Below, piece by piece: positions 1 through 64,000 of a stretch of DNA of 64,000 nucleotides. A model generated the notes under the pieces. That model saw nothing but the letters and a program-made list of their open reading frames with translations, did not search any database and had not been told where the DNA came from. The position numbers and the translations under genes were made by a program. Numbering within the stretch: the stretch's first letter is position 1; every line of letters begins with the position of its first letter. Source of the stretch: Candidatus Latescibacterota bacterium (GTDB taxonomy: Bacteria; Latescibacterota; UBA2968); the NCBI GenBank assembly GCA_022823725.1, contig JAJEHL010000024.1:1-64000 (forward strand). Reading direction: 5' to 3'.

Positions 1-30
1 TCAAATAAGTTTATTGACTTAAACCACTGG

Positions 31-97
31 ACGCCTGCTTAAAACATGCAGGCGTGACGAACGGGGGTTGTCATTGCGGCAGGGTGTAAGCCGCAAT
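31..97. other. two tandem perfect hairpins upstream of the first gene
   Basis: Two perfect inverted repeats of the same geometry lie in a row. The first is ACGCCTGC at 31-38 and GCAGGCGT at 48-55. The second is ATTGCGGC at 73-80 and GCCGCAAT at 90-97. Each has an 8-bp stem and a 9-nt loop, and the stem sequences are unrelated. No T-run follows either one, so they are not ordinary intrinsic terminators. They could be a structured leader, a REP-like element or the end of an upstream unit. The short direct repeat TCAAATAA occurs at 1-8 and 106-113, flanking both. Confidence 0.5.
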
Positions 98-130
98 CCA
101 GTCTATCAAATAAAATATTAGTAAATTTTT

Positions 131-158
131 TTGACAGAGCAATTAGAACGGGTTTTAG
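131..158 (+). promoter_or_regulatory. weak promoter candidate for the DUF1552/DUF1592 pair
   Basis: A perfect TTGACA lies at 131-136, but the best -10 match at a 16-17 nt spacing is poor (TTTTAG near 153-158). It precedes the ATG at 195 by a plausible distance. The -35 alone makes this only a weak candidate. Confidence 0.25.
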
Positions 159-194
159 CATCGAGATTCCGACTTATATAGAAGAGGATAAGAC

Positions 195-1448
195 ATGAAC
201 GGCATTTCTAAACTTTTGCAAGCGCGGGTTAATCGTCGGCACTTTTTACAGGGCGCAGGCGTAGCACTATCTTTGCCCTTCTTAGAAAGCAGCATGGTGT
301 ACGGTGCGGCAAACCCGAGGCGTCTGGTCTGCGTGGGCAATCATCTGGGATTCTGGCCTGGTGGATTTTTCCCCGAGCAGTCCGGAAAGGACTATGAGAC
401 GAGCCTGAGCTTGAAATATATCGATTCACATCGGGATGATTTTACTATCTTTTCAAATCTCGATCACGGTACGGGCGGTGGACACTCTGGCGTACACGTA
501 TTTCTGAGCAGCATACGCAAGGAAGAAGCCGCGGGTTTCCCCGAAAAAAATATGACGCTGGACCAGGTGGCGGCTGAGCATGTAGGCAGCACAACGCGCT
601 TTCCCTCAATTACTGCAGGGCTGGGCGGAGGCACGGACATGGTATGGACGCGGTCAGGCGTGAATGTGGCACCGATTAACAATCCCGCCCGCATTTTCCA
701 GGCTCTGTTTGTACAGAATGATGCAGCTACGCAAAGCGCAGAGCGTCGCACATTATCAAATCGGGGCAGCGTACTCGACGCCTTGCTCGCGTCGGCAAAG
801 ACACTCGATGGACAGTTAAATGCGGCGGATCGCGGTAAGCTGGACCAATACCTGACTTCGGTGCGCGATGTCGAGCGTCGCCTGCAAATGTCGCGCGAAT
901 GGCTCGACAAACCCAAGCCAGAATCTCCAATTGAACCTGTGGAAGACCTCGAACGGATGCAAATTGAGGAAATGCCGCTTTTTTACGATCTGCTAACACT
1001 GGCATTACAGACAGACTCGACACGGGTTGTGACCTTTGAAATCCCCCTGGGCTTTAAGACGTCCGAACTCAACCTTGGCGGCTATCACGGCCTTTCGCAT
1101 CACGGCAAAGACGAGGAACGATTGAAAGACCTGCAGATTGTGGAAAAATATTTGTTGACCCAGTTTGCTCGATTTCTGGATCGTCTCAAAGAAGCAAAAG
1201 TGTTTGACGACACACTAATCGTTCTGGGAAGTGGCATGGGCGACGGCTCAAGGCATTCCAATAGGAATTTACCGGTGATTCTCGCTGGGGGCGGTTTGAA
1301 ACATCATGGACATCTCGTGTGCCCTGATGAAGCACACAAGCGGATTCCGCTGTCAAACCTCTGGCTTTCCGTCTTGCAGTGGTTTGGTGTAGAGCGAGAT
1401 AGCTTTGGCAAAAGCACAGGGACCTTTTCCGCGATGGAGATAGCATGA
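195..1448 (+). CDS. DUF1552 domain-containing exported protein
   Basis: The 417-residue protein belongs by overall sequence to the DUF1552 family, which is common in Planctomycetes-like and related environmental bacteria and has no established biochemical role. The N-terminus carries a twin-arginine signal, NRRHFLQG (residues 13-20), followed by a hydrophobic stretch, so export in folded form is likely. The body resembles a DUF1501/sulfatase-like fold region with Gly-rich and His-rich loops (for example LGGYHGLSHHGKDE). The start is preceded by AGAGGATAAGAC, an acceptable ribosome binding site. Its stop overlaps the next start by four bases (ATGA). DUF1552 and DUF1592 genes usually occur as such pairs, suggesting one exported complex. 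Confidence 0.85.
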   Translation: MNGISKLLQARVNRRHFLQGAGVALSLPFLESSMVYGAANPRRLVCVGNHLGFWPGGFFPEQSGKDYETSLSLKYIDSHRDDFTIFSNLDHGTGGGHSGVHVFLSSIRKEEAAGFPEKNMTLDQVAAEHVGSTTRFPSITAGLGGGTDMVWTRSGVNVAPINNPARIFQALFVQNDAATQSAERRTLSNRGSVLDALLASAKTLDGQLNAADRGKLDQYLTSVRDVERRLQMSREWLDKPKPESPIEPVEDLERMQIEEMPLFYDLLTLALQTDSTRVVTFEIPLGFKTSELNLGGYHGLSHHGKDEERLKDLQIVEKYLLTQFARFLDRLKEAKVFDDTLIVLGSGMGDGSRHSNRNLPVILAGGGLKHHGHLVCPDEAHKRIPLSNLWLSVLQWFGVERDSFGKSTGTFSAMEIA

Positions 1449-3907
1449 AACGGATCTTGATGGTCATTGTCTTCACGCTATGCGCGCATTCTGTCTGGGC
1501 AGAACTGCCCAGGGCATTTCTCACACAATACTGTGTCAAGTGTCACGGTTCAAGTGTGCAAAAAGCCGACCGGCGCTTTGATCAGTTTTCTGAGACAATT
1601 GCCAACTTCAAGGAATTAGAACTCTGGCAGGATATTGTCGATCAGCTCAACCTGCAATCGATGCCACCAAAGCGTCAGATGCGGCCGGGTAAAGATGAGG
1701 TACTCGCCACTGTTCAGGTGATTACAGCATCAATTGCTGAAGCGCGTATGCGATTGTCGGACAAAAGACAGCACACACCTTTGAGGCGGCTCAACGCCTG
1801 GGAATATCGCCAGACACTCGGCGATTTACTCGGCCTGAATATGGAAGCCTGGGATCCAACGGAGAATTTTCCGCCCGAAGTAAAAATCAAGGGCTTTGAT
1901 AACAATGCTGCCGGGCTTGTCACATCGGGCCTGTTGCTCGATCACTATTTGCGTGTTGCTGAAGAAGCCGTCACACGCGCCACGCATTTTGAAGCCAGAC
2001 CCGAAGCCAAAAATTACGTGCAAAAATCACCTTTCTATTTTACAAACAAACAGGCCAATTCCTTATCCTTGCCCAAGGTTTTTAGAGAGGACCGCTTTCG
2101 GTTTGTGTCCGATATGGGATACGATGATCTCACTGGACGTCACTACCGCGGTGGCCATATTGGCTTTTATCCGCTGGCGAATGGTGGTGCCCCTGTCAGT
2201 GGCACATACACCATAAGGGTGCGGGCGGCAGCAATTGATCGCAATCACCATTATGACAGAGAACTCAACGATTTTCCCAAAGGCGACCCGCTTGTGCTGG
2301 AACTGGCGGCTGTAGATCGCAAAGGCAGTGTGCAGAGCACGGGCAATATTTCTCGCGAATACACGCTTGCAACTGTTGAACTGACCCGTGAAGAGCCGCA
2401 GTGGTTTGAATGGGATGTCTATCTGGAAAAAGGATTTGAGCCAGAGGTTCGTTTCCGCAATGGAACGCTGGCAACCAAAGCCCTGGTTCGCAAACTTACC
2501 AGGGCAAAAGATCCAAAACCCGAGATCCTGCCCTTCGTGGATCAGAAAGCGGGTAATAAAAGAAATCACGCGCTGCTCAAAGTTTACCGCGGGCCTAAGC
2601 TAAGGATTTGGGAAATTCAGGTTAGCGGACCTCAAAAAAAAGACTGGCCTCCACGCGGACACCAGTTGATGTATGGCGACCTAAAACCCGAGGATCTGGA
2701 TCGGAAGCGTATTTCTGAGCGTTTGCGTGCCTTTGCCACAGCCGCTTTTCGCAGGCCCTTGCGCCCGGGCGAACTCGCACCATTTGAGTCGCTTGCACAT
2801 GAAAAACTCCGCAATGGCATGGCGCCGTTGACCGCATTACAACTGGGCTTCCAGGCCATTCTAAGTGCGCCAGCTTTTCTGTTTTTACATGAAGGCGAAG
2901 GCGCTCTGGACGATTATTCTCTGGCTGCTCGGCTATCCTATTTTCTGTGGTCTGCAGCGCCAGATGATGAACTGATAGCACTTGCCCAACAGAAGAAACT
3001 CAGCGACCCGGCCACACTCAGTAAGCAGATCCATCGCATGCTCAAAGACGCAAAGTCGCACCGCTTTGTTAAAAATTTCATTCGCGTGTGGCTCAACTAT
3101 GACAACATCGGCGAGATGCCACCCTCCCCCGATTTTAGAGTCTATTTCCGCGACAATCTCGGCCCTGCTGTGGTGACTGAAACAGAGACGTTTTTTCGGC
3201 ACGTACTCGACAACAATCTCTCGCCCCGCGAATTTCTTTCTGCTGATTATTCCTTTCTCAATCGGGAACTCGCCCGGCATTATGGGATAGAAGATATTGA
3301 GGGAGATCATTTTCGCCGGGTTCCGCTCACCGGGACACCACGCGGTGGTCTGCTGGGCCAGGGCAGTTTTCTCATGGCTTCGGCCAATGGCGTAGATACT
3401 TCGCCTGTGGTGCGCGGGATTTACGTGCTGGAAAATGTGCTGGGATACACACCGCCGCCACCGCCGGACGATGTGCCCGAGATTGAACCCGACACGCGAG
3501 GGGCAACGACCATCAGAGATCAACTAATCAAGCACCGCGAAATGCCGACCTGCGCCCAATGTCATAGCAAAATCGATCCCCCTGGTTTTGCGCTGGAAAA
3601 CTTTGATGCAATCGGCGGTTGGCGAACCCACTATACCAGAAGCGCAGCAATTGATCCCTCGGGACAATTGCCGAGTGGCGAGACCTTTCAATCCTTCGTC
3701 GAATTTCGCAAACTAATGACAAAGCGCCACGCAGAGTTCACGCGTTGTCTGACAGAAAAATTACTGACCTACGCAATCGGCCGCGAGTTGGGCATTTCTG
3801 ATAGGCCAGCGATTGATGCAATCGTTCAGGATGTACAGGAAAAAAATAAAAGCCTGCATGATCTTATCACCCTCGTTGTTTTGAGCGAACCTTTCAAAAG
3901 CAACTAA
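1445..3907 (+). CDS. DUF1592/DUF1588/DUF1585-type cytochrome-like protein
   Basis: The 820-residue protein has a Sec signal peptide (about residues 1-19) and then a haem-binding CVKCH motif (C30-H34), typical of the PSCyt-type N-terminal domain of these multidomain proteins. The central and C-terminal parts match the DUF1587-DUF1592-DUF1588-DUF1585 order by appearance. A second motif, CAQCH (C703-H707), sits before a segment reading KIDPPGFALENFD, the hallmark of DUF1588. The ATG overlaps the stop of the DUF1552 gene, so the two are co-translated. Family function is not established. Two haem sites suggest a periplasmic redox role coupled to the DUF1552 partner. Confidence 0.85.
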   Translation: MKRILMVIVFTLCAHSVWAELPRAFLTQYCVKCHGSSVQKADRRFDQFSETIANFKELELWQDIVDQLNLQSMPPKRQMRPGKDEVLATVQVITASIAEARMRLSDKRQHTPLRRLNAWEYRQTLGDLLGLNMEAWDPTENFPPEVKIKGFDNNAAGLVTSGLLLDHYLRVAEEAVTRATHFEARPEAKNYVQKSPFYFTNKQANSLSLPKVFREDRFRFVSDMGYDDLTGRHYRGGHIGFYPLANGGAPVSGTYTIRVRAAAIDRNHHYDRELNDFPKGDPLVLELAAVDRKGSVQSTGNISREYTLATVELTREEPQWFEWDVYLEKGFEPEVRFRNGTLATKALVRKLTRAKDPKPEILPFVDQKAGNKRNHALLKVYRGPKLRIWEIQVSGPQKKDWPPRGHQLMYGDLKPEDLDRKRISERLRAFATAAFRRPLRPGELAPFESLAHEKLRNGMAPLTALQLGFQAILSAPAFLFLHEGEGALDDYSLAARLSYFLWSAAPDDELIALAQQKKLSDPATLSKQIHRMLKDAKSHRFVKNFIRVWLNYDNIGEMPPSPDFRVYFRDNLGPAVVTETETFFRHVLDNNLSPREFLSADYSFLNRELARHYGIEDIEGDHFRRVPLTGTPRGGLLGQGSFLMASANGVDTSPVVRGIYVLENVLGYTPPPPPDDVPEIEPDTRGATTIRDQLIKHREMPTCAQCHSKIDPPGFALENFDAIGGWRTHYTRSAAIDPSGQLPSGETFQSFVEFRKLMTKRHAEFTRCLTEKLLTYAIGRELGISDRPAIDAIVQDVQEKNKSLHDLITLVVLSEPFKSN

Positions 3908-3940
3908 AAAAAGGATCAACCTCTCCCCCACCCCGAATAC

Positions 3941-5188
3941 ATGATACACAGACCAAACATCCTATTCATATTTCCCGACCAGCTTAGCGCCAGATGGTTG
4001 CCGTGCTATGGAAACCATATCGTTCACGCCCCCAACCTATCACAATTCGCCGCACAAAACGCGCAATTCAATCGCGCCTATACAAATGTACCGCTATGCA
4101 CCCCGTACAGGGCTTGCCTGCTCACCGGTCAATACCCAGGCCAGACCGGCGTTACGGGGAATGGTATGCGCCTCCCCGTGAATCAGCCGACCATTGCCCA
4201 TCATCTGAACCGAGCGGGTTATGACACGCACTATATCGGGAAATGGCATTTGAGCGGTAAACAACAGAACGGGTGGGTCCCGCCAGAACTGCGGGGAGGC
4301 TTTCAACACTTCATTGGGTGGGAAAGCCACCATGTAGATCACAATGCCGGACTGATCTGGTACGACGATCCCGACACCCCCGTAAAGCTTCGTGGGCACG
4401 AAACTGATGGTCTAACAGATATTGTCTGCGATGAACTGGCATCTCTATCCTCCCCGAAATCCCCATTCTTCATGGCAGTATCGTATCAAGCCCCCCACCC
4501 CCCCTGTTCCCCCCCCATGACCGACATGCAGCGATATGATAAGTCCGTACTGGATGGTCCTCCCAATACAGACCACGACGCCTGGTTCAAGCACACAGGC
4601 TGGAATGCGGACTACGGTGTTGAAGAATTCAGGAAGCGGTACTTTGGGGAAATCTCTCAGTTGGACACCGCATTTGACCGCATATTGAAAACACTGGAAA
4701 AGACTGGACTGGCAGATGATACTGTCGTCATCTTCACATCTGACCATGGCGATATGGCCGGTTGCCATGGCTTGTTCGGAAAAGGCGTCATGTTCGATGA
4801 GTCCGTTCGCGTACCCCTGCTCATCCGCGTACCCGGAGCAGCACAACGCGCTATTGAAAGCCCAGTATCCACAGTAGATCTATTCGCCACAATTCTCCAT
4901 CTGGCCGATGCTGAAAATCCCGGAGAAACTGAAGGCCGCTCTCTGCTCCCCTGCATGACTGGAGGTCCAGATATCTCAACCGATGTCTTCATCGAGCACA
5001 AAGATGATTGCATTATCAGGGGAGACGTAAAGCTAATGACAAAGCAGAACGAAAATGACATTACGCATTGCTTTGACCTGGCGAACGACCCGTATGAACT
5101 CAATAATCTGGCTCAGAGCCTGGACGACAAAGCCAGAGACAGCATGCTCCTCGCGCTCAACCAATGGAGAAATCGAACGAGGAGTTGA
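3941..5188 (+). CDS. sulfatase family hydrolase (CTPYR signature)
   Basis: This 415-residue alkaline-phosphatase-superfamily hydrolase has the formylglycine signature C53-T-P-Y-R57 followed by the LLTG motif. The metal-binding Asp is near residue 13 (FPDQ), and the C-terminal metal site reads SDHGD. Such enzymes cleave sulfate esters after Cys is converted to formylglycine; no maturation enzyme is in the window. No signal peptide is visible, so it is probably cytoplasmic. There is no close Shine-Dalgarno sequence, the nearest AAGGA being about 25 bases upstream. The next sulfatase begins 18 bases after its stop. Substrate cannot be read from the sequence. Confidence 0.9.
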   Translation: MIHRPNILFIFPDQLSARWLPCYGNHIVHAPNLSQFAAQNAQFNRAYTNVPLCTPYRACLLTGQYPGQTGVTGNGMRLPVNQPTIAHHLNRAGYDTHYIGKWHLSGKQQNGWVPPELRGGFQHFIGWESHHVDHNAGLIWYDDPDTPVKLRGHETDGLTDIVCDELASLSSPKSPFFMAVSYQAPHPPCSPPMTDMQRYDKSVLDGPPNTDHDAWFKHTGWNADYGVEEFRKRYFGEISQLDTAFDRILKTLEKTGLADDTVVIFTSDHGDMAGCHGLFGKGVMFDESVRVPLLIRVPGAAQRAIESPVSTVDLFATILHLADAENPGETEGRSLLPCMTGGPDISTDVFIEHKDDCIIRGDVKLMTKQNENDITHCFDLANDPYELNNLAQSLDDKARDSMLLALNQWRNRTRS

Positions 5189-5206
5189 TTGAAAGGAGAT
5201 TTATTG

Positions 5207-6505
5207 ATGAATGTACTTGTTTTGATGAGTGATCATCACAGATTTGACGCATTGGGATGTCTGGGAAATCCACTGGCTCATACGCCTAATCTGGATCGTC
5301 TGGCCGAAATGAGTGTGCGATTTGACCAGTGTTATACACAGTCGCCAGTGTGTTCGCCAGCGCGGCACAGTTTGGCAACCGGCAAATATGTCCACGCACA
5401 TGGCGTCTTTACCAATAACGCAATGCCTTATCCGGGGATGTACACGATTGCACACGCTGTGCAACCCTTGAATTATCGCCGGTTCCACCTGGGCCATATG
5501 CACTGGAAAGATCCCGATGTAGATAATGGCTATGAGCCAGAGATTACACAACAGATGTGGCGCGAGACAATGCCAGAGGATATGCTGGCCCGATACGATT
5601 GGGAAAATGAGGGCGTGTTGCGGCGGTCATCTGGTGGACCAAGTCCGCGTAGTCGAGAGCAGTATTGGGGATATCATGTTGCGACGGAGTCAATTCGGCA
5701 GATTGAAGAGGCCGTCAGTAAAGGGGAGAAATTTCTGTCCTGGACGAGTTTTACAGAGCCTCATCCCCCGTTTTATCCGCCCAAAGAAATTTATGAAAAG
5801 ATCGACCAGTCAAAGATCGAATTACCAGAGCAAGCACCTGCTGATGCGCCCTTGCCTCACAGTGATATTTTGAGAAAACGGAAAGAGTGGGCGCATTTGA
5901 CACCTGTGGAACTGCGGCAGGTGATTGCAGGATATTATGGAATGATAGAGCTTGTGGATGGCTATTGTGGGATGGTTTTAGATGCGTTGGATCGGTTGGG
6001 TATCAGGGACGAGACGATTGTAATCTGGACAGCAGATCACGGCGATCAGATGTGGGAGCACGAGATGTTTTTGAAGTTTAATATGCGAGAGGCTTCGGCG
6101 CATGTGCCGTTGTTGATTTCTGATCCAAGAATACGATCAGGAGTGCGGGATGAACTGGTAGAACACATTGATTTGTTCCCGACGATTTGCGACTTGATAG
6201 GAGCTGATGTTCCCAACTCTGTACACGGACGGTCGTTGAAACCGTTGTTAGATGGAGAGCCAGCCCCTGATGATTGGCGGGATGCGGTATTCAGCCAGAT
6301 TGGTGATACTCAGATGGTTCGGACGGAGACGGAAAAATTGAATGTATATCAGGGTGAGGCAGGAGAGTATTTTGATTTGGCGGAGGATCCAAAGGAATTT
6401 TATAACCGGATTGAGGATACAAGATATCAAGAACGCATAGGCGTGCTGTTTGAACGGGTGAAGGCGTGGGAAAGTGCGTATGACCGCGATGACGGTCAGG
6501 GATGA
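5207..6505 (+). CDS. sulfatase family hydrolase (CSPAR signature)
   Basis: I place the start at the ATG at 5207, behind GAAAGGAG with good spacing, rather than the in-frame TTG at 5189. This gives 432 residues. The formylglycine signature is C49-S-P-A-R53 followed by LATG, and the C-terminal metal motif is ADHGD. The N-terminal strand reads VLVLMSDHH, where the second metal Asp sits. No signal peptide is seen. It follows the preceding sulfatase closely and probably shares its transcript. Its stop (6503-6505) touches the stop of the convergent minus-strand sulfatase (6506-6508) with no base between them. Confidence 0.9.
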   Translation: MNVLVLMSDHHRFDALGCLGNPLAHTPNLDRLAEMSVRFDQCYTQSPVCSPARHSLATGKYVHAHGVFTNNAMPYPGMYTIAHAVQPLNYRRFHLGHMHWKDPDVDNGYEPEITQQMWRETMPEDMLARYDWENEGVLRRSSGGPSPRSREQYWGYHVATESIRQIEEAVSKGEKFLSWTSFTEPHPPFYPPKEIYEKIDQSKIELPEQAPADAPLPHSDILRKRKEWAHLTPVELRQVIAGYYGMIELVDGYCGMVLDALDRLGIRDETIVIWTADHGDQMWEHEMFLKFNMREASAHVPLLISDPRIRSGVRDELVEHIDLFPTICDLIGADVPNSVHGRSLKPLLDGEPAPDDWRDAVFSQIGDTQMVRTETEKLNVYQGEAGEYFDLAEDPKEFYNRIEDTRYQERIGVLFERVKAWESAYDRDDGQG

Positions 6506-7825
6506 TCACATACCGCAAAGGCCCTTCACCTCCTGCAGCACCGGATCTTCTGTCCTCTCGGCCATCTGTACGAGTAGCCCTGCTAACCGCATCCTCTCAC
6601 CCGAAATCTGCGGCGCGTCGATGAGATTTTCCATCTCCAGCGGATCGGATTTGTGGTCATACAGGACATTGTAAATACCCGGTGAAAACACGTAGCGACC
6701 ATCCCACACGGCACGCCATCCACCGGGCTTGCTTGCGCCGCGGAGTCCCATATATACACAGTCGTTTTCCACGCCTCTTCCCTCCAGACACCAGCCTGCC
6801 ATACTGTCGCCCTGCATCACATCGGGAATCTCCAGCCCCGCCAGATCCAGAATCGTGGGCGTGAGATCCACGCTACTCACCAGCGCGTCACACACCTGAT
6901 TTGGCGTGATGCGATCGGGCCATCGCACGATGAACGGAATGCGAAACGCGGTCGCAAAGGGACTTCCCTTGCCTCGAAAATTGTGCTCATCGGGTTCGCA
7001 GTGACTGCCCAGCTTGTCGCCGTGATCGCTTACATAGACCACGATCGTATTGTCTGCAATTCCCAACTCCTCCAGACCAGCCATCACACGTCCGATCTCC
7101 ACATCCACTGCCGTTACCTGACCGTAATACATCTGGTAACGCTCCCGAAGCTCGCGTTCCCGTTCTCCGAACCGTCCTTTCACATCGTCTGGCAGTTCAA
7201 AGGTATCAGGATCGTACATATCCAGATACCTCTGCGGGCACTGTTCGGGCTTGTGCGGTGGACCATATCCCAAATAGTAGAGCCAGGGACGGCCAGCGTC
7301 GCGATTTCGTTTCGCAAAGTCCAGAGCCATATCCGTATGCCACGTCGGCTCCCAGTCGTAGCCTTCGATCCGCACCCTCTCGCGATTCTCGTTGTAGTCC
7401 CAGACTTCAAAAAACTCGTGCCCTTTCTGATATCCGTGCCATTCCTGCCATCCCGCTCGCCTGGGACCTGGCTCAATGAATCCACCACCTCCCCTGGGCT
7501 TGCCTCCACCTAAATGCCATTTTCCAATATAACCTGTAGCGTATCCAGCGTCCGCAAACAAATCGGCAAACGTGATCAACTCGGGATCCAGCAGAATATT
7601 GTTCCCATCCACGCCGTGGGTGTGGCAATACAATCCGGTCTGCATCGTCCCCCGAAATGGGGAACACACAGGACTGGACGAGGCGCAGCGCGAAAACCGG
7701 ATCCCCTCCGACGCCAGACGGTCCAGATTCGGCGTTTTCACCTGTGAATCACCTGCACACCCCATCACTGTTCCGCGATGCTGGTCCGGCTGAATCACCA
7801 ACACATTCGGTTTTACATTCGACAT
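6506..7825 (-). CDS. sulfatase family hydrolase (CSPFR signature)
   Basis: The start is set at the ATG at 7825 because GGAGGG precedes it; this gives 439 residues, while a longer in-frame extension to 7882 lacks a binding site. The signature is C54-S-P-F-R58 with a following QTG, and the metal motifs are IQPDQH at the N-terminus and SDHGDKLGSH toward the C-terminus. There is no signal peptide. The gene is convergent with the upstream sulfatase and divergent from the unknown gene at 8030. It is probably an independent sulfatase of the same broad group with an unknown substrate. Confidence 0.9.
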   Translation of the reverse strand: MSNVKPNVLVIQPDQHRGTVMGCAGDSQVKTPNLDRLASEGIRFSRCASSSPVCSPFRGTMQTGLYCHTHGVDGNNILLDPELITFADLFADAGYATGYIGKWHLGGGKPRGGGGFIEPGPRRAGWQEWHGYQKGHEFFEVWDYNENRERVRIEGYDWEPTWHTDMALDFAKRNRDAGRPWLYYLGYGPPHKPEQCPQRYLDMYDPDTFELPDDVKGRFGERERELRERYQMYYGQVTAVDVEIGRVMAGLEELGIADNTIVVYVSDHGDKLGSHCEPDEHNFRGKGSPFATAFRIPFIVRWPDRITPNQVCDALVSSVDLTPTILDLAGLEIPDVMQGDSMAGWCLEGRGVENDCVYMGLRGASKPGGWRAVWDGRYVFSPGIYNVLYDHKSDPLEMENLIDAPQISGERMRLAGLLVQMAERTEDPVLQEVKGLCGM

Positions 7826-7955
7826 TATCGGCCCTCCATCAGTTACTCTTACAGTACAATTCATGACCCGATACAATAGCAACTTAGCCTTTGCAGGTCA
7901 AGCCCAGCCAAAGTAGGTCATAGAGCGTTTCCCAACTCTCCCTATCAGATGGTAC

Positions 7956-7984
7956 TTGCACTCCCACCCTGTATGTCGTAGAAT
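7956..7984 (+). promoter_or_regulatory. sigma70-like promoter candidate for the 8030-10024 genes
   Basis: TTGCAC at 7956-7961 and TAGAAT at 7979-7984 are separated by exactly 17 bases in the 204-base divergent region. The position, about 45 bases before the ATG at 8030, fits a promoter for the unknown gene and the sulfatase behind it. Confidence 0.45.
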
Positions 7985-8029
7985 CTGAATGCCCTTCATT
8001 GAGAGACTTTCTTAGAAAGGAGCGAGGTA

Positions 8030-8755
8030 ATGGCTGAACCATGGGAGTATATCCATACGAAAACGGTATTAAACAAATACGGTTTGCCTGCCGGAGCCTT
8101 TGATCCGGAAGCACCGGGAGAGCAGACATACGATATCTACTGGATGAACATCCGGACGAAGCAAGGGACTCCCAGCAGGTCTCACGAACCTGAGGCAACA
8201 CTCAGGATTTCCGCCAAAAATGAAGGCGAAGACCGTCATTTGGGAATTATCTGCTCGGACCTGAAGTTCGATAACACGACAGAGATCGATGCACAATGCG
8301 AGAACAACGCACTCACATCTCCAAAGACCTGGACGTTAAAGTATTCCAACGGGAGCCAGGCGGGAAAAGGACTGGTTGAATACACCCAGAAAGGGGAAAT
8401 CCGAAATAGTCGACTTTTGATGGATGGCAAAGAGCCTGCGCATTCAAAGACGCTCGGGCCCTATACCGCCGACTGGTGTCTTTTTGACGCTGTCCAGCGA
8501 CTAAGTGCCAGAAAGGACACGACAAAGCACACATTTGACCTGATAGAAGAGTTCTCAATGATCCGGGAAAATCAGTACCTGATTTATCGCGGGACATCGG
8601 AGATCACAACAGATCAAAGTGCTGTGACTGCCGATGTGTATTGCCATTACGGGGAATCCGTTATCCCGACCTGTTATTATGTAGATGCGAATGGGCGATT
8701 ATTTCTCGTGGTGAGTACGCGCAGGACGGTGATTCTCAAGAGGGAGGCATCATAA
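8030..8755 (+). CDS. unknown protein preceding a sulfatase
   Basis: I do not recognise this 241-residue protein. It has no signal peptide and no membrane segment. Its composition is that of a soluble mostly-beta protein with scattered Cys and Trp residues. The ribosome binding site is strong (AAAGGAGCGAGGTA before the ATG). It ends three bases before the sulfatase at 8759, so the two are almost certainly co-expressed. A role linked to the sulfatase substrate, such as an isomerase or lipocalin-like binder, is possible but unsupported. Homologue searches with gene-neighbourhood comparison would be the deciding test. Confidence 0.6.
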   Translation: MAEPWEYIHTKTVLNKYGLPAGAFDPEAPGEQTYDIYWMNIRTKQGTPSRSHEPEATLRISAKNEGEDRHLGIICSDLKFDNTTEIDAQCENNALTSPKTWTLKYSNGSQAGKGLVEYTQKGEIRNSRLLMDGKEPAHSKTLGPYTADWCLFDAVQRLSARKDTTKHTFDLIEEFSMIRENQYLIYRGTSEITTDQSAVTADVYCHYGESVIPTCYYVDANGRLFLVVSTRRTVILKREAS

Positions 8756-8758
8756 GCG

Positions 8759-10024
8759 ATGGAACAGAGACCGAATATTCTTCTGATTACAACCGATCAG
8801 CATAGCGCTGAAGCCCTTGGACATCTGGGGTGCAATGACGTGAAGACACCCAGTATGGACCGGCTTGCAGCAAGGGGAATCAGCTTTGCAAAATCCTATA
8901 GTGCCAATCCAGTCTGCTGTCCAGCGCGTGCGAGCTGGTTTACCGGACGCCACACACCCGAAAACGGAGTCGTGACCAATGGTGCCAACATGGTTCCGTC
9001 CATGCCGGACCTGGGACAATGGCTGAACAAAAATGGTTACAACGCCTACTACAGCGGGAAATGGCATATTCCCGGTAGAGATGTCGCTCAGAGTTTCCAC
9101 TATATCTGCCGGGACCCTCGGAATACAGCTGAGACCGGAGACATTGCTTCAACCCGCAGTGCAATCGGGTTTCTCCAGAACTACAAGGAGAAAGACCCCT
9201 TCTTCCTGTCAGTCGGACTCTTGAATCCACACGATATCTGCTCCTTTGTGCTGACGCATACGATGCACGACGGGGAGATGCCGTTCCCTGAGATTGACGA
9301 TCTTCCTCCGCTGCCTCCCAATTTCGAGATAGACATGGCGGAGCCGGAAAAAATCAGAAGCTCCCGGAATCAGAAAATGGCAGACCGAGGCGAAGAATCT
9401 GGTATGGAAAAGTGGGAGGAGAAACTCTACCGGTACTATATCTGGACCTACTACCGCTACATTGAAAAGGTGGATGGGCAGATTGGCTTGATCATAGACG
9501 CGCTCGAGAATTCAGCATTTAAGGACAATACGGTCGTAATCCTTACGTCCGACCACGGAGACGGGCATCTTCGACACAAGATGGTCTTTAAGAGCTTTCT
9601 ATACGATGAGGCCGCGCGAGTGCCCTTTATCATGAGTTGGCCCGGTCACATCTCGGAACAGGTGATCGACCAGGAGCATCTCGTATCGGGCGTGGATGTT
9701 TTTCCGACAGTTTGTGATTATGCCGGGATATCCCCGCCGCCCAGGATGCGAGGATACAGTCTGCGTGCAATTGCTGAGGGTAAAAATCCAGATTGGCGGG
9801 ATTTTGTGGTAGCACACGCCACCGGAGGCGGTAAAATGCTCCGCACCAACACACATAAGCTCATTACCTATGAGGGCGATCCAGTACTCCAGCTCTTCGA
9901 TATGGAAGCGGATCCCTGGGAAACCAGGAACCTGGCGGAATCGTCCAACTCAAGGGCACTGACAAGTGAAATGCAGGCATCCCTGACTGCGTTTGAGAGT
10001 GAGTTCGAGTTGGCGGAGGTCTGA
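8759..10024 (+). CDS. sulfatase family hydrolase (CCPAR signature)
   Basis: The 421-residue enzyme carries the signature C53-C-P-A-R57 followed by WFTG. Counting back from the TG shows that C53 is the residue expected to become formylglycine. Metal motifs are TTDQH at residues 11-15 and TSDHGDGHL in the second half. No signal peptide is visible. It starts three bases after the unknown gene at 8030 and probably depends on the same promoter. The C-terminal part keeps the WRDFV and DPWETRNL features common to this class. Substrate is unknown. Confidence 0.9.
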   Translation: MEQRPNILLITTDQHSAEALGHLGCNDVKTPSMDRLAARGISFAKSYSANPVCCPARASWFTGRHTPENGVVTNGANMVPSMPDLGQWLNKNGYNAYYSGKWHIPGRDVAQSFHYICRDPRNTAETGDIASTRSAIGFLQNYKEKDPFFLSVGLLNPHDICSFVLTHTMHDGEMPFPEIDDLPPLPPNFEIDMAEPEKIRSSRNQKMADRGEESGMEKWEEKLYRYYIWTYYRYIEKVDGQIGLIIDALENSAFKDNTVVILTSDHGDGHLRHKMVFKSFLYDEAARVPFIMSWPGHISEQVIDQEHLVSGVDVFPTVCDYAGISPPPRMRGYSLRAIAEGKNPDWRDFVVAHATGGGKMLRTNTHKLITYEGDPVLQLFDMEADPWETRNLAESSNSRALTSEMQASLTAFESEFELAEV

Positions 10025-10055
10025 ATAATCCTGATTAAATTCGAGAAATGTCCCC

Positions 10056-10964
10056 TTGACCCTCACCGCTATCATCCTCATCCTCATCTCCGCCTTCACG
10101 CACGTGGGTTGGAACCTGGTGTGTAAGCGGGAACATCCTTCCTCCGCCTTCTTCCTCCTGGTCAACACACTGGGGACTCTGTGCCTGGTTCCCGCACTCA
10201 TCCTGTTCGGCTCGGCAATTCCCACTTTCCCTACCTCCGTATGGATCTTGCTTGTCGTGACAGGTATTTTTCAGACCATCTACATCCTCGGGTTGGCCAA
10301 CGCCTACCAGAGAGGCGACCTGTCCATCCTCTACCCCATCGCGAGGTCATCCCCGGTCATCGTGGTCATTATCGTGACGCTTTTTTTTGACCGTGCCGAC
10401 CAGGTCAGCGCACAGTGTATTTGGGGCATTGCCCTGGTTGCCGTTGGAATGTTTATCCTGCCCATGAAGCATTTGAGTGATTTCCATATTGACAACTACC
10501 TGAATTCATCGGTATTGTTTGCCTTGATGGCCGCCTTTGCCTCAGCCGGTTATTCGATCATTGACGACGAGGCTTTGCGTCTCCTCAGAGATACTCCCGC
10601 CCTCCCCATTGCGGGCTGGCAGGCTACGATGCTCTACGCCTTTTTCGAAGGCCTCATTACCTCTCTCTGGCTGGGCATTTGGGTTCTATTTCAAAAACGC
10701 GGTCGCATCCTTATGCTGGAAATCCTGAAAACGCGAGCACCTCGCGCCCTGCTGGCAGGTGCTGGCATGGCCACCGCTTATACTCTGGTCCTGATCAGCC
10801 TGGCCTTTGTCTCAAACGTCAGCTATGTCGTTACTTTTCGCCAGATCAGCATTCCCCTGGGCACTGTTTTCGGCATCCTCCTGCTCAAAGAACCCGGCTA
10901 CACACCCAAATACCTCGGGGTCGCCATCATCTTCACAGGGCTTGTTCTCGTCGGAACTGGATAG
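10056..10964 (+). CDS. EamA/DMT-family membrane transporter
   Basis: The 302-residue protein is almost wholly hydrophobic, with about ten predicted membrane segments in two halves, as in drug/metabolite transporters of the EamA group. Recognisable pieces include YPIARSSPV near the end of the first repeat and FRQISIPLGTVFG in the second. The start is a TTG at 10056, since no in-frame ATG lies upstream; this is uncertain. It follows the sulfatase by 31 bases. Export or uptake of a small metabolite is likely, with the substrate unknown. Confidence 0.85.
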   Translation: MTLTAIILILISAFTHVGWNLVCKREHPSSAFFLLVNTLGTLCLVPALILFGSAIPTFPTSVWILLVVTGIFQTIYILGLANAYQRGDLSILYPIARSSPVIVVIIVTLFFDRADQVSAQCIWGIALVAVGMFILPMKHLSDFHIDNYLNSSVLFALMAAFASAGYSIIDDEALRLLRDTPALPIAGWQATMLYAFFEGLITSLWLGIWVLFQKRGRILMLEILKTRAPRALLAGAGMATAYTLVLISLAFVSNVSYVVTFRQISIPLGTVFGILLLKEPGYTPKYLGVAIIFTGLVLVGTG

Positions 10965-11155
10965 CGGTACCAGCTTGTTTGCAGGATAGTTCGAGCCGGA
11001 AATCGTAACCTGATCTCAGTTTCTTCCTGATTATCGAAAATATCGCCCACTGCCCTAAACGGTAGCGGGCTTTCAATTTTGTACACCACTTTCTTATTCG
11101 TGCCCTCTAATATTATGAAAACGTCGCATAGAATTGAATTTTGGAAGCCTGCCAA

Positions 11156-12832
11156 ATGACTCAATCTGATAATGATACAATTCTGATTCAGAAATCTGTG
11201 CAAGGTGACCGACAAGCATTTAATGAGTTGGTTGACCGGTATGGTTCTCTGTTGCTTCAAACAGCTTATCATTTGACAGAAAGCTGGGATGATGCTCGGG
11301 ATATAGTCCAGGAGGCATTACTCCATGCACACGCTTCATTGGATAGTCTAAGAGACCCACAGCGTTTTCTCCCCTGGGTTCGAGCCATTATTTTTCGAAC
11401 ATATCAAGGCCATAAGAAAAAGCAGACGCGACGCATAGAATTATTGAATTTCTATATCTCCGCTGAAGGAAATGATCCCTCAGTTTCTGCACGCTCCATA
11501 CTTCCAGATCAACATCTATATCAGAAAGAACTGGCCTCTCTACTTCATCATTCTCTTCAATCATTGACCGAGCGCAACAGACGCATTGTTGAATTGTTCT
11601 ATCTCGAAGATTGGCCAATCAGCAAAATCAGCGACTTCCTTAAACTTTCAACAGATACAATAAAAAACCGTCTTCGCAACGCCCGCATTCAAATGAGAAA
11701 GGAGATATTGGGAATGCAAACACTGAATCCAATGCCACGATTGAAACCGCAACGTGTTGCCCGTTTCGAAATTTCAGGGAGTTTTTCCGGTGATTCTTCT
11801 AACCCGTTTGAGTTAAACAATACCCTGTTGTATCAGCGCATATTGGCAGCCTGTCGAAAAACGCCTCTTACGCCATTTGAATTAGCAAAGCGAATCGATG
11901 CTGATGAAGCTTATGTTATAGACGCTTTGTTATCATTGCTCGAAATGGAAATTATTGCAGAAGCAGTGCCCAACCATTATGTTGCAAATTTCTTTTTTCC
12001 AACCGTTTCAGATGATCAAATCTTTTTAGACCGATGCCAGCCGTATGTCAAAAAAGTGACTCACGAGTTACAAACGAATCTGACTACTATTAAGAAGGCA
12101 ATTGCTGACTGTTCTTTTAATCAATGGGGATTCGGTTGGAATGAAATACACTGGATTGTTCTGTATGAATGGTTGCCTCAGCCTCCAATCCCAGGCCAAC
12201 CCAAACCACTATCTGAAAAAGAAATAAACCGATTTATGGGACCGCTTAGACCCGATGGTGGCCGCTGGTATTTATCGGGCCATGACCTGACTTCCCCTTT
12301 CTCGGAAAGAACAGGCAGCCGTGCTTTCACCGAGTATGATGGCTCAGGAAGACACTATAAAGTGAATTGGCCTGGTTCGGGAAGACTCATGAAAGAGAAG
12401 GAATTTGCGATTGTAGTGAGATTGGCTAACGGTCCAAAAATTGAAACAGAGATACTGGCGGATCTGTCCAATGAAATTGGAAGGGAAGTTCTCGCAGAGT
12501 GTATGAATGCAGGCTTTATAACGCGAATTGATGGATACTACCAACTCAGATTTCCGTTTGTTTCCCCAGAGGATGAAGAAAAGATCGCTGATGCCTTGCG
12601 TCCTGTATCGGCTGCGCTGATTGAAGCTCGAGATGAATGGCAGGTCGAGGCACCAAATGTAGCGAAGGAATTGGGATTCGACTGGCTTATAGAGAATCAA
12701 CCAGACTCTTTAATGTCAGGAATCAAAGGACTTTGGGGATTGAATCAACAATTGCAAGCGGAGGGACTTATTCATCCCCCACCGGATGATAATCCCTGCT
12801 GGGCTATGTGGGCAAAAGTCTGGAAAGCTTGA
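11156..12832 (+). CDS. sigma-70-like factor with a long winged-helix C-terminal extension
   Basis: From the ATG at 11156 the protein has 558 residues, against about 180-200 for an ordinary ECF sigma factor. Region 2 is at roughly 17-80 (AFNELVDRYG, then ESWDDARDIVQEAL). Region 4, with a helix-turn-helix, is at about 128-185 (LSTDTIKNRLRNARIQMRKE). The remaining 370 residues are not a known ECF extension that I recognise. They contain two segments that read like winged helices, at about 224-280 and 413-466. No anti-sigma factor is adjacent. Instead an APH-type kinase starts 31 bases downstream. The region looks more A+T-rich than its neighbours. Confidence 0.8.
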   Translation: MTQSDNDTILIQKSVQGDRQAFNELVDRYGSLLLQTAYHLTESWDDARDIVQEALLHAHASLDSLRDPQRFLPWVRAIIFRTYQGHKKKQTRRIELLNFYISAEGNDPSVSARSILPDQHLYQKELASLLHHSLQSLTERNRRIVELFYLEDWPISKISDFLKLSTDTIKNRLRNARIQMRKEILGMQTLNPMPRLKPQRVARFEISGSFSGDSSNPFELNNTLLYQRILAACRKTPLTPFELAKRIDADEAYVIDALLSLLEMEIIAEAVPNHYVANFFFPTVSDDQIFLDRCQPYVKKVTHELQTNLTTIKKAIADCSFNQWGFGWNEIHWIVLYEWLPQPPIPGQPKPLSEKEINRFMGPLRPDGGRWYLSGHDLTSPFSERTGSRAFTEYDGSGRHYKVNWPGSGRLMKEKEFAIVVRLANGPKIETEILADLSNEIGREVLAECMNAGFITRIDGYYQLRFPFVSPEDEEKIADALRPVSAALIEARDEWQVEAPNVAKELGFDWLIENQPDSLMSGIKGLWGLNQQLQAEGLIHPPPDDNPCWAMWAKVWKA

Positions 12833-12863
12833 CGATATATAGATAAATCTGAGGAATAATCAT

Positions 12864-13790
12864 TTGAATTTTCTGAATCCAACATTTGAGGAAAACCAAT
12901 CAAACCTCATTGAATATTTGTCTATTGCAGTTGGCACAGAAATCATAGGTCTCAGAAAACCACCCCAACCTACGATAGGTGGCATAGAGAATCGCAATTA
13001 CTATATCTATGCAAAAACGGATAAAGAAAATGTTGATTTCGTTCTACGATGCGAACCCGAATATATTCCCCAATGGCGAAAAAGCTATGATCTGTATGAT
13101 CTTCACCGCGAATACTTGATTTTGCAGGAACTGCATAAATTGAATCTAAAGCTGCACACGCCTCAAGTTTGGGGATTTGATCACGGAGAAACTTTTGGTG
13201 TCCCCAGTTTTCTGATGGAGTGCCTACCCGGCAAGCATCTAAGGTGGACCTTCAAGCCTTCCTATAGCGACCAATTGGTTTCGCAACTGGCAGAATTGAT
13301 TGCATATATTTCTACTATCGACTACAGGGAAGCCGATAGTCTCGAATCTATTCTCCCTGTCCGCACAATGTGTAGCGACCTTGCCTGGTTAGATGAGAAC
13401 TCCCGCACATTTAGAAATGATCCATTGGTGCAATATTCGCTCTCCTGGCTGAGTGAGCGGCGTCCAAATGCTCGTCCTCTAACCTTTTGTCACGGAGATC
13501 CGAACCCACAGAATTTTCTTCATAAAAATGGTGTTATATATGCTGCCATAGATTGGGAATTTGTCTGTTTAAAAAATGATCCACTCGGTGAAATTCTATG
13601 CGTGGGTTGGTTACACCAAAAACCGGAACTTAAGACCATTTTTTGCCAGGCGTTTGGAAGGGATGTTGCGGAGCTTTTATGGTTTGAAGTGTGTGGATTA
13701 TTTGGGGCAACATACGTGAATGTGAATAAAAAGAATTTTGAAGCAAATAGAAAAAAACTTACTCAACTCGTGGGCTATAGAAAACACTGA
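12864..13790 (+). CDS. aminoglycoside phosphotransferase (APH) family kinase-like protein
   Basis: The 308-residue protein has the APH/choline-kinase fold signature: the catalytic loop H210-G-D-P-N-P-Q-N217-F and the metal-binding AIDWEF motif (D230). An N-terminal lobe contains VLRCEPEY, where the ATP-binding Lys region would fall. The start is a TTG at 12864 behind GAGGAATAA. Members phosphorylate aminoglycosides, macrolides, homoserine, choline or other hydroxylated small molecules, so antibiotic resistance should not be assumed. It follows the sigma-like gene by 31 bases and probably shares its transcript. Confidence 0.85.
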   Translation: MNFLNPTFEENQSNLIEYLSIAVGTEIIGLRKPPQPTIGGIENRNYYIYAKTDKENVDFVLRCEPEYIPQWRKSYDLYDLHREYLILQELHKLNLKLHTPQVWGFDHGETFGVPSFLMECLPGKHLRWTFKPSYSDQLVSQLAELIAYISTIDYREADSLESILPVRTMCSDLAWLDENSRTFRNDPLVQYSLSWLSERRPNARPLTFCHGDPNPQNFLHKNGVIYAAIDWEFVCLKNDPLGEILCVGWLHQKPELKTIFCQAFGRDVAELLWFEVCGLFGATYVNVNKKNFEANRKKLTQLVGYRKH

Positions 13791-13855
13791 CTTATTATCG
13801 AGATAGCGCAAGACCATAGGTGCCAATATCAACCTCAATTTAGGTTGCCAAATCG

Positions 13856-13883
13856 GGACGGCATTTGACCGAACAGTCCGTCC
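13856..13883. other. hairpin between the APH-like and pyrophosphatase genes
   Basis: GGACGG at 13856-13861 and CCGTCC at 13878-13883 form a 6-bp stem with a 16-nt loop, followed by AAAAAGTTTTT. It might terminate the upstream transcript, but the loop is long and the T-run is displaced. Confidence 0.3.
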
Positions 13884-13978
13884 AAAAAGTTTTTGACCAT
13901 GCTTAAAAAAAAGCCAAGATTAAACTGATCGGAACCCAATAGCCGTAATCCGGTTTGTTAAGAGGTTGGAGATCAACC

Positions 13979-14344
13979 ATGACGGATGACTTTATAGATG
14001 CAAGGACGTTCATAGGGAAAACTGTCGATGTTACTATAGATCGACCTCTTGGCTCTATGCATCCTGAAGCAGGCTTCATCTATCCAGTCAATTACGGATT
14101 TCTCCCGAATGTACCGGCACCTGATGGCGAAGACCTCGATGCCTATATCCTCGGCGTCTTCAAACCGGTAGAGACGTTCACAGGCAGGTGTATCGCCGTC
14201 ATTCAGCGATCTGACGACGATGATGATAAACTCATTGTCGTACCTGCCAGCCAGGATTACTCCGATGAACAGATTCTCGCCTTGACGGAATTCCAAGAGC
14301 GGTTTTTCGAATCGTCCGTAACACGTGAAGCGATCATCCCATGA
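13979..14344 (+). CDS. short inorganic pyrophosphatase-like protein
   Basis: The ATG at 13979 follows TTGGAG and gives 121 residues. The sequence retains the core of family I soluble pyrophosphatases: FIYPVNYGFLPN, then DGEDLDAYILG with the metal-binding Asp pair, then RSDDDDDKLIVVP. It is much shorter than the usual 165-175 residues and lacks the N-terminal strand region. Compact homologues of similar size occur in other bacteria, so this is probably an intact short form rather than a fragment. It would hydrolyse pyrophosphate or another small phosphoanhydride in the cytoplasm. Confidence 0.8.
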   Translation: MTDDFIDARTFIGKTVDVTIDRPLGSMHPEAGFIYPVNYGFLPNVPAPDGEDLDAYILGVFKPVETFTGRCIAVIQRSDDDDDKLIVVPASQDYSDEQILALTEFQERFFESSVTREAIIP

Positions 14345-14422
14345 AGACCGCTGAGCAAGTTCGGCAATCGGCCATCTGAAAACGTTAGAGGAAACACATA
14401 ACTCAGATCAGAAAGGAGACCT

Positions 14423-15085
14423 ATGCCATTCAAAATCGCTGACGATCCGGAAACCAATTATCGGGAACTGGTAAGGACCGCCTATAACCGGTGTGCGATG
14501 GATTACGCTGGGCAAAGACGTACCACGCCTGAACCAGAACTCAACTTAATAACTGAACATCTGGCACCTGGTTCAAAGATCCTCGACGTTGGATGTGGTG
14601 CTGGTATCCCGGTCGCACAACACCTTGCAGGGATGTTCAACCTTACTGGGATCGACATCTCCTCCAATATGATAGCTCTCGCTAAGAAAAACGTCCCCAC
14701 AGCCGAATTCATCATCGCTAATGTAATGGAGACCGAATTCCCCGCAGGCAGATTCGATGCAATTGTCAGTTTTTACGCCATCTTCCATATCCCGAGACAG
14801 GAGCACCAGGACCTCCTTCGTAGATTTGCACAATGGCTCCGGCCTGGTGGCCTCCTTCTGTTTACGGTTGCAAGGTACGACGATGGGCCTGGATATACAG
14901 AAGATGACTTCTTCGGCGGGACCATGTACTGGAGCAATTTTGGTCCCTCGACCTACAAGAAGTTTCTTACCGAGACTGGGTTTCAGATTGAAAAGGATGG
15001 TATTGTAGGAGGGGGATCCGGAAGCATTGATGCGCCGGAGGAGGTTCACCCATTTTTCTTCGCCATCAAAAGAGAGGGATTGTAG
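14423..15085 (+). CDS. class I SAM-dependent methyltransferase
   Basis: The 220-residue protein has the motif I loop ILDVGCGAGIPVA (V56-G61 as the core), then GIDISSNMIALAKK (motif post I) and FDAIVSFYAIFHI (motif IV region). It is a standard Rossmann-fold methyltransferase of the small-molecule type. AGAAAGGAGACCT precedes the ATG. It lies 78 bases after the pyrophosphatase gene and may be on its transcript. The methyl acceptor is unknown. Confidence 0.9.
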   Translation: MPFKIADDPETNYRELVRTAYNRCAMDYAGQRRTTPEPELNLITEHLAPGSKILDVGCGAGIPVAQHLAGMFNLTGIDISSNMIALAKKNVPTAEFIIANVMETEFPAGRFDAIVSFYAIFHIPRQEHQDLLRRFAQWLRPGGLLLFTVARYDDGPGYTEDDFFGGTMYWSNFGPSTYKKFLTETGFQIEKDGIVGGGSGSIDAPEEVHPFFFAIKREGL

Positions 15086-15158
15086 ATGGGCCTTGGGCTA
15101 ATAGCGTGGTCCCGGCTACGGCACGCATGAATCATGTGCAAGTAAAAAAACATCAATC

Positions 15159-15965
15159 CTACTCGCGCTTGTCATCGCGAAACCGAAATGCTTTGCCTCC
15201 TACTATCTGATCACTTGTAACGGTTGGACACCAGTATTTTTCGATATGTTCGAGTGTGAGATCTGTGCCCTGGAAATGACCTCCGTGATCACAGTGATGG
15301 GAGTCGGTCAGATCGCGACACAGCAATGGTTTCTTACCCAGATAGACGAGTTGACGAATACCAAATGGCCGACCGAGTACGCAGATGTTCGCAGCAACAC
15401 CCATCACGATTACGTTCTCGATGCGTTGAAGCAGATTATATACTTCCTGACCATCATCGCTGATCGCATCCTCCTCAGCAATATCAATCGTCTCAATCTG
15501 GCGAACCCAGGGAGCAACCCCCTCCTTACAACAAGGCTCTGGGGTATGGCACGAACACGGTCCTGGATTGGTGATTCCAATCGGTAATGGTGATTCCTCG
15601 ATTTGGCGAATCTCGCGGGGTTGGTCCCACCCGTTCCATCTAAATTCAACAGAAGCCTCTACAAAGGATGCTTCCTGGGCGCGTTTGCGTTGCGGTGTCT
15701 CGTCGTAGAATCCCATACAGCCGCTGGGAGCGTGTATGATCAACGCACCTTCTTTTCGAATGCCTGCTATGACTTCATTCATGCGAGGTGACATTTCAGC
15801 GACCCGTTCGGCAGTGGAAATGCAGTGATGGGTATCCCACATATCACAGATGATAACAGCGGCCTGCGCCGGGTTCCACTCTACTGTTTTTGTCGCGATT
15901 TCGAATGTATCCGTGCTATCGTCAGATTTCGCGCGTATGCGTGTATGCAAAGTAAATCCAGCCAT
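15159..15965 (-). CDS. isochorismatase-like cysteine hydrolase
   Basis: The ATG at 15965 has GTGGAGAGATCT in front of it and gives 268 residues. The fold is that of the isochorismatase/nicotinamidase superfamily. The catalytic Asp is in VIICDMWDTHHC, and the nucleophile Cys is in VMGVAANICVLGRPFGIRQL. The spacing is longer than in nicotinamidases because of an insertion of about 60 residues rich in Cys and His (PGPCSCHTPEPCC), which may bind a metal. It is convergent with the methyltransferase and divergent from the DUF3841 gene. The amide or ester substrate is unknown. Confidence 0.85.
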   Translation of the reverse strand: MAGFTLHTRIRAKSDDSTDTFEIATKTVEWNPAQAAVIICDMWDTHHCISTAERVAEMSPRMNEVIAGIRKEGALIIHAPSGCMGFYDETPQRKRAQEASFVEASVEFRWNGWDQPREIRQIEESPLPIGITNPGPCSCHTPEPCCKEGVAPWVRQIETIDIAEEDAISDDGQEVYNLLQRIENVIVMGVAANICVLGRPFGIRQLVYLGKKPLLCRDLTDSHHCDHGGHFQGTDLTLEHIEKYWCPTVTSDQIVGGKAFRFRDDKRE

Positions 15966-15999
15966 AGATCTCTCCACGAAAAATCACCGATTCTTAGCA

Positions 16000-16028
16000 T
16001 TGTAGATCTCTATATATCACAGTATATT
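16000..16028 (+). promoter_or_regulatory. sigma70-like promoter candidate for the DUF3841 gene
   Basis: TTGTAG at 16000-16005 and TATATT at 16023-16028 are 17 bases apart in the divergent region before the ATG at 16118. The leader would be about 80 bases. Confidence 0.4.
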
Positions 16029-16117
16029 AACAGCATCTTGAAAAGAAAAGATAAACTCTATAGCAAGCAAAGAGTCAAGGAAAAACCTCTGAAAACCCAT
16101 CTACCATTCCAAAAATT

Positions 16118-16714
16118 ATGACGCTTTGGACGATTCAATCTATTGCTGCCTGGAAGATCTTGCAGCGGGAACAAGTGCTTTTCGCAGATCAGAGATATTC
16201 AGAGGACCTGTTTCTCGACGCTTACAGATGGATGGCAAAGCAAATGGAGCAACGAATAGAATCTAAATCTGAGATTATGTCTTTGCCTTTATGGGCCTGG
16301 TATCAGTGGGATGGTATTGAAAGACGTAAACCCGATTTACGCAGCAGTGGTCATTTACCCAAAGGGCAACGTGGTGTAAGGATCGAATTCGAACAATCAG
16401 ACAAAGGAGTTTTGTTATCCGATTTTGATCTATGGCATTATGTCCTCAATTACTGGTATCTGCCTCGAACTGTGGCTGATGGAGAAGCATTCGAGGCCGA
16501 GTTATCTGAGCACAATCTGTCTTTTTTCAAGATGAAGCCTCTACCGGTTCGTGCATATCATCAACGCATAGAAGATAGTTGGAATCGTATATTTGACCTT
16601 GATTGGGGTGAAGAAAAAATTTCAGAACCTTACGCTAAAAAGCAAATTCAAGCTACGTTCTGGAAGTTACATTTTGATCAGATCAAAGATGTGCAAGTTT
16701 TCACTGCACGGTAG
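16118..16714 (+). CDS. DUF3841 domain-containing protein
   Basis: The 198-residue protein matches the DUF3841 family in its opening MTLWTIQS and in LWAWYQWDG, followed by KPDLR and the acidic, Trp-rich C-terminal half. Family function is not known. It has no signal peptide. Members are scattered singly among bacteria, often beside acetyltransferases and other small enzymes, as here. The local sequence is A+T-rich compared with the sulfatase region. There is no obvious strong ribosome binding site, though ATTCCAAAAATT precedes the ATG. Confidence 0.75.
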   Translation: MTLWTIQSIAAWKILQREQVLFADQRYSEDLFLDAYRWMAKQMEQRIESKSEIMSLPLWAWYQWDGIERRKPDLRSSGHLPKGQRGVRIEFEQSDKGVLLSDFDLWHYVLNYWYLPRTVADGEAFEAELSEHNLSFFKMKPLPVRAYHQRIEDSWNRIFDLDWGEEKISEPYAKKQIQATFWKLHFDQIKDVQVFTAR

Positions 16715-16747
16715 CATTATTCTAAAGAACGAAAATGGAGTTATTTT

Positions 16748-17386
16748 ATGAATGGTGATATCAAGATTATGTTCATGCGTCACGGACGCTCTCGAGCAGA
16801 TGATGAGAATGTCATTGAGGGCCGATATGATGCACCTCTTACAGACGTGGGGCGTGAACAGGCTGAAGTCCGAGCAAAGGAACTGAAGGTGAGAGATATC
16901 AAATTTGACAGGATCATTGCGAGTCCATTAAAGCGTGCTCGCGAGACAGCCCAAATTGCAGGTAACCTCCTGGGGATAGGTGTCGAGTTCGATGAAGACT
17001 GGATGGAAAAGGATAATGGTCCAATTGCAGGTTTGCCACATCAGGTCGCCAGAGCCAGGTATCCATTACCTGCTTTTCACAATCCCTTTCAACCCCATGT
17101 TGTAAGTGCAGATGCAGGAGAAAGTGCCTGGGCCTTTCACTGTCGAGCCGCACGGGCGCTGGAGAAAGTGATCAGACAGGGAAGTGGGCGCTATCTGGTG
17201 GTCGCACACGGAGGTATTTTAAATGCCACGTTGCGTTGTATAGTCGGTGCACAGCCATCGGTCAGTGGCCAGGGGATTGAATTTTCCTTTGGGGATACAG
17301 GATACATTCAAACGCTTTATAAACCAGATCAACATCTTTGGGTGATTCGTGAATTCGTTAGTGGTTTTCGAGTCGAAAATACATAG
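16748..17386 (+). CDS. histidine phosphatase family protein
   Basis: The 212-residue protein has the branch 1 histidine phosphatase signature MRHGRSR (R11-H12-G13), the ERRYDAPLTDVG-like segment EGRYDAPLTDVG, and the distal catalytic VVAHGG (H154). It is a phosphoglycerate-mutase-like phosphatase whose substrate cannot be told from sequence. It begins 33 bases after the DUF3841 gene with AAATGGAGTTATTTT as the binding site, and ends 12 bases before an exported serine hydrolase. The three may form one operon. Confidence 0.9.
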   Translation: MNGDIKIMFMRHGRSRADDENVIEGRYDAPLTDVGREQAEVRAKELKVRDIKFDRIIASPLKRARETAQIAGNLLGIGVEFDEDWMEKDNGPIAGLPHQVARARYPLPAFHNPFQPHVVSADAGESAWAFHCRAARALEKVIRQGSGRYLVVAHGGILNATLRCIVGAQPSVSGQGIEFSFGDTGYIQTLYKPDQHLWVIREFVSGFRVENT

Positions 17387-17398
17387 TAGAGATTCCAC

Positions 17399-18523
17399 AT
17401 GTTGAAACCAGCTTTAGCCCTGTTCCTATGGTTTTTTTGCCTTCCCTACGTCGCAACGGCAGAAGAAACCAGCGGATCTACCCTACCCAATGACTGGCCC
17501 TTATCGACACTTGAAGCGGAGGGGATCGATTCAGAACCGATTATCCAGGTCGCAAACCAGATACGCAGCCAGGATTACAAGAACGTCCATAGCTTTCTGA
17601 TCGTCAGAAATGCCAAGCTGGTATTTGAAGCGTATTACACCGGCACGGATGGTGCAAGAGGCGAGACCAAGTTCGGCGAACGAACCCTGCATGATACGCG
17701 GTCCGTTTCCAAGAGCATCACATCTACACTAATCGGCATCGCCATTGATCGTGGATATATCGACTCTGTGGATGTGCCGATGGCTCGTTTTTTTCCGGAG
17801 TATGTCCACCTCCTGGCGGAGGAGAAAAGGCGAATTACCCTGAAGCATCTACTGACGATGACCGCCGGATTCAACTGGGATCAATCTGGTACACATAACT
17901 CTGAGCCGGGTTCCCTCAATTCCGAAGCGCAAATGGAGAACGCCAGCGACTTCATAGCGTATGTGCTTTCCAGAGAGATGTCGGACGAACCAGGTTCACG
18001 GTTCAACTACAACAGCGGCTGTTATATCTTACTCGCCGGCGTAATCAAGCGGGCATCGGGTATGCATGTGGACAAATTTGCGGATAGCCACCTCTTTGCT
18101 CCACTCGGAATAGATCATTCAGAATGGTGGTACACCAAAAGTGGCTTGCCCCAAACGCATGCTGGCTTGAGACTCAGGCCGCGCGACATGGCCAGGATCG
18201 GCCAACTCTATGTGGATAACGGGCGTTTTCAAGGTAAACAGATTGTATCGTCAGCCTGGATCAGCGAGTCGGCGATGGGACATTACGACAACAAACGATA
18301 CGGGTTCGGCTGGTGGCTCGATCATTTTCCATACCGTGGACGATCAGTTGACGTTCTTGCTGCCGAAGGAAACGGCGGTCAGTACATCTTCGCTATCCCA
18401 GAGTTGTCTCTGGTCATCGTCTTCACGGGTGGCAACTACGGCTCGTCCGTAGCCAATCAGGCGTTCCGGATCGCGATTGATCACGTATTGCCTGCGGTCA
18501 GCGAGACAGATAATGGGAAATAG
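17399..18523 (+). CDS. exported serine hydrolase, class C beta-lactamase fold
   Basis: The 374-residue protein starts with a signal peptide (about residues 1-21, ending VATA-EE). It carries the penicillin-binding-type SxxK motif S102-V-S-K105 and the YxN motif in FNYNSGCY. The C-terminal region GGQYIFAIPEL replaces the third motif. These are features of the beta-lactamase/DD-peptidase esterase clan (family S12). A periplasmic esterase or peptidase is more likely than a true beta-lactamase. It starts 12 bases after the histidine phosphatase and is followed by a Nudix gene. Confidence 0.88.
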   Translation: MLKPALALFLWFFCLPYVATAEETSGSTLPNDWPLSTLEAEGIDSEPIIQVANQIRSQDYKNVHSFLIVRNAKLVFEAYYTGTDGARGETKFGERTLHDTRSVSKSITSTLIGIAIDRGYIDSVDVPMARFFPEYVHLLAEEKRRITLKHLLTMTAGFNWDQSGTHNSEPGSLNSEAQMENASDFIAYVLSREMSDEPGSRFNYNSGCYILLAGVIKRASGMHVDKFADSHLFAPLGIDHSEWWYTKSGLPQTHAGLRLRPRDMARIGQLYVDNGRFQGKQIVSSAWISESAMGHYDNKRYGFGWWLDHFPYRGRSVDVLAAEGNGGQYIFAIPELSLVIVFTGGNYGSSVANQAFRIAIDHVLPAVSETDNGK

Positions 18524-18546
18524 AATGACAGCTAAAAGGATAAACT

Positions 18547-19110
18547 ATGAGTGCTTCAGATAGCCACGAACAGCGAAAGCCGCGCCGATTATACCGGGAG
18601 GTAATCTACGAGAGCGCGTGGATGAATCTTTATGCCGATAAGGTAGAGTTTCCTCAAGGCAGGATAATTGATCGCCATTACTTCCTGGATTTTAAGAAGG
18701 AGGCAGTTGCTGTACTCGTTGAAAACGATGATGAACAGATATTGATGATCGAATCTTACCGATACATAACCGACTCTATTGAGTGGGAGATTCCAGCAGG
18801 AAGGATTGAAAAAGGAGAGTCTGTTCTGGAAGCTGCCAGGCGCGAAGTCATCGAAGAGACAGGGTATGATTCGAGTAATATGGAAGTGATCTACTCTTTT
18901 CATCCCTCCAATGGTATTTCAAACCAGGTGTTCCACATTGCGAAGTGTTTGGCAACAGGGGCCCAGAGGGAGTTTGACAGGAATGAAGTGAGAAGTGTAA
19001 GATGGTTTACTCGTGATGAAGTCAGTCAATTGATCAAGAAAAGGAAACTCAGGGACGGATTCTCACTGACCGCCCTTTTGCTCGAATTATCTCCCCAAAA
19101 ACATCGTTGA
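18547..19110 (+). CDS. Nudix hydrolase, ADP-ribose pyrophosphatase-like
   Basis: The 187-residue protein contains a full Nudix box, GX5EX7REUXEEXGU, reading GRIEKGE-SVLEAAR-REVIEETGY. The N-terminal domain (RLYREVIYESAWMNLYADKV) resembles the dimerising domain of ADP-ribose pyrophosphatases, so a nucleotide-sugar or ADP-ribose substrate is likely. AAAAGGATAAACT lies before the ATG. It sits between two serine hydrolase genes with gaps of 23 and 18 bases, consistent with one transcript. Confidence 0.9.
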   Translation: MSASDSHEQRKPRRLYREVIYESAWMNLYADKVEFPQGRIIDRHYFLDFKKEAVAVLVENDDEQILMIESYRYITDSIEWEIPAGRIEKGESVLEAARREVIEETGYDSSNMEVIYSFHPSNGISNQVFHIAKCLATGAQREFDRNEVRSVRWFTRDEVSQLIKKRKLRDGFSLTALLLELSPQKHR

Positions 19111-19128
19111 ATTATATATGGAGAATTC

Positions 19129-20442
19129 ATGCCAGACATGACCATTCAAGATCAGATTGATGCGATAATAGAAAAAGCGATAAATGAGACCCAATTGGTG
19201 GGAGCATCAGTGGGTGTTATGCGTCACAATGAGGTCATTTTTGCGCGGGGATATGGCTATGCAGATCTGAATAGAAAAGTAGAAGCTACTGAACATACTG
19301 TTTACCTAATTGGCTCAATAACGAAGCAATTTACGGCCCTCGCCATCATGGTTCTCGTTGAACAGGGCAAAGTGAACTTGAATGATATTATGTTGGACTA
19401 TCTGCCCAATTATCCCCAAAAAGATCATAAAGTCACGATTGATCAACTTCTCAACCATACATCGGGCATCAAGAGCTATACAGATATCGAGAAATTTTGG
19501 GAAATATCTGAACGCGATCTTTCCCGAGAGGAGATCGTTGATCTATTCTCATCAGAACCCGTTGAATTTTCACCCTGTGAAAATTTTCAGTACAATAACT
19601 CAGGGTATTACCTCCTGGGCTTGATAATCGAAAATGTATCTGGTATGCGTTATGCTGACTTTCTCAAAGCGAACGTATGGCAACCTCTGAAAATGTTTGA
19701 CACCCACTATTTGGGGAAAACCAAAAACGTCAAAAATATTGCAACAGGATATGACCAGGAGGATAATGAATTTGTTGGGGCGCGCCCCCTCGGTATGGAT
19801 AACCCATTCTCTGGCGGCTCATTGGGTTCCAGTGTATTAGACCTGCTGAAATGGCAGACTGCATTAAACGAGGATCAAATCATATCACGACAAAGCTATA
19901 ATAAAATGATTGAGCCAGGTCTTTTGACAAAGGGGAAACATACTACATACGGATATGGTTTTTTCATGAGCAACCTCAATGGACATCGCAAAATTGAGCA
20001 TGGCGGAACCATAAACGGATTTCGTGCCCAATTATCTACTTACCCTGACGAAGGTCTTACAGTCACTGTATTGTGCAACCACAACTCTGCCCCACAGGCA
20101 CAACTTGAAAGTCAGATTTCTCGCCTGATGCTGGGTATTCCCGAGACCCGGATACAGGAAATTCATTTGTCAGAGTCTGAACTCCAACTCTACACAGGAA
20201 ACTATAAGTGGTGTTCGACCATGGCACCTGTACCATTCCCAGTATCAGTTGCAGAAGGTACACTCAGAGTAAGTGGTCGTCCACTTCGAGCCATAGGAAA
20301 TCACACCTTTGTTTTTTCTACCGATCCGTATTACACGGTGACTTTCACAGTTAAAGATGGTAAATCTATAAGCTTTCGAGCTGAGAGAGAGGGCCAAATA
20401 ACGGACGCTCTTCGAGTCGAAGATACAAGGAGTCAACAATGA
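19129..20442 (+). CDS. serine hydrolase, class C beta-lactamase fold, no signal peptide
   Basis: The 437-residue protein has SxxK as S63-I-T-K66, YNNSGYYLLG for the YxN motif and HGGTINGF for the third motif. A C-terminal beta-rich domain of about 90 residues resembles the DUF3471-type domain of related esterases. Unlike the homologue at 17399 it has no export signal, so it is probably cytoplasmic. TATGGAGAATTC precedes the ATG. Its stop overlaps the start of a 41-residue open reading frame (ATGA), which links it to the acetyltransferase downstream. Confidence 0.9.
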   Translation: MPDMTIQDQIDAIIEKAINETQLVGASVGVMRHNEVIFARGYGYADLNRKVEATEHTVYLIGSITKQFTALAIMVLVEQGKVNLNDIMLDYLPNYPQKDHKVTIDQLLNHTSGIKSYTDIEKFWEISERDLSREEIVDLFSSEPVEFSPCENFQYNNSGYYLLGLIIENVSGMRYADFLKANVWQPLKMFDTHYLGKTKNVKNIATGYDQEDNEFVGARPLGMDNPFSGGSLGSSVLDLLKWQTALNEDQIISRQSYNKMIEPGLLTKGKHTTYGYGFFMSNLNGHRKIEHGGTINGFRAQLSTYPDEGLTVTVLCNHNSAPQAQLESQISRLMLGIPETRIQEIHLSESELQLYTGNYKWCSTMAPVPFPVSVAEGTLRVSGRPLRAIGNHTFVFSTDPYYTVTFTVKDGKSISFRAEREGQITDALRVEDTRSQQ

Positions 20443-20564
20443 AGTATCCGGGTGTAAAAGCGCTTACATTCAGGGGGTTTCCGACTGATGAGCCTACCCT
20501 GCCCCTTGAGACCTTCGATGTAAGCGCATCTGACTTCGATGATCTGGTCGAAAAACTGACCTGA
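20439..20564 (+). CDS. 41-residue small ORF coupled to both neighbours
   Basis: This short frame starts at ATG 20439, overlapping the preceding stop, and has an excellent ribosome binding site (AAGGAGTCAACA). It encodes 41 residues, acidic at the end (SDFDDLVEKLT). It stops with TGA at 20562-20564. The next codon in the same frame is a GTG from which the acetyltransferase frame continues. It may be a real small protein, a leader that couples translation, or the first part of a longer acetyltransferase interrupted by a nonsense change. The good binding site supports translation. Confidence 0.5.
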   Translation: MKYPGVKALTFRGFPTDEPTLPLETFDVSASDFDDLVEKLT

Positions 20565-20573
20565 GTGATTTCA

Positions 20574-21344
20574 ATGGCACACATCGTCGCACAACTGGAT
20601 CCAGCAGATTTCGCCGAACTCGCGAATACTCTGGGTGATACCCCCGAGACTGTGGTGGAAGTACACCTTCTGAGAAAGAAACTGTGTAAGGCCTTTGTAG
20701 CAGGCAGTCCCTCCTCCTTCAGCGCGGCTATCGTCCAGAGCCACTTTGATCCAGAAGAACTCATGGGATTTGGGACCGAGGCGCGAGCGCTGTGGGAATT
20801 GCTTCAGTTAGTGGAGGGTTGGGATTGTATAAGCGTGAATCGACAATGCGCCAAACCGCTTGGTGATCTGATAGAGAATTCCGACGGAGCAAAAGTACGC
20901 TACTATGACGACGTTTATCATTCGTTGACGAGACCAGTCCAACTGTTCACCAATGACCATGTCCGCGAATTGACCACTCAGGACCAATCCTTGATTGCCT
21001 CTGCCCCCACCGAAATACAGGGTGGTGGTTACGAGGATATGGAAACAATGCTCTCAGAGGGAATTGTGGCGGGCGCTATTGATGCGGGGCGACTGGTGTC
21101 CATAGCCCACACAAGCGGCGTCACTGATCTTCACGGTGAGATTGGCGTTGGTACTCTCGAACCCTGGCGAAAAAGAGGCCTGTGTAGTGCCGCCGCCTCG
21201 ATAGTATCGAATCGGCTTCAGGAACAAGGACGAGTTCCGGTTTGGAGCACGGGAGAGGACAACTTTGCCTCATTGCGAGTTGCGGCAAAACTCGGCTTTC
21301 GAGAGGTCTCCCGCAGGACCTACGTGATTCTGATCAAAAGTTGA
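20574..21344 (+). CDS. GNAT family N-acetyltransferase
   Basis: From the ATG at 20574 the protein has 256 residues; a GTG at 20565, directly after the TGA of the small ORF, is an alternative. The C-terminal half has the acetyl-CoA binding pattern EIGVGTLEPWRKRGLCSAAA, and the last strand reads SLRVAAKLGFREVSRRTYV, as in GNAT enzymes. The N-terminal half is a divergent GNAT-like domain. Neither start has a good Shine-Dalgarno sequence, so translation probably depends on re-initiation after the small ORF. Substrate unknown. Confidence 0.85.
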   Translation: MAHIVAQLDPADFAELANTLGDTPETVVEVHLLRKKLCKAFVAGSPSSFSAAIVQSHFDPEELMGFGTEARALWELLQLVEGWDCISVNRQCAKPLGDLIENSDGAKVRYYDDVYHSLTRPVQLFTNDHVRELTTQDQSLIASAPTEIQGGGYEDMETMLSEGIVAGAIDAGRLVSIAHTSGVTDLHGEIGVGTLEPWRKRGLCSAAASIVSNRLQEQGRVPVWSTGEDNFASLRVAAKLGFREVSRRTYVILIKS

Positions 21345-21421
21345 ACAATCTTTAATAAGCAGAAGACGTGCTTCCCCGCCTCAAAGAGAGATCCTTCAAT
21401 TATTAAGACTGGAGAGTCTGA

Positions 21422-22021
21422 ATGAGTACATGGCGCGAATTGACATTCCCGACCAATGCCTTGAAGGAAAAGATAATCGTTATCGAGGATGATCGCGCAA
21501 ACATACTTGCCGATCCACTTCGTTGGCTCATCCTCGAAACCCTTGGAGAAGGAAAATCGGTTGCAGAAATTTCTCAGACATTGCAAATTACCGGTGCCCG
21601 GGTACTATACCACTTAAAAAAGCTGGCAGAAACAGGTGCCATACAATTGGAGAAAGATAAAACTGTCCCCCATGAATGGCGTTGTTCGCCAGCAGCGAGT
21701 AAAATTCGCGTTAGAAAGGACCTCCTGGCGAACAACCAGATTGCAGAGGCCATACCATCTGAGGTCGTCAACCAGTTCAATCAAGCATTTCGCGAAGCTG
21801 CCGAAGGCTTGTACGGTTCGACATTCCAGACATCAGTCAATCACAACCGCGCGCGGCTATCTGAAGAACAGGCATCCGAATTTGGTCGTCGATTATTGGC
21901 ACTTATAGAAGAATACTTTCCGCCCGGAAAAGGAGATCGGTCAGGCATCAAATACGGATTTTATGGGATACTCACACCAATTGATCTCCATCCTCTTGAG
22001 GACTCTGAAACCGAGGAGTAA
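21422..22021 (+). CDS. ArsR-like winged-helix transcription regulator
   Basis: The 199-residue protein has an N-terminal winged helix typical of ArsR-type regulators: ADPLRWLILETLGEGKSVAEI, then the recognition helix region ARVLYHLKKLAETG. The C-terminal half (about residues 100-199) is acidic and helical with no metal-binding Cys pattern. It may bind a small ligand. ACTGGAGAGTCTGA leads to the ATG. It stops 18 bases before the FAD oxidoreductase, so it may autoregulate that gene and the AAC(3)-like gene. Confidence 0.85.
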   Translation: MSTWRELTFPTNALKEKIIVIEDDRANILADPLRWLILETLGEGKSVAEISQTLQITGARVLYHLKKLAETGAIQLEKDKTVPHEWRCSPAASKIRVRKDLLANNQIAEAIPSEVVNQFNQAFREAAEGLYGSTFQTSVNHNRARLSEEQASEFGRRLLALIEEYFPPGKGDRSGIKYGFYGILTPIDLHPLEDSETEE

Positions 22022-22039
22022 AATACAGGAGATGTCGAT

Positions 22040-23311
22040 ATGGAGCACATAAAAGACAATGTAGATATTCTGGTCATAGGTGGTGGGACAGCGGGCACCA
22101 TTGCTGCGATACAAGCTGGGCGCACGGGACTTCGCACAGCCCTGATTGAATCCGGCAGCCAGCTCGGTGGAGTAACCACAACGGGTGGGGTTTCGTTTCC
22201 AGGCCTTTTTCACGCCTGGGGAAAGCAGATTATTGCGGGTATCGGATGGGAACTCGTTACAAAAGCTGTGGCACTTGACAGTGGAAAATTGCCAGATTTT
22301 TCAGTACCTCCCGAGCGCCATTGGATGCACCAGATTCGCATCAATGGTCCAGTATATGCCGCACTCGCCGAAGAAGCCTGTACGCAAGCAGGTGTGAAAT
22401 TGCATTTCTACGAAATACCCGCTCGGGTTTCAGAAACGGACAAAGGCTGGACAGTAGAAACCACAGGCAAAAACATGCGCCGTACGATACGGGCCAAGCA
22501 GTTAATTGATTGTACTGGCGGTGCCAATATTGTCGGGCAGATCGGTTTTCCCCGTTTGCGCGAAGAAGAAACCCAACCCGGTACATTGATTTTTAAACTC
22601 GGTGGTTATGATGTCGAATCACTGGATGAGGAGGTCATTCAGACGCATTTTCTTGCTGCCATTAAAGATGGTCGCTTGCAGCATGGCGATGTAATGAATC
22701 CACGGGTGCGATTTATCGGTTATCTTCGAAACGGCGGAAATGCCCAACATGTATTTGGTGCTGATGCATCAACCTCTGACAGACATACAAAAACCAACAT
22801 AGCAGGGCGGCAGGCGCTATTGCGGATTTTGCGTTTTGTGCGCTCTCTACCAGGGTGCGAAAACGCCTGTGTTTTGCAAGCTCAGGCTGAAACAGCCGTG
22901 CGTGAGACCTATCGCATTGTTGGCGATGTGCAAATAACCCATGAAGATTACACGAGTGGACGGCTTTTTGACGATGCCGTATCCTATTCGTTTTATCCCA
23001 TCGATCTCCACGACCGAGATGGCATCAAACCCAGGCCGCTATCCAAAGGGATCATTCCCACCGTCCCTCTTCGCGCGCTTATCCCTAAAGAGAGTCGCAA
23101 TTTGCTGGTCGCTGGTCGCAGTGTGAGCAGTGATCGACTGGCGAATTCCGCTTTACGAGTACAGGCTTCATCCATGGCTATGGGACAGGCTGTGGGCGCT
23201 GCCGCCGCATTATCTGTACGTCTGGAAACCACACCTCGAGAAGTTCCAATTTCCGATTTACGCGAATTGCTTTTGTCACATGGCGCAGTTGTACCTGGTG
23301 TAGATGAATAG
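22040..23311 (+). CDS. FAD-dependent oxidoreductase
   Basis: The 423-residue protein begins with a dinucleotide-binding motif, LVIGGGTAGTIAAIQAGRTG (G14-G19 as the core), and ends with NLLVAGRSVSSDRLANSALR, the second FAD-contact region. Together with the LIDCTGGANIVGQ strand this fits the FAD_oxidored (Pfam PF12831) group, which acts on unknown organic substrates. It lies between the ArsR-like regulator (18 bases upstream) and the AAC(3)-like gene (44 bases downstream). The three probably form an operon. Confidence 0.88.
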   Translation: MEHIKDNVDILVIGGGTAGTIAAIQAGRTGLRTALIESGSQLGGVTTTGGVSFPGLFHAWGKQIIAGIGWELVTKAVALDSGKLPDFSVPPERHWMHQIRINGPVYAALAEEACTQAGVKLHFYEIPARVSETDKGWTVETTGKNMRRTIRAKQLIDCTGGANIVGQIGFPRLREEETQPGTLIFKLGGYDVESLDEEVIQTHFLAAIKDGRLQHGDVMNPRVRFIGYLRNGGNAQHVFGADASTSDRHTKTNIAGRQALLRILRFVRSLPGCENACVLQAQAETAVRETYRIVGDVQITHEDYTSGRLFDDAVSYSFYPIDLHDRDGIKPRPLSKGIIPTVPLRALIPKESRNLLVAGRSVSSDRLANSALRVQASSMAMGQAVGAAAALSVRLETTPREVPISDLRELLLSHGAVVPGVDE

Positions 23312-23355
23312 AGGATTATGATAAACGATAAACCTGATCTAAAAACGAGAGGACA

Positions 23356-24168
23356 ATGGCGAAAACAGATTTGCCGGTAATTACACGCAGCAGGCTGGTA
23401 TCTGACTTATCAAAACTGGGACTTGTCCCAGGCGATACCCTGATGCTGCACGCTTCTGTCAAGGCCGTCGGCTGGATCGTCGGCGGACCTGATATGGTGA
23501 TTCAGGCACTTTTGGACGTGATTGGACCTGCGGGCACCTTGATGATGTATATAAAATGCGAGGAGCCTCTGAACGAAATTGAGGACTGGCCAGAGGACTG
23601 GCAAAAAGCGTACATGGCAGAATGCCCACCATTTGATCCCAATCGGACACGCGCCTTTCGCAAATGGAGTATCCTCACAGAGTACCTGCGAACATGGCCC
23701 GGCGCGTATTGCAGCAACCATCCCGAGGCGAGAATGGCGGCAGTTGGTGCAAAAGCGAAGTGGATAACATCAGATCATCCCCTCCAGTTTGGTTATGGCG
23801 CAGGCTCCCCTCTCGCAAAGTTGTGCAAAGTCAGAGGACTAATACTACTGCTTGGACCACTCTTTGATAGCCTGACAATTCTACATCACGCAGAGCATAT
23901 TGCTGATGTGCCCAACAAAAAAACCGAGCGCTATCGGTGGCCCATCTTGCGTGATGGCAAGTGCGAATGGATAGAATTCGAGCAGTTTGACACGTCTGGT
24001 GGCATCGTCGATTGGCCCGATGGCGACTATTTCCTTCGCATTGTAGAGGAATATATGACCCAGGCAAGCTATACAACGGGACGAGTTGGAGCCGCAGACT
24101 CTTATCTATTCGACGCCAAAGATCTGACCGATTTCGCCGTTTCATGGTTAGAGGAGCATTTCGGTTAG
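23356..24168 (+). CDS. AAC(3) family N-acetyltransferase
   Basis: The 270-residue protein has the family features LMLHASVKAVGWIVGGPDMV near the N-terminus, GPAGTLMMYI, then SNHPEARMAAVG and YGAGSPLAKLCKVRGLILLLG. AAC(3) enzymes acetylate the 3-amino group of aminoglycosides, but chromosomal members in soil and marine bacteria often have other amine substrates, so resistance is not implied. GAGAGGACA precedes the ATG. The gene is convergent with the dioxygenase gene at 24188, from which it is separated by 19 bases. Confidence 0.88.
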   Translation: MAKTDLPVITRSRLVSDLSKLGLVPGDTLMLHASVKAVGWIVGGPDMVIQALLDVIGPAGTLMMYIKCEEPLNEIEDWPEDWQKAYMAECPPFDPNRTRAFRKWSILTEYLRTWPGAYCSNHPEARMAAVGAKAKWITSDHPLQFGYGAGSPLAKLCKVRGLILLLGPLFDSLTILHHAEHIADVPNKKTERYRWPILRDGKCEWIEFEQFDTSGGIVDWPDGDYFLRIVEEYMTQASYTTGRVGAADSYLFDAKDLTDFAVSWLEEHFG

Positions 24169-24187
24169 CCGAAGAAGTTGCCAGCAC

Positions 24188-25027
24188 TTACAGCCCCGGT
24201 GCTTCAATAAAACGCGTCAGTTCACAGATTTTACCGTCCAAACAGATCGGTGGTCGATCTGGATTCATTCCCCAGGGATCGGACATTTTCTGTATCGTCT
24301 CCTCATCAGCTTTGGACATATAAACACTCGCTTTGCCAATCCGCGGACGATCTGAGAAATTAGCGGAAGATCGGTGGATCAAATCTTGATGCCACACAAT
24401 CACATCGCCAGGATCAGTCTCAATAAGAACCACATCGGCCTCGGAAAACCCATGCTTAAAGGGATCCATCTCCCTCAAAATCTTACCCGTATGCTCGTGC
24501 TCCAAACGCCCCAGAGTATGCGATCCAGGAATCAGCTCCATACATCCATTTTCAACATCTGCCGCATCCAGCCCCAGCCAGAAATCAAAAAGCACAGGCA
24601 CGGGTATGCCTTCTGAGCCATCGAAAGGACTCGCATCCTGGTGCCACGGCACCTCACCGCCACAACGGGGAGGCTTCATAAAGAACCCACCGCCATTAAG
24701 TGGATAAATATCGGGACCCAACACTTGCATAGCCAATGCGATAAGCCTGGGGTGTGCAGCAGAATATTTCCACAATACCCGATCTCGAAACGAAATCTCA
24801 TTGATCCAATCAAATCGCAACAGAGGATCGGGATGGTTCTGGTATGCCTCATCCTTCACATCTATAATTGCCCGAATCTTATTGCGGTAAAAATCAATAC
24901 GGCGCGCAATCTCTCGCAATCGATCCTTACAAACCTCGATATCCGAATCGCTCAGGACACCCTTTTCTACAAAATAACCGGTATCGAGCAAAATCTCTCG
25001 TTTCGACCTCACACCTGCATTTGCCAT
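24188..25027 (-). CDS. phytanoyl-CoA dioxygenase (PhyH) family protein
   Basis: The 279-residue protein is a non-haem Fe(II)/2-oxoglutarate oxygenase. The facial triad is H129-Q-D131 (in VPWHQDAS) and H218 (in WHQDLIHRSS), with R227 as the likely 2-oxoglutarate anchor. A GGGAGCAGAAG binding site precedes the ATG at 25027. There is no signal peptide. It is one of four PhyH-type enzymes in the window. Such enzymes hydroxylate varied small molecules, and substrate cannot be predicted. Confidence 0.9.
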   Translation of the reverse strand: MANAGVRSKREILLDTGYFVEKGVLSDSDIEVCKDRLREIARRIDFYRNKIRAIIDVKDEAYQNHPDPLLRFDWINEISFRDRVLWKYSAAHPRLIALAMQVLGPDIYPLNGGGFFMKPPRCGGEVPWHQDASPFDGSEGIPVPVLFDFWLGLDAADVENGCMELIPGSHTLGRLEHEHTGKILREMDPFKHGFSEADVVLIETDPGDVIVWHQDLIHRSSANFSDRPRIGKASVYMSKADEETIQKMSDPWGMNPDRPPICLDGKICELTRFIEAPGL

Positions 25028-25263
25028 CTTCTGCTCCCTGTACTAAAACGCAATCTCCCCACAGATCATTGCATAATATTTGCTTTTTTCAGATATTAAA
25101 GGATATGCCCCTCGCTTCTTGCTCATCCGCAACTCGAATATATCCCTTAAAATGGGCAAAGTCGAGTCTAAAGGAACTTCGGCTATCATAAATGCCAGAG
25201 TTTGATAGCAAAGCACTGCAAGGCAGTTTTCGACTTCCGATTGATCATGAGGGAGACAAAACC

Positions 25264-25626
25264 GTGAACATATATCGCATCACCGCAATGGTTCCAATAA
25301 CCGATTTGGATCAAGCTCTCACCTTCTACTCACAAGGCTTAGGACTCCAGGTCATTCAGCGTAAAGACGAGTGGGGCCACGCCCTTCTGGAAGGTGAACA
25401 CGGTTGCCAGGTGATGATAGACCGATCCATTCGCACGGAATCGAACGCCTCAACCGTCGTTTACTATTATACGTCCGATATTGAAAAGTTAAGAAACCGC
25501 GTGATCGCCGCTGGTTTTGAACCCGACCCTATCCGTGTAACTTTTTACGGCATGACAGAATTTCGAGTTCGCGATCCCGATGGTAATCAGGTCTGGATCG
25601 GCGCGCGTGAGGCTTCCACCACTTGA
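25264..25626 (+). CDS. VOC family (glyoxalase/bleomycin resistance-like) protein
   Basis: I choose GTG 25264 because AGGGAGA lies just upstream and the domain begins at once (NIYRITAMVPITDLD); an ATG at 25192 would add 24 residues without a good binding site. The 120-residue protein shows the single VOC repeat pair: ALTFYSQGLGLQVI, then EFRVRDPDGNQVWIG. Members are metal-dependent lyases, dioxygenases or drug-binding proteins. It ends just before the promoter of the HigBA pair. Confidence 0.85.
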   Translation: MNIYRITAMVPITDLDQALTFYSQGLGLQVIQRKDEWGHALLEGEHGCQVMIDRSIRTESNASTVVYYYTSDIEKLRNRVIAAGFEPDPIRVTFYGMTEFRVRDPDGNQVWIGAREASTT

Positions 25627-25630
25627 CATA

Positions 25631-25659
25631 TTGACATAGCATGGGTCCCGTGTTATGAT
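25631..25659 (+). promoter_or_regulatory. near-consensus promoter for higBA
   Basis: TTGACA at 25631-25636 and TATGAT at 25654-25659 are separated by exactly 17 bases. The -35 is the second copy of a perfect 8-bp tandem repeat TTGACATA (25623-25630, 25631-25638). Transcription should start near 25666, which is the first base of the toxin ATG, so the message would be leaderless. The repeat is a candidate HigA operator. Confidence 0.65.
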
Positions 25660-25665
25660 GCGACT

Positions 25666-25959
25666 ATGATTCAATCATTCCGGCGTACCGGCACTGAGGA
25701 TATTTTCAATGGACGGGACACACGTGCCGCACGCGGTACTTGTCCATCGTCATTGTGGACTGTAGCCGCACGAAAGCTCGAACAACTGGACTCAGCCGAT
25801 GAACTGCGCGACCTGCGCAGTCCACCTGGCAACCATCTCGAGGTCTTGCGGGGCAGGCGGTCTGGGCAACACAGTATTCGGATCAATGATCAATATCGGA
25901 TTTGCTTTGTGTGGTCGGATGCTGGGCCCTGGGATGTCGAGATTATTGACTATCACTAA
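25666..25959 (+). CDS. higB: HigB-type toxin of the RelE/ParE superfamily
   Basis: The 97-residue protein aligns along its length with HigB ribosome-dependent mRNA interferases: MIQSFRRTGTEDIF at the start, then RSPPGNHLEVLRGRRSGQHS, then IRINDQYRICFVW and DVEIIDYH at the end. Basic residues in the middle would contact mRNA. The antitoxin gene follows by 23 bases in the usual toxin-first order of higBA. No Shine-Dalgarno sequence precedes the ATG, which coincides with the predicted transcription start. Confidence 0.9.
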   Translation: MIQSFRRTGTEDIFNGRDTRAARGTCPSSLWTVAARKLEQLDSADELRDLRSPPGNHLEVLRGRRSGQHSIRINDQYRICFVWSDAGPWDVEIIDYH

Positions 25960-25982
25960 TCACTGAATGAAAGGTATCGACC

Positions 25983-26297
25983 ATGGTACGTATTCCAACA
26001 AATCGTGTTCCAACTCATCCGGGTGAGATGCTACTGGAGGAGTTTCTAAATCCTTTGGGTTTAACGCAACGCGAATTGGCTGACGCCATTCATGTTCCTT
26101 ATCATCGGGTCAACGAATTGGTGAATGGTCACCGTGGTATGACGCCGAGCACAGCCTTGCGTCTGGCAAAATATTTCGATGTGTCACCCGGGTTTTGGAT
26201 GAATCTCCAACTTCGCTGGGATCTGTATCAAACGATCCAATCTGAGGCTCAAGAATTAGAGACGATTGAACCACATGACATAGGACTTAAAGTATAA
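25983..26297 (+). CDS. higA: HigA-type antitoxin, XRE family helix-turn-helix
   Basis: The 104-residue protein opens with the HigA signature RVPTHPGEMLLEEFLNPLGL. A Cro/CI-type helix-turn-helix follows (LTQRELADAIHVPYHRVNEL) and then RGMTPSTALRLAKYFDVSP. It neutralises HigB and represses the shared promoter in characterised systems. AAAGGTATCGACC precedes the ATG at 25983. It lies 23 bases after higB. Confidence 0.92.
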   Translation: MVRIPTNRVPTHPGEMLLEEFLNPLGLTQRELADAIHVPYHRVNELVNGHRGMTPSTALRLAKYFDVSPGFWMNLQLRWDLYQTIQSEAQELETIEPHDIGLKV

Positions 26298-26348
26298 AGA
26301 ACAAGGGACCTTCAACCTCCCATCCCAGAAAAACTCAGGAGATCATAT

Positions 26349-27200
26349 ATGAGCAACACATCAACACTATCAAAAATAAATACCAATCGCATGACACCCG
26401 ATGAAATTCAGCACTGGGAATGCAATGGATATTTTGTACGCGAAAACGTCTTTACACATGAGGAAAACGACCACCTGCGCCAGGTCGCCGAAGACATTGT
26501 CGCGGGAAAACGTAAAATGCCAATGGCTCACATTGATCGCAATGCCCTTGTCCGGGACGGCAAACACAAGCAATCGGGTATCTACGCCATGCACAAGATT
26601 CACCACCCCAGTTGCTACATCCCGGAATTCCTCGCCCGCGTGCGAGACCCTCGGCTGACGGATCCAGTTGCCGATATTCTCGGCCCAGACATTCTGGGCA
26701 TCAACAACCTCTTCATCTGGAAAGCCCCGAAAATCGGATTGGGATTCCCCTGGCATCAGGACAAATTTTACTTTGGCAAACGGTTCAGAACAGCGACAAC
26801 TGTCGGCACCTGGACCGCAATTGACCCCGCCGATCAAGACAACGGTTGCCTCTACGTAATCCCCGGCAGCCACAAACAGGAAATTTCCGAACACGACGAC
26901 ATTGAAGGGTCACAGCAAAATGAATTCAAACTCGCGCGCAGTGCCCGCGATAAAGACGGCATTCCCGTGGAAGTGCCTCCCGGAGCGGTCATCTGGTTCC
27001 ACTCTCACCTGTTGCACAAAAGCACCAATAACCACAGCCAGCGATTCAGACGCAGCTATGTATCGCATTACCTGAGCGCGCAAGCAGAATGGATGAACCC
27101 AGAAAACGCTGGCAAAGGCCAGCCCATTATGTGGATAAGGGGACAAACCTTCCCCGGTAAAGTTCAGGAAATCACGCGAGAAGTTATTCCCGCTGAGTAA
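26349..27200 (+). CDS. phytanoyl-CoA dioxygenase (PhyH) family protein
   Basis: The 283-residue Fe(II)/2-oxoglutarate oxygenase has H136-Q-D138 in FPWHQDKFY and the distal His in HSHLLHKSTNN (about H223), with an Arg-rich RFRRSYVSHY after it for 2-oxoglutarate. CAGGAGATCATAT precedes the ATG. There is no export signal. It is followed by an agarase-like hydrolase 52 bases downstream and may be co-transcribed with it. Substrate unknown. Confidence 0.9.
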   Translation: MSNTSTLSKINTNRMTPDEIQHWECNGYFVRENVFTHEENDHLRQVAEDIVAGKRKMPMAHIDRNALVRDGKHKQSGIYAMHKIHHPSCYIPEFLARVRDPRLTDPVADILGPDILGINNLFIWKAPKIGLGFPWHQDKFYFGKRFRTATTVGTWTAIDPADQDNGCLYVIPGSHKQEISEHDDIEGSQQNEFKLARSARDKDGIPVEVPPGAVIWFHSHLLHKSTNNHSQRFRRSYVSHYLSAQAEWMNPENAGKGQPIMWIRGQTFPGKVQEITREVIPAE

Positions 27201-27252
27201 TAGACCGCGTGATCCCATAGTTATCAGCTTAAATCACTCCTGAAGGTATCGA

Positions 27253-28617
27253 ATGAACAGATATAAACCGCACCAGGACACCGCCGATTACGATCAATAC
27301 GGTGGCTGGGCGGGCAAAAAATTTGAGGCAACGGGATTTTTCCGCGTAGAAAAAGACGAAAGATGGTGGCTCGTAACGCCCGAGGGGAATGCGTTTCTGA
27401 GCTTCGGAATAAACCACCTGCATCCCCATCTGTGGAAACAGGACTACAATACCGAAGCCTGGAAAAAACGGTTGGGCATAGACAATCTGGACAGCCGCGA
27501 ATTCACACCTGCCCTCAAAACCTGGTTCCTGCAAACCTGTCGTCAATACGGCTTCAATACCGCAGGCGTACACACAGAGTTGTCAGCCATCAATCGCCCA
27601 CAGCCATCTATCCCCTATATGCAGTCGATTCACTTTGTCGATATCCCACATTGGCAGCAAGAAATACCCGACAGCAATTTTTGGGATGTCTTTTCAGAAG
27701 CGTTCGCAACGCATTGTGATCGCCTTGCAAGAGAATTTGCAGCACCTGCAAAAGATGATCCCTTCCTGCTCGGTTATGCCATGACCGACTGTCCGTTATT
27801 TACAGAAGAAGATTGCCGGGAACGCCCCGACGTGATCGGCGGCGCACGGCGGGAAGCTCGCATCGGCTGGCCGAGGCGACTGCGCAATTTGGATGCCAAT
27901 GCACCGGGCAAAAAAGCTTATGTCCAGATCATGCGCGATATCTATCGCGGGCAAATCAGCGATTTCAACACCACTTATGGCACGCAATTTGATTCGTTTG
28001 ACGCGCTCCAAACAGCCGAGAGCTGGCGGCCACACACCGATCTTTCCAATGGAAACGAAACCCGCGACAATATTGAATTCCTCCAAAAAGTCGTCGCAAA
28101 ATACTACCAGACAACGCGGGATGCAATCCGCCGATACGATCCAAACCATCTGTTCGTCGGCGACAAAATCAATGCCAACACAGATGCGCTGGATACCCTA
28201 TTGCCCATTACAAGCCAGTTTACCGACATCGTGTTCTATCAGATGTATGCGCGATACGAGGTGCAAAAACCCGGTTTAGATCGCTGGTACAGAATCGCCG
28301 ACAAACCACTGATCAATGGCGATTCTGCTTTCACGATGATTACAGACACCATGCCGCGTCCCTACGGTCCTGTGGCCGACAACATCGAACAGCGAGCCGA
28401 ATGGACCGATGAGTTCTTCCGAAACGCCTTTGCGCGTCCAGAATTTGTCGGTTGGCACTATTGCGGCCTGATAGACGCCTCCAACCTGATCGCCCAAAAA
28501 CAGGACCGCCAGCATTCCGGATTGCTCACCGGCTACGGCGAACCATATCCCGAACTCTTGAAAGTCCTCCAGACCTGCACAGCCGAAATGTATGATATTG
28601 CTACCCATAAACTCTGA
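27253..28617 (+). CDS. agarase-like glycoside hydrolase-fold protein
   Basis: The 454-residue protein begins with a segment like that of GH50/agarase-type (beta/alpha)8 hydrolases: TGFFRVEKDERWWLVTPEGN, then AFLSFGINHLHPH. No signal peptide is visible. At the places where retaining glycosidases of clan GH-A carry Glu, I see LLGYAMTDCP and KPLINGDSAF, that is Asp rather than Glu. It might therefore be a divergent family or use another mechanism. AAGGTATCG lies before the ATG. The assignment to the agarase-like group is moderate and the substrate is unknown. Confidence 0.6.
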   Translation: MNRYKPHQDTADYDQYGGWAGKKFEATGFFRVEKDERWWLVTPEGNAFLSFGINHLHPHLWKQDYNTEAWKKRLGIDNLDSREFTPALKTWFLQTCRQYGFNTAGVHTELSAINRPQPSIPYMQSIHFVDIPHWQQEIPDSNFWDVFSEAFATHCDRLAREFAAPAKDDPFLLGYAMTDCPLFTEEDCRERPDVIGGARREARIGWPRRLRNLDANAPGKKAYVQIMRDIYRGQISDFNTTYGTQFDSFDALQTAESWRPHTDLSNGNETRDNIEFLQKVVAKYYQTTRDAIRRYDPNHLFVGDKINANTDALDTLLPITSQFTDIVFYQMYARYEVQKPGLDRWYRIADKPLINGDSAFTMITDTMPRPYGPVADNIEQRAEWTDEFFRNAFARPEFVGWHYCGLIDASNLIAQKQDRQHSGLLTGYGEPYPELLKVLQTCTAEMYDIATHKL

Positions 28618-28674
28618 GTTATTATTTACAAATGGTGGAGTGGTCTTAACCCGTTTTGCGAGGAACTCCGGATA

Positions 28675-29865
28675 ATGAGGAACTCAATGCGTCCACATAC
28701 AGTCCTAAATATATTTTTAATTTTATTTGCGACTGTCCAGGTTCAAGGAAAAACGATAACTGCGGAACTTGCTTTTGCCAGGATGGACACTTGTAATGCT
28801 TTACCGTCAACCTATTCATATAGTGGTATAGGTGTAAGGGAGCTTGCTAAAGAGATACCGTACCTACCACAGTTTACCGATCCTATGAAGGCTACTATTG
28901 AATTTAGCGAGACCGATTCATTAATGCTCGTTTGGGACAAAGCAAATGCAGGCGAAGAAAGATTATCGTTCTATCTGGTCGATGATCAGACTAAAACAGC
29001 ATCTGAGATTGCATTTGAACTGCATCAATCCAGAGGACACGAGTACTATAATGGAACGATCAAAATTCTCGGAGATGAAGGGTTGATGCCGAAGATGCTG
29101 CTTACCTTCCGGTACTATCCGATCCAAAAAATGCTGATGTATCGACGACTTGATTTTCGGCTTGGTGCTGTCACTATTGGCGGAAGAAAAGTTAAAGTCG
29201 CGCTTGTACCTGAGAACGAGTTTTCCTTCCAGAGAACAAGCAGAAGCCTGATATTGATTGACCAGGATGGAGATGGGCATTTCCAAATGAAAGGCTCAGT
29301 AGATTCGCTTGGCAAATTTCAGAGATCTGAATCCTACGTCATCAGTCAACCTTTTCCACTGGGCTCAACAACATATGAGATCACCACAATATCTTCAGAT
29401 GGACACGAATTGGAACTGACGCAAACGAAGTCACTTATGGGCATTACTATTGGTCTTCCTGTGCCAAATTTAAGTATCGAAACTCTTGATGGAAATACCC
29501 ACAATCTTGGCAGCCTCCGAGGAAATATTATAGTGCTCAATTGGTGGCATATTCGGTGTTCGCCCTGCATTGAGGAGATGCCAGGTCTCAATGATTTGGT
29601 TGAGAAGTATGCTTCTGATAGGGTAATCTTCCTGGCAATTGCGGACAATACGCCCGCCGAATTAAAAGAGTTTTTTAAGAATCATAAATTCGACTATCAG
29701 ATCACGCTTTGTTCTGATAGATTGAGAGAGACTCTTGGAAGGGTATATCCTCGTCACATCATTATCGATGCGACTGGCGTTGTGGTCTATAACCAAACAG
29801 GGGGCAGTCCCCGTGTTGGACAAAAGCTGGATACTGTGATTGCCGCCCTTAAGGTAGAACCTTGA
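28675..29865 (+). CDS. exported TlpA-like thioredoxin-domain protein
   Basis: The 396-residue protein has a signal peptide (to about residue 25), a long beta-rich N-terminal region with no recognised domain, and a C-terminal thioredoxin fold from about residue 265. The active-site motif is C295-S-P-C298 in LNWWHIRCSPCIEEMPGL. TlpA/ResA-like proteins reduce or isomerise disulfides outside the cytoplasm, for example in cytochrome c maturation. A second ATG at 28687 is a possible start. The gene is visibly A+T-rich, and it looks monocistronic. Confidence 0.8.
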   Translation: MRNSMRPHTVLNIFLILFATVQVQGKTITAELAFARMDTCNALPSTYSYSGIGVRELAKEIPYLPQFTDPMKATIEFSETDSLMLVWDKANAGEERLSFYLVDDQTKTASEIAFELHQSRGHEYYNGTIKILGDEGLMPKMLLTFRYYPIQKMLMYRRLDFRLGAVTIGGRKVKVALVPENEFSFQRTSRSLILIDQDGDGHFQMKGSVDSLGKFQRSESYVISQPFPLGSTTYEITTISSDGHELELTQTKSLMGITIGLPVPNLSIETLDGNTHNLGSLRGNIIVLNWWHIRCSPCIEEMPGLNDLVEKYASDRVIFLAIADNTPAELKEFFKNHKFDYQITLCSDRLRETLGRVYPRHIIIDATGVVVYNQTGGSPRVGQKLDTVIAALKVEP

Positions 29866-29891
29866 CTTGTAGTATTTGGTGGTGATATACA
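29862..29891 (+). promoter_or_regulatory. promoter candidate for the HIT gene
   Basis: TTGACT at 29862-29867 and TATACA at 29886-29891 are 18 bases apart. The -35 overlaps the stop codon of the preceding gene. Transcription would start about 45 bases before the ATG at 29944. Confidence 0.35.
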
Positions 29892-29943
29892 GGTCTGATC
29901 ATTTAGTCGGACACGGCGAACAAGATGCAATAAGAGCCCGGAT

Positions 29944-30414
29944 ATGAACGGTAGTGGTACTTGCAAAACGTGTGAATTAACAGCGCAAAGAAGACTGGGA
30001 AAGGCGCCACTTTGGGACTGCATTTACCAGACCGAGTACTGGGACTTGGCGCATGCATACAACACCGCTTTACCTGGGTGGCTGGTGTTGGTACTGAAAC
30101 GACACATTGAATCGCTTGATGAACTTACTGAGCAGGAAGCCGCTGAATTGGGGCCTCTGATTCACCGTGTTTCCTCGTCCCTTAAGACTGTAATCGGATG
30201 CGTGAAAACATACGTGATTCAATTTGCCGAACACGAGGATCACCCGCATGTTCATTTCCATATTGTGCCACGAATGGCTAATCAACCAGCCGACCGGCGA
30301 AGTGTTCAAGTATTTGGTTATTTGGAGGTCTCTCCAGAGCAAAGAGTAAGTGAAGATAAAATGAATGAGATTTGTGCAAAAATCAGGAACGATCTACTAT
30401 CTACTGAGCATTAA
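29944..30414 (+). CDS. HIT family hydrolase/transferase
   Basis: The 156-residue protein has the histidine triad H102-V-H104-F-H106 in HPHVHFHIVPRM, preceded by a hydrophobic strand WLVLVLKRHIESLDEL. An N-terminal CKTC pair may bind zinc. HIT proteins act on AMP- or GMP-linked small molecules. No strong ribosome binding site is visible before the ATG. It precedes a small two-gene pair. Confidence 0.88.
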   Translation: MNGSGTCKTCELTAQRRLGKAPLWDCIYQTEYWDLAHAYNTALPGWLVLVLKRHIESLDELTEQEAAELGPLIHRVSSSLKTVIGCVKTYVIQFAEHEDHPHVHFHIVPRMANQPADRRSVQVFGYLEVSPEQRVSEDKMNEICAKIRNDLLSTEH

Positions 30415-30457
30415 TATGAGAAATCACGTCGTATAACCTGTCTGTATAGGGAATTCA

Positions 30458-30688
30458 GTGTCTAATCATCCCAATAAGCATATTCGAGCAGCCATTGCGT
30501 ACGCATTAGATCATGGTTGGACGGTTCGGAAAGCCGGGCCACGGGCTCACACATGGGGCCGTTTGTATTGTGAACAGAGTGATCGAACAGGCTGTGTGAG
30601 AGCTATATACTCCACACCCAAGAATCCAGAAGATCACGCCAAAGACATCCGTCGGGCTGTGGACCGTTGCCCGCATCATCTGTTGTAA
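30458..30688 (+). CDS. small basic protein, first of a candidate two-gene module
   Basis: A GTG start behind AGGGAATTCA gives 76 residues. It is rich in His, Arg and Cys: HIRAAIAYALDHGWTVRKAG, then RRAVDRCPHHLL at the end. The layout resembles HicA-like or other small RNA-binding toxins, but I cannot assign a family. The companion gene begins 26 bases later. It does not look like a fragment of a larger gene. Confidence 0.6.
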   Translation: MSNHPNKHIRAAIAYALDHGWTVRKAGPRAHTWGRLYCEQSDRTGCVRAIYSTPKNPEDHAKDIRRAVDRCPHHLL

Positions 30689-30714
30689 ACTGTAAATTGG
30701 AAAGGTTAAGTCCA

Positions 30715-30969
30715 ATGACCAAATACGAATTTACCTTAATTCTCAAAGGACCATTCGAACTAACAGAAGAAATTGCAGATGAATTGTTCGAGGCTGGTTG
30801 TGACGATGGAACACCAGGAATATGCAACGGTGTCTTTTCGATTGATTTTCACCGAGAGGGAGATTCCCTGGAAGCAGCTATTTGTTCAGCCATCGCAAAT
30901 GTAAAATCGGCAGGTTACGAGGTAGCGCGAGCAGAAATTGAAACTGACGCCAGGTCGCAGCCTGTATAA
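30715..30969 (+). CDS. small acidic protein, second of a candidate two-gene module
   Basis: The ATG at 30715 follows GGAAAGGTTAAGTCC and gives 84 residues. The sequence is acidic: LTEEIADELFEAGCDDGTPG, then FHREGDSLEAAICSAIANVK. It resembles the N-terminal domain of small proteins that elsewhere carry a C-terminal helix-turn-helix, a domain missing here. Pairing with the basic 76-residue protein upstream suggests a toxin-antitoxin-like or regulatory pair. Function is not established. Confidence 0.6.
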   Translation: MTKYEFTLILKGPFELTEEIADELFEAGCDDGTPGICNGVFSIDFHREGDSLEAAICSAIANVKSAGYEVARAEIETDARSQPV

Positions 30970-30988
30970 AAAAGGAGACATAAGCAAA

Positions 30989-31495
30989 ATGGCAACGCAC
31001 TACACTTCTATAACGGCTGAGCAGGCCGCGCTCATCAGGAACGCTCCCCTATTCTTTGTGGCGACAGCCGATCCAAATTTGAAAGATGGACATGATGGGA
31101 CAGGTGCTTTAAATTTGTCGCCAAAGGGAGGAACGCCCTTGCACATTCTCACGCCAAATCGCGTTGCTTACCTCGACTATCCCGGCAGTGGGAACGAGAC
31201 AGCGCGTCATGCGATCTCTGGAGGTCCCATCACGATCATGGTATGCTCCTTCGAGGAAGGGGACGCGGGTATCGTTCGACTCTATGGACATGCGCGTATC
31301 GCTGAGCTTGACGACTCCCCTCTCGCACGCCAGATGCTCGAAACGCCTGCTCAAGAATTGAAGAAGCCTCGACAAGTGATTGAAGTAGATATTGAAAAAA
31401 CACAAACGAGTTGTGGCTACGGGGTTCCAGTCATGACTCTGGTCAGAGAGCGGCGGACGGCTGATCGCGGACGAAAATACAAGGGACCGAGATAG
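30989..31495 (+). CDS. pyridoxamine 5'-phosphate oxidase family FMN-binding protein
   Basis: The ATG at 30989 follows AAAAAAGGAGACATAAGC and gives 168 residues. The split-barrel flavin-binding fold is recognisable from NAPLFFVATADPNLKDGHDG and LNLSPKGGTPLHILTPNRVA. Members are FMN-dependent oxidases or reductases on varied substrates. It lies 19 bases after the acidic small protein gene and 19 bases before the beta-helix gene, so all may be transcribed together. Confidence 0.85.
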   Translation: MATHYTSITAEQAALIRNAPLFFVATADPNLKDGHDGTGALNLSPKGGTPLHILTPNRVAYLDYPGSGNETARHAISGGPITIMVCSFEEGDAGIVRLYGHARIAELDDSPLARQMLETPAQELKKPRQVIEVDIEKTQTSCGYGVPVMTLVRERRTADRGRKYKGPR

Positions 31496-31514
31496 CATTT
31501 AAAAGGAGACATCC

Positions 31515-33008
31515 ATGAATTTCAAAGAGGACCTGATAGACTACGAATCTTTCGGTGCAAAGGGCGATGGCGTCACGGATGACATGCCGGCGATCTGCGA
31601 GGCGCATGCCTACGCCAACGCGCACGGCCTGAGTGTCAGGACAAAGCCGGATGCGACCTACCATCTCGGAGGCCAGGCGCTGGCCGCCGTAATCGCAACC
31701 GATACCGACTGGAACACCTCCCGGTTCACAGTTGACGACACACAGGTTGAAGACCACAAGGCGCATCTCTTCGAGGTACGCTCGCTGTTGGAGCCGAAGG
31801 AACTGCAGATCGATCGGCTCACGAGAGACCAGAGACAGGTGGATGCGCGGCCAGAGCGCGACTGTCACGTCCTCGTGGAAAACGCGCACAAAAGGCAGTA
31901 TATCCGGCGGGGACTCAACCAGAACGACGGCGTTCCCCAGCACGACTGCTTTGTCCTGCGTCGAGACGGCTCGGTAGAAGCGGACATCAATTGGGAATAC
32001 GACCTGATCACCCGGGTGGAAGCGCGGCCAATTGACGACCAGACGCTCTACTTGCGCGGCGGCATCTTTACCACGTTTGCCAACCGCGAGCACCATCCGA
32101 ATGGTTACAACTACTGGAATCGAAACATTGTGATCTCCCGCTCAAACACAGAAGTCGAAGGTCTAACCCACTATGTCGTCGGAGAAACAGCCGTGGGCTG
32201 TCCCTATTCCGGATTCATTAGCGTGCAACAATGTGCCCACATCACGCTGCGCAACTGCTTCGCCACCGGGCACAAAATCTACTCGACCATCGGCGCAGCG
32301 GGTAAGCCGGTCAGCATGGGCACCTACGACTACAATGCGAACAATGTCGTGGGATTCACAATGATTGGATGTCGGATGAACCACATCACCGACCGCACGC
32401 GCTGGGGCGTAATCGGATCTAACTTCTGCAAGGACATTCTGCTCGAGGACTGCCATCTCTCCAGAATGGACACGCACATGGGCGTGTCCGGCACCTACGT
32501 TATCCGTCGCTGTACCCTGGGCCATATGGGGCTGAACGCGATCGGCCGAGGCCAGCTAACACTCGAGGACTCTACGTTGTACGGAAGTAGCCTGGTCTCC
32601 TTTCGGCGCGACTATGGCAGCACCTGGGAGGGATCGCTCAAGATCCGCAACTGCCGATGGATTCCGGCCTGTGGAGACATCTGTCAGCCTCACATGATCA
32701 ATGTTTCCAACGACGGCACGCACGATTTCGGATATCCCTGCTCCATGCCTGAAGAAGTCGTTATCGACGGACTATTTGTAGATGATTCCAATACGCCCGA
32801 GAATTACCAGGGCATGTACTTCTTCACCAGCCCGGACGACTTCCACGATGGCGTTGAACAGGCCTCCGCATCTGAGGAACGTCCTTTCCCATACACCCCC
32901 TGCCAGCAAGTAAAGCTCCGGGGTCTGACGACTGCCAGCGGCCTGAGGCCACGACTCTCGCCCAATGCGACGATGAATGCCCACACGGCCGTGATCGAAG
33001 AGGACTGA
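31515..33008 (+). CDS. right-handed beta-helix (pectate lyase-like) protein
   Basis: The 497-residue protein begins with the motif typical of pectate-lyase-3 and GH28-like helices, DYESFGAKGDGVTDDMPAI. The middle has repeated short coils with Asn and His ladders (for example HITLRNCFATG, GFTMIGCRMNH, CHLSRMDTHMG). There is no signal peptide, so it acts in the cytoplasm or is exported by another route. TTTAAAAGGAGACATCC lies before the ATG. A polysaccharide-binding or cleaving role is inferred from fold only. Confidence 0.8.
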   Translation: MNFKEDLIDYESFGAKGDGVTDDMPAICEAHAYANAHGLSVRTKPDATYHLGGQALAAVIATDTDWNTSRFTVDDTQVEDHKAHLFEVRSLLEPKELQIDRLTRDQRQVDARPERDCHVLVENAHKRQYIRRGLNQNDGVPQHDCFVLRRDGSVEADINWEYDLITRVEARPIDDQTLYLRGGIFTTFANREHHPNGYNYWNRNIVISRSNTEVEGLTHYVVGETAVGCPYSGFISVQQCAHITLRNCFATGHKIYSTIGAAGKPVSMGTYDYNANNVVGFTMIGCRMNHITDRTRWGVIGSNFCKDILLEDCHLSRMDTHMGVSGTYVIRRCTLGHMGLNAIGRGQLTLEDSTLYGSSLVSFRRDYGSTWEGSLKIRNCRWIPACGDICQPHMINVSNDGTHDFGYPCSMPEEVVIDGLFVDDSNTPENYQGMYFFTSPDDFHDGVEQASASEERPFPYTPCQQVKLRGLTTASGLRPRLSPNATMNAHTAVIEED

Positions 33009-33082
33009 GGAACTTAAATTGATTATAGGCTTTATAAATGCTGACACGATCAATAAAACCTCTCAGAGTATGGGGTAAACCA

Positions 33083-33934
33083 ATGATATATCGAAGTCTG
33101 TTTTTTTTCGCTATTTGCGCCACCTATCTGGGCCTGGCGTCCTCGGCTTTTGCCGGTGCGTGGACCCAAAAAAAAGGTGGCTATTATTTCAAGGTCGGAA
33201 CCAGCTATTTGAACTCGACCATAGATATTGATGCTGACGGCAAGCAAATTCAGAAGGCGAATATGGGGGAACTGAGGGATCTCAATTATTCAGCCTACCT
33301 GGAATACGGCCTGCTGGACCGGCTCACCCTCGTATCGTCCGTTCCCTACAAACTGCTAAGGGATACCCGCACCCTGAGGGATCTCGATTTGGTTATTACG
33401 GGAACGGCACTGGAGCGTCGGTGGGGTTTTGGCGACATGGAAATGCGTTTGCGGTGGCTTTTGGCCAACAAGCCCGTGGTCGCATCAATTGCTGTGGGAG
33501 GCAAAATTCCGCTGTGGTACGAAGAAGACCCCAACACGCGGGTTCCCCTCAGTTCCAAAAAGGTGGATGCAGATATTCGACTGCTACTGGGTCAATCTCT
33601 GTACCCCGCTCCGGTTTATGTGACTGGAGAGGTAGGCTACCGGGTCCGCGGAGGAGACATCAGTAATGAAGGGTTTTATGCACTGGAGGTCGGGATTACA
33701 GTGGACCGATTCCTGTTTAAGGGGTATCTTTCGGGTATCCGTACCTTTGGAACGTGCAACCCGGTTGGAGAGGTTGAATTAATCGGTGATCAGAGCGTCT
33801 TAAAACTTTCTCCTGGAGTGATTTACCGTTTAACCGACTGGATGGAACTGAGCGTGGATATGATTCGCATCGCAGCGGGCTGTAATACCACTGCGGGAAA
33901 TACGTTTTTGTTTGGAATAGCATTTAAAAGATGA
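33083..33934 (+). CDS. outer-membrane beta-barrel-like protein
   Basis: From the ATG at 33083 the protein has 283 residues, with a signal peptide ending near SSAFA-GAW. The rest alternates short amphipathic strands (for example YYFKVGTSYLNSTIDI, SAYLEYGLLDRLTLVSSVPY, EVGITVDRFLFKGYLSG) and ends in a hydrophobic strand with FGIAFKR, as in small outer-membrane barrels. It resembles proteins annotated as transporter or MetA-pathway phenol degradation porins, but I cannot assign a substrate. It lies 27 bases before the MsrP-like gene. Confidence 0.75.
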   Translation: MIYRSLFFFAICATYLGLASSAFAGAWTQKKGGYYFKVGTSYLNSTIDIDADGKQIQKANMGELRDLNYSAYLEYGLLDRLTLVSSVPYKLLRDTRTLRDLDLVITGTALERRWGFGDMEMRLRWLLANKPVVASIAVGGKIPLWYEEDPNTRVPLSSKKVDADIRLLLGQSLYPAPVYVTGEVGYRVRGGDISNEGFYALEVGITVDRFLFKGYLSGIRTFGTCNPVGEVELIGDQSVLKLSPGVIYRLTDWMELSVDMIRIAAGCNTTAGNTFLFGIAFKR

Positions 33935-33961
33935 GCCGGGACCTGATCAAGGAGGTTTTAC

Positions 33962-35038
33962 ATGCCAAAACGAGGTTGGGAAATACCCGAAAAAGAAGCT
34001 ACGCCAGAAGATGTCTATATGAACCGGCGGAAGTTTATGGTGGCTACAGGAGGCGCCTTGGGGGCGTTAGCAGGTTGCGGGAGTGAAAAGATCTTTACCC
34101 CTGCTGAACGAGCGCCCACTACGCCAACTGAAGAGCCGCAGCAACCTCAGCAACCACAACAACCCCAGCAACCGCAGGAGCCACAGCAACCACCACAGCC
34201 GCCGCAAGAGCCACCGCAGCCGCCACAGCCACCACAGCCGCTTTATCCCGCCGGGCTCAATGAGCAATTCAACGAACTGGACCGGCCTTTAACCGAAGAG
34301 TCGGTAGCCGGATCGTACAATAATTTTTATGAATTCAGCACCAACAAGACTCTGGTAAAGCCTCTGTCGGAAAACTTCATGACAAATCCCTGGACAGTGG
34401 TAATCAAGGGAGAGGTCCCACAGGAAAAGACATACGATTTTGACGATCTGGTCCGCGCTATTCCGCTGGAGGAACGGCTTTACCGCTTGCGGTGTGTGGA
34501 GGCGTGGTCCATGGCGATACCCTGGACCGGTTTTCCAATGAAGGCACTCTTAGACCTGGTACAACCGCTTTCTACGGCGAAATTCATCAAGATGACAACC
34601 TTTCTGGACCCAAATCAGGCTATTGGACAGCTTAACACCCCAAGGTATCCCTGGCCCTATGTTGAAGGGCTGACGATGGAAGAAGCGGCAAATGAACTCG
34701 CTTTTATTGCCACAGGGATTTACGGCCACGAAATGCCCAACCAGCACGGAGCGCCCATCCGCCTGGTCGTACCCTGGAAGTACGGTTTTAAAAGCATCAA
34801 ATCACTCGTGAGCATAGAGTTTGTCCGCGAGCAACCGAGGACTTTCTGGAACACACTCGTTCCAAGAGAATACGGCTTTTTTGCCAATGTCAATCCCAAG
34901 GTTGACCATCCCAGATGGTCCCAGGCCATGGAACGGTTCATCACCACCGACCCTGCGAACCCCGAAAGGCGTCCAACCCTGCTGTTCAACGGGTATGACC
35001 AATATGTAGGGGGTTTATATCCCAATGAGCCGAGGTAA
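33962..35038 (+). CDS. msrP: MsrP-like protein-methionine-sulfoxide reductase, apparent Tat lipoprotein
   Basis: The 358-residue protein matches the catalytic subunit MsrP (YedY): GSYNNFYEFSTNKT, then the molybdenum-ligand Cys in YRLRCVEAWSMAIPWTGFP (C178), then NGAPIRLVVPWKYGFKSIKS and VNPKVDHPRWSQAMERF. The twin-arginine signal is NRRKFMVATG (residues 21-30). It ends LGALAGC, so Cys39 fits a lipobox. A Pro/Gln-rich tract (about residues 59-94) separates it from the catalytic domain. MsrP repairs oxidised Met in the periplasm. The haem partner MsrQ is not in the window. CAAGGAGGTTTTAC precedes the ATG. Confidence 0.9.
   Translation: MPKRGWEIPEKEATPEDVYMNRRKFMVATGGALGALAGCGSEKIFTPAERAPTTPTEEPQQPQQPQQPQQPQEPQQPPQPPQEPPQPPQPPQPLYPAGLNEQFNELDRPLTEESVAGSYNNFYEFSTNKTLVKPLSENFMTNPWTVVIKGEVPQEKTYDFDDLVRAIPLEERLYRLRCVEAWSMAIPWTGFPMKALLDLVQPLSTAKFIKMTTFLDPNQAIGQLNTPRYPWPYVEGLTMEEAANELAFIATGIYGHEMPNQHGAPIRLVVPWKYGFKSIKSLVSIEFVREQPRTFWNTLVPREYGFFANVNPKVDHPRWSQAMERFITTDPANPERRPTLLFNGYDQYVGGLYPNEPR
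34136..34243 (+). repeat. Pro/Gln-coding tandem repeat in the MsrP-like gene
   Basis: The DNA here is a degenerate 9-base repeat built on CAACCACAG-like units, which encodes runs of Pro-Gln-Gln and Pro-Pro-Gln. Repeats of this kind change length by slippage. It is coding sequence, not a CRISPR or transposon end. Confidence 0.85.
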
Positions 35039-35891
35039 TGAAAAGCGCGACAGATACATAGAGCAATCCTCTGACCTGATGGACGACCTGACCGACATAC
35101 GCGAATTTTACAATGCGGCCTGGGATGCAGAGGAAAACAGATTGGAACGCCACCAACTCGAAGCGGATATCACCTGGCGCTATTTGAACCTATACCTCCC
35201 ACCTCGCGGCAGGCTCCTCGAAATCGGTTTCGGCACGGGATTTTACACCTTTTCCCTGGCAAAGCGAGGCTACCAGATCACAGCTATCGACCTCGCGGAC
35301 GAGTACGTCACCCGATGCAAGGCGAAAGCACAGAAGCTCAACCTTTCTGATCAAATCGATTTCCGCACTGGCGATGCACGCCAAATGGAAGGGATTCCGC
35401 GCGGCGAGTTCGAAGCCGTTCTCCTCATGGGACCTCTGTATCACCTGCCGCTTGAAACCGACCGAACAGCAGCCCTGCGGGCCGCCTACGCCTGCCTGAA
35501 ACCAGGGGGCGTGATCTTTTCTGCAATAATTTCCAGATTTGGCATTCTTGGAGGCCTCATCATGGACAACCCTTCGTGGATCGAGAACCAGGAAGAGGTT
35601 TGGTCGGTCGTTAGACATGGCCACCGCCCCGCCAATGCCCCAAGAGGTGGCTTCCGCGGCTATTATGTCCGGCAGGAAGAAATCGCCCCCATGCATGAGC
35701 GCGTGGGATTCCGCACCCTCAAAATTGCAGGTATCGAGCCTGCTATCTCCGCAGACGACGAAAGCTATAACACGCTCAAAGGAAAACAGAGAGACCTCTG
35801 GTTGGATCTCCTATTCGAAATCAGCGCAGAACAAAGCATGGTGGCTTCATCCAGACACATACTCTACATAGGAAAAAAACCAGACGATTAA
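35025..35891 (+). CDS. class I SAM-dependent methyltransferase
   Basis: The 288-residue protein has motif I LLEIGFGTGFYTF, motif II-like ITAIDLADEYV and LLMGPLYHLPLE for motif IV. It is a small-molecule-type methyltransferase. The start overlaps the msrP stop by 14 bases, so the genes are coupled; an in-frame ATG at 35079 is an alternative start outside the overlap. Whether it acts with MsrP is not known. Confidence 0.88.
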   Translation: MSRGNEKRDRYIEQSSDLMDDLTDIREFYNAAWDAEENRLERHQLEADITWRYLNLYLPPRGRLLEIGFGTGFYTFSLAKRGYQITAIDLADEYVTRCKAKAQKLNLSDQIDFRTGDARQMEGIPRGEFEAVLLMGPLYHLPLETDRTAALRAAYACLKPGGVIFSAIISRFGILGGLIMDNPSWIENQEEVWSVVRHGHRPANAPRGGFRGYYVRQEEIAPMHERVGFRTLKIAGIEPAISADDESYNTLKGKQRDLWLDLLFEISAEQSMVASSRHILYIGKKPDD

Positions 35892-35914
35892 AAAAGAGGA
35901 GTCGATCAGATACA

Positions 35915-36385
35915 ATGGCGACTGTTCACCTACTCTGTGGCCGACCGGGTTCGGGTAAGACCACTTTTGCTCGGGAACTTGAGAAGACTCACAAGGCCAT
36001 GCGATATACTTATGACGAGTGGATGGTTCAACTCTACGGCAGATCGCCCGAGCGATTTGAAACACTTTTCAACCGCGTTTCTAACCTGATCTGGCGCATC
36101 GCCACACGCAATCTCGCCCTCGGTACAGATGTCATACTCGATAAGGGATTCTGGTACAAAAGAGATCGCGAAAATGTCAGGCAAGCGGCTGCCGCCATAG
36201 GCGCGGAATCAAAACTTTATTTCCTCGACGCTCCCATTGACGTACTTCGGAAGCGGATTCTAACTCGTTCGAAAGGCGACCAGAACTATCTTTGGATTAA
36301 CGACCAGGCATTTACAGAATTCATCAACCGCTTTGAACCACCGGGCGATGATGAAGATTTCATACTTGTCTGGACAGAACAGTAG
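35915..36385 (+). CDS. AAA-type P-loop kinase-like protein
   Basis: The 156-residue protein carries a Walker A motif G9-R-P-G-S-G-K15-T16 and a single-domain P-loop kinase layout resembling predicted ATP-binding nucleotide or sugar kinases and the zeta-toxin-like group. The segment GTDVILDKGFWYKRDREN would be the Walker B and lid region. GGAGTCGATCAGATACA leads to the ATG. It ends 22 bases before the dehydrogenase gene. No epsilon-type antitoxin is adjacent, so a toxin role is unlikely. Confidence 0.8.
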   Translation: MATVHLLCGRPGSGKTTFARELEKTHKAMRYTYDEWMVQLYGRSPERFETLFNRVSNLIWRIATRNLALGTDVILDKGFWYKRDRENVRQAAAAIGAESKLYFLDAPIDVLRKRILTRSKGDQNYLWINDQAFTEFINRFEPPGDDEDFILVWTEQ

Positions 36386-36407
36386 TTCCACTTCGCAGGA
36401 GACTTTC

Positions 36408-37397
36408 ATGCCCGTTTATGTCCCCGAAGACGCCAGACGTATAATGCCCAATCTGTTGCGCGACTTTTCTACCGCAGCACTGCTCAAAGTCGGTTTGCCC
36501 GATACTAATGCCGCACTGATCGCGCGCTATCTGGTAGAGGTAGATCTGCGCGGAGTCGCCACGCACGGCACGCGGCAGTTGCGGCGATATGTAGCTGAGT
36601 TTCGTGAAGGGCGTATTAACCCACAGCCCCAAATTACCCAGATCATGGACGCCCCTTCAATGGCGATTTTTGACGGCGATGGCGGTGCGGGTTACCTCGT
36701 GGCAACGCGAGCAACAGAGGCCATCATTGAAAAGGCAAAAACAAACGGTATTGCCGTTGCGAGCACGCGCAATCACGGCCATGTGGGCAGCGCGGGGATA
36801 TACACACGGCTGGCACTAACGCGCGACCTGGCGACCTTTTGCGTGGCAGGAGGTATCGCCTGGACAAAACCGACGCGCCCCGATACAACGGTATGGGATG
36901 CGATGTCTGCCCCCCCGATGTGTTTTGGCATACCAACGGCAGAAGACCCGCCTTTTGTACTGGACATGAACGCAAACATGTTGAAAGACCGCAGCAAACT
37001 CGCCGAAGCATTGCAGACATTTCCAGATTTTATTTTTAAGAGTTTGGGAATGCGCTTTACATCGTGGTTCCTCGCGGGTATTTTGGCGGGCACAGCGACA
37101 CCTGAATCGAGCAAACCAAAATTTTCAAGTGCCACTCGGGGATTTATGATTGTGGCGATTGACGTGGCGCAACTGGGCGATTTGGAGGCGTATAAGAAAG
37201 AGCTTTCTCGTATCTTGCGCGAAAGCCGATCGCTGAACCCCATGCCTGGGCTGACAAGCGCCGAAGTCCCCGGCAGTTTGGAATGGGAACGCGAACAAAC
37301 GCGCACGCAAAGCGGCATCCCGATGACCGAAGAACATCTCGACATGTTGCAACATATTGCCACAGAGATCGATGTACCCATTCCCTGGGAGTCATAA
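36408..37397 (+). CDS. Ldh family oxidoreductase (malate/L-lactate/sulfolactate dehydrogenase type)
   Basis: The ATG at 36408 has CAGGAGACTTTC in front and gives 329 residues. The family pattern is present: YLVEVDLRGVATHGTRQL, then FDGDGGAGYLVATRATE and AVASTRNHGHVGSAGIY, the NAD-binding and catalytic His region. In the second half the usual long loop before the Lys-Gly-Tyr-Gly segment is shortened, and the segment reads FPDFIFKSLGMRFTSWFLAG. The enzyme may be divergent in cofactor or substrate use. Substrate among 2-hydroxy acids is not decided. Confidence 0.85.
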   Translation: MPVYVPEDARRIMPNLLRDFSTAALLKVGLPDTNAALIARYLVEVDLRGVATHGTRQLRRYVAEFREGRINPQPQITQIMDAPSMAIFDGDGGAGYLVATRATEAIIEKAKTNGIAVASTRNHGHVGSAGIYTRLALTRDLATFCVAGGIAWTKPTRPDTTVWDAMSAPPMCFGIPTAEDPPFVLDMNANMLKDRSKLAEALQTFPDFIFKSLGMRFTSWFLAGILAGTATPESSKPKFSSATRGFMIVAIDVAQLGDLEAYKKELSRILRESRSLNPMPGLTSAEVPGSLEWEREQTRTQSGIPMTEEHLDMLQHIATEIDVPIPWES

Positions 37398-37898
37398 ATG
37401 GACAACTCAAATTTCATCGAAATACAGCAATTTCGACAGAGCTGGCTATTGGCTCTTGTACTTGTACCTTGCATCTCAGCTTTGATCTATATAGGATTCA
37501 AGGTATTTCGGAACTGGCCAATGTCTGGCACCAATATGCTTATTTATGGTGCCATTATTCTGGCTCTGGCATTAGTACCGATATTTATGTTGGCAATGAA
37601 GATGGTGACTGAAGTGAAAAATGACGCCATTCACATTCGATTCTTTCCTTTTAAAAAAGAGGCCATACCATTCTCAGAAATTGCAAAATGTGATGCCAGA
37701 CAGTACAGCCCAATCAAAGAATATGGCGGATGGGGAATCCGATATGGAACTAAAGGAATGGCTTATAATGTGAGTGGAGACCGAGGTGTACAATTAGAAC
37801 TAACGAATGGGAAACGACTATTGATCGGCTCTCAGCGATCCGAAGAACTGGGAAAAATAATAATTTCCAAAGCCTTTACACAAGAGGAGGAAAAATGA
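37398..37898 (+). CDS. small membrane protein resembling DUF6141
   Basis: The 166-residue protein has two membrane segments (about residues 16-36 and 47-69) followed by a soluble domain of about 90 residues (HIRFFPFKKEAIPFSEIAKC, YGGWGIRYGTKGMAY). The layout resembles proteins grouped as DUF6141, but I am not sure of this. It starts directly after the dehydrogenase stop and overlaps the PhoD-like gene by four bases, suggesting co-translation. Confidence 0.65.
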   Translation: MDNSNFIEIQQFRQSWLLALVLVPCISALIYIGFKVFRNWPMSGTNMLIYGAIILALALVPIFMLAMKMVTEVKNDAIHIRFFPFKKEAIPFSEIAKCDARQYSPIKEYGGWGIRYGTKGMAYNVSGDRGVQLELTNGKRLLIGSQRSEELGKIIISKAFTQEEEK

Positions 37899-39238
37899 AA
37901 ATTTTGATCTTAACAGTACTGATGCTTATTCCAACGCGGATGATGGCAGCAGAATTACTTGCAGGTCCAATGATAAGCCACACAACGACATCATCGGCGA
38001 TAATATGGTTTGAGACAGATGCGCCAGCGAAGGTCACAGTAGATTACTGGACACAGACGGGCAGAGCCATGACGATCACCCGTGCTGCAGTCGAGACAAT
38101 GACCTCAGAAAGCTATCCCCACACCGGCACGGTGACGCTGAACGGACTTGTGCAGAACACGAGGGTTCACTACGCGATTTCGGTAAATGGGAAACCGATA
38201 AGAGCACTTGGCCCCCAGGTATTCCGCACAATGCCCGCGATGCAACCGCGGCGGAATGACTCGACCTACGTCGCGGAATTCTCCGTGGGATTTGGTTCCT
38301 GTCTAAACCCGGGAACACAGCCCATGCAACCTGCATTTGCAGAAGCCTTGCAACACCGCCCAAACGCATTTCTCTTTATTGGCGACATCAACTACATGCC
38401 AGGGCGATCCAGCCACTACGGCGAGGATCGGGATCTGGTTCGCTATACAATGGCGGGCTACCATCGGGAAGTGCGGCATGTACCGGAGATCAGAGCACTG
38501 ATGGCAACGACGCCCAGCTATGGGATCTGGGATGACCACGACTATGGCCCCAACAACTCCGATCGCACATTCTCCTATCGGGAAGAGACCCTGGAAATGT
38601 ATCGCCGGTATTGGCCAAATTCGGGCGGAGGCACTTCCCAGACAAAGGGTATTTTCCACAAGTTTCGAATCTCCGATGTCGAGTTCTTCATGCTCGACGA
38701 TCGCTATCATCGAGACCCGAATGAAGCAGAAGACCGCAAAACCATGTTCGGACAGGGCCAAATCGACTGGCTGAAAGCGTCCCTGAAGGCGAGCACAGCA
38801 ACGTTTAAAGTGATCGCCAACGGAAATAGCATGGTCGTCGACTTTAAGGGACGTGGCGAGCGCTGGGACAATTTCGGTACAGAGCGAGACGACTTCCTGA
38901 AATGGATGTTCGCCGAATTCATCACCGGTGTCGTCTTCATTGCGGGCGATTGGCACGTCGGAACACTCAACCGCCTCTATCGCGAGGGACAAGACACCTA
39001 TCCCCTCTTTGAATTGCTCAGTTCCAACGCCGCTGTCAGGACAGATCCAATCGTCCAGAGATCCCGCTCGGGCTGGCGCGGAAATCCTCAGAGTATCGCA
39101 ACAGACTATCCCGGTTTCAACTTCGGGCTGCTCCGTTTCTCAGGCCCCAAAGGAAATCGCGAGCTAACCATGAAAATTGTCGATGAAGATGGAAACGCAC
39201 AGATTAAATACGTATTGCGGGAAAGTGATCTGAGATGA
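37895..39238 (+). CDS. PhoD-like alkaline phosphatase family protein
   Basis: The 447-residue protein has a signal peptide ending at about residue 19, then an N-terminal fibronectin-like domain (SHTTTSSAIIWFETDAPAKV). The metallophosphatase core follows: VGFGSCLNPG, FIGDINYMPG, YGIWDDHDYGPNNSDRTF and FIAGDWHVG. These are the metal-ligand motifs of PhoD-type phosphatases/phosphodiesterases. It is probably a periplasmic enzyme acting on phosphodiesters or teichoic-acid-like material. Its ATG overlaps the preceding stop (ATGA). Confidence 0.88.
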   Translation: MKILILTVLMLIPTRMMAAELLAGPMISHTTTSSAIIWFETDAPAKVTVDYWTQTGRAMTITRAAVETMTSESYPHTGTVTLNGLVQNTRVHYAISVNGKPIRALGPQVFRTMPAMQPRRNDSTYVAEFSVGFGSCLNPGTQPMQPAFAEALQHRPNAFLFIGDINYMPGRSSHYGEDRDLVRYTMAGYHREVRHVPEIRALMATTPSYGIWDDHDYGPNNSDRTFSYREETLEMYRRYWPNSGGGTSQTKGIFHKFRISDVEFFMLDDRYHRDPNEAEDRKTMFGQGQIDWLKASLKASTATFKVIANGNSMVVDFKGRGERWDNFGTERDDFLKWMFAEFITGVVFIAGDWHVGTLNRLYREGQDTYPLFELLSSNAAVRTDPIVQRSRSGWRGNPQSIATDYPGFNFGLLRFSGPKGNRELTMKIVDEDGNAQIKYVLRESDLR

Positions 39239-39268
39239 GTAGCGTGAAATACGCTTGGGGTATCTATT

Positions 39269-39724
39269 ATGAGCTTACGAAATGCAGCCAAGGCTTTGAT
39301 CCAGAGAGGTGACCAAATTCTCGTTACCGAGAATATCGACGACAAAGGTCTTTGGTACATTCTACCGGGGGGAGGCATGGAACCCGGAAAAGAGACACTT
39401 ATAGATGCTCTCAAGCGGGAATGCCAGGAAGAAATAGGTGCTGACGTCACGGTTGAAGGTTTAAACTTTGTTCGAGAATATATTACTGACAATCACCCTG
39501 ACTCCCGGACAAAGGGGGTCCATTTAATTGACTTCATCTTCCGATGTTCCGTTGATGAAGGATATAATACCTCCGAAGCCCCAGCGGGAGACCCGATGCA
39601 GGTTGGGGTGAAATGGATGAGCATCGGTGAACTCAAGAACCTGAGATTCTATCCTAAGCCCTTACTCGATTATCTTGGCTCTGAACCCGGATCACCTCCC
39701 ATATACCTGGGAGATATTACCTGA
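39269..39724 (+). CDS. Nudix hydrolase
   Basis: The 151-residue protein contains the Nudix box GX5EX7REUXEEXGU as GMEPGKE-TLIDALK-RECQEEIGA. It begins with SLRNAAKALIQRGDQILVTEN. It would hydrolyse a nucleoside diphosphate linked to another moiety. It ends where the next gene starts, sharing one base (TGATG). The gap to the preceding PhoD-like gene is 30 bases. Confidence 0.9.
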   Translation: MSLRNAAKALIQRGDQILVTENIDDKGLWYILPGGGMEPGKETLIDALKRECQEEIGADVTVEGLNFVREYITDNHPDSRTKGVHLIDFIFRCSVDEGYNTSEAPAGDPMQVGVKWMSIGELKNLRFYPKPLLDYLGSEPGSPPIYLGDIT

Positions 39725-40665
39725 TGAAAGCCATCTGGGCCATCGCCTCGATCAAAACCGACACCGAACGCGAACAAGCCGTCGATTTTGTGGCTGACCT
39801 CGGCTGCAACACGCTTGTTACCAATAGTGCCACTCCCGAAATGGTCGCGCGAGCCAATAAACGGGATATTCAGATCATCGCTACCGTCTTCCCCTATTCC
39901 GACGACGACTTTGAAAATGCCCATCCGCATTGCCTTCAGAAAATGCGCGAATTCGAATACGAAGTTTCGGACGCCATCGTCGGACAATCGCATGGAGAGA
40001 GCTACCGCTGGCAATCGTTCATCTTACCGAGAACGACCCTCTGTTTCGAGCACCCCGAATCGCAGGCCGAACTCAAGAAGCGGGTTGAGCGCGCCCTCAA
40101 CATCGCCGACGGGATCGCCCTCGACGGCTTTGGCTTTGTCAACTACTACGCCTGTTTCTGCAACCGCTGTGAAACCCTCCGTAAAGAAGCGCGCGCACAA
40201 ACCCCCGACCTGTCCGACATCGAAATCCTGGGCAAAATCTCCACACAAACCCTCATTGACATTCACCGCCTTCTCTACGACCAAGCCAAATCCATAGATC
40301 CCAATGCCATCGTCACCAACCATGTCTGGCCGCACTTCCTTCCCGACGAGTACATTGGCGCCAAATACAAACTCGACTATTGCACACAGACCCTCTCCTG
40401 GTTCTATCCCCCCGAATGGCGACTCGAACGCGTTGAAATGGAAGCCGCCGAAATGAAGCGTCTGGAAGATCCGGAGATCAACCGCTTTGTTCCCTTCATC
40501 GGCATCCACGACCTGCCCAGCTTCGTGCGCACGCCCGAACGCCTTGCCAGAGAGATAGAAATCGCCCTTAAATACGGCGACGGCAATCTCGTCATCTCTC
40601 GCTTGAATACTCTACAAAAGTATCCGGGACTCGCCAGAGCCGTAAGAGAGGCATTCAAGAAATGA
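39724..40665 (+). CDS. unknown protein with TIM-barrel-like features
   Basis: I do not recognise this 313-residue protein. It shows alternating strands and helices (IWAIASIKTDTEREQAVDFV, CNTLVTNSATPEMVARANKR, IIATVFPYSDDDF, GIALDGFGFVNYYACFCNRC) as in (beta/alpha)8 barrels. Two Cys in FCNRC and nearby His might bind a metal. It is in tight translational contact with the Nudix gene (one-base overlap) and with the GNAT gene (ATGA overlap). This suggests one small pathway acting on a nucleotide-linked or amine compound. Confidence 0.6.
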   Translation: MKAIWAIASIKTDTEREQAVDFVADLGCNTLVTNSATPEMVARANKRDIQIIATVFPYSDDDFENAHPHCLQKMREFEYEVSDAIVGQSHGESYRWQSFILPRTTLCFEHPESQAELKKRVERALNIADGIALDGFGFVNYYACFCNRCETLRKEARAQTPDLSDIEILGKISTQTLIDIHRLLYDQAKSIDPNAIVTNHVWPHFLPDEYIGAKYKLDYCTQTLSWFYPPEWRLERVEMEAAEMKRLEDPEINRFVPFIGIHDLPSFVRTPERLAREIEIALKYGDGNLVISRLNTLQKYPGLARAVREAFKK

Positions 40666-41171
40666 TAATCAGAGAACCTACTAAAAATGACGCCAGGGAC
40701 CTGGCCGAAGTCCACGTTCGATCATGGCAGGCAGCGTATAAGGGGCAATTGCCCGACGAAATCCTCGATAATTTATCCGTTGACCAGAGGGAGCAACAAT
40801 GGCACCTGACCCTCAATAGCCCCTCAAATAAAGTACTTGTAGCTGAAGCAGATCAAAGGATCGTTGCTTTCATTAGTTTCGGCCCCGTACGAGACGAAGG
40901 ACTGGATAAAAACTCCGTTGGCGAAGTCTATGCAATCTACGCCCTTGAAGAATTCTGGGACCGCGGCATTGGTCGAAAGCTGATGGAGGCGTCTCTCGCA
41001 ACCCTTCGCGAGATGAATTGCGCAACGGTGAAAATTTGGCTCCTCGATACCAACCAGAGAGCGATTTCCTTCTATCAAAAATTCGGATTCAGTGCGGATG
41101 GCGCACAAAAATCAGAACCCCTTGCAGGAGTTGAACGCAGAGAAATTCGATACAGCCTGAGTGTGGTCTGA
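40662..41171 (+). CDS. GNAT family N-acetyltransferase
   Basis: The 169-residue protein has the GNAT core: EPTKNDARDLAEVHVRSWQA at the N-terminus, GEVYAIYALEEFWDRGIGRK with the acetyl-CoA loop, and QRAISFYQKFGFSADGAQKS at the end. Overlap ATGA with the preceding gene. Such enzymes acetylate amines such as polyamines or aminoglycosides, but the substrate is unknown. A small ParB-like gene begins 13 bases after its stop. Confidence 0.9.
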   Translation: MIIREPTKNDARDLAEVHVRSWQAAYKGQLPDEILDNLSVDQREQQWHLTLNSPSNKVLVAEADQRIVAFISFGPVRDEGLDKNSVGEVYAIYALEEFWDRGIGRKLMEASLATLREMNCATVKIWLLDTNQRAISFYQKFGFSADGAQKSEPLAGVERREIRYSLSVV

Positions 41172-41184
41172 AAAAGGAGATGTC

Positions 41185-41541
41185 GTGCCACAGAAACACA
41201 GTACAATACGCGATGGCAAACGGCTCGTGTGGTACACCGAAAAACTCTGGATGCAGTCCAGAGATCTTTCTACATTTGAAATCGACATATCATCAATCAA
41301 AGAGTTAGACAAAGACTGCTGGTTTGGGGAGAAGAAACCCACATTAAGAGAGATCGCGCGACATTGTGAAAAAATTAACAACGCTTCCCTAAAATATCCT
41401 ATCATTCTAAATGCAGATGGCTCACTCATGGATGGCGGCCATCGCCTGTGCAAAGCAATACTTGAAGGTCGTAAAACCATAAAAGCTGTCCAATTCACAT
41501 CCATGCCTGAACCAGACGAAATTCATGAGTTGGATTCCTGA
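41185..41541 (+). CDS. ParB-like nuclease-fold domain protein, stand-alone
   Basis: A GTG start at 41185 directly follows AAAAAGGAGATGTC and gives 118 residues. The C-terminal half, NADGSLMDGGHRLCKAILEG followed by RKTIKAVQF, has the GGHRL-type box of ParB/Srx-like nuclease domains. There is no helix-turn-helix and no ParA partner nearby, so chromosome partition is unlikely. Single-domain ParB-like proteins can be ATP- or CTP-binding enzymes or nucleases. Confidence 0.7.
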   Translation: MPQKHSTIRDGKRLVWYTEKLWMQSRDLSTFEIDISSIKELDKDCWFGEKKPTLREIARHCEKINNASLKYPIILNADGSLMDGGHRLCKAILEGRKTIKAVQFTSMPEPDEIHELDS

Positions 41542-41580
41542 CAAGGGTCTTAACTCGCTCAAAAAAAGGAGATCATCATA

Positions 41581-42468
41581 ATGGCGATGATTGAGATGAA
41601 ACAGATTGAGGCACCTGAGGATGCGACGGATTTATTGCTAAATCCTGAGGCGCTCCGACAACAGGCAAAGGAGAATGGGTATTTGTTCTTTCGTCACCTG
41701 CTCGATCCAGAACGTGTACTCGAAGTTCGGCATCAAATTCTCGATGTCTGTCGGGATCACGGATGGCTGGCGGACGGCTCTGAACTGACAGCGGGCATTG
41801 CAAAACCCGACATTCAGGTCGTCGAGAGCAAAGATCCGCGCTGGCAGGCATTTTATGATGATGTAATGAAAATCCGAGACTTTCACGCACTGGCACTCGA
41901 ACCCCCTCTGATTCGGGCATTTGAAATTCTATTCGGCGAACAGGTACTCCCACACAGCCGAAACATTTGCCGCCTTGTCTTCCCCGATACGGATACCCAT
42001 TCGACTCCACCGCACCAGGACAATTACTTCATCGGAGGATCGGACGAGACCTGGACAGCGTGGATCCCCTGTGGGGACTGTCCAGAAGAACTCGGTGGAC
42101 TCGCTGTCGCCCGCGGATCGCACCGGCGCGGTAAATTGGAGACATTCGAAGGCATGGGACCGGGAGGCCGTCAGGTTCCCGTCGAAGAGGATTCCGTCTG
42201 GGTCGGTGGCGACTATATGTGCGGTGACGTGATTATTCTACACAGCCTGACCATTCATCAGGGGCGCGATAACGAGTCGGCAGACCATCTGCGGATTTCG
42301 TCTGATTATCGGTATCAACCGCGAAGCCATCCGGTTCGAGAGGACTCACTACAGCCGCACATGAATTGGCTGACATGGGAAGATGTTTATAAGACGTGGA
42401 ATGAGGACGACCCGGTGAGATATTACTGGCAGAAATGGGACCTGGATGTTGTTGCGAGGGAGATCTAA
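41581..42468 (+). CDS. phytanoyl-CoA dioxygenase (PhyH) family protein
   Basis: The 295-residue Fe(II)/2-oxoglutarate oxygenase has H145-Q-D147 in TPPHQDNYF and the distal H226 in HSLTIHQGRDNES, followed by an Arg-containing region for 2-oxoglutarate. AAAAAGGAGATCATCATA precedes the ATG. Its TAA shares a base with the ATG of a HigA-like regulator (TAATG), so translation is coupled. Substrate unknown. Confidence 0.9.
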   Translation: MAMIEMKQIEAPEDATDLLLNPEALRQQAKENGYLFFRHLLDPERVLEVRHQILDVCRDHGWLADGSELTAGIAKPDIQVVESKDPRWQAFYDDVMKIRDFHALALEPPLIRAFEILFGEQVLPHSRNICRLVFPDTDTHSTPPHQDNYFIGGSDETWTAWIPCGDCPEELGGLAVARGSHRRGKLETFEGMGPGGRQVPVEEDSVWVGGDYMCGDVIILHSLTIHQGRDNESADHLRISSDYRYQPRSHPVREDSLQPHMNWLTWEDVYKTWNEDDPVRYYWQKWDLDVVAREI

Positions 42469-42824
42469 TGAGTCCTTTACTCGTGATTCAGGACGAGCGG
42501 GACTATGATCTGGCGATAGAGCGTCTCTACGACCTGATCGATGAGGTGGGTACTGATGAGCAGCACCCTCTTTATTCTTTGCTCGATACACTGGGTGCTG
42601 TTGTCCACACCTGGGAGGAACAACACCATCCCATACCCAGGTCAGAGGGTGTGGATTCACTTCGATTCCTCATGGAAGAACATGAATTGACTCAGTCAGA
42701 TTTGCCAGAGGTAGGGTCGCAAGGAGTAGTTTCGGAAATTCTGGGTGGGAAGCGAAAGCTAAACATCCGTCAAATACGTGCTTTGTCCGAACGATTCGGT
42801 GTCTCACCCTCAGTATTCGTATAG
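42468..42824 (+). CDS. HigA-like helix-turn-helix protein without a HigB partner
   Basis: The ATG at 42468 overlaps the preceding stop by one base, behind GAGGGAGATCT, giving 118 residues. The first half (LIDEVGTDEQHPLYSLLDTL) matches HigA-type antitoxins of the long form. The second half contains a Cro/CI-like helix-turn-helix (LMEEHELTQSDLPEV, GSQGVVSEILGGKRKLNIRQ). No RelE/HigB gene is adjacent on either side. Instead the partner is a dioxygenase, so it may regulate that gene or be a leftover antitoxin. Confidence 0.8.
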   Translation: MSPLLVIQDERDYDLAIERLYDLIDEVGTDEQHPLYSLLDTLGAVVHTWEEQHHPIPRSEGVDSLRFLMEEHELTQSDLPEVGSQGVVSEILGGKRKLNIRQIRALSERFGVSPSVFV

Positions 42825-42846
42825 GCTCAATCTATAAGGAGTAAGT

Positions 42847-43236
42847 ATGAAAACCAAAGCCGTATTCAAAACTGCCTCGCCCTACATGCAAGACGCAATG
42901 AACCTTCCCGTTGAGAACCTCAAAGAGGCCATCCCATTTTACGAAACAATCATGGGATTTCAGGTCGTATCTCAGCAGAATGCGCCCTGTAAATCCGCTA
43001 TACTCGCAAGAGACGATATCCAGATAGGCCTGGCGGAAAATGGTGGTGATCCAACCCAGGAGGGTTGTTTTTTTGAAGTGGATGATGTCGAAGCCGCCTT
43101 CAACGAATTGAAAAATAATGGATTGCAAAATGACGATCCCGATTATCGGATTGACCAACACGGCGATAAATCCTTCCGCATATTCTTCGTCATTGCACCA
43201 GACGAGTTATGCTATTGTCTTGGACAACAGGTATGA
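42847..43236 (+). CDS. VOC family (glyoxalase/bleomycin resistance-like) protein
   Basis: The 129-residue protein has a VOC domain: MNLPVENLKEAIPFYETIMG, FQVVSQQNAPCKSAILARDD, and KSFRIFFVIAPDELCYCLGQ at the end. TAAGGAGTAAGT precedes the ATG. It follows the HigA-like gene by 22 bases and ends six bases before the Gfo/Idh/MocA gene. Function unknown beyond the fold. Confidence 0.82.
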   Translation: MKTKAVFKTASPYMQDAMNLPVENLKEAIPFYETIMGFQVVSQQNAPCKSAILARDDIQIGLAENGGDPTQEGCFFEVDDVEAAFNELKNNGLQNDDPDYRIDQHGDKSFRIFFVIAPDELCYCLGQQV

Positions 43237-43242
43237 ACGTCA

Positions 43243-44199
43243 ATGGATCATCTGACGTATAAAAAACCGCGTATCTGCATCCTTGGCTGTGGGAATATCG
43301 GCGCGCTTCATGCGAAAAACTTGCAATGGCGAGCGGCGTTGTATTTTTGCAGTCGTTCGCGGGTAAGCGCGTATAAGTTCAATCTCAAGTTCAAGGGCGA
43401 GGGCATCTTTGACGATCTAAACGCCGTATTGGAAAGCGATGTAGATGCCGTAGTAATCGCTTCCCCTCCAGAGCATCACAAAGACCAGATAATCGCATTA
43501 TTAGAAGCCGGCAAAGCCGTACTCGTCGAAAAACCGATGTGCATTTCACCAGAGGAAATTGTCGAGATCGAGACTGTGTTGGAACGGGTCGAGAACCCTT
43601 TATTGATGATCGCCGAGAACTATTATTACAAACCCTCGCTATCGTACATCAAGCAAATGGCCGCCCAGGGCGATATTGGCGAAATGCGTTCGGTTTCTGT
43701 AAAAAAGCTCACAGCGCAGCAGGCGCAAGGTTGGAAAAGCGCTCATGGTGCTTTGTTGGAAGGTGGTATTCATTTTATCGCCCTGATTTCAGATCTATTC
43801 GATACGGCGCCCGAACAGATCGAAGCAATATTCCCTGGCTATTCAGGCAGTACACCAGAGCGCGAATCTGTCGTGCGGATGGTCTATGCCACAGGCGCAA
43901 TTGGCGAATTGCATTACTCGTGGCAAACACCCAGTTTGACAAAAGGCATTTTTCAGCATTCTTATATCGAAGGCACATGCGGACGCATTGTTTTTGAAAG
44001 CAACGGCATTTATATTCGCAAACCCCAGAAAGGCTTTCGAATTCTCTGGCCGGGCTTGAAAGATTTGATGGGCTATAGAGCGATGATGGCTGATTTTTTA
44101 TCCTGTCTTCAAAACCGCTCGCGTCAGCCGTATTCGGACTTTGCACGCGCAAAACGCGATTTACAAATTGTATTTGATGCGTATGCGTGCAGTAACTAA
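43243..44199 (+). CDS. Gfo/Idh/MocA family oxidoreductase
   Basis: The 318-residue protein begins with an NAD(P)-binding loop ICILGCGNIGALHAKN (G15-C-G-N-I-G20) and has the family box AVLVEKPMC (about residue 93). The C-terminal domain has the usual beta-sheet, with GGIHFIALISDLFDTAPEQI near the active site His. Such enzymes oxidise sugars, inositols or amino-sugar derivatives. It is six bases from the VOC gene and overlaps only the untranslated start of the receptor gene. Sugar use fits the polysaccharide theme. Confidence 0.88.
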   Translation: MDHLTYKKPRICILGCGNIGALHAKNLQWRAALYFCSRSRVSAYKFNLKFKGEGIFDDLNAVLESDVDAVVIASPPEHHKDQIIALLEAGKAVLVEKPMCISPEEIVEIETVLERVENPLLMIAENYYYKPSLSYIKQMAAQGDIGEMRSVSVKKLTAQQAQGWKSAHGALLEGGIHFIALISDLFDTAPEQIEAIFPGYSGSTPERESVVRMVYATGAIGELHYSWQTPSLTKGIFQHSYIEGTCGRIVFESNGIYIRKPQKGFRILWPGLKDLMGYRAMMADFLSCLQNRSRQPYSDFARAKRDLQIVFDAYACSN

Positions 44200-44230
44200 A
44201 AAATTGCCATTCTTCAATCGCGAGGTACGG

Positions 44231-47020
44231 ATGAGTGTGAAGCACATATTCTGGCAGATAATCGCCGTTGTATTTATGACACCAGTGCTCGCAGAGGATG
44301 TTAAAGAATCACCCGACGAGCCTAAAACCTACGAATTTGAAGAAATTGTCATAACCGGATCCCGCATCAAAAGCGCGGAGAGTCTTTCGCCAGCGCCAGT
44401 CGTCGTCCTATCCGGTGACGAAATCAAAGCGCGGGGATTGACTTCCATTGGAGATGTGCTACAAACACTCACAGTACAGTCCAACGCGACCAATACACAG
44501 TCCAACAACGGCGGCGATGGCTCTACCCGGATTAATCTGCGCGGACTCGGCTCTAATCGCACCCTGGTATTGGTCAACGGACGTCGCTTTGTGCCGGGCG
44601 GAACAGGCGCAAATTCATCCGTTGATCTCAATTCTATTCCCACTTCAATCATCGAACGCGTCGAAGTACTCAAGGATGGCGCCTCGGCCGTATATGGATC
44701 GGACGCTATTGGGGGCGTGGTCAATATCATCACCCGATCAAATATGGAAGGAATAGAGATAGATTACTATGAGGGAATTTCAGGCACAGGCGATGGCGAA
44801 GTCCGCGACCTCAGCATAACCGCCGGTTTGCAGAGCGAAAAAGGCCACATACTGTTTTCGGCCGGTTACCACAATCGGAAGCCCGTCTGGACCGGCGACC
44901 GCAGTTTCAGCGTATCGGACAAAAACTACGACTGGGGAAAAAACGACGGCACCTATAACAAAAACGGCAGTTCAGCCACCCCGGAAGGCCACATCATAGA
45001 CCGCCTGGGTACCGAAGGCAACGAAGCCTGGCAGGCGGTCGTTTCGGCGGCTGGCGAGAACGCCGGAGATTACCACCTCGATCCACAAACTGGCTGGCGA
45101 CCCTTCAATTGGGCGGGAATCTCCTCAGATGCAAGCGGTGACACGTACAATTATCAACCGGAGAATTACCTCTATACCCCACAGACGCGATACAGCTCTT
45201 TTCTAAGCGGCGCTTACGAATTCACAAAAAATGCGAAAACTTTCTTCGAAGTATCGTACACCAATCGTCAATCTGATCAAAAGCTGGCCCCGACGCCTTT
45301 GTTTACCATCAGCGACGGCATCGTCGTGTCATCTACCAACCGTTACAATGAATTTGGCCGCGATTTTATAGATGTTCGGCGGCGTTTTCTCGAAGCGGGC
45401 AATCGCAACTATCTCCAGGATATCGATACCTATCTCATCGTCCTGGGATTGGACCATCATCTCATGGGCTTTGACGCCGATCTGTCCTTCTCCTACGGGC
45501 GCAGCGAAGGCACCAGCGTTAACGAGGGCCGATTTATAATCAGTAATCTTGTTCGAGCACTGGGGCCAGACGAGGATTGTACAGGCGACTGCGTGCCGCT
45601 GGATATACTCCACGGTGCTGGCACCATTACCCAGGAGATGTTAGATTACATCCAATATACCGGTATCGCCAGAGGCTACTCCCAGCAGCAAATCCTGCAG
45701 TGGAATCTGACCGGAAAGATCGCGCAACTCCCGGCCGGTCCGCTGGTCATGGCCGCAGGTCTATCTTCGCGCTGGGAAGCGGGAGCCTATCTTCCCGATC
45801 CCATAACCGCATCTGGAAATACCACCGGCAGTGACGAGGCGCCCACCGATGGTGCGTACTCGGTCCAGGCTTTGTATGCAGAAGCCCATTTGCCGCTGTA
45901 CAAAGCGGGAGAAGTTGGCCTCGATATAATAGCCGCTGGACGCGCTTTTCACTACGATTCATTCGGATCTGGCTCCACTTATAAAGCGGGCACCCGTCTC
46001 GAATTGCCGCAAGGGCTGGCATTTCGCGCCACATACTCCAATGCTTTTCGCGCCCCCAGCATCGCCGAAATGTTCCTCGGCAACAGCGATGGCTTCCCAC
46101 TGGTCAGCGATCCCTGTAGTGCGGTCGATGAATCGGGCAATGCCCGAGCGTTGACCACTCAGCAAATGCGAAATTGCGCGGCTCAAGGCATCCCCGCCGA
46201 CTTTGAGGATTCACGGGCACAACTTCGAATCCAGTTTAGTGGCAGCACAGATCTCAATCCTGAAAAGGCCACAATGCTCACAACAGGTCTGGTTTATCAG
46301 CCGAGCTTTCTGGACGGATTCGATATAACTGTAGATTACTATACCAGCGCGATCACAGATGAAATCGGCGCATTACCCGCCAGCCTCATCTTGAGTAACT
46401 GCTACTCGCAGGATACGCCATCCAACTGCGATCAAGTCGTGCGCGACCCAAACACTAAGCTGATTAACCATATCCAGTCACCCAACACCAACGTCGGCGA
46501 AACCGAAACCAGCGGCCTGGATATCGGACTCCATTACGCTACTGACTCACCCCTGGGTATTGTCTCGGCGCAAATAGAGAGCAACCTGCTCGTGAATTAC
46601 GATCAAATCTTGCCTTCGGCCAACGGTCCCGAGTTGATCAAGGGCAAGGGCTACTACGACCTGGGCGTGTTTCCAAACTGGCGTCACGCCGCTTCGGTTG
46701 GTATAGAGAAGCACCGTTCTTCCATTGGGCTGTCCTGGCGATACATCGGCGGATTCGAGGAATGCGAAGATGGCGACTGTAAGGGTATGTACCGCCCAGA
46801 TGTGACGGAAGTACCACCAAGTCGTAAAGTCAGTCCCAACAATATCTTTAATATGCATGGATCATACCAACTGGGCACCTCCGTACTCACAATCGGAATA
46901 AACAACATCCTCAATCAGTCACCAGCAGTAATATACAATGGTTTCCTCGGCACCTCCGATGCCAATACCTACGATTTCCTGGGGAGGTATTTATACCTGC
47001 GCCTCTCCCATAGTCTGTAG
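44231..47020 (+). CDS. TonB-dependent outer-membrane receptor
   Basis: I choose ATG 44231 (behind GAGGTACGG), giving 929 residues with a signal peptide ending near VLAEDV. The plug domain is clear: EEIVITGSRIKSAESLSPAP, INLRGLGSNRTLVLVNGRR, IERVEVLKDGASAVYGSDAI, and GGVVNIITRS. The barrel ends with LGRYLYLRLSHSL, an aromatic-rich final strand. These receptors import siderophores, vitamin B12 or oligosaccharides. In this setting an oligosaccharide is a plausible ligand, but no SusD-like partner is adjacent. Confidence 0.92.
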   Translation: MSVKHIFWQIIAVVFMTPVLAEDVKESPDEPKTYEFEEIVITGSRIKSAESLSPAPVVVLSGDEIKARGLTSIGDVLQTLTVQSNATNTQSNNGGDGSTRINLRGLGSNRTLVLVNGRRFVPGGTGANSSVDLNSIPTSIIERVEVLKDGASAVYGSDAIGGVVNIITRSNMEGIEIDYYEGISGTGDGEVRDLSITAGLQSEKGHILFSAGYHNRKPVWTGDRSFSVSDKNYDWGKNDGTYNKNGSSATPEGHIIDRLGTEGNEAWQAVVSAAGENAGDYHLDPQTGWRPFNWAGISSDASGDTYNYQPENYLYTPQTRYSSFLSGAYEFTKNAKTFFEVSYTNRQSDQKLAPTPLFTISDGIVVSSTNRYNEFGRDFIDVRRRFLEAGNRNYLQDIDTYLIVLGLDHHLMGFDADLSFSYGRSEGTSVNEGRFIISNLVRALGPDEDCTGDCVPLDILHGAGTITQEMLDYIQYTGIARGYSQQQILQWNLTGKIAQLPAGPLVMAAGLSSRWEAGAYLPDPITASGNTTGSDEAPTDGAYSVQALYAEAHLPLYKAGEVGLDIIAAGRAFHYDSFGSGSTYKAGTRLELPQGLAFRATYSNAFRAPSIAEMFLGNSDGFPLVSDPCSAVDESGNARALTTQQMRNCAAQGIPADFEDSRAQLRIQFSGSTDLNPEKATMLTTGLVYQPSFLDGFDITVDYYTSAITDEIGALPASLILSNCYSQDTPSNCDQVVRDPNTKLINHIQSPNTNVGETETSGLDIGLHYATDSPLGIVSAQIESNLLVNYDQILPSANGPELIKGKGYYDLGVFPNWRHAASVGIEKHRSSIGLSWRYIGGFEECEDGDCKGMYRPDVTEVPPSRKVSPNNIFNMHGSYQLGTSVLTIGINNILNQSPAVIYNGFLGTSDANTYDFLGRYLYLRLSHSL

Positions 47021-47105
47021 TTATAGTCAGCTTCTATCCTCGCATACGGTCGGGGCCTGCCTTACCCTAATACGTAAATTCTACCTTCTATTCGCCTCTT
47101 TTAAG

Positions 47106-47143
47106 TTGACCCTTTTTCACCTTCCAGCTATATTCTTATAGCT
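47106..47143 (+). promoter_or_regulatory. promoter with a palindrome over the -10, upstream of the helicase
   Basis: TTGACC at 47106-47111 and TATATT at 47129-47134 are 17 bases apart. A perfect palindrome AGCTATA-TTCT-TATAGCT (47126-47143) covers the -10 and the likely start point. This layout suggests repression by a dimeric regulator. The leader would be about 70 bases. The surrounding 190 bases are very pyrimidine-rich on the + strand. Confidence 0.5.
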
Positions 47144-47210
47144 ATCGTACCTCCCTCTTTATTTTCAATTACCTTCCTCTCTCCCTTTGGAATTCAAAAG
47201 TCCTTCCCGC

Positions 47211-49655
47211 ATGATGAATTTTGATCAATTTATCGCGCATGTTCGCCGCGACTATGGGTATGCCGGTCAGGTTGCTCATATAGAAACCATGCCCGCGCAA
47301 GAAGCTAAATTTGTCGCTGATGACTGCGCGTTACATCCCGCGATATCCGACGCCTTGAAACAGCAAGGCATTGACCGGCTCTATACGCATCAGGCCGATG
47401 CGCTGACCGCCCTGATGCGCGGTGAAGACGTGGTGGTAGTAACGGCAACGGCGAGTGGAAAAACCCTGTGTTATCAAATACCCACACTGGAAGCACTGAT
47501 ATCCGACTCGCAGGCGACTGCGCTCTATCTATTCCCGACCAAAGCACTGGCACAGGACCAGGCACGCGGGCTGGCGCAGTTTGGCGAATTAAACGAAAAA
47601 TTGAAATTTTCCCTGGGGACTTACGACGGGGACACGCCGTCCAACCAGCGCAAAACACTGCGTGAAGAGGGACGAGTGATCTTGAGCAATCCCGATATGC
47701 TGCATCAGGGCGTGTTGCCCAACCACCCCCGCTGGGCGCGTTTTTTTCAAAACTTGCGCTATGTAGTACTCGACGAAATACACACTTATCGAGGGGTCTT
47801 TGGCTCGCATGTAGCCAATGTATTGCGGCGGCTGATGCGAATTTGCGCGCACTATGGTACGCCTCCACAATTTGTGTGTTGCTCGGCGACCATAGCAAAT
47901 CCCAAAGAACACGCCGAAGCCCTGACCGGGCATCCGATGTGCCTGATTGACCGGGATGGATCCCCGCGGGGCAAACGCCATTTTGCATTCTGGAATCCGC
48001 CTTTCCTGGAAGGCACCACGAGTGATCGCCGCAGTTCAAATACCGAAGCGCGTTGGTTACTCGGCAAACTCATCCACAACAGGGTGCAGACCATTGCCTT
48101 TGTCAGGGCACGCACATCTGCAGAAGTGATCTATCGCTATGTGCAAGAGGATTTATCGCTGGTAAGCCAGCGGATGGCAGGCGCGATTCGGGCTTATCGC
48201 GGCGGATATTTGCCCGCAGAACGACGGGAAATTGAGCGGCAGTTATTCGAAGGTGAGTTACTCGGCGTGGTAAGCACCAACGCCCTGGAATTAGGCATTG
48301 ATATTGGAGAACTGGACGCCGCATTAATCGTGGGATATCCGGGCAGTATTTCCAGCATGTGGCAGCAAGCTGGGCGGGCGGGGCGACAGGCTGAAGAGTC
48401 CCTGGTGGTCTTTGTGGCACACAACGCGCCCATCGATCAATTTTTAATGCGCGACCCGGCTTACTTTTTTGGACAATCGCCCGAACACGCGACCATTGAC
48501 CCCAACAACCCGCATCTCGTCGTGGGACATCTGCGGTGTGCTTTGCGAGAACTGCCCGTGCGGGGCGAAGAAGGCGAAGTAATGGGAGAATTTACGGGTG
48601 CACTGCTCGAGATCCTATCAGATGAAGGCATGGCGCGCCAGTTCAATGGACAGTGGTTTTACAGCCAATCGGGATATCCGGCAGCAGAAGTTGGACTGCG
48701 CAATATCAGCGATCCAACCTATACTATTATCGACGAGACAGAAGGCGACCCGCAGGTCATTGGTTCACTGGATGAAATCAGCGCGTTTTTTCAGATACAT
48801 ACACACGCTATATATTTGCACAATGGGCAGACGTACTTTGTCGATCAACTCGACACAGAGCGCAAAATTGCACGGGTAAGTCAAAAAGCACTGGACTATT
48901 ATACCCAGGCAGTTGACGAGACGAGCATTGTCGTAAATGATACCGAAATATCGGGCGCGTGGCGCGTTAGTGACGTATATTTTGGCGACGTCTCAGTCTC
49001 GTCACTGGTAACGATGTTTAAGAAAGTGAAATTCGAAGACCGCGACAGCATTGGCTGGGAAAATCTCGATTTGCCAGAGCGCAAGCTCGATACAGCCGCC
49101 TGCTGGGTCGTACCGCCCCAGGAAGGGCTAAACCAGTGCCGCCGACATAGCCGTGTGCCATCTGAAGGACTCAAAGGCATTGCCAATGTAATGGGAGAAG
49201 TGCTACCCCTATTTGCAATGTGCGATGTCATGGATATTGGCACAACGGTAGATAGCTCCAACACGGGACGACCAACCGCATTTGTATATGATCGACATCC
49301 GGGAGGCATCGGCTTTTCAGAAAAAGCTTATGAGATGATCGAAGACGTCATAACAGCCTGCTGGATGGTCGTATCGGAATGCGAATGTGAGGCCGGGTGC
49401 CCGTCGTGTGTAGGCGCGCCATTGCCCCCCGGCGACGATGGCAATACGAGAGGAACGATTCCCGATAAAGAAGCCGCCCTCGTCTTATTGCATGCCATGT
49501 TGGAAAAAGAACCTTATGTGCCCAAACATCCGCGTCTTGAAATATCCATCGCAAGTGATGTTGCAACTCACAGCAATAAAAAAATTCCCGTCCGGCCTCT
49601 GTCGGCAAATGTCGAGGCAAAAATTCGCAAAAAAGTAAAGGAGTTCAGGCGATAA
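47211..49655 (+). CDS. MrfA/YprA-like DEAD-box helicase with DUF1998-type C-terminus
   Basis: From the ATG at 47211 the protein has 814 residues. Motif I is TATASGKT (about 79-85), the DEAH-like box is D188-E-I-H and the second RecA domain has VGYPGSISSMWQQAGRAGRQ. The C-terminus has a Cys cluster C724-E-C726-x3-C730-x2-C733, which matches the zinc-binding part of MrfA-type helicases with DUF1998. MrfA repairs mitomycin-type DNA damage. No MrfB exonuclease gene is adjacent, so a DNA-repair role is inferred from the family. The start lacks a clear Shine-Dalgarno sequence. Confidence 0.88.
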   Translation: MMNFDQFIAHVRRDYGYAGQVAHIETMPAQEAKFVADDCALHPAISDALKQQGIDRLYTHQADALTALMRGEDVVVVTATASGKTLCYQIPTLEALISDSQATALYLFPTKALAQDQARGLAQFGELNEKLKFSLGTYDGDTPSNQRKTLREEGRVILSNPDMLHQGVLPNHPRWARFFQNLRYVVLDEIHTYRGVFGSHVANVLRRLMRICAHYGTPPQFVCCSATIANPKEHAEALTGHPMCLIDRDGSPRGKRHFAFWNPPFLEGTTSDRRSSNTEARWLLGKLIHNRVQTIAFVRARTSAEVIYRYVQEDLSLVSQRMAGAIRAYRGGYLPAERREIERQLFEGELLGVVSTNALELGIDIGELDAALIVGYPGSISSMWQQAGRAGRQAEESLVVFVAHNAPIDQFLMRDPAYFFGQSPEHATIDPNNPHLVVGHLRCALRELPVRGEEGEVMGEFTGALLEILSDEGMARQFNGQWFYSQSGYPAAEVGLRNISDPTYTIIDETEGDPQVIGSLDEISAFFQIHTHAIYLHNGQTYFVDQLDTERKIARVSQKALDYYTQAVDETSIVVNDTEISGAWRVSDVYFGDVSVSSLVTMFKKVKFEDRDSIGWENLDLPERKLDTAACWVVPPQEGLNQCRRHSRVPSEGLKGIANVMGEVLPLFAMCDVMDIGTTVDSSNTGRPTAFVYDRHPGGIGFSEKAYEMIEDVITACWMVVSECECEAGCPSCVGAPLPPGDDGNTRGTIPDKEAALVLLHAMLEKEPYVPKHPRLEISIASDVATHSNKKIPVRPLSANVEAKIRKKVKEFRR

Positions 49656-49656
49656 A

Positions 49657-50703
49657 ATGGAAACGCGATTAAAAAATTATTTGGAAACCTGGGTACCTCG
49701 CATTGACGAAGAAATGTATCGGTTCTTGCCGAAAGATAAAGATCCGGTTGATTTTTTATACACGCCTATGCGCGATTATCCCCAACGCGGTGGCAAGCGG
49801 TTTAGATCAGCACTGGTGCTGCTGGGCATTGAAGCATTTGACGGTGATCCCAATGTGGGTTTGCGCACGGCTGCCGCTTTTGAGTTATTTCAGTCTTTTG
49901 CTCTGGTACACGACGATATTGAGGATGCCTCTTTGATGCGGCGCGGAAAGCCGTGCTTGCATCTAATACACGGAATTCCACTGAGCATTAACGTGGGCGA
50001 CGCGCTTTATTCCAAGGTATTTGAAATATTACATGCAAATCGCGACATTTTAGGGGAAACAACAACACTCGATTTGCTTCAGGAAATGATCGAGGGCGCG
50101 CAAATAACATTTGAAGGACAGGCTTATGATATCGGTTGGATAGAGGCCGAAGTCATTCCCGATGTAAACGATTTTGTTGACATGCTACGGCGCAAAACGG
50201 GATGGTATAGCGGACGCGGTCCCTGTACCATGGGCGCGATTATTGCAGGTGCTGACGATGATATGAAGCGGGCGATTGGCGATTTTGGCGAGGCCATTGC
50301 CGTTGCATTTCAAATTCGCGATGACCTGCTCAACATCGTCGTTGAAGATACCGATGCGACATTAGCTCCTACGACCACATCCGGGGGGTATGGCAAAGAG
50401 CGTGGCGGAGACATCGCCGAGGGTAAGCGCACCTTGATGGTCATCGATTTGCTCAACCACTGTAAGCCAGAGGAAAATCAAAAAGTCCGTGAAATTTTGG
50501 ATCGAGATCGAGATGCCACATCGGAAGAAGAAATCGAGTGGGTGATTGACTTGATGGGGAAATATGGCGCAATTGAAAAAGCGCAACAGGCTTGCCAGAC
50601 ACGCGCCGAATCTGCCGAAGCACGCCTCGCCCAGTTGCCCCCGTCGGAATCGAGAGAAGTACTCAGAGAAATGTGTTCATTTTTAGTCGAGCGCGTATTT
50701 TAA
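49657..50703 (+). CDS. polyprenyl (prenyl diphosphate) synthase
   Basis: The 348-residue protein has the first Asp-rich motif D86-D-I-E-D90 with [13 protein letters not shown] before it, and a second Asp region [11 protein letters not shown]. These are the substrate-binding motifs of trans-isoprenyl diphosphate synthases, which build farnesyl or longer chains. The second motif ends in Asn instead of Asp (DDLLN). AAAGGAGTTCAGGCGATAA precedes the ATG. It begins two bases after the helicase stop. Confidence 0.9.
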
Positions 50704-50716
50704 AAAGGAGGCATAC

Positions 50717-51388
50717 ATGAAATTCTTTATCGATACAGCCAATTTAGACGAAATCCGCGAAGCCCAGGCCATGGGTGTGCTGGATGGCGTGACGACAAAT
50801 CCCTCTCTTATGTCGCAGGAAGAAGGAGAATTTGAAGACATCATCCGCGCAATCTGTGAAATCGTAGATGGACCAGTAAGTGCAGAGGTGGTCAGCACCG
50901 ATACCGAAGGCATGATCGCCGAAGCGCGTCAAAATGCTGCGATCCACGAACAGGTCGTGGTGAAAATTCCGATTACACCGGATGGTCTAAAAGCGATCAA
51001 AACGTGTTCGGATGAAGGGATTCGCATAAATGTGACCCTGTGCTTCTCCGCAAATCAGGCACTGATGGCAGCCAAAGCAGGCGCGACTTATATCAGCCCA
51101 TTCATTGGCCGCCTGGATGATTTGGGTCAAGATGGCATGGAATTAATTCAAACAATTCGCCAGATTTACGACAACTACGGATTTGAAACCCAGGTACTGG
51201 CCGCGAGTTTGCGCTCGCCCAAACACGTTGTCGAATGTGCCCTCGCTGGCGCAGATGTTGCGACCCTCCCGCCCGATGTATTGAGCAAGTTACTCGCACA
51301 TCCCCTGACCGACATCGGCCTGGAACGCTTCCTCAACGACTGGCGCGCCTGGCAAGCCGCAAAAAATAGCGATCCCGTGGCGGTTTAA
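50717..51388 (+). CDS. tal: transaldolase of the FSA/TalC-like family
   Basis: The 223-residue protein matches the small transaldolase/fructose-6-phosphate aldolase family: [20 protein letters not shown], the Schiff-base Lys in [10 protein letters not shown] (K83), and [20 protein letters not shown]. The residue that is Tyr in E. coli FSA is Phe here (F129, in [10 protein letters not shown]). Phe at this place is linked to transaldolase activity, so transaldolase is the better prediction. AAAAAGGAGGCATAC precedes the ATG. Its stop overlaps that of the convergent sulfatase-like gene. Confidence 0.88.
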
Positions 51389-52809
51389 CCCATTCTTTTT
51401 CTCCCCTGCACATACATGGCACCTGGTGCTGGTGCATTGTCGCACACTTCGTTAAACGTGGCGGGCAGGGGTTGGTGAATCACGGCCTGGATGCGCGATC
51501 TTTGCAAAGCCACCACATCTGGGTGATCCGCGGCGACATTGGTATTCTCATCGGGATCGGCAACAAGGTCAAAAAGTTCCTCATTGTTCACATCATTTAA
51601 ACTCACCGTATAATTCCACTGATCATCGCGCACCGATGCCCTGCCCGTGGCTGGCCCGGTTGAAAAAGCAGCCCACCCAATCACAATGTGATCCCGCACG
51701 ACATCCGCCTCTTCTGTCACCAACGGCCAGATATCTGTCCCCTCCACCGCCTGGCAGGGAATATCCAGCAAGCCCAACACTGTGGGCAACAAATCGTGCG
51801 CCTGCACAAAACCCGAAACGCGCTTGCACACATCGGGATATCGCACCATCCAGTTCAATCGCGTGTTGTACGGATGCAGACGATCTGGTCCTTTGCCAAA
51901 TTGCCCGTGATCCAGCACCTGCGTGCCGTGATCTGACATCAACATCACAATCGTATCGCTTTTCAAACCCAGATCATCAACCCGATCCAGCAAGTGCCCC
52001 ACCCAGCGATCTACCAGCGTGACCTCGCCAAAATAGAGCGCCTTAATCCGCTCTCTCTCCGCATCGCTTACCCCATCGCCTTCATTGCCTGCCCCTGGTG
52101 TAATAAAATCCTTCCCATCCCAATCGGGCATATACCGATCCGCATATTCCCGCGGTGGATCCCAGGGCTCGTGCGGATCAAAAGAATCGATCCACAAAAA
52201 AAACGGCGCATTGCGTGCATTTTCGCTCAGCCAATCCGCCGCGCGCCGAAACACACGCGCACAACTGTAATCCTCTTCGCGTTGCCGAAACTTCTGATTG
52301 AACATGTACTGCATCAGCCCGACATGCCGATCCCAATTGATCGGCTCCCGCACATGCGGGCGCAACAAATCTTCAATCGATTCCCGCATGCCAAACCGCC
52401 AGTTGTCGCTCTCCTGCCCGCGGATAAAATCATACGTCACAAATCCGCGCGTATAATTCATCGTCGGCTTAAACATGTGATACGTATCGGCGACCAACCC
52501 GGTCATATACCCATTTGCAACCAGAATTTCAGCAAGCGTATCTTGTTCCGGCGGAATTTTGTGCCAACCAGGCGCGTGATGCCAGTGCCCGCGTCGGTCA
52601 AAATTGTATCGCCAGGGAAAGGTGCGCCGTCCCGTAAACAAACTCCGCCGCGTCTGCAACGTCGGCTGGCATTCCCCGAAAGCCCGCTCAAACACCACGG
52701 ACTCTGCCGCAAACGCATCCATATTGGGCGTATCGACAAAACTCAGCTTCTGATTTGGGCCGACAATATCGGCGCGAAACGTATCCAGACAAATACAAAT
52801 TACATTCAT
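51385..52809 (-). CDS. sulfatase-fold hydrolase with Thr in place of the formylglycine Cys
   Basis: The ATG at 52809 follows AAAAGGAGATTTGTG and gives 474 residues. The fold is that of the sulfatases: [13 protein letters not shown] at the N-terminus and [17 protein letters not shown] at the second metal site. Counting back from the conserved TG (T59-G60), the position of the formylglycine Cys is T50 ([15 protein letters not shown]), and R54 keeps its place. Thr at this place is used as a nucleophile in related phosphotransfer enzymes, so a phosphodiesterase or phosphotransferase activity is more likely than sulfatase. It sits 14 bases downstream of the large membrane protein gene. Confidence 0.85.
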
Positions 52810-52823
52810 CACAAATCTCCTTT

Positions 52824-54791
52824 TCAAAAATACAAACTGTGTCCATGTCCGCGAAACCACAACGCATCAATGATAAACGATACACCAGCGCCGGAAAAGT
52901 GCCCCACAACCAGACCGACAAAAAAGGGCTTTGCGCCGTTGTAAAGCATCAAACCACCAAAGCGAATCAGAAGTGTTTTAACCGCCCAGGCAACAAATAG
53001 CGACAACAGAGTCCATCTTACTTGTCCCACAGAAGCAATTGAAAACCCGATGGGATGCAAGCGCCACCAGGCGAACCGATGGCGCAAATACGTCAGCAAA
53101 ATTGTCACAAGCGCACCAATGACCAAAAACGCAAAATGACCAAACTTGAGCGTCTCTGCTGCCTTAATTTTCGCCACAACCGTATCATAAGGCACCTGCC
53201 CCCCACGGCGAAAGACCCACTCGCCAAAATTATACGCCCCCGAAGCATACGCCAGCTTGAGCGAAAAATAAAAAGATACGATCAGACTGATACCCAGCGC
53301 CAATCCAACCGCAGTGAGATAAACGCCTCGCGGAAATTGTCGCTCGCTGTGTACGCGCGCAGCATTCGCGCCAAAAGGCATAAATGTGGCAATGGGATCG
53401 CACGCCCACCCGTACGACAACCCCAGACCTGTCATTGTTGAACCCGTCAAATCCGCCGGTCCAATGAGATGCATCGCATAAGCCTGCGGCACGAGAGGTC
53501 CCCGCACAAAAACCAGTCCCCCTTCAATGACAATGCGCGTCAGCCCCAGATAAAGCGTAATAACCGCAAAAAGAAGCAGCAAAGCCACACCGGGGTGGAT
53601 GCCAATGCGCGTCAACCACAAAAAAATGTACACAACCCCCAGCACAATCCCTATCAGTGCCGTGCGATACCCCATGATCTCATCGCGATCTGAAACGCCA
53701 TTGTCTTTTCCCAATGCGGTTCGCCACACGCCGCGCAAATGTTCGCGCGCAACCCAAATACCGCCCAGTACAATCGCCACAAACGCCCCAAACCCCTGCC
53801 ATCCCAACGCTGCTGGACTAACCGAATAAACCTCTGATGTACCAATGGTAAACCCCGTGCGATTAAACAATGCGACCTCAGCCATATTAAACAAGTTGAA
53901 GAACCACACACTGAAAATCACATCCACATTGACAAAATACGTAATCCCCACCAGAGGCAGCGAGAAATTTGACGAAATACCCGGCCAGACCTGCCCGCCC
54001 GGAATGCTCAATCGAATAGCGGGAATACTCGGCCATGCCTCAAAAAAATAACCCGGCACATTCCACGCAATTTTGCCAGCGGCAATGGCAAAGCCAATCC
54101 AGAACAATCGGCTACGCATAAATTTTGGCAAAATCCGGCCATCTTCGGCACCATCCATCATCGCCAGCGGCACATCAACCAGAGGAAAATTCAACCGCTC
54201 TTTATCTACCCACTGCTTGCGAAACACCGCAATGAGACAAGTGCAAAGCGTCAGTGTTGCGACAATCACCGATCCCCACCAGAACAGCGGCATAATCCAC
54301 ACACCCCACGGGATTTCTGCGCCTGGCGGCAACCCCTCAAAAAACCAGGCCACGGCGCGTCCGCCTCCAGGCACAGCCCACAGGGGTACATGGTCGTGTA
54401 TAAATTCGCCCCAACCATTCTCAGTCGTCGCAAAATAAAAGGGCGAAGCCGACACGGAAATCACATAACCGGTCACGCCATAAGTCGGCACCGATACCGC
54501 CGCCAAAAGCATCGTATAGACCACGCCCAATTCATCGCCCGTCAATCCCCCCTCGCGCTTCACTGTCTTCAAAATCGGGTTCAAAACCACAACCACAAAA
54601 ATGAACAACGCCGCCAACCCCAGCGGAAAATAATTGGTCGTCAACAGCGTGGACCGCACAATCCACTCGGAAAACGGCGCCAACAGATTCACCGCAACAA
54701 CGACCAGCATCCCAACCATCAATGCTTTTGGCGTCATGACCTGCCGCTGCTGGCCAACCTCTATTTCTCGGGAAAAGTCTCTCGTAGCCAC
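52824..54791 (-). CDS. polytopic membrane protein resembling DUF6785 family
   Basis: The 655-residue protein has about 14 hydrophobic segments. It starts at a GTG at 54791; an in-frame ATG (MTPKALMVG) a little downstream is a possible alternative. The opening and the MPLFWWGSVIVATLTLCTCL region resemble proteins grouped as DUF6785, but I treat the name as tentative. It lies upstream of the Thr-type sulfatase-fold gene on the same strand with a 14-base gap, which implies co-expression. A transporter or a membrane-embedded transferase role is possible. Confidence 0.7.
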   Translation of the reverse strand: MATRDFSREIEVGQQRQVMTPKALMVGMLVVVAVNLLAPFSEWIVRSTLLTTNYFPLGLAALFIFVVVVLNPILKTVKREGGLTGDELGVVYTMLLAAVSVPTYGVTGYVISVSASPFYFATTENGWGEFIHDHVPLWAVPGGGRAVAWFFEGLPPGAEIPWGVWIMPLFWWGSVIVATLTLCTCLIAVFRKQWVDKERLNFPLVDVPLAMMDGAEDGRILPKFMRSRLFWIGFAIAAGKIAWNVPGYFFEAWPSIPAIRLSIPGGQVWPGISSNFSLPLVGITYFVNVDVIFSVWFFNLFNMAEVALFNRTGFTIGTSEVYSVSPAALGWQGFGAFVAIVLGGIWVAREHLRGVWRTALGKDNGVSDRDEIMGYRTALIGIVLGVVYIFLWLTRIGIHPGVALLLLFAVITLYLGLTRIVIEGGLVFVRGPLVPQAYAMHLIGPADLTGSTMTGLGLSYGWACDPIATFMPFGANAARVHSERQFPRGVYLTAVGLALGISLIVSFYFSLKLAYASGAYNFGEWVFRRGGQVPYDTVVAKIKAAETLKFGHFAFLVIGALVTILLTYLRHRFAWWRLHPIGFSIASVGQVRWTLLSLFVAWAVKTLLIRFGGLMLYNGAKPFFVGLVVGHFSGAGVSFIIDALWFRGHGHSLYF

Positions 54792-54922
54792 TGGTGCATT
54801 TCTCTGGGCGAATTTAATAAAATTGTTTCACTTCAATTTGAAAAAATCTCGAAACTCTTAAGATAAAAACGAGTCTAATTCTTTACCTTACTGTTTACCC
54901 ACAGTTATATAAGGAGACAGCC

Positions 54923-55753
54923 ATGACCTCGCGCCTGATTTTCGTTCTTGCCGCGTTATTCGCACTCCCGGCCAGTGCCGCGGAAAAACGCGAAGAAATC
55001 GTCGAATACACCCTTGATTTTGTCCCTGGCAAAATGCTTTCAGTACACGCCCGAAATGGCGGAATCACGCTTAAAACCTGGGCGCGCGATCAGGTCTTTG
55101 TTCGCGCCGAAAAAAAAGCAAAAGCGAGCGATGAAGAAGGGGCTGAAGAACTGCTCGAAACTACTACCATCGAAATTAGTGAAACAGATAGCGGTATTGA
55201 GATTCGCACCCAACGCCCCGACAACAAGTGGAACCTGTTTAAGGACTGGAATATAAGCGTAAACTATACGGTCACAGTCCCCCAAAGCGTACGCCTGGAC
55301 CTCGATACCGTCAACGGAAGTATTTCTATCCCCCCGACCACGGGCAATGTGAAAAGCGAAACCGTGAATGGCAGTATCAAAATCAATGGCACGCGCGGCG
55401 CAATCGATGTCGAAACCGTGAACGGCAAAATCGCTCTTGCTGAGATTATCGGTGGTGTAAAAGCCGAAACCGTGAATGGCAGCATCGAAATCGCAATTAC
55501 CGAGCAAATACAGAACGACATTCGTGCAGAAACTGTAAACGGAGGGGTGAAACTGTCCCTTCCCTCAGACTTTCAGGGACACATTCAGGCAAAAAGTACG
55601 ATAGGCCATATTGATACAGAATTTCCAATTGTAGTTAAAGGGCGCGTTAGCGGACGCATTAGCAAGTCCATCCGTGGCGACCTCAATGGCGGAAATGGCC
55701 CGAATATAAAACTCCAAACCCTCAACGGAGGCATCGACATCAAACAGCTATAA
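54923..55753 (+). CDS. exported DUF4097-type beta-strand repeat protein
   Basis: The 276-residue protein has a signal peptide ending near PASAA-EKR. It is followed by repeated short units of about 20 residues with the core ETVNGSI (for example SETVNGSIKINGTRG, ETVNGKIALAEIIGG, ETVNGSIEIAITEQ). This is the pattern of DUF4097 right-handed beta-helix-like repeats. Function is unknown; such proteins are often membrane-associated adhesins or envelope-stress factors. TATAAGGAGACAGCC precedes the ATG. It is convergent with the heparinase-like gene. Confidence 0.85.
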   Translation: MTSRLIFVLAALFALPASAAEKREEIVEYTLDFVPGKMLSVHARNGGITLKTWARDQVFVRAEKKAKASDEEGAEELLETTTIEISETDSGIEIRTQRPDNKWNLFKDWNISVNYTVTVPQSVRLDLDTVNGSISIPPTTGNVKSETVNGSIKINGTRGAIDVETVNGKIALAEIIGGVKAETVNGSIEIAITEQIQNDIRAETVNGGVKLSLPSDFQGHIQAKSTIGHIDTEFPIVVKGRVSGRISKSIRGDLNGGNGPNIKLQTLNGGIDIKQL

Positions 55754-55755
55754 AC

Positions 55756-57945
55756 TTACACCAGGCGACCCTCCCGAATTTCCTGCCCATATACCCGCAC
55801 TGTTTGTCCATTTGCGAGAGCTATTTTATTCACCCATCCATCGGCCAACTCCATCGCGCCTGCTTCGGCATCGGTCTCCCCATCAGCAGCGCGTATCCAT
55901 CCTTCACCAGCTTCAGATTGCACAAAATAAAACGCTCTGCCATCGCGCAACGCAATCTGCCCGGCAATCGCAACCCGCCCATTATCGGCCACCGCGGGAA
56001 TGTATTCCACATGTGCTACTGGAGAGACTTCACCCGCCTTTACGGGATATAAAACATAAGACATAAGCGTGGGTCCATCGCCTTCTGCTTTAAAAATTGC
56101 CGTTGGAATCGGTTCGCACTGATAGGGTCCCCCCCGAGGAATCCATCCCTGCACGGTCGGCTCCTCCTGTCCACTTACAATACGCACATCCATCGGCTTT
56201 GTCGAAATGGCATAAATGCCCAGATTGCTCTCTCCCCCATTGTTCTTTGTCATAACACTGCGCCCATTCGCCAGCACCTCGGCATCATCCGCATCCAGAT
56301 GAAACATCGCTTCATACGTATGAGACGCCTCATCCGAGGGCATGAGAATATCCGTCACAATCCAGAACTCCGGTTTCACAAACAAAATCGACCGCGTATG
56401 TGTAACCGTCTGATCCCGGTCTGGTCCATATCCCAAATCGTAACTCGCCGACGCATAATCGCATTTCTCATTTGAAATCCACGTATGCGGCAGCGGCTCG
56501 GACACCACGTAATCCTCCCGCGATTTCCCGCGCTGATTCTGCTCCATCCCATCCACCATCACCGTATTGTGCGCGCGCGTTGACAGCACATAAGTGCGCC
56601 ACTGCGACGAATCATAAGGATAATTCCCCGGATCCACCACATGCACGCGACCGTGTGCGTACAGCATAATATTCAGCTTATCTTCGTGCTGATGCCCATA
56701 GCCAAACGGACCACCGTCAAAAAAGAGATAGAGATCATCCAGTTCCCAGCCCGAACGCATGACAAAATGTCCCGCATAGGGAAAAGCGTACGACAGAGTT
56801 TGCGGCTTTGTTCCTTCAACACGTCCAGAACCCGCCCATTGAAAATCCGTCCGTTCAGGAAAAAACCTGAATCCACCTTGCATGTAAGGCGCGATATCCG
56901 TTTGTCCGCCGTCATTGAGCGCGGGCAAACGCAAATTGGGCATCGCCAGATACAAATTGTAGTGATACATCCGCTCCAATTTTGCGACATAATCTGCCGG
57001 CAGGGGCAAATCATTCAACCGCGCAATCGCGAGCGCCATCACAAAATTTCGCAAACTCACCTGATGATACCCACTCGACAACTCAATCTGCGCGCCATCC
57101 GGATAAACCTGCTCATCCAATTCTTCATACAGCGACTGCATTGCAATCTCACGCCAGCTTGCGGCTTCTTTGAACTCGGGGAACAACGCCCCAACGTGAT
57201 ATTGTCCATTGGCCTGCATCGTCTGCCAGTTGCCACCTCGCGGCCATAGCGTGAGATGCCGCGCGTGCTCGACCATGCTCTTCACCATCAAACACACGTC
57301 GTCATCTCCAAATGTTTCAGACGACAGAAAATAGTAAAACGCCGCAGGCCACGTCTGTCCCATCCGGATCCCACATTCAATCGTGCGCCAGCAATTCGTG
57401 CGATCCGTACCCATCTCTGCATCGTCTTTCCAGGTATTGCCATCCTCACCCACTGGCATCAGCACATGTTCAACCCAGTGCCGCATCTGTCGTCTGAACG
57501 CATCGGCATATTTTTCATCGCCCGTTTTCCAATACGCCTGCCCCAGCGTGACCCAAAACGGATGGCGCGACAACTGCCACGTCCATTCCCTGTAATTAAT
57601 CGGATCCAATTCCCAATTGATTACATCCCCAAACACCTCTTCTACATCGCAACTCACCAGCGTATTTGCCACAATGCGATCGGCCTTTTCGAGATCAACA
57701 TCTCTGATCGCGCGATCTCCCACGCGCACCAACTCGACCTCTGCATCCCGGTCTTGTGGCTCTGACCGATTTCGCCAATCAGAAAACCATCGCGGATATT
57801 CTCGCGTGCGAACGTGTTCTGCAAACGCACGCCGCGCACCCGTCCAATCTCGCGCCTCTACCGCCTTTTTTACAGTCTGCATGTCCGCACGCGACAAATC
57901 GAGCGCCTCAAAAAACGCTTCATCACTCAATCGCGGTCCAATCAT
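55756..57945 (-). CDS. heparinase II/III family polysaccharide lyase-like protein
   Basis: The ATG at 57945 follows GGAGGAAGAC and gives 729 residues. It has an (alpha/alpha) toroid domain in the first half, then a beta-sandwich. The catalytic region shows FGYGHQHEDKLNIMLYAHGR, VVDPGNYPYDSSQWR and HNTVMVDGMEQNQRGKS, all typical of heparinase II/III-like and oligoalginate-like lyases. No clear signal peptide is seen. These enzymes cleave uronate-containing polysaccharides by beta-elimination. The divergent position opposite the dioxygenase cluster suggests a shared regulatory region. Confidence 0.88.
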   Translation of the reverse strand: MIGPRLSDEAFFEALDLSRADMQTVKKAVEARDWTGARRAFAEHVRTREYPRWFSDWRNRSEPQDRDAEVELVRVGDRAIRDVDLEKADRIVANTLVSCDVEEVFGDVINWELDPINYREWTWQLSRHPFWVTLGQAYWKTGDEKYADAFRRQMRHWVEHVLMPVGEDGNTWKDDAEMGTDRTNCWRTIECGIRMGQTWPAAFYYFLSSETFGDDDVCLMVKSMVEHARHLTLWPRGGNWQTMQANGQYHVGALFPEFKEAASWREIAMQSLYEELDEQVYPDGAQIELSSGYHQVSLRNFVMALAIARLNDLPLPADYVAKLERMYHYNLYLAMPNLRLPALNDGGQTDIAPYMQGGFRFFPERTDFQWAGSGRVEGTKPQTLSYAFPYAGHFVMRSGWELDDLYLFFDGGPFGYGHQHEDKLNIMLYAHGRVHVVDPGNYPYDSSQWRTYVLSTRAHNTVMVDGMEQNQRGKSREDYVVSEPLPHTWISNEKCDYASASYDLGYGPDRDQTVTHTRSILFVKPEFWIVTDILMPSDEASHTYEAMFHLDADDAEVLANGRSVMTKNNGGESNLGIYAISTKPMDVRIVSGQEEPTVQGWIPRGGPYQCEPIPTAIFKAEGDGPTLMSYVLYPVKAGEVSPVAHVEYIPAVADNGRVAIAGQIALRDGRAFYFVQSEAGEGWIRAADGETDAEAGAMELADGWVNKIALANGQTVRVYGQEIREGRLV

Positions 57946-58062
57946 GTCTTCCTCCATTTTTATCACTTTTTCCCACAATACTTTATGTCTTCTCTTAAAA
58001 TATCACAATGACACTGCCCTGCCACTATTTTCTGAGCAGGACAAAACCCCCGCGCTTTTTTT

Positions 58063-58106
58063 TTGTATTTCATGTGCGACACACCTATATTGCGCCGCAC
58101 ATGAAA
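58063..58106 (+). promoter_or_regulatory. promoter bracketed by an 11-bp inverted repeat
   Basis: TTGTAT at 58063-58068 and TATATT at 58086-58091 are 17 bases apart. A perfect inverted repeat, TTTCATGTGCG (58068-58078) and CGCACATGAAA (58096-58106), encloses the -10. The right arm ends at the Shine-Dalgarno AAAGGAG (58104-58110) of the downstream dioxygenase. It has the form of an operator for a dimeric repressor, and could also fold in the RNA to hide the ribosome binding site. Confidence 0.65.
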
Positions 58107-58116
58107 GGAGATCGTT

Positions 58117-58914
58117 ATGTTTTGCGACACACAGAAACGGCAGTACAGGAAGCAGGGGTTTTTTATTGTCGATGACGCCGTTGATCCCGATATGCTAAAA
58201 CCTTTGTTGGAAGCTGCGATTCGCACAAAAAAAAAGGTGCGTTCAGGCGAAGTAGATTTGTACACCCACCGCTCGGAGGACGGCGAACCCTGGGCGATTC
58301 GCGGGTTATTTTCCCCCGAGATGAACGAGCCGATTTTTGCCGAATATCTGATGTCAGAACCCATAATGAAATACACGCACGCATTCTTAGGCACACAGCT
58401 ACAATTGGGAGGCGCGCTCATCTTCACAAATCCATATCAAGCGGATTACGGTTTTGGCTGGCACCGGGATTTTGGGGGTAAGGAACGTGACGGGTCGTAT
58501 CAGATAGAAATGGAAATTTTGAATCGTCCCCAAAGGGGTTTGAGGTGGCATCTCGCACTGGTAGATGATTATTGTTTGCAAATTGTGCCCGGCAGCCACA
58601 AAAGGTACCGCACCCCCCACGAACGCAGGTGCTTGTTGGAAGAACGCCACGACAATATCCCGGGACAGTATGCCGTGCCCCTCAAAGCTGGACAAACCGC
58701 ATTTTGGACTGGCAATTTGATTCACCGCGGAGTAATGAAAAAGGATGTGGAGCGATTGACCCTGTCCGGAAGCTGGAGTATGTACTCAAAGGATGGCAAG
58801 CCCGGCGAGACAGACCCGCGCCTGAAGTGGATGCTGGCGGACAATGTGCGCGAATTTTTGCCAAAAGAAATGCGCCCATTATACGACCGATGGCGGGTAT
58901 TGCAAAAGGGGTAA
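58117..58914 (+). CDS. phytanoyl-CoA dioxygenase (PhyH) family protein
   Basis: The 265-residue Fe(II)/2-oxoglutarate oxygenase has H116-R-D118 in FGWHRDFGG, using Arg rather than Gln between the ligands. The distal ligand is H203 in GNLIHRGVMKKD. AAAGGAG lies six bases before the ATG. It is the first gene after the repeat-flanked promoter and precedes the enolase-superfamily gene by 18 bases, so it probably takes part in the same catabolic pathway. Substrate unknown. Confidence 0.9.
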   Translation: MFCDTQKRQYRKQGFFIVDDAVDPDMLKPLLEAAIRTKKKVRSGEVDLYTHRSEDGEPWAIRGLFSPEMNEPIFAEYLMSEPIMKYTHAFLGTQLQLGGALIFTNPYQADYGFGWHRDFGGKERDGSYQIEMEILNRPQRGLRWHLALVDDYCLQIVPGSHKRYRTPHERRCLLEERHDNIPGQYAVPLKAGQTAFWTGNLIHRGVMKKDVERLTLSGSWSMYSKDGKPGETDPRLKWMLADNVREFLPKEMRPLYDRWRVLQKG

Positions 58915-58932
58915 GGCCGTAAAAGGTAAGAT

Positions 58933-60045
58933 ATGAAAATTACCCATATTGAAGCCATTCATTTGCGACTGCCAGAAGTTGTAGAGGCAGCCGATGGGAC
59001 TCAGGACTGCCTGATCGTGCGGGTGCATACCGATGAGGGCATAACGGGATTGGGTGAAGTCGTATCGTGTTCCTATGTAGCCAAAGCCGTAATAGAAGCA
59101 CCGCGCTCTGCGCCATTTCGCCACGGCCTATCGGCGATCGTAACCGGCATGGACGCGCTGGATTTTGACGCCATTCACAACGCCATGATCGAAGGCGTAT
59201 CCTGGTATGGTCCAGGCGGCGTGGCGCGACAGGCCATGAGTGGCATTGACATGGCACTGTGGGATATTCGAGGGAAAGCCGAAGGCAAGCCCGTGCGCAA
59301 GCTATTGCGAGAAAATGCTGCAGATGCAGTGCCCGCTTATGCCAGCGTCCTGTGGCCCGAGCGTCCGGAATTGGTAAAGGAAACCGCCAGCGCATTTTTG
59401 GCACAGGATTATCAATCTGTAAAATACGGTTGGGCGCCAATGGGACCAGACGCAGATTTAGACGAAGCACTGGTCGCTGCCGCACGAGAGGCTTTGGGAC
59501 CAGATGTAAATTTGATGGTGGATGCTGGTCGCGCGTGGGATGCGGAAACAGCGCTGGAGCGCGTGGCGAGATTTAAAAAACACAATGTATTCTGGCTCGA
59601 GGAGCCATTGCACCCATTTGATGTGCAGGGATATGGCGAACTCTCAACACAGTCAGCCATACCAATTGCAGGTGGCGAAGCAATGACTCTGGTAAGCGAA
59701 TACGCCGACTTGTTGCACAATGGCAAACTCCACTTTGTACAACCCGATCTGGGGCGCGTAGGCGGAATTACCGGCGGCCTGGCAATTGAAAAACTGGCAA
59801 AAGAGACGGGCGCGCGCGCCGTACCTCACGCATTTGGCACCGGGGTCTTATTGGCAGCATCTGCCCAATGGGCCGCAGCGAGCGAACAGCCTCTGACAGA
59901 ATACACGCGAGCACCATCTCCCCTGGCGCAAAAACTCGCCCAACACGAGATGGCATTTCGAAATGGCGCGCTACATCTGACAGACCAACCCGGACTGGGC
60001 GTAGATCTGGACGAAGATGTGGTGGCGGAGTTCCGGGTAATGTAG
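58933..60045 (+). CDS. mandelate racemase/muconate lactonizing enzyme family protein
   Basis: The 370-residue enolase-superfamily enzyme has the base K164 (SVKYGWAPMG), the metal ligands starting with D197 (MVDAGRAWD) and then LEEPLHPFD, and the distal base H299 (VPHAFGTG). These features match the sugar-acid dehydratase and racemase branch. A 2-keto-3-deoxy product would suit the FAH-family hydrolase in the same cluster. GGCCGTAAAAGGTAAGAT precedes the ATG. Product identity needs biochemical proof. Confidence 0.9.
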   Translation: MKITHIEAIHLRLPEVVEAADGTQDCLIVRVHTDEGITGLGEVVSCSYVAKAVIEAPRSAPFRHGLSAIVTGMDALDFDAIHNAMIEGVSWYGPGGVARQAMSGIDMALWDIRGKAEGKPVRKLLRENAADAVPAYASVLWPERPELVKETASAFLAQDYQSVKYGWAPMGPDADLDEALVAAAREALGPDVNLMVDAGRAWDAETALERVARFKKHNVFWLEEPLHPFDVQGYGELSTQSAIPIAGGEAMTLVSEYADLLHNGKLHFVQPDLGRVGGITGGLAIEKLAKETGARAVPHAFGTGVLLAASAQWAAASEQPLTEYTRAPSPLAQKLAQHEMAFRNGALHLTDQPGLGVDLDEDVVAEFRVM

Positions 60046-60113
60046 GGGCGGTGCTCCTGAGCCTGCCCATAGTGATGGCGATGTCTCATGTGACCACTTA
60101 GAAAGGTAAAAAA

Positions 60114-60977
60114 ATGGCCTCTGTAAAAGATATCTACAAATTTGACGAACTGACCTGGCCCGAAGTGAATGAAGCGGTGGAAATGGGAAAAATTCCGATT
60201 ATTCCAACCGGCGCAGTCGAACAGCACGGGCATCACTTGCCCCTGAAAGTTGATCATCTGTGTGCCAATGCTGTGGCGACCGAAGGCGCGCGCCTAAAAC
60301 CGGAATACAGCCTGGTGCTACCGCCCGTGAGTTATGGCTACGTGCATCACGTCATGGATTTTCCTGGGTCACTGAATATACACTACGAACACTTCATTCA
60401 GTATCTGCTGGACATTTGCAAAAGTCTTGCCTATCACGGCTTTAAGAAAATGATCCTCGTCAACGGACACGGTTCCAACCACAATCTGGTCGAAATGGTC
60501 GCCCGGCGCACAATCGTAGAAACAGACGCGAGTTGCGCTTTCTGTTCGTGGTGGCAATTGCTCAAAGTCGATCCGGACTTTGACAAAGAATGGCGCGAGA
60601 GCGTATTTCCCGGCGGGTGTTCGCATGCGGGCGAGTTGGAAACGTCCATGTTGCTCCACTTGTCTCCGGAAAGCGTGCGCAAGGATAAAATCAAGAGCGA
60701 AATTGCCAGGACCAATAAACGGGGATCCAAATTCGTCTGGACCGATCTGTTCAGCAGAGGACCTGTGGGCATAATTGAATGGACGAGTCAATATACGGAT
60801 TCGGGCGTGATGGGCGAGGCGGAAAAGGCAACCGCAGAAAAGGGCAAAATTGTGTTTGAAGAAGCGAGCAAGAATCTGGCGCAATTCGTCGAAGAATATT
60901 ATCATCAAAAGATCGAAACCCCCACGCAAAATCAGGCACAAGAACCGACATTTCCATTATCATTTACCAGTCATTAG
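60114..60977 (+). CDS. creatininase family amidohydrolase
   Basis: The 287-residue protein has metal-binding residues as in creatininases: PTGAVEQHGHHLPLKVDHLC (E36, H38, D47), then NGHGSNHNLVEMV and GGCSHAGELETSMLL. Members cleave cyclic or linear amides, including creatinine and N-formyl or mycofactocin-type substrates. A role in opening an amidated sugar acid is possible. AGAAAGGTAAAAAA precedes the ATG. It lies between the enolase-superfamily and FAH-family genes. Confidence 0.88.
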   Translation: MASVKDIYKFDELTWPEVNEAVEMGKIPIIPTGAVEQHGHHLPLKVDHLCANAVATEGARLKPEYSLVLPPVSYGYVHHVMDFPGSLNIHYEHFIQYLLDICKSLAYHGFKKMILVNGHGSNHNLVEMVARRTIVETDASCAFCSWWQLLKVDPDFDKEWRESVFPGGCSHAGELETSMLLHLSPESVRKDKIKSEIARTNKRGSKFVWTDLFSRGPVGIIEWTSQYTDSGVMGEAEKATAEKGKIVFEEASKNLAQFVEEYYHQKIETPTQNQAQEPTFPLSFTSH

Positions 60978-60998
60978 GCATTCGCATAAGGAGAAAAC

Positions 60999-61961
60999 AT
61001 GAAACTCGCGACTTATTCAGTCGGCGGACAAGAATCCATTGGCGCAGTCGTCGCAGATGACACGATTGTTGTCGATCTCGCCGCAGCAGGCAGAGCATTG
61101 GCTCAATCAGAAAACCCTCCCTTTTTTACGGATATGCTAACCCTTCTCGAAGCCGGAGCAGAGGGCCAATCTGCGGCACAACAGGCTGTGGCTGATGTCG
61201 AAAAGCGTTTGAATGGCACACCAGATGGCGAGACCAGCTTTGCCGTCAGCGAAGTCAAATTGAACGCACCAGTACCCAATCCGCGCAAATTATTCTGCCT
61301 GGCGGGTAATTATCAGGATCACATTGAAGAAGGCGGAACGGCCAAGATGCAAATTCAGGACAAGGAAACCCCGCGCGTGTTTATGAAGCCCCCAACATCA
61401 ACTGTAATCGGGCCAGGCGATCAAATTTTGATCCCCCCCATCGCAAGAAGCGTAGATTGGGAAGGCGAACTGGCTGTCGTAATAGGCCGAGAGGCAAAGG
61501 GCGTACAAGCAGAAGATGCGCTGGACTACGTCGCGGGTTATACGGTCATGAATGATGTTTCCGAGCGCACGTTGGAAATTAAAAAACGCACAGATAGCCG
61601 CCCAAGAGATGAATGGTTTGACTGGTTAAACGGCAAATGGCTGGACACCTTTGCGCCCCAGGGACCGTGGATTGTAACTTCAGATGAAATCACAGATCCA
61701 CACACCCTCGACATCAGCACGTATGTGAACGGCGACCGCAAACAGCACAACAACACGGGACAAATGTTGTATCCCGTGGATAAAATTATCGAATACATCT
61801 CGGCGATTATCACACTCGAACCGGGCGATCTGATCAGCACAGGTACAATTTCGGGCGTAGGTAATACAACGGGAACCTATATGCAACCGGGCGATACGGT
61901 AGAAATTGAGATCTCGGGCATTGGACGATTGGTAAATACAGTAGCTGCAAGTGAGAAATAG
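60999..61961 (+). CDS. fumarylacetoacetate hydrolase (FAH) family protein
   Basis: The 320-residue protein has the FAH pattern: KLFCLAGNYQDHIEEGGTAK, VDWEGELAVVIGREAKGVQA, and GYTVMNDVSERTLEIKKRTD. Metal-binding Glu and Asp residues lie in the E/D-rich loops. FAH-family enzymes hydrolyse diketo and hydroxyketo acids, among them 2,4-diketo-3-deoxy sugar acids. TAAGGAGAAAAC precedes the ATG. It is the last gene of the cluster before a hairpin and the sulfatase. Confidence 0.9.
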   Translation: MKLATYSVGGQESIGAVVADDTIVVDLAAAGRALAQSENPPFFTDMLTLLEAGAEGQSAAQQAVADVEKRLNGTPDGETSFAVSEVKLNAPVPNPRKLFCLAGNYQDHIEEGGTAKMQIQDKETPRVFMKPPTSTVIGPGDQILIPPIARSVDWEGELAVVIGREAKGVQAEDALDYVAGYTVMNDVSERTLEIKKRTDSRPRDEWFDWLNGKWLDTFAPQGPWIVTSDEITDPHTLDISTYVNGDRKQHNNTGQMLYPVDKIIEYISAIITLEPGDLISTGTISGVGNTTGTYMQPGDTVEIEISGIGRLVNTVAASEK

Positions 61962-61989
61962 CTATCTCTCCCTTGATTGACAAAATAAT

Positions 61990-62016
61990 GGCAGGCACGG
62001 GCAACCGCTGCCTGCC
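61990..62016. terminator. hairpin after the FAH gene, possible terminator
   Basis: GGCAGGCA (61990-61997) and TGCCTGCC (62009-62016) form a perfect 8-bp stem, and an inner CGG/CCG pair lengthens it with one bulge. The following bases are TTCTGTGT, a weak T-run. It may end the dioxygenase-to-FAH transcript or attenuate it before the sulfatase. Confidence 0.45.
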
Positions 62017-62045
62017 TTCTGTGTACCGGTGAAAAGGACTCAAAC

Positions 62046-63473
62046 ATGGACCGACCAAACTTGCTCTACATCCACTCAGATCAACACAGCCCAAAAGTGC
62101 TCGGCTGCTATGGCGACCCACTCGTTCAAACGCCCCATCTGGATGCCCTCGCTGCACGGGGCATAATATTTAACAATGCCTATTGCCCATCGCCTGTATG
62201 CACGCCATCGCGGATGTCGATGCTAACCGGACGGTATCCGTATGAAAATGAAGTGTGGACAAACCATCACATCCTGGATTCGGGACGACCAACAATCGCG
62301 CATGCAATGGGCGCGGCGGGCTACCGTCCCGTACTCACAGGGCGAATGCATGCCCTGGGCACAGACCAGTTGCACGGGTATGTGGATCGTCCCATTGGAG
62401 ATCATTCTTCGAATTACCCGGGCACAGGCGACGCTCCCAGCAACTTAATCCAATCGGTTCAAAAATCAGGTGCGGGCCAGAGCAGTTACGAAGTACACGA
62501 TGAAGATGTAACAGCGGCAGCAATTGATTTTATCAATCGAGAGGGCATAAAAAAACGCAGTGGACAAACGGATACCCCCTTTTGCTTGCATGTGGGATAT
62601 ATACTGCCACACTCGCCGTACATTGCGCGAAAAGCAGACTACGATCAGTACATCGATGTGATTACGCCGCCAAAACATCCCAAACCAACAGGCGATGAGT
62701 CGCATCCCTTTTTTCAATGGTGGCGCGAACGGAATCGTTTTGGGGAAATTGAAGATACTGATACCACGCGCGCCCGCGCAGCTTACTGGGCACTGGTCAC
62801 AGCGATGGATCGCCTGATCGGACAACTTTTGGAGGCATTAGAACGGAATGGATTTACAAAAAACACAATGATCGTATATTCATCAGACCACGGCGAACAG
62901 GTGGGGGAAAAAGCACTGTGGATGAAGCGAACATTTTACGAAGAATCCGTTCGAGTACCGGCAATTATTTCATGGCCCGATGTGCTGCCCAAAGGACAGG
63001 TCAACAACCGCGTCATCAGCGCATTGGACTTAAATGCAACCATGCTCGACGCATTGAACGCACCCGAATTGCCCTATTCCCGCGGGCGCAGCCTGTTGCC
63101 ATTGCTGCGCGGTGAGGCAGATACCTGGGAAGATATTGCCTTTTCAGAATACTGTATCTACGAAGGCCATTACCAGCGCATGATTCGACAAGACGAATGG
63201 AAACTGATTTACTATCACGGCTATGATCCGCAATTATTCAATCTATCCGAAGATCCTGAAGAATTGCACAATCGGGCGGGCGACGAAGATTGTCGGGCGA
63301 TTCAAGAAGAACTAACAGCAAAAGTACTGGATGGCTGGGATCCGGAGTGGGTCGCACAAAAGATGCTGGAAAAAAGAAGGGATCTGGAGATCATTCGGGA
63401 ATGGGCAAGCGCGACAAATGCACCTGAGCAATGCCAGTGGCCTCAAACCCCAGGGATGACATATCTGGAATAA
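62046..63473 (+). CDS. sulfatase family hydrolase (CTPSR signature)
   Basis: The 475-residue protein has the formylglycine signature C52-T-P-S-R56 followed by MLTG. Metal motifs are HSDQHSPKVLG near residue 10 and YSSDHGEQVGEKALW in the second half. No signal peptide is visible. AAAAGGACTCAAAC precedes the ATG. It follows the FAH-family gene by 84 bases with a hairpin between, so it may be transcribed separately. A sulfated sugar acid would fit the neighbouring lyase and dehydratase. Confidence 0.9.
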   Translation: MDRPNLLYIHSDQHSPKVLGCYGDPLVQTPHLDALAARGIIFNNAYCPSPVCTPSRMSMLTGRYPYENEVWTNHHILDSGRPTIAHAMGAAGYRPVLTGRMHALGTDQLHGYVDRPIGDHSSNYPGTGDAPSNLIQSVQKSGAGQSSYEVHDEDVTAAAIDFINREGIKKRSGQTDTPFCLHVGYILPHSPYIARKADYDQYIDVITPPKHPKPTGDESHPFFQWWRERNRFGEIEDTDTTRARAAYWALVTAMDRLIGQLLEALERNGFTKNTMIVYSSDHGEQVGEKALWMKRTFYEESVRVPAIISWPDVLPKGQVNNRVISALDLNATMLDALNAPELPYSRGRSLLPLLRGEADTWEDIAFSEYCIYEGHYQRMIRQDEWKLIYYHGYDPQLFNLSEDPEELHNRAGDEDCRAIQEELTAKVLDGWDPEWVAQKMLEKRRDLEIIREWASATNAPEQCQWPQTPGMTYLE

Positions 63474-63566
63474 AAATGGAATTTAATCCTTGATCAACAA
63501 TCGCATTTCCGATATTTTCAACCCATCAAAAAAATATCCACAGGAGTTTTTACGGAGGTATGATTG

Positions 63567-64000
63567 ATGGTGCGGTTGAAATTTTGGGCCGACCGATTTT
63601 TTGTCGGCCTTTTTTGTGTACTCATGGCGAGTTTAAGCGGCTGTGATTATCTATTGCCAAAAGAAACAGTCTATGTCACCGTTCCCATTCTGAATTTGCG
63701 CGAGAAGCCAACGACAAAATCGCAGGTGGTTGAGCGCTTGCAGCGCGGTCGTGAATTGGAGATTTTCGAAAGAGCCAATCCCTGGTTACGCGTACGTGCA
63801 GATGGCAAAACTGAGGGATGGGTACACGGCAATTATGTCGGAGACGCCGCAGCCGTGCGCGCAGCTTTGCAAAAAGACCTCGCGCGTCGCTCTTCAAGCA
63901 CGCGGAAAAAGCGGCCTGTAACGCAACCCGTTCAGCCTGCAACTGAACCGCAAACGACGCAAGAGGCACCGGCAATACCACCGTCTCCCGGTGCGCTATC
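63567..64000 (+). CDS. SH3-domain lipoprotein, N-terminal part (runs off the window)
   Basis: The frame opens at ATG 63567, eight bases after GGAGG (63554-63558), and is open to the end of the window. The first 26 residues form a lipoprotein signal with lipobox LSGC (FFVGLFCVLMASLSGC). A bacterial SH3 domain follows (VYVTVPILNLREKPTTKSQ, LEIFERANPWLRVRADG, TEGWVHGNYVGD). The next region is rich in Pro, Gln and Thr and looks like a linker. The gene continues past 64000, so its C-terminus is unknown. A cell-envelope protein is likely. Confidence 0.82.
   Translation, partial: MVRLKFWADRFFVGLFCVLMASLSGCDYLLPKETVYVTVPILNLREKPTTKSQVVERLQRGRELEIFERANPWLRVRADGKTEGWVHGNYVGDAAAVRAALQKDLARRSSSTRKKRPVTQPVQPATEPQTTQEAPAIPPSPGAL
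63587..63615 (+). promoter_or_regulatory. terminator-like hairpin inside the lipoprotein signal sequence
   Basis: GGCCGAC (63587-63593) and GTCGGCC (63603-63609) form a perfect 7-bp GC-rich stem with a 9-nt loop, followed directly by six T (63610-63615). This is a textbook intrinsic-terminator shape, yet it lies within codons 7-17 of the lipoprotein gene. It may end transcripts from upstream, act as an attenuator, or be accidental. Confidence 0.5.

Follow-up and report, generated by a model that had tools for sequence, protein, structure and literature searches.

The 64,000-nucleotide stretch of Candidatus Latescibacterota DNA analysed here (the window) contains an intergenic region, between a heparinase II/III-like lyase gene and a divergent catabolic gene cluster, in which a predicted promoter is overlaid by a perfect inverted repeat. 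The genes and intergenic features are the following.

55756-57945, minus strand: divergent heparinase II/III-like lyase gene (PF16889, PF07940), its start set at the ATG near 57945, after GGAGG, a choice made from the sequence
58060-58070, plus strand: invariant block TTTTTGTATTT with the -35-like hexamer TTGTAT (58063-58068); no changes in ten species
58068-58078, plus strand: left arm of the inverted repeat, TTTCATGTGCG, present in this genome and the sister species G005 only
58071-58078, plus strand: hypervariable 8-bp block in the -35/-10 spacer, forming the bulk of the left arm; it reads CATGTGCG in this genome, and most relatives have a GCCGCGCG-like sequence
58079-58096, plus strand: invariant 18-bp block ACACACCTATATTGCGCC with the -10-like hexamer TATATT (58086-58091) and a GC-rich discriminator
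58096-58106, plus strand: right arm, CGCACATGAAA, overlapping the predicted transcription start and the first Shine-Dalgarno base; conserved in the alignment except at two positions
58106-58110, plus strand: Shine-Dalgarno sequence AGGAG, conserved in the genus
58117-58914, plus strand: PhyH-family (Fe(II)/2-oxoglutarate dioxygenase-like) gene, the first after the promoter, with its ATG at 58117 (Pfam PF05721, E 2.9e-10)
58933-60045, plus strand: enolase-superfamily (mandelate racemase/muconate lactonizing) gene (PF13378, PF02746)
60114-60977, plus strand: creatininase-family amidohydrolase gene (PF02633)
60999-61961, plus strand: fumarylacetoacetate-hydrolase-family (FAH) gene (PF01557)
62046-63473, plus strand: sulfatase gene (PF00884)

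The preliminary description of this region had placed the promoter between divergent polysaccharide-lyase and sugar-acid genes with no regulator nearby. The lyase is indeed of the heparinase II/III type, but the first gene downstream is the PhyH-family gene, and the sugar-acid dehydratase-like gene of the enolase superfamily comes only second. No regulator gene was found among the larger open reading frames from 36 kb to the end of the window at 64 kb (small ones were covered in part), as had been proposed. The nearest regulator found when 20 kb beyond the window were scanned is a single TetR-family gene about 23 kb from the site, and no link between this gene and the inverted repeat was found.

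Read directly from the sequence, the two arms match perfectly over 11 bp, are 17 bp apart and enclose TATATT, which lies 17 bp downstream of TTGTAT, and the right arm extends just to the first A of AGGAG, all as originally described. If two mismatches are allowed the arms lengthen to 16 nt around a loop of 7 nt. A perfect or near-perfect dyad at a promoter is what would be expected of an operator, and the likeness to palindromic repressor operators is clear, with perfect arms flanking the -10. The arrangement had been considered hard to get by chance. To put it into context, we counted perfect inverted repeats whose arms reach 11 bp or more and whose loops span 3-40 nt, and found 24 in 400 kb of another contig of the same genome (C2) and two in the window. 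Eighteen of the 24 fall outside open reading frames of at least 200 aa, i.e., within about 51 kb of non-coding DNA, an abundance that does not bear out the supposed rarity, and four of these 18 have loops of at least 12 nt. Many of the short-loop repeats of C2 look like terminators. Such a repeat is uncommon in any one given intergenic region; summed over all of them, the genome should contain many.

A way to separate the promoter from the repeat that overlies it is to compare the orthologous intergenic region, which is present in the genus. The promoter region could be aligned without gaps over ten species, and changes were counted by parsimony on a tree of the lyase and PhyH genes. No changes fall in 58060-58070 or 58079-58096, three fall in the right arm (58096-58106) and 16 in the eight positions of 58071-58078, compared with an intergenic mean of 0.58 changes per base, which places the left-arm block among the fastest 8-bp windows of the region. 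The three longest stretches without a single change are 58079-58096, with 18 bp, and 58060-58070 and 57997-58007, with 11 bp each. The third, invariant in the ten species and located inside CTTAAAATATCACAATGACACTG, probably belongs to the promoter of the divergent lyase gene. Two unchanged hexamer blocks separated by a freely varying gap are the footprint of a promoter.

Hexamers of this type are common upstream of genes in this genome. The pattern TTGNNN-(16-18)-TANNNT was found in 29 of 107 upstream regions versus 12 +/- 3 in shuffles, and its commonest spacing was 17 bp; the Bacteroidetes-type promoter TTTG-N-TAnnTTTG showed no enrichment (0 of 107 regions). Our consensus scan had a threshold of 9 of 12 matching positions; TTGTAT/TATATT is below it, hence the site was not listed. 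The locus thus agrees with a sigma70-type promoter in its TTG at -35, its TAnnnT at -10, a spacing of 17 bp (within the usual 16-18 bp), a position conserved across the genus and a start-site leader carrying a Shine-Dalgarno sequence, and the promoter proposed in the preliminary description is supported. It differs from a typical one in the weak -35 hexamer, TTGTAT within a T-tract, and in the unusually good conservation around the -10. From these features we infer that transcription starts near 58097-58099, that the housekeeping sigma factor recognises the promoter and that the five genes from PhyH to the sulfatase are co-transcribed; the promoter would then drive the whole PhyH, enolase-superfamily, creatininase, FAH and sulfatase cluster. 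If the start lies some 7 bp beyond TATATT, the leader would begin with the right arm and the left arm would be untranscribed, and the right arm would be conserved independently of the left for this very reason.

The flanks of the -10, ACACACC and GCGCC, are conserved beyond the needs of sigma70 recognition alone, and another protein may therefore contact them. In its strongest form, this would make the whole 18-bp block ACACACCTATATTGCGCC the binding site of a regulator besides RNA polymerase, and the inverted repeat would be irrelevant. We consider this unlikely. The block is the longest unchanged intergenic run and reaches past the -10 on both sides, but it is not a dyad and does not recur at other promoters: its best other matches in the genome carry two to three mismatches, and none of 20 match contexts read one by one had a shared promoter layout. 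The ACACA part is, moreover, lost in the relative G008, whose two diverged copies retain CCTATATTGC and the T-tract, without the repeat. Both PhyH copies of G008 also carry some 60-70 bp of inserted DNA (GTAGGGGCGGTGCCCCCGTGCCCGCCC-like), which separates the promoter from the Shine-Dalgarno sequence.

The conservation of the repeat in related genomes had been set beforehand as a test of the operator, and outside the sister species it is absent. Among 60 genomes searched, which comprise every one of the 11 in the genus, the exact repeat (gap 10-24) occurs only in this one and G005, while the nine other members of the genus have the promoter with a left arm that is not complementary; no match appeared among the plasmid records searched. 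The left-arm block, CATGTGCG in both sisters, reads GCCGCGCG, GCCGCGCA, GCTGCGCA, GCTGCGCG, GTCGCGCG, GCGACGCA or ACAGTGAG elsewhere. The two genomes are sisters with 100/100 support in the lyase plus PhyH tree, and their identity is about 96%. The PhyH gene alone did not resolve the pair, the two genes together did, and a tree including the downstream DNA was perturbed by rearranged flanks. A covariation test of the stem gave no support either. Two of its pairs are unpaired in nine of the ten distinct sequences, and a control slid by three columns pairs as well as the stem itself (65.7% versus 63.0%).

The picture within the genome is similar. A search for the same arms had been suggested as a pointer to co-regulated genes, and it turned up no second exact site in the 5.3 Mb. 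Pairs resembling the arms with up to three mismatches number 41, versus 16 for a reversed control, and all of them except 58068-58106 itself carry two to three mismatches (the 16 innermost arm positions were compared). These 41 sites, whose excess was gauged against the reversed control, were not regarded as a regulon. An operator might also be expected to adjoin a regulator gene, and none closer than the TetR-family gene was found. The operator of a single-target repressor encoded elsewhere, on the other hand, need not recur. A genuine lineage-specific operator of that kind, acquired by the common ancestor of the two sister species, would account for perfect arms that are symmetric about the -10 and the same in both species. 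We regard it as very improbable, with a single exact site in the genome, the complementary arm missing in nine other members of the genus, the left arm lying within one of the fastest-evolving stretches and no adjoining regulator gene found. The locus departs in all these respects from known palindromic operators over a -10, and the repressor operator of the preliminary description, confined as it is to two sister species and lacking support from covariation, is not borne out by the comparison.

The arms could alternatively pair in the RNA and mask the Shine-Dalgarno sequence. The stretch does fold at -16.1 kcal/mol and the right arm adjoins AGGAG, but the fold is only modestly better than that of shuffled sequences (z = -1.8), the pairing is not maintained in the relatives, and the left arm would be absent from the transcript of the TTGTAT-TATATT promoter, whose predicted start is downstream of that arm. 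Such a hairpin is hardly credible.

The reading that we favour, with good confidence, is that of an ordinary sigma70-type promoter in which the inverted repeat is not an operator but an accidental, probably recent complementarity in a spacer that is free to vary; most likely the repeat has no function. The right arm would correspond to the conserved leader, with its start site and Shine-Dalgarno sequence, and the left arm to 8 bp of unconstrained promoter spacer that turned complementary to the right arm in the ancestor of this species and G005. Besides the strong conservation of the flanks of the -10, two observations sit less comfortably with this. The repeat is identical in both sisters, although at about 96% identity 8 bp are little informative, and the -35 hexamer is weak for an ordinary promoter.

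How the perfect repeat arose is a separate question. Of the 11 positions of the arms, 4-8 are paired in the relatives, which makes a quasipalindrome, and all 11 in this species and G005. Relative to the closest-looking relatives, the lineage of the two sisters shows three to four clustered changes, each of which creates pairing; they are placed on the branch of the two sister species, with no intermediate genome in the set. The conversion of quasipalindromes into perfect ones by template switching has been documented in E. coli (PMC7202029), and an imperfect repeat in the relatives that became exact in one lineage, through changes clustered in one arm, is what that process would leave behind. 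The right arm would have been copied onto a left arm that was already partly complementary. The difference is that in our case the event is deduced from a comparison of species and was not observed as a mutation. Other lineages accumulated up to four changes in the same 8-bp block and formed no palindrome, and the site was singled out precisely for being palindromic, which makes stepwise substitution, in our view, about as likely as a template switch. That such a switch created, in one step and in the free spacer of a conserved promoter, a new repressor operator that gives the two sisters a regulation the rest of the genus lacks seems to us highly improbable. If the repeat were functional in its two species, the emergence of an operator could be traced at this locus. 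Seen in one genome, a perfect inverted repeat that spans a promoter is weak evidence for an operator, and here it took ten species to tell the conserved promoter from the repeat lying over it.

Two other elements were noticed in the genus. At about 69029-69044 of contig C5 of the same genome there is a strong promoter, TTGACA-16-TATATT, whose -10 is centred in a perfect 10-bp dyad, TTAACACAAC-TATATT-GTTGTGTTAA. It lies upstream of two open reading frames, the second with a stretch that, judged by eye, is HTH-like, and it is absent from the other genomes of the genus. This dyad is a better operator candidate than the repeat at 58068-58106. The other element, TCATCGCGGCaGGnTTnAGCCGCGATCCAGAAGGTTTT, is a hairpin about 40-50 nt long that is scattered over intergenic DNA. 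The 400 kb at positions 1-400000 of contig C2 contain 41 copies and the window none; 40 of the 41 are on one strand, whichever way the neighbouring genes point. The relative G007 (complete, 6.53 Mb) has 150 copies with at most two mismatches. The best 100 of these 150 lie predominantly on the plus strand between about 0.28 and 1.3 Mb, and predominantly on the minus strand in the arc that begins at about 5.2 Mb and continues through the end of the sequence to 0.32 Mb. The switch of strand falls near dnaA (379 kb) and near a change in GC skew, a distribution that suggests a replichore-polar element clustered around the origin.
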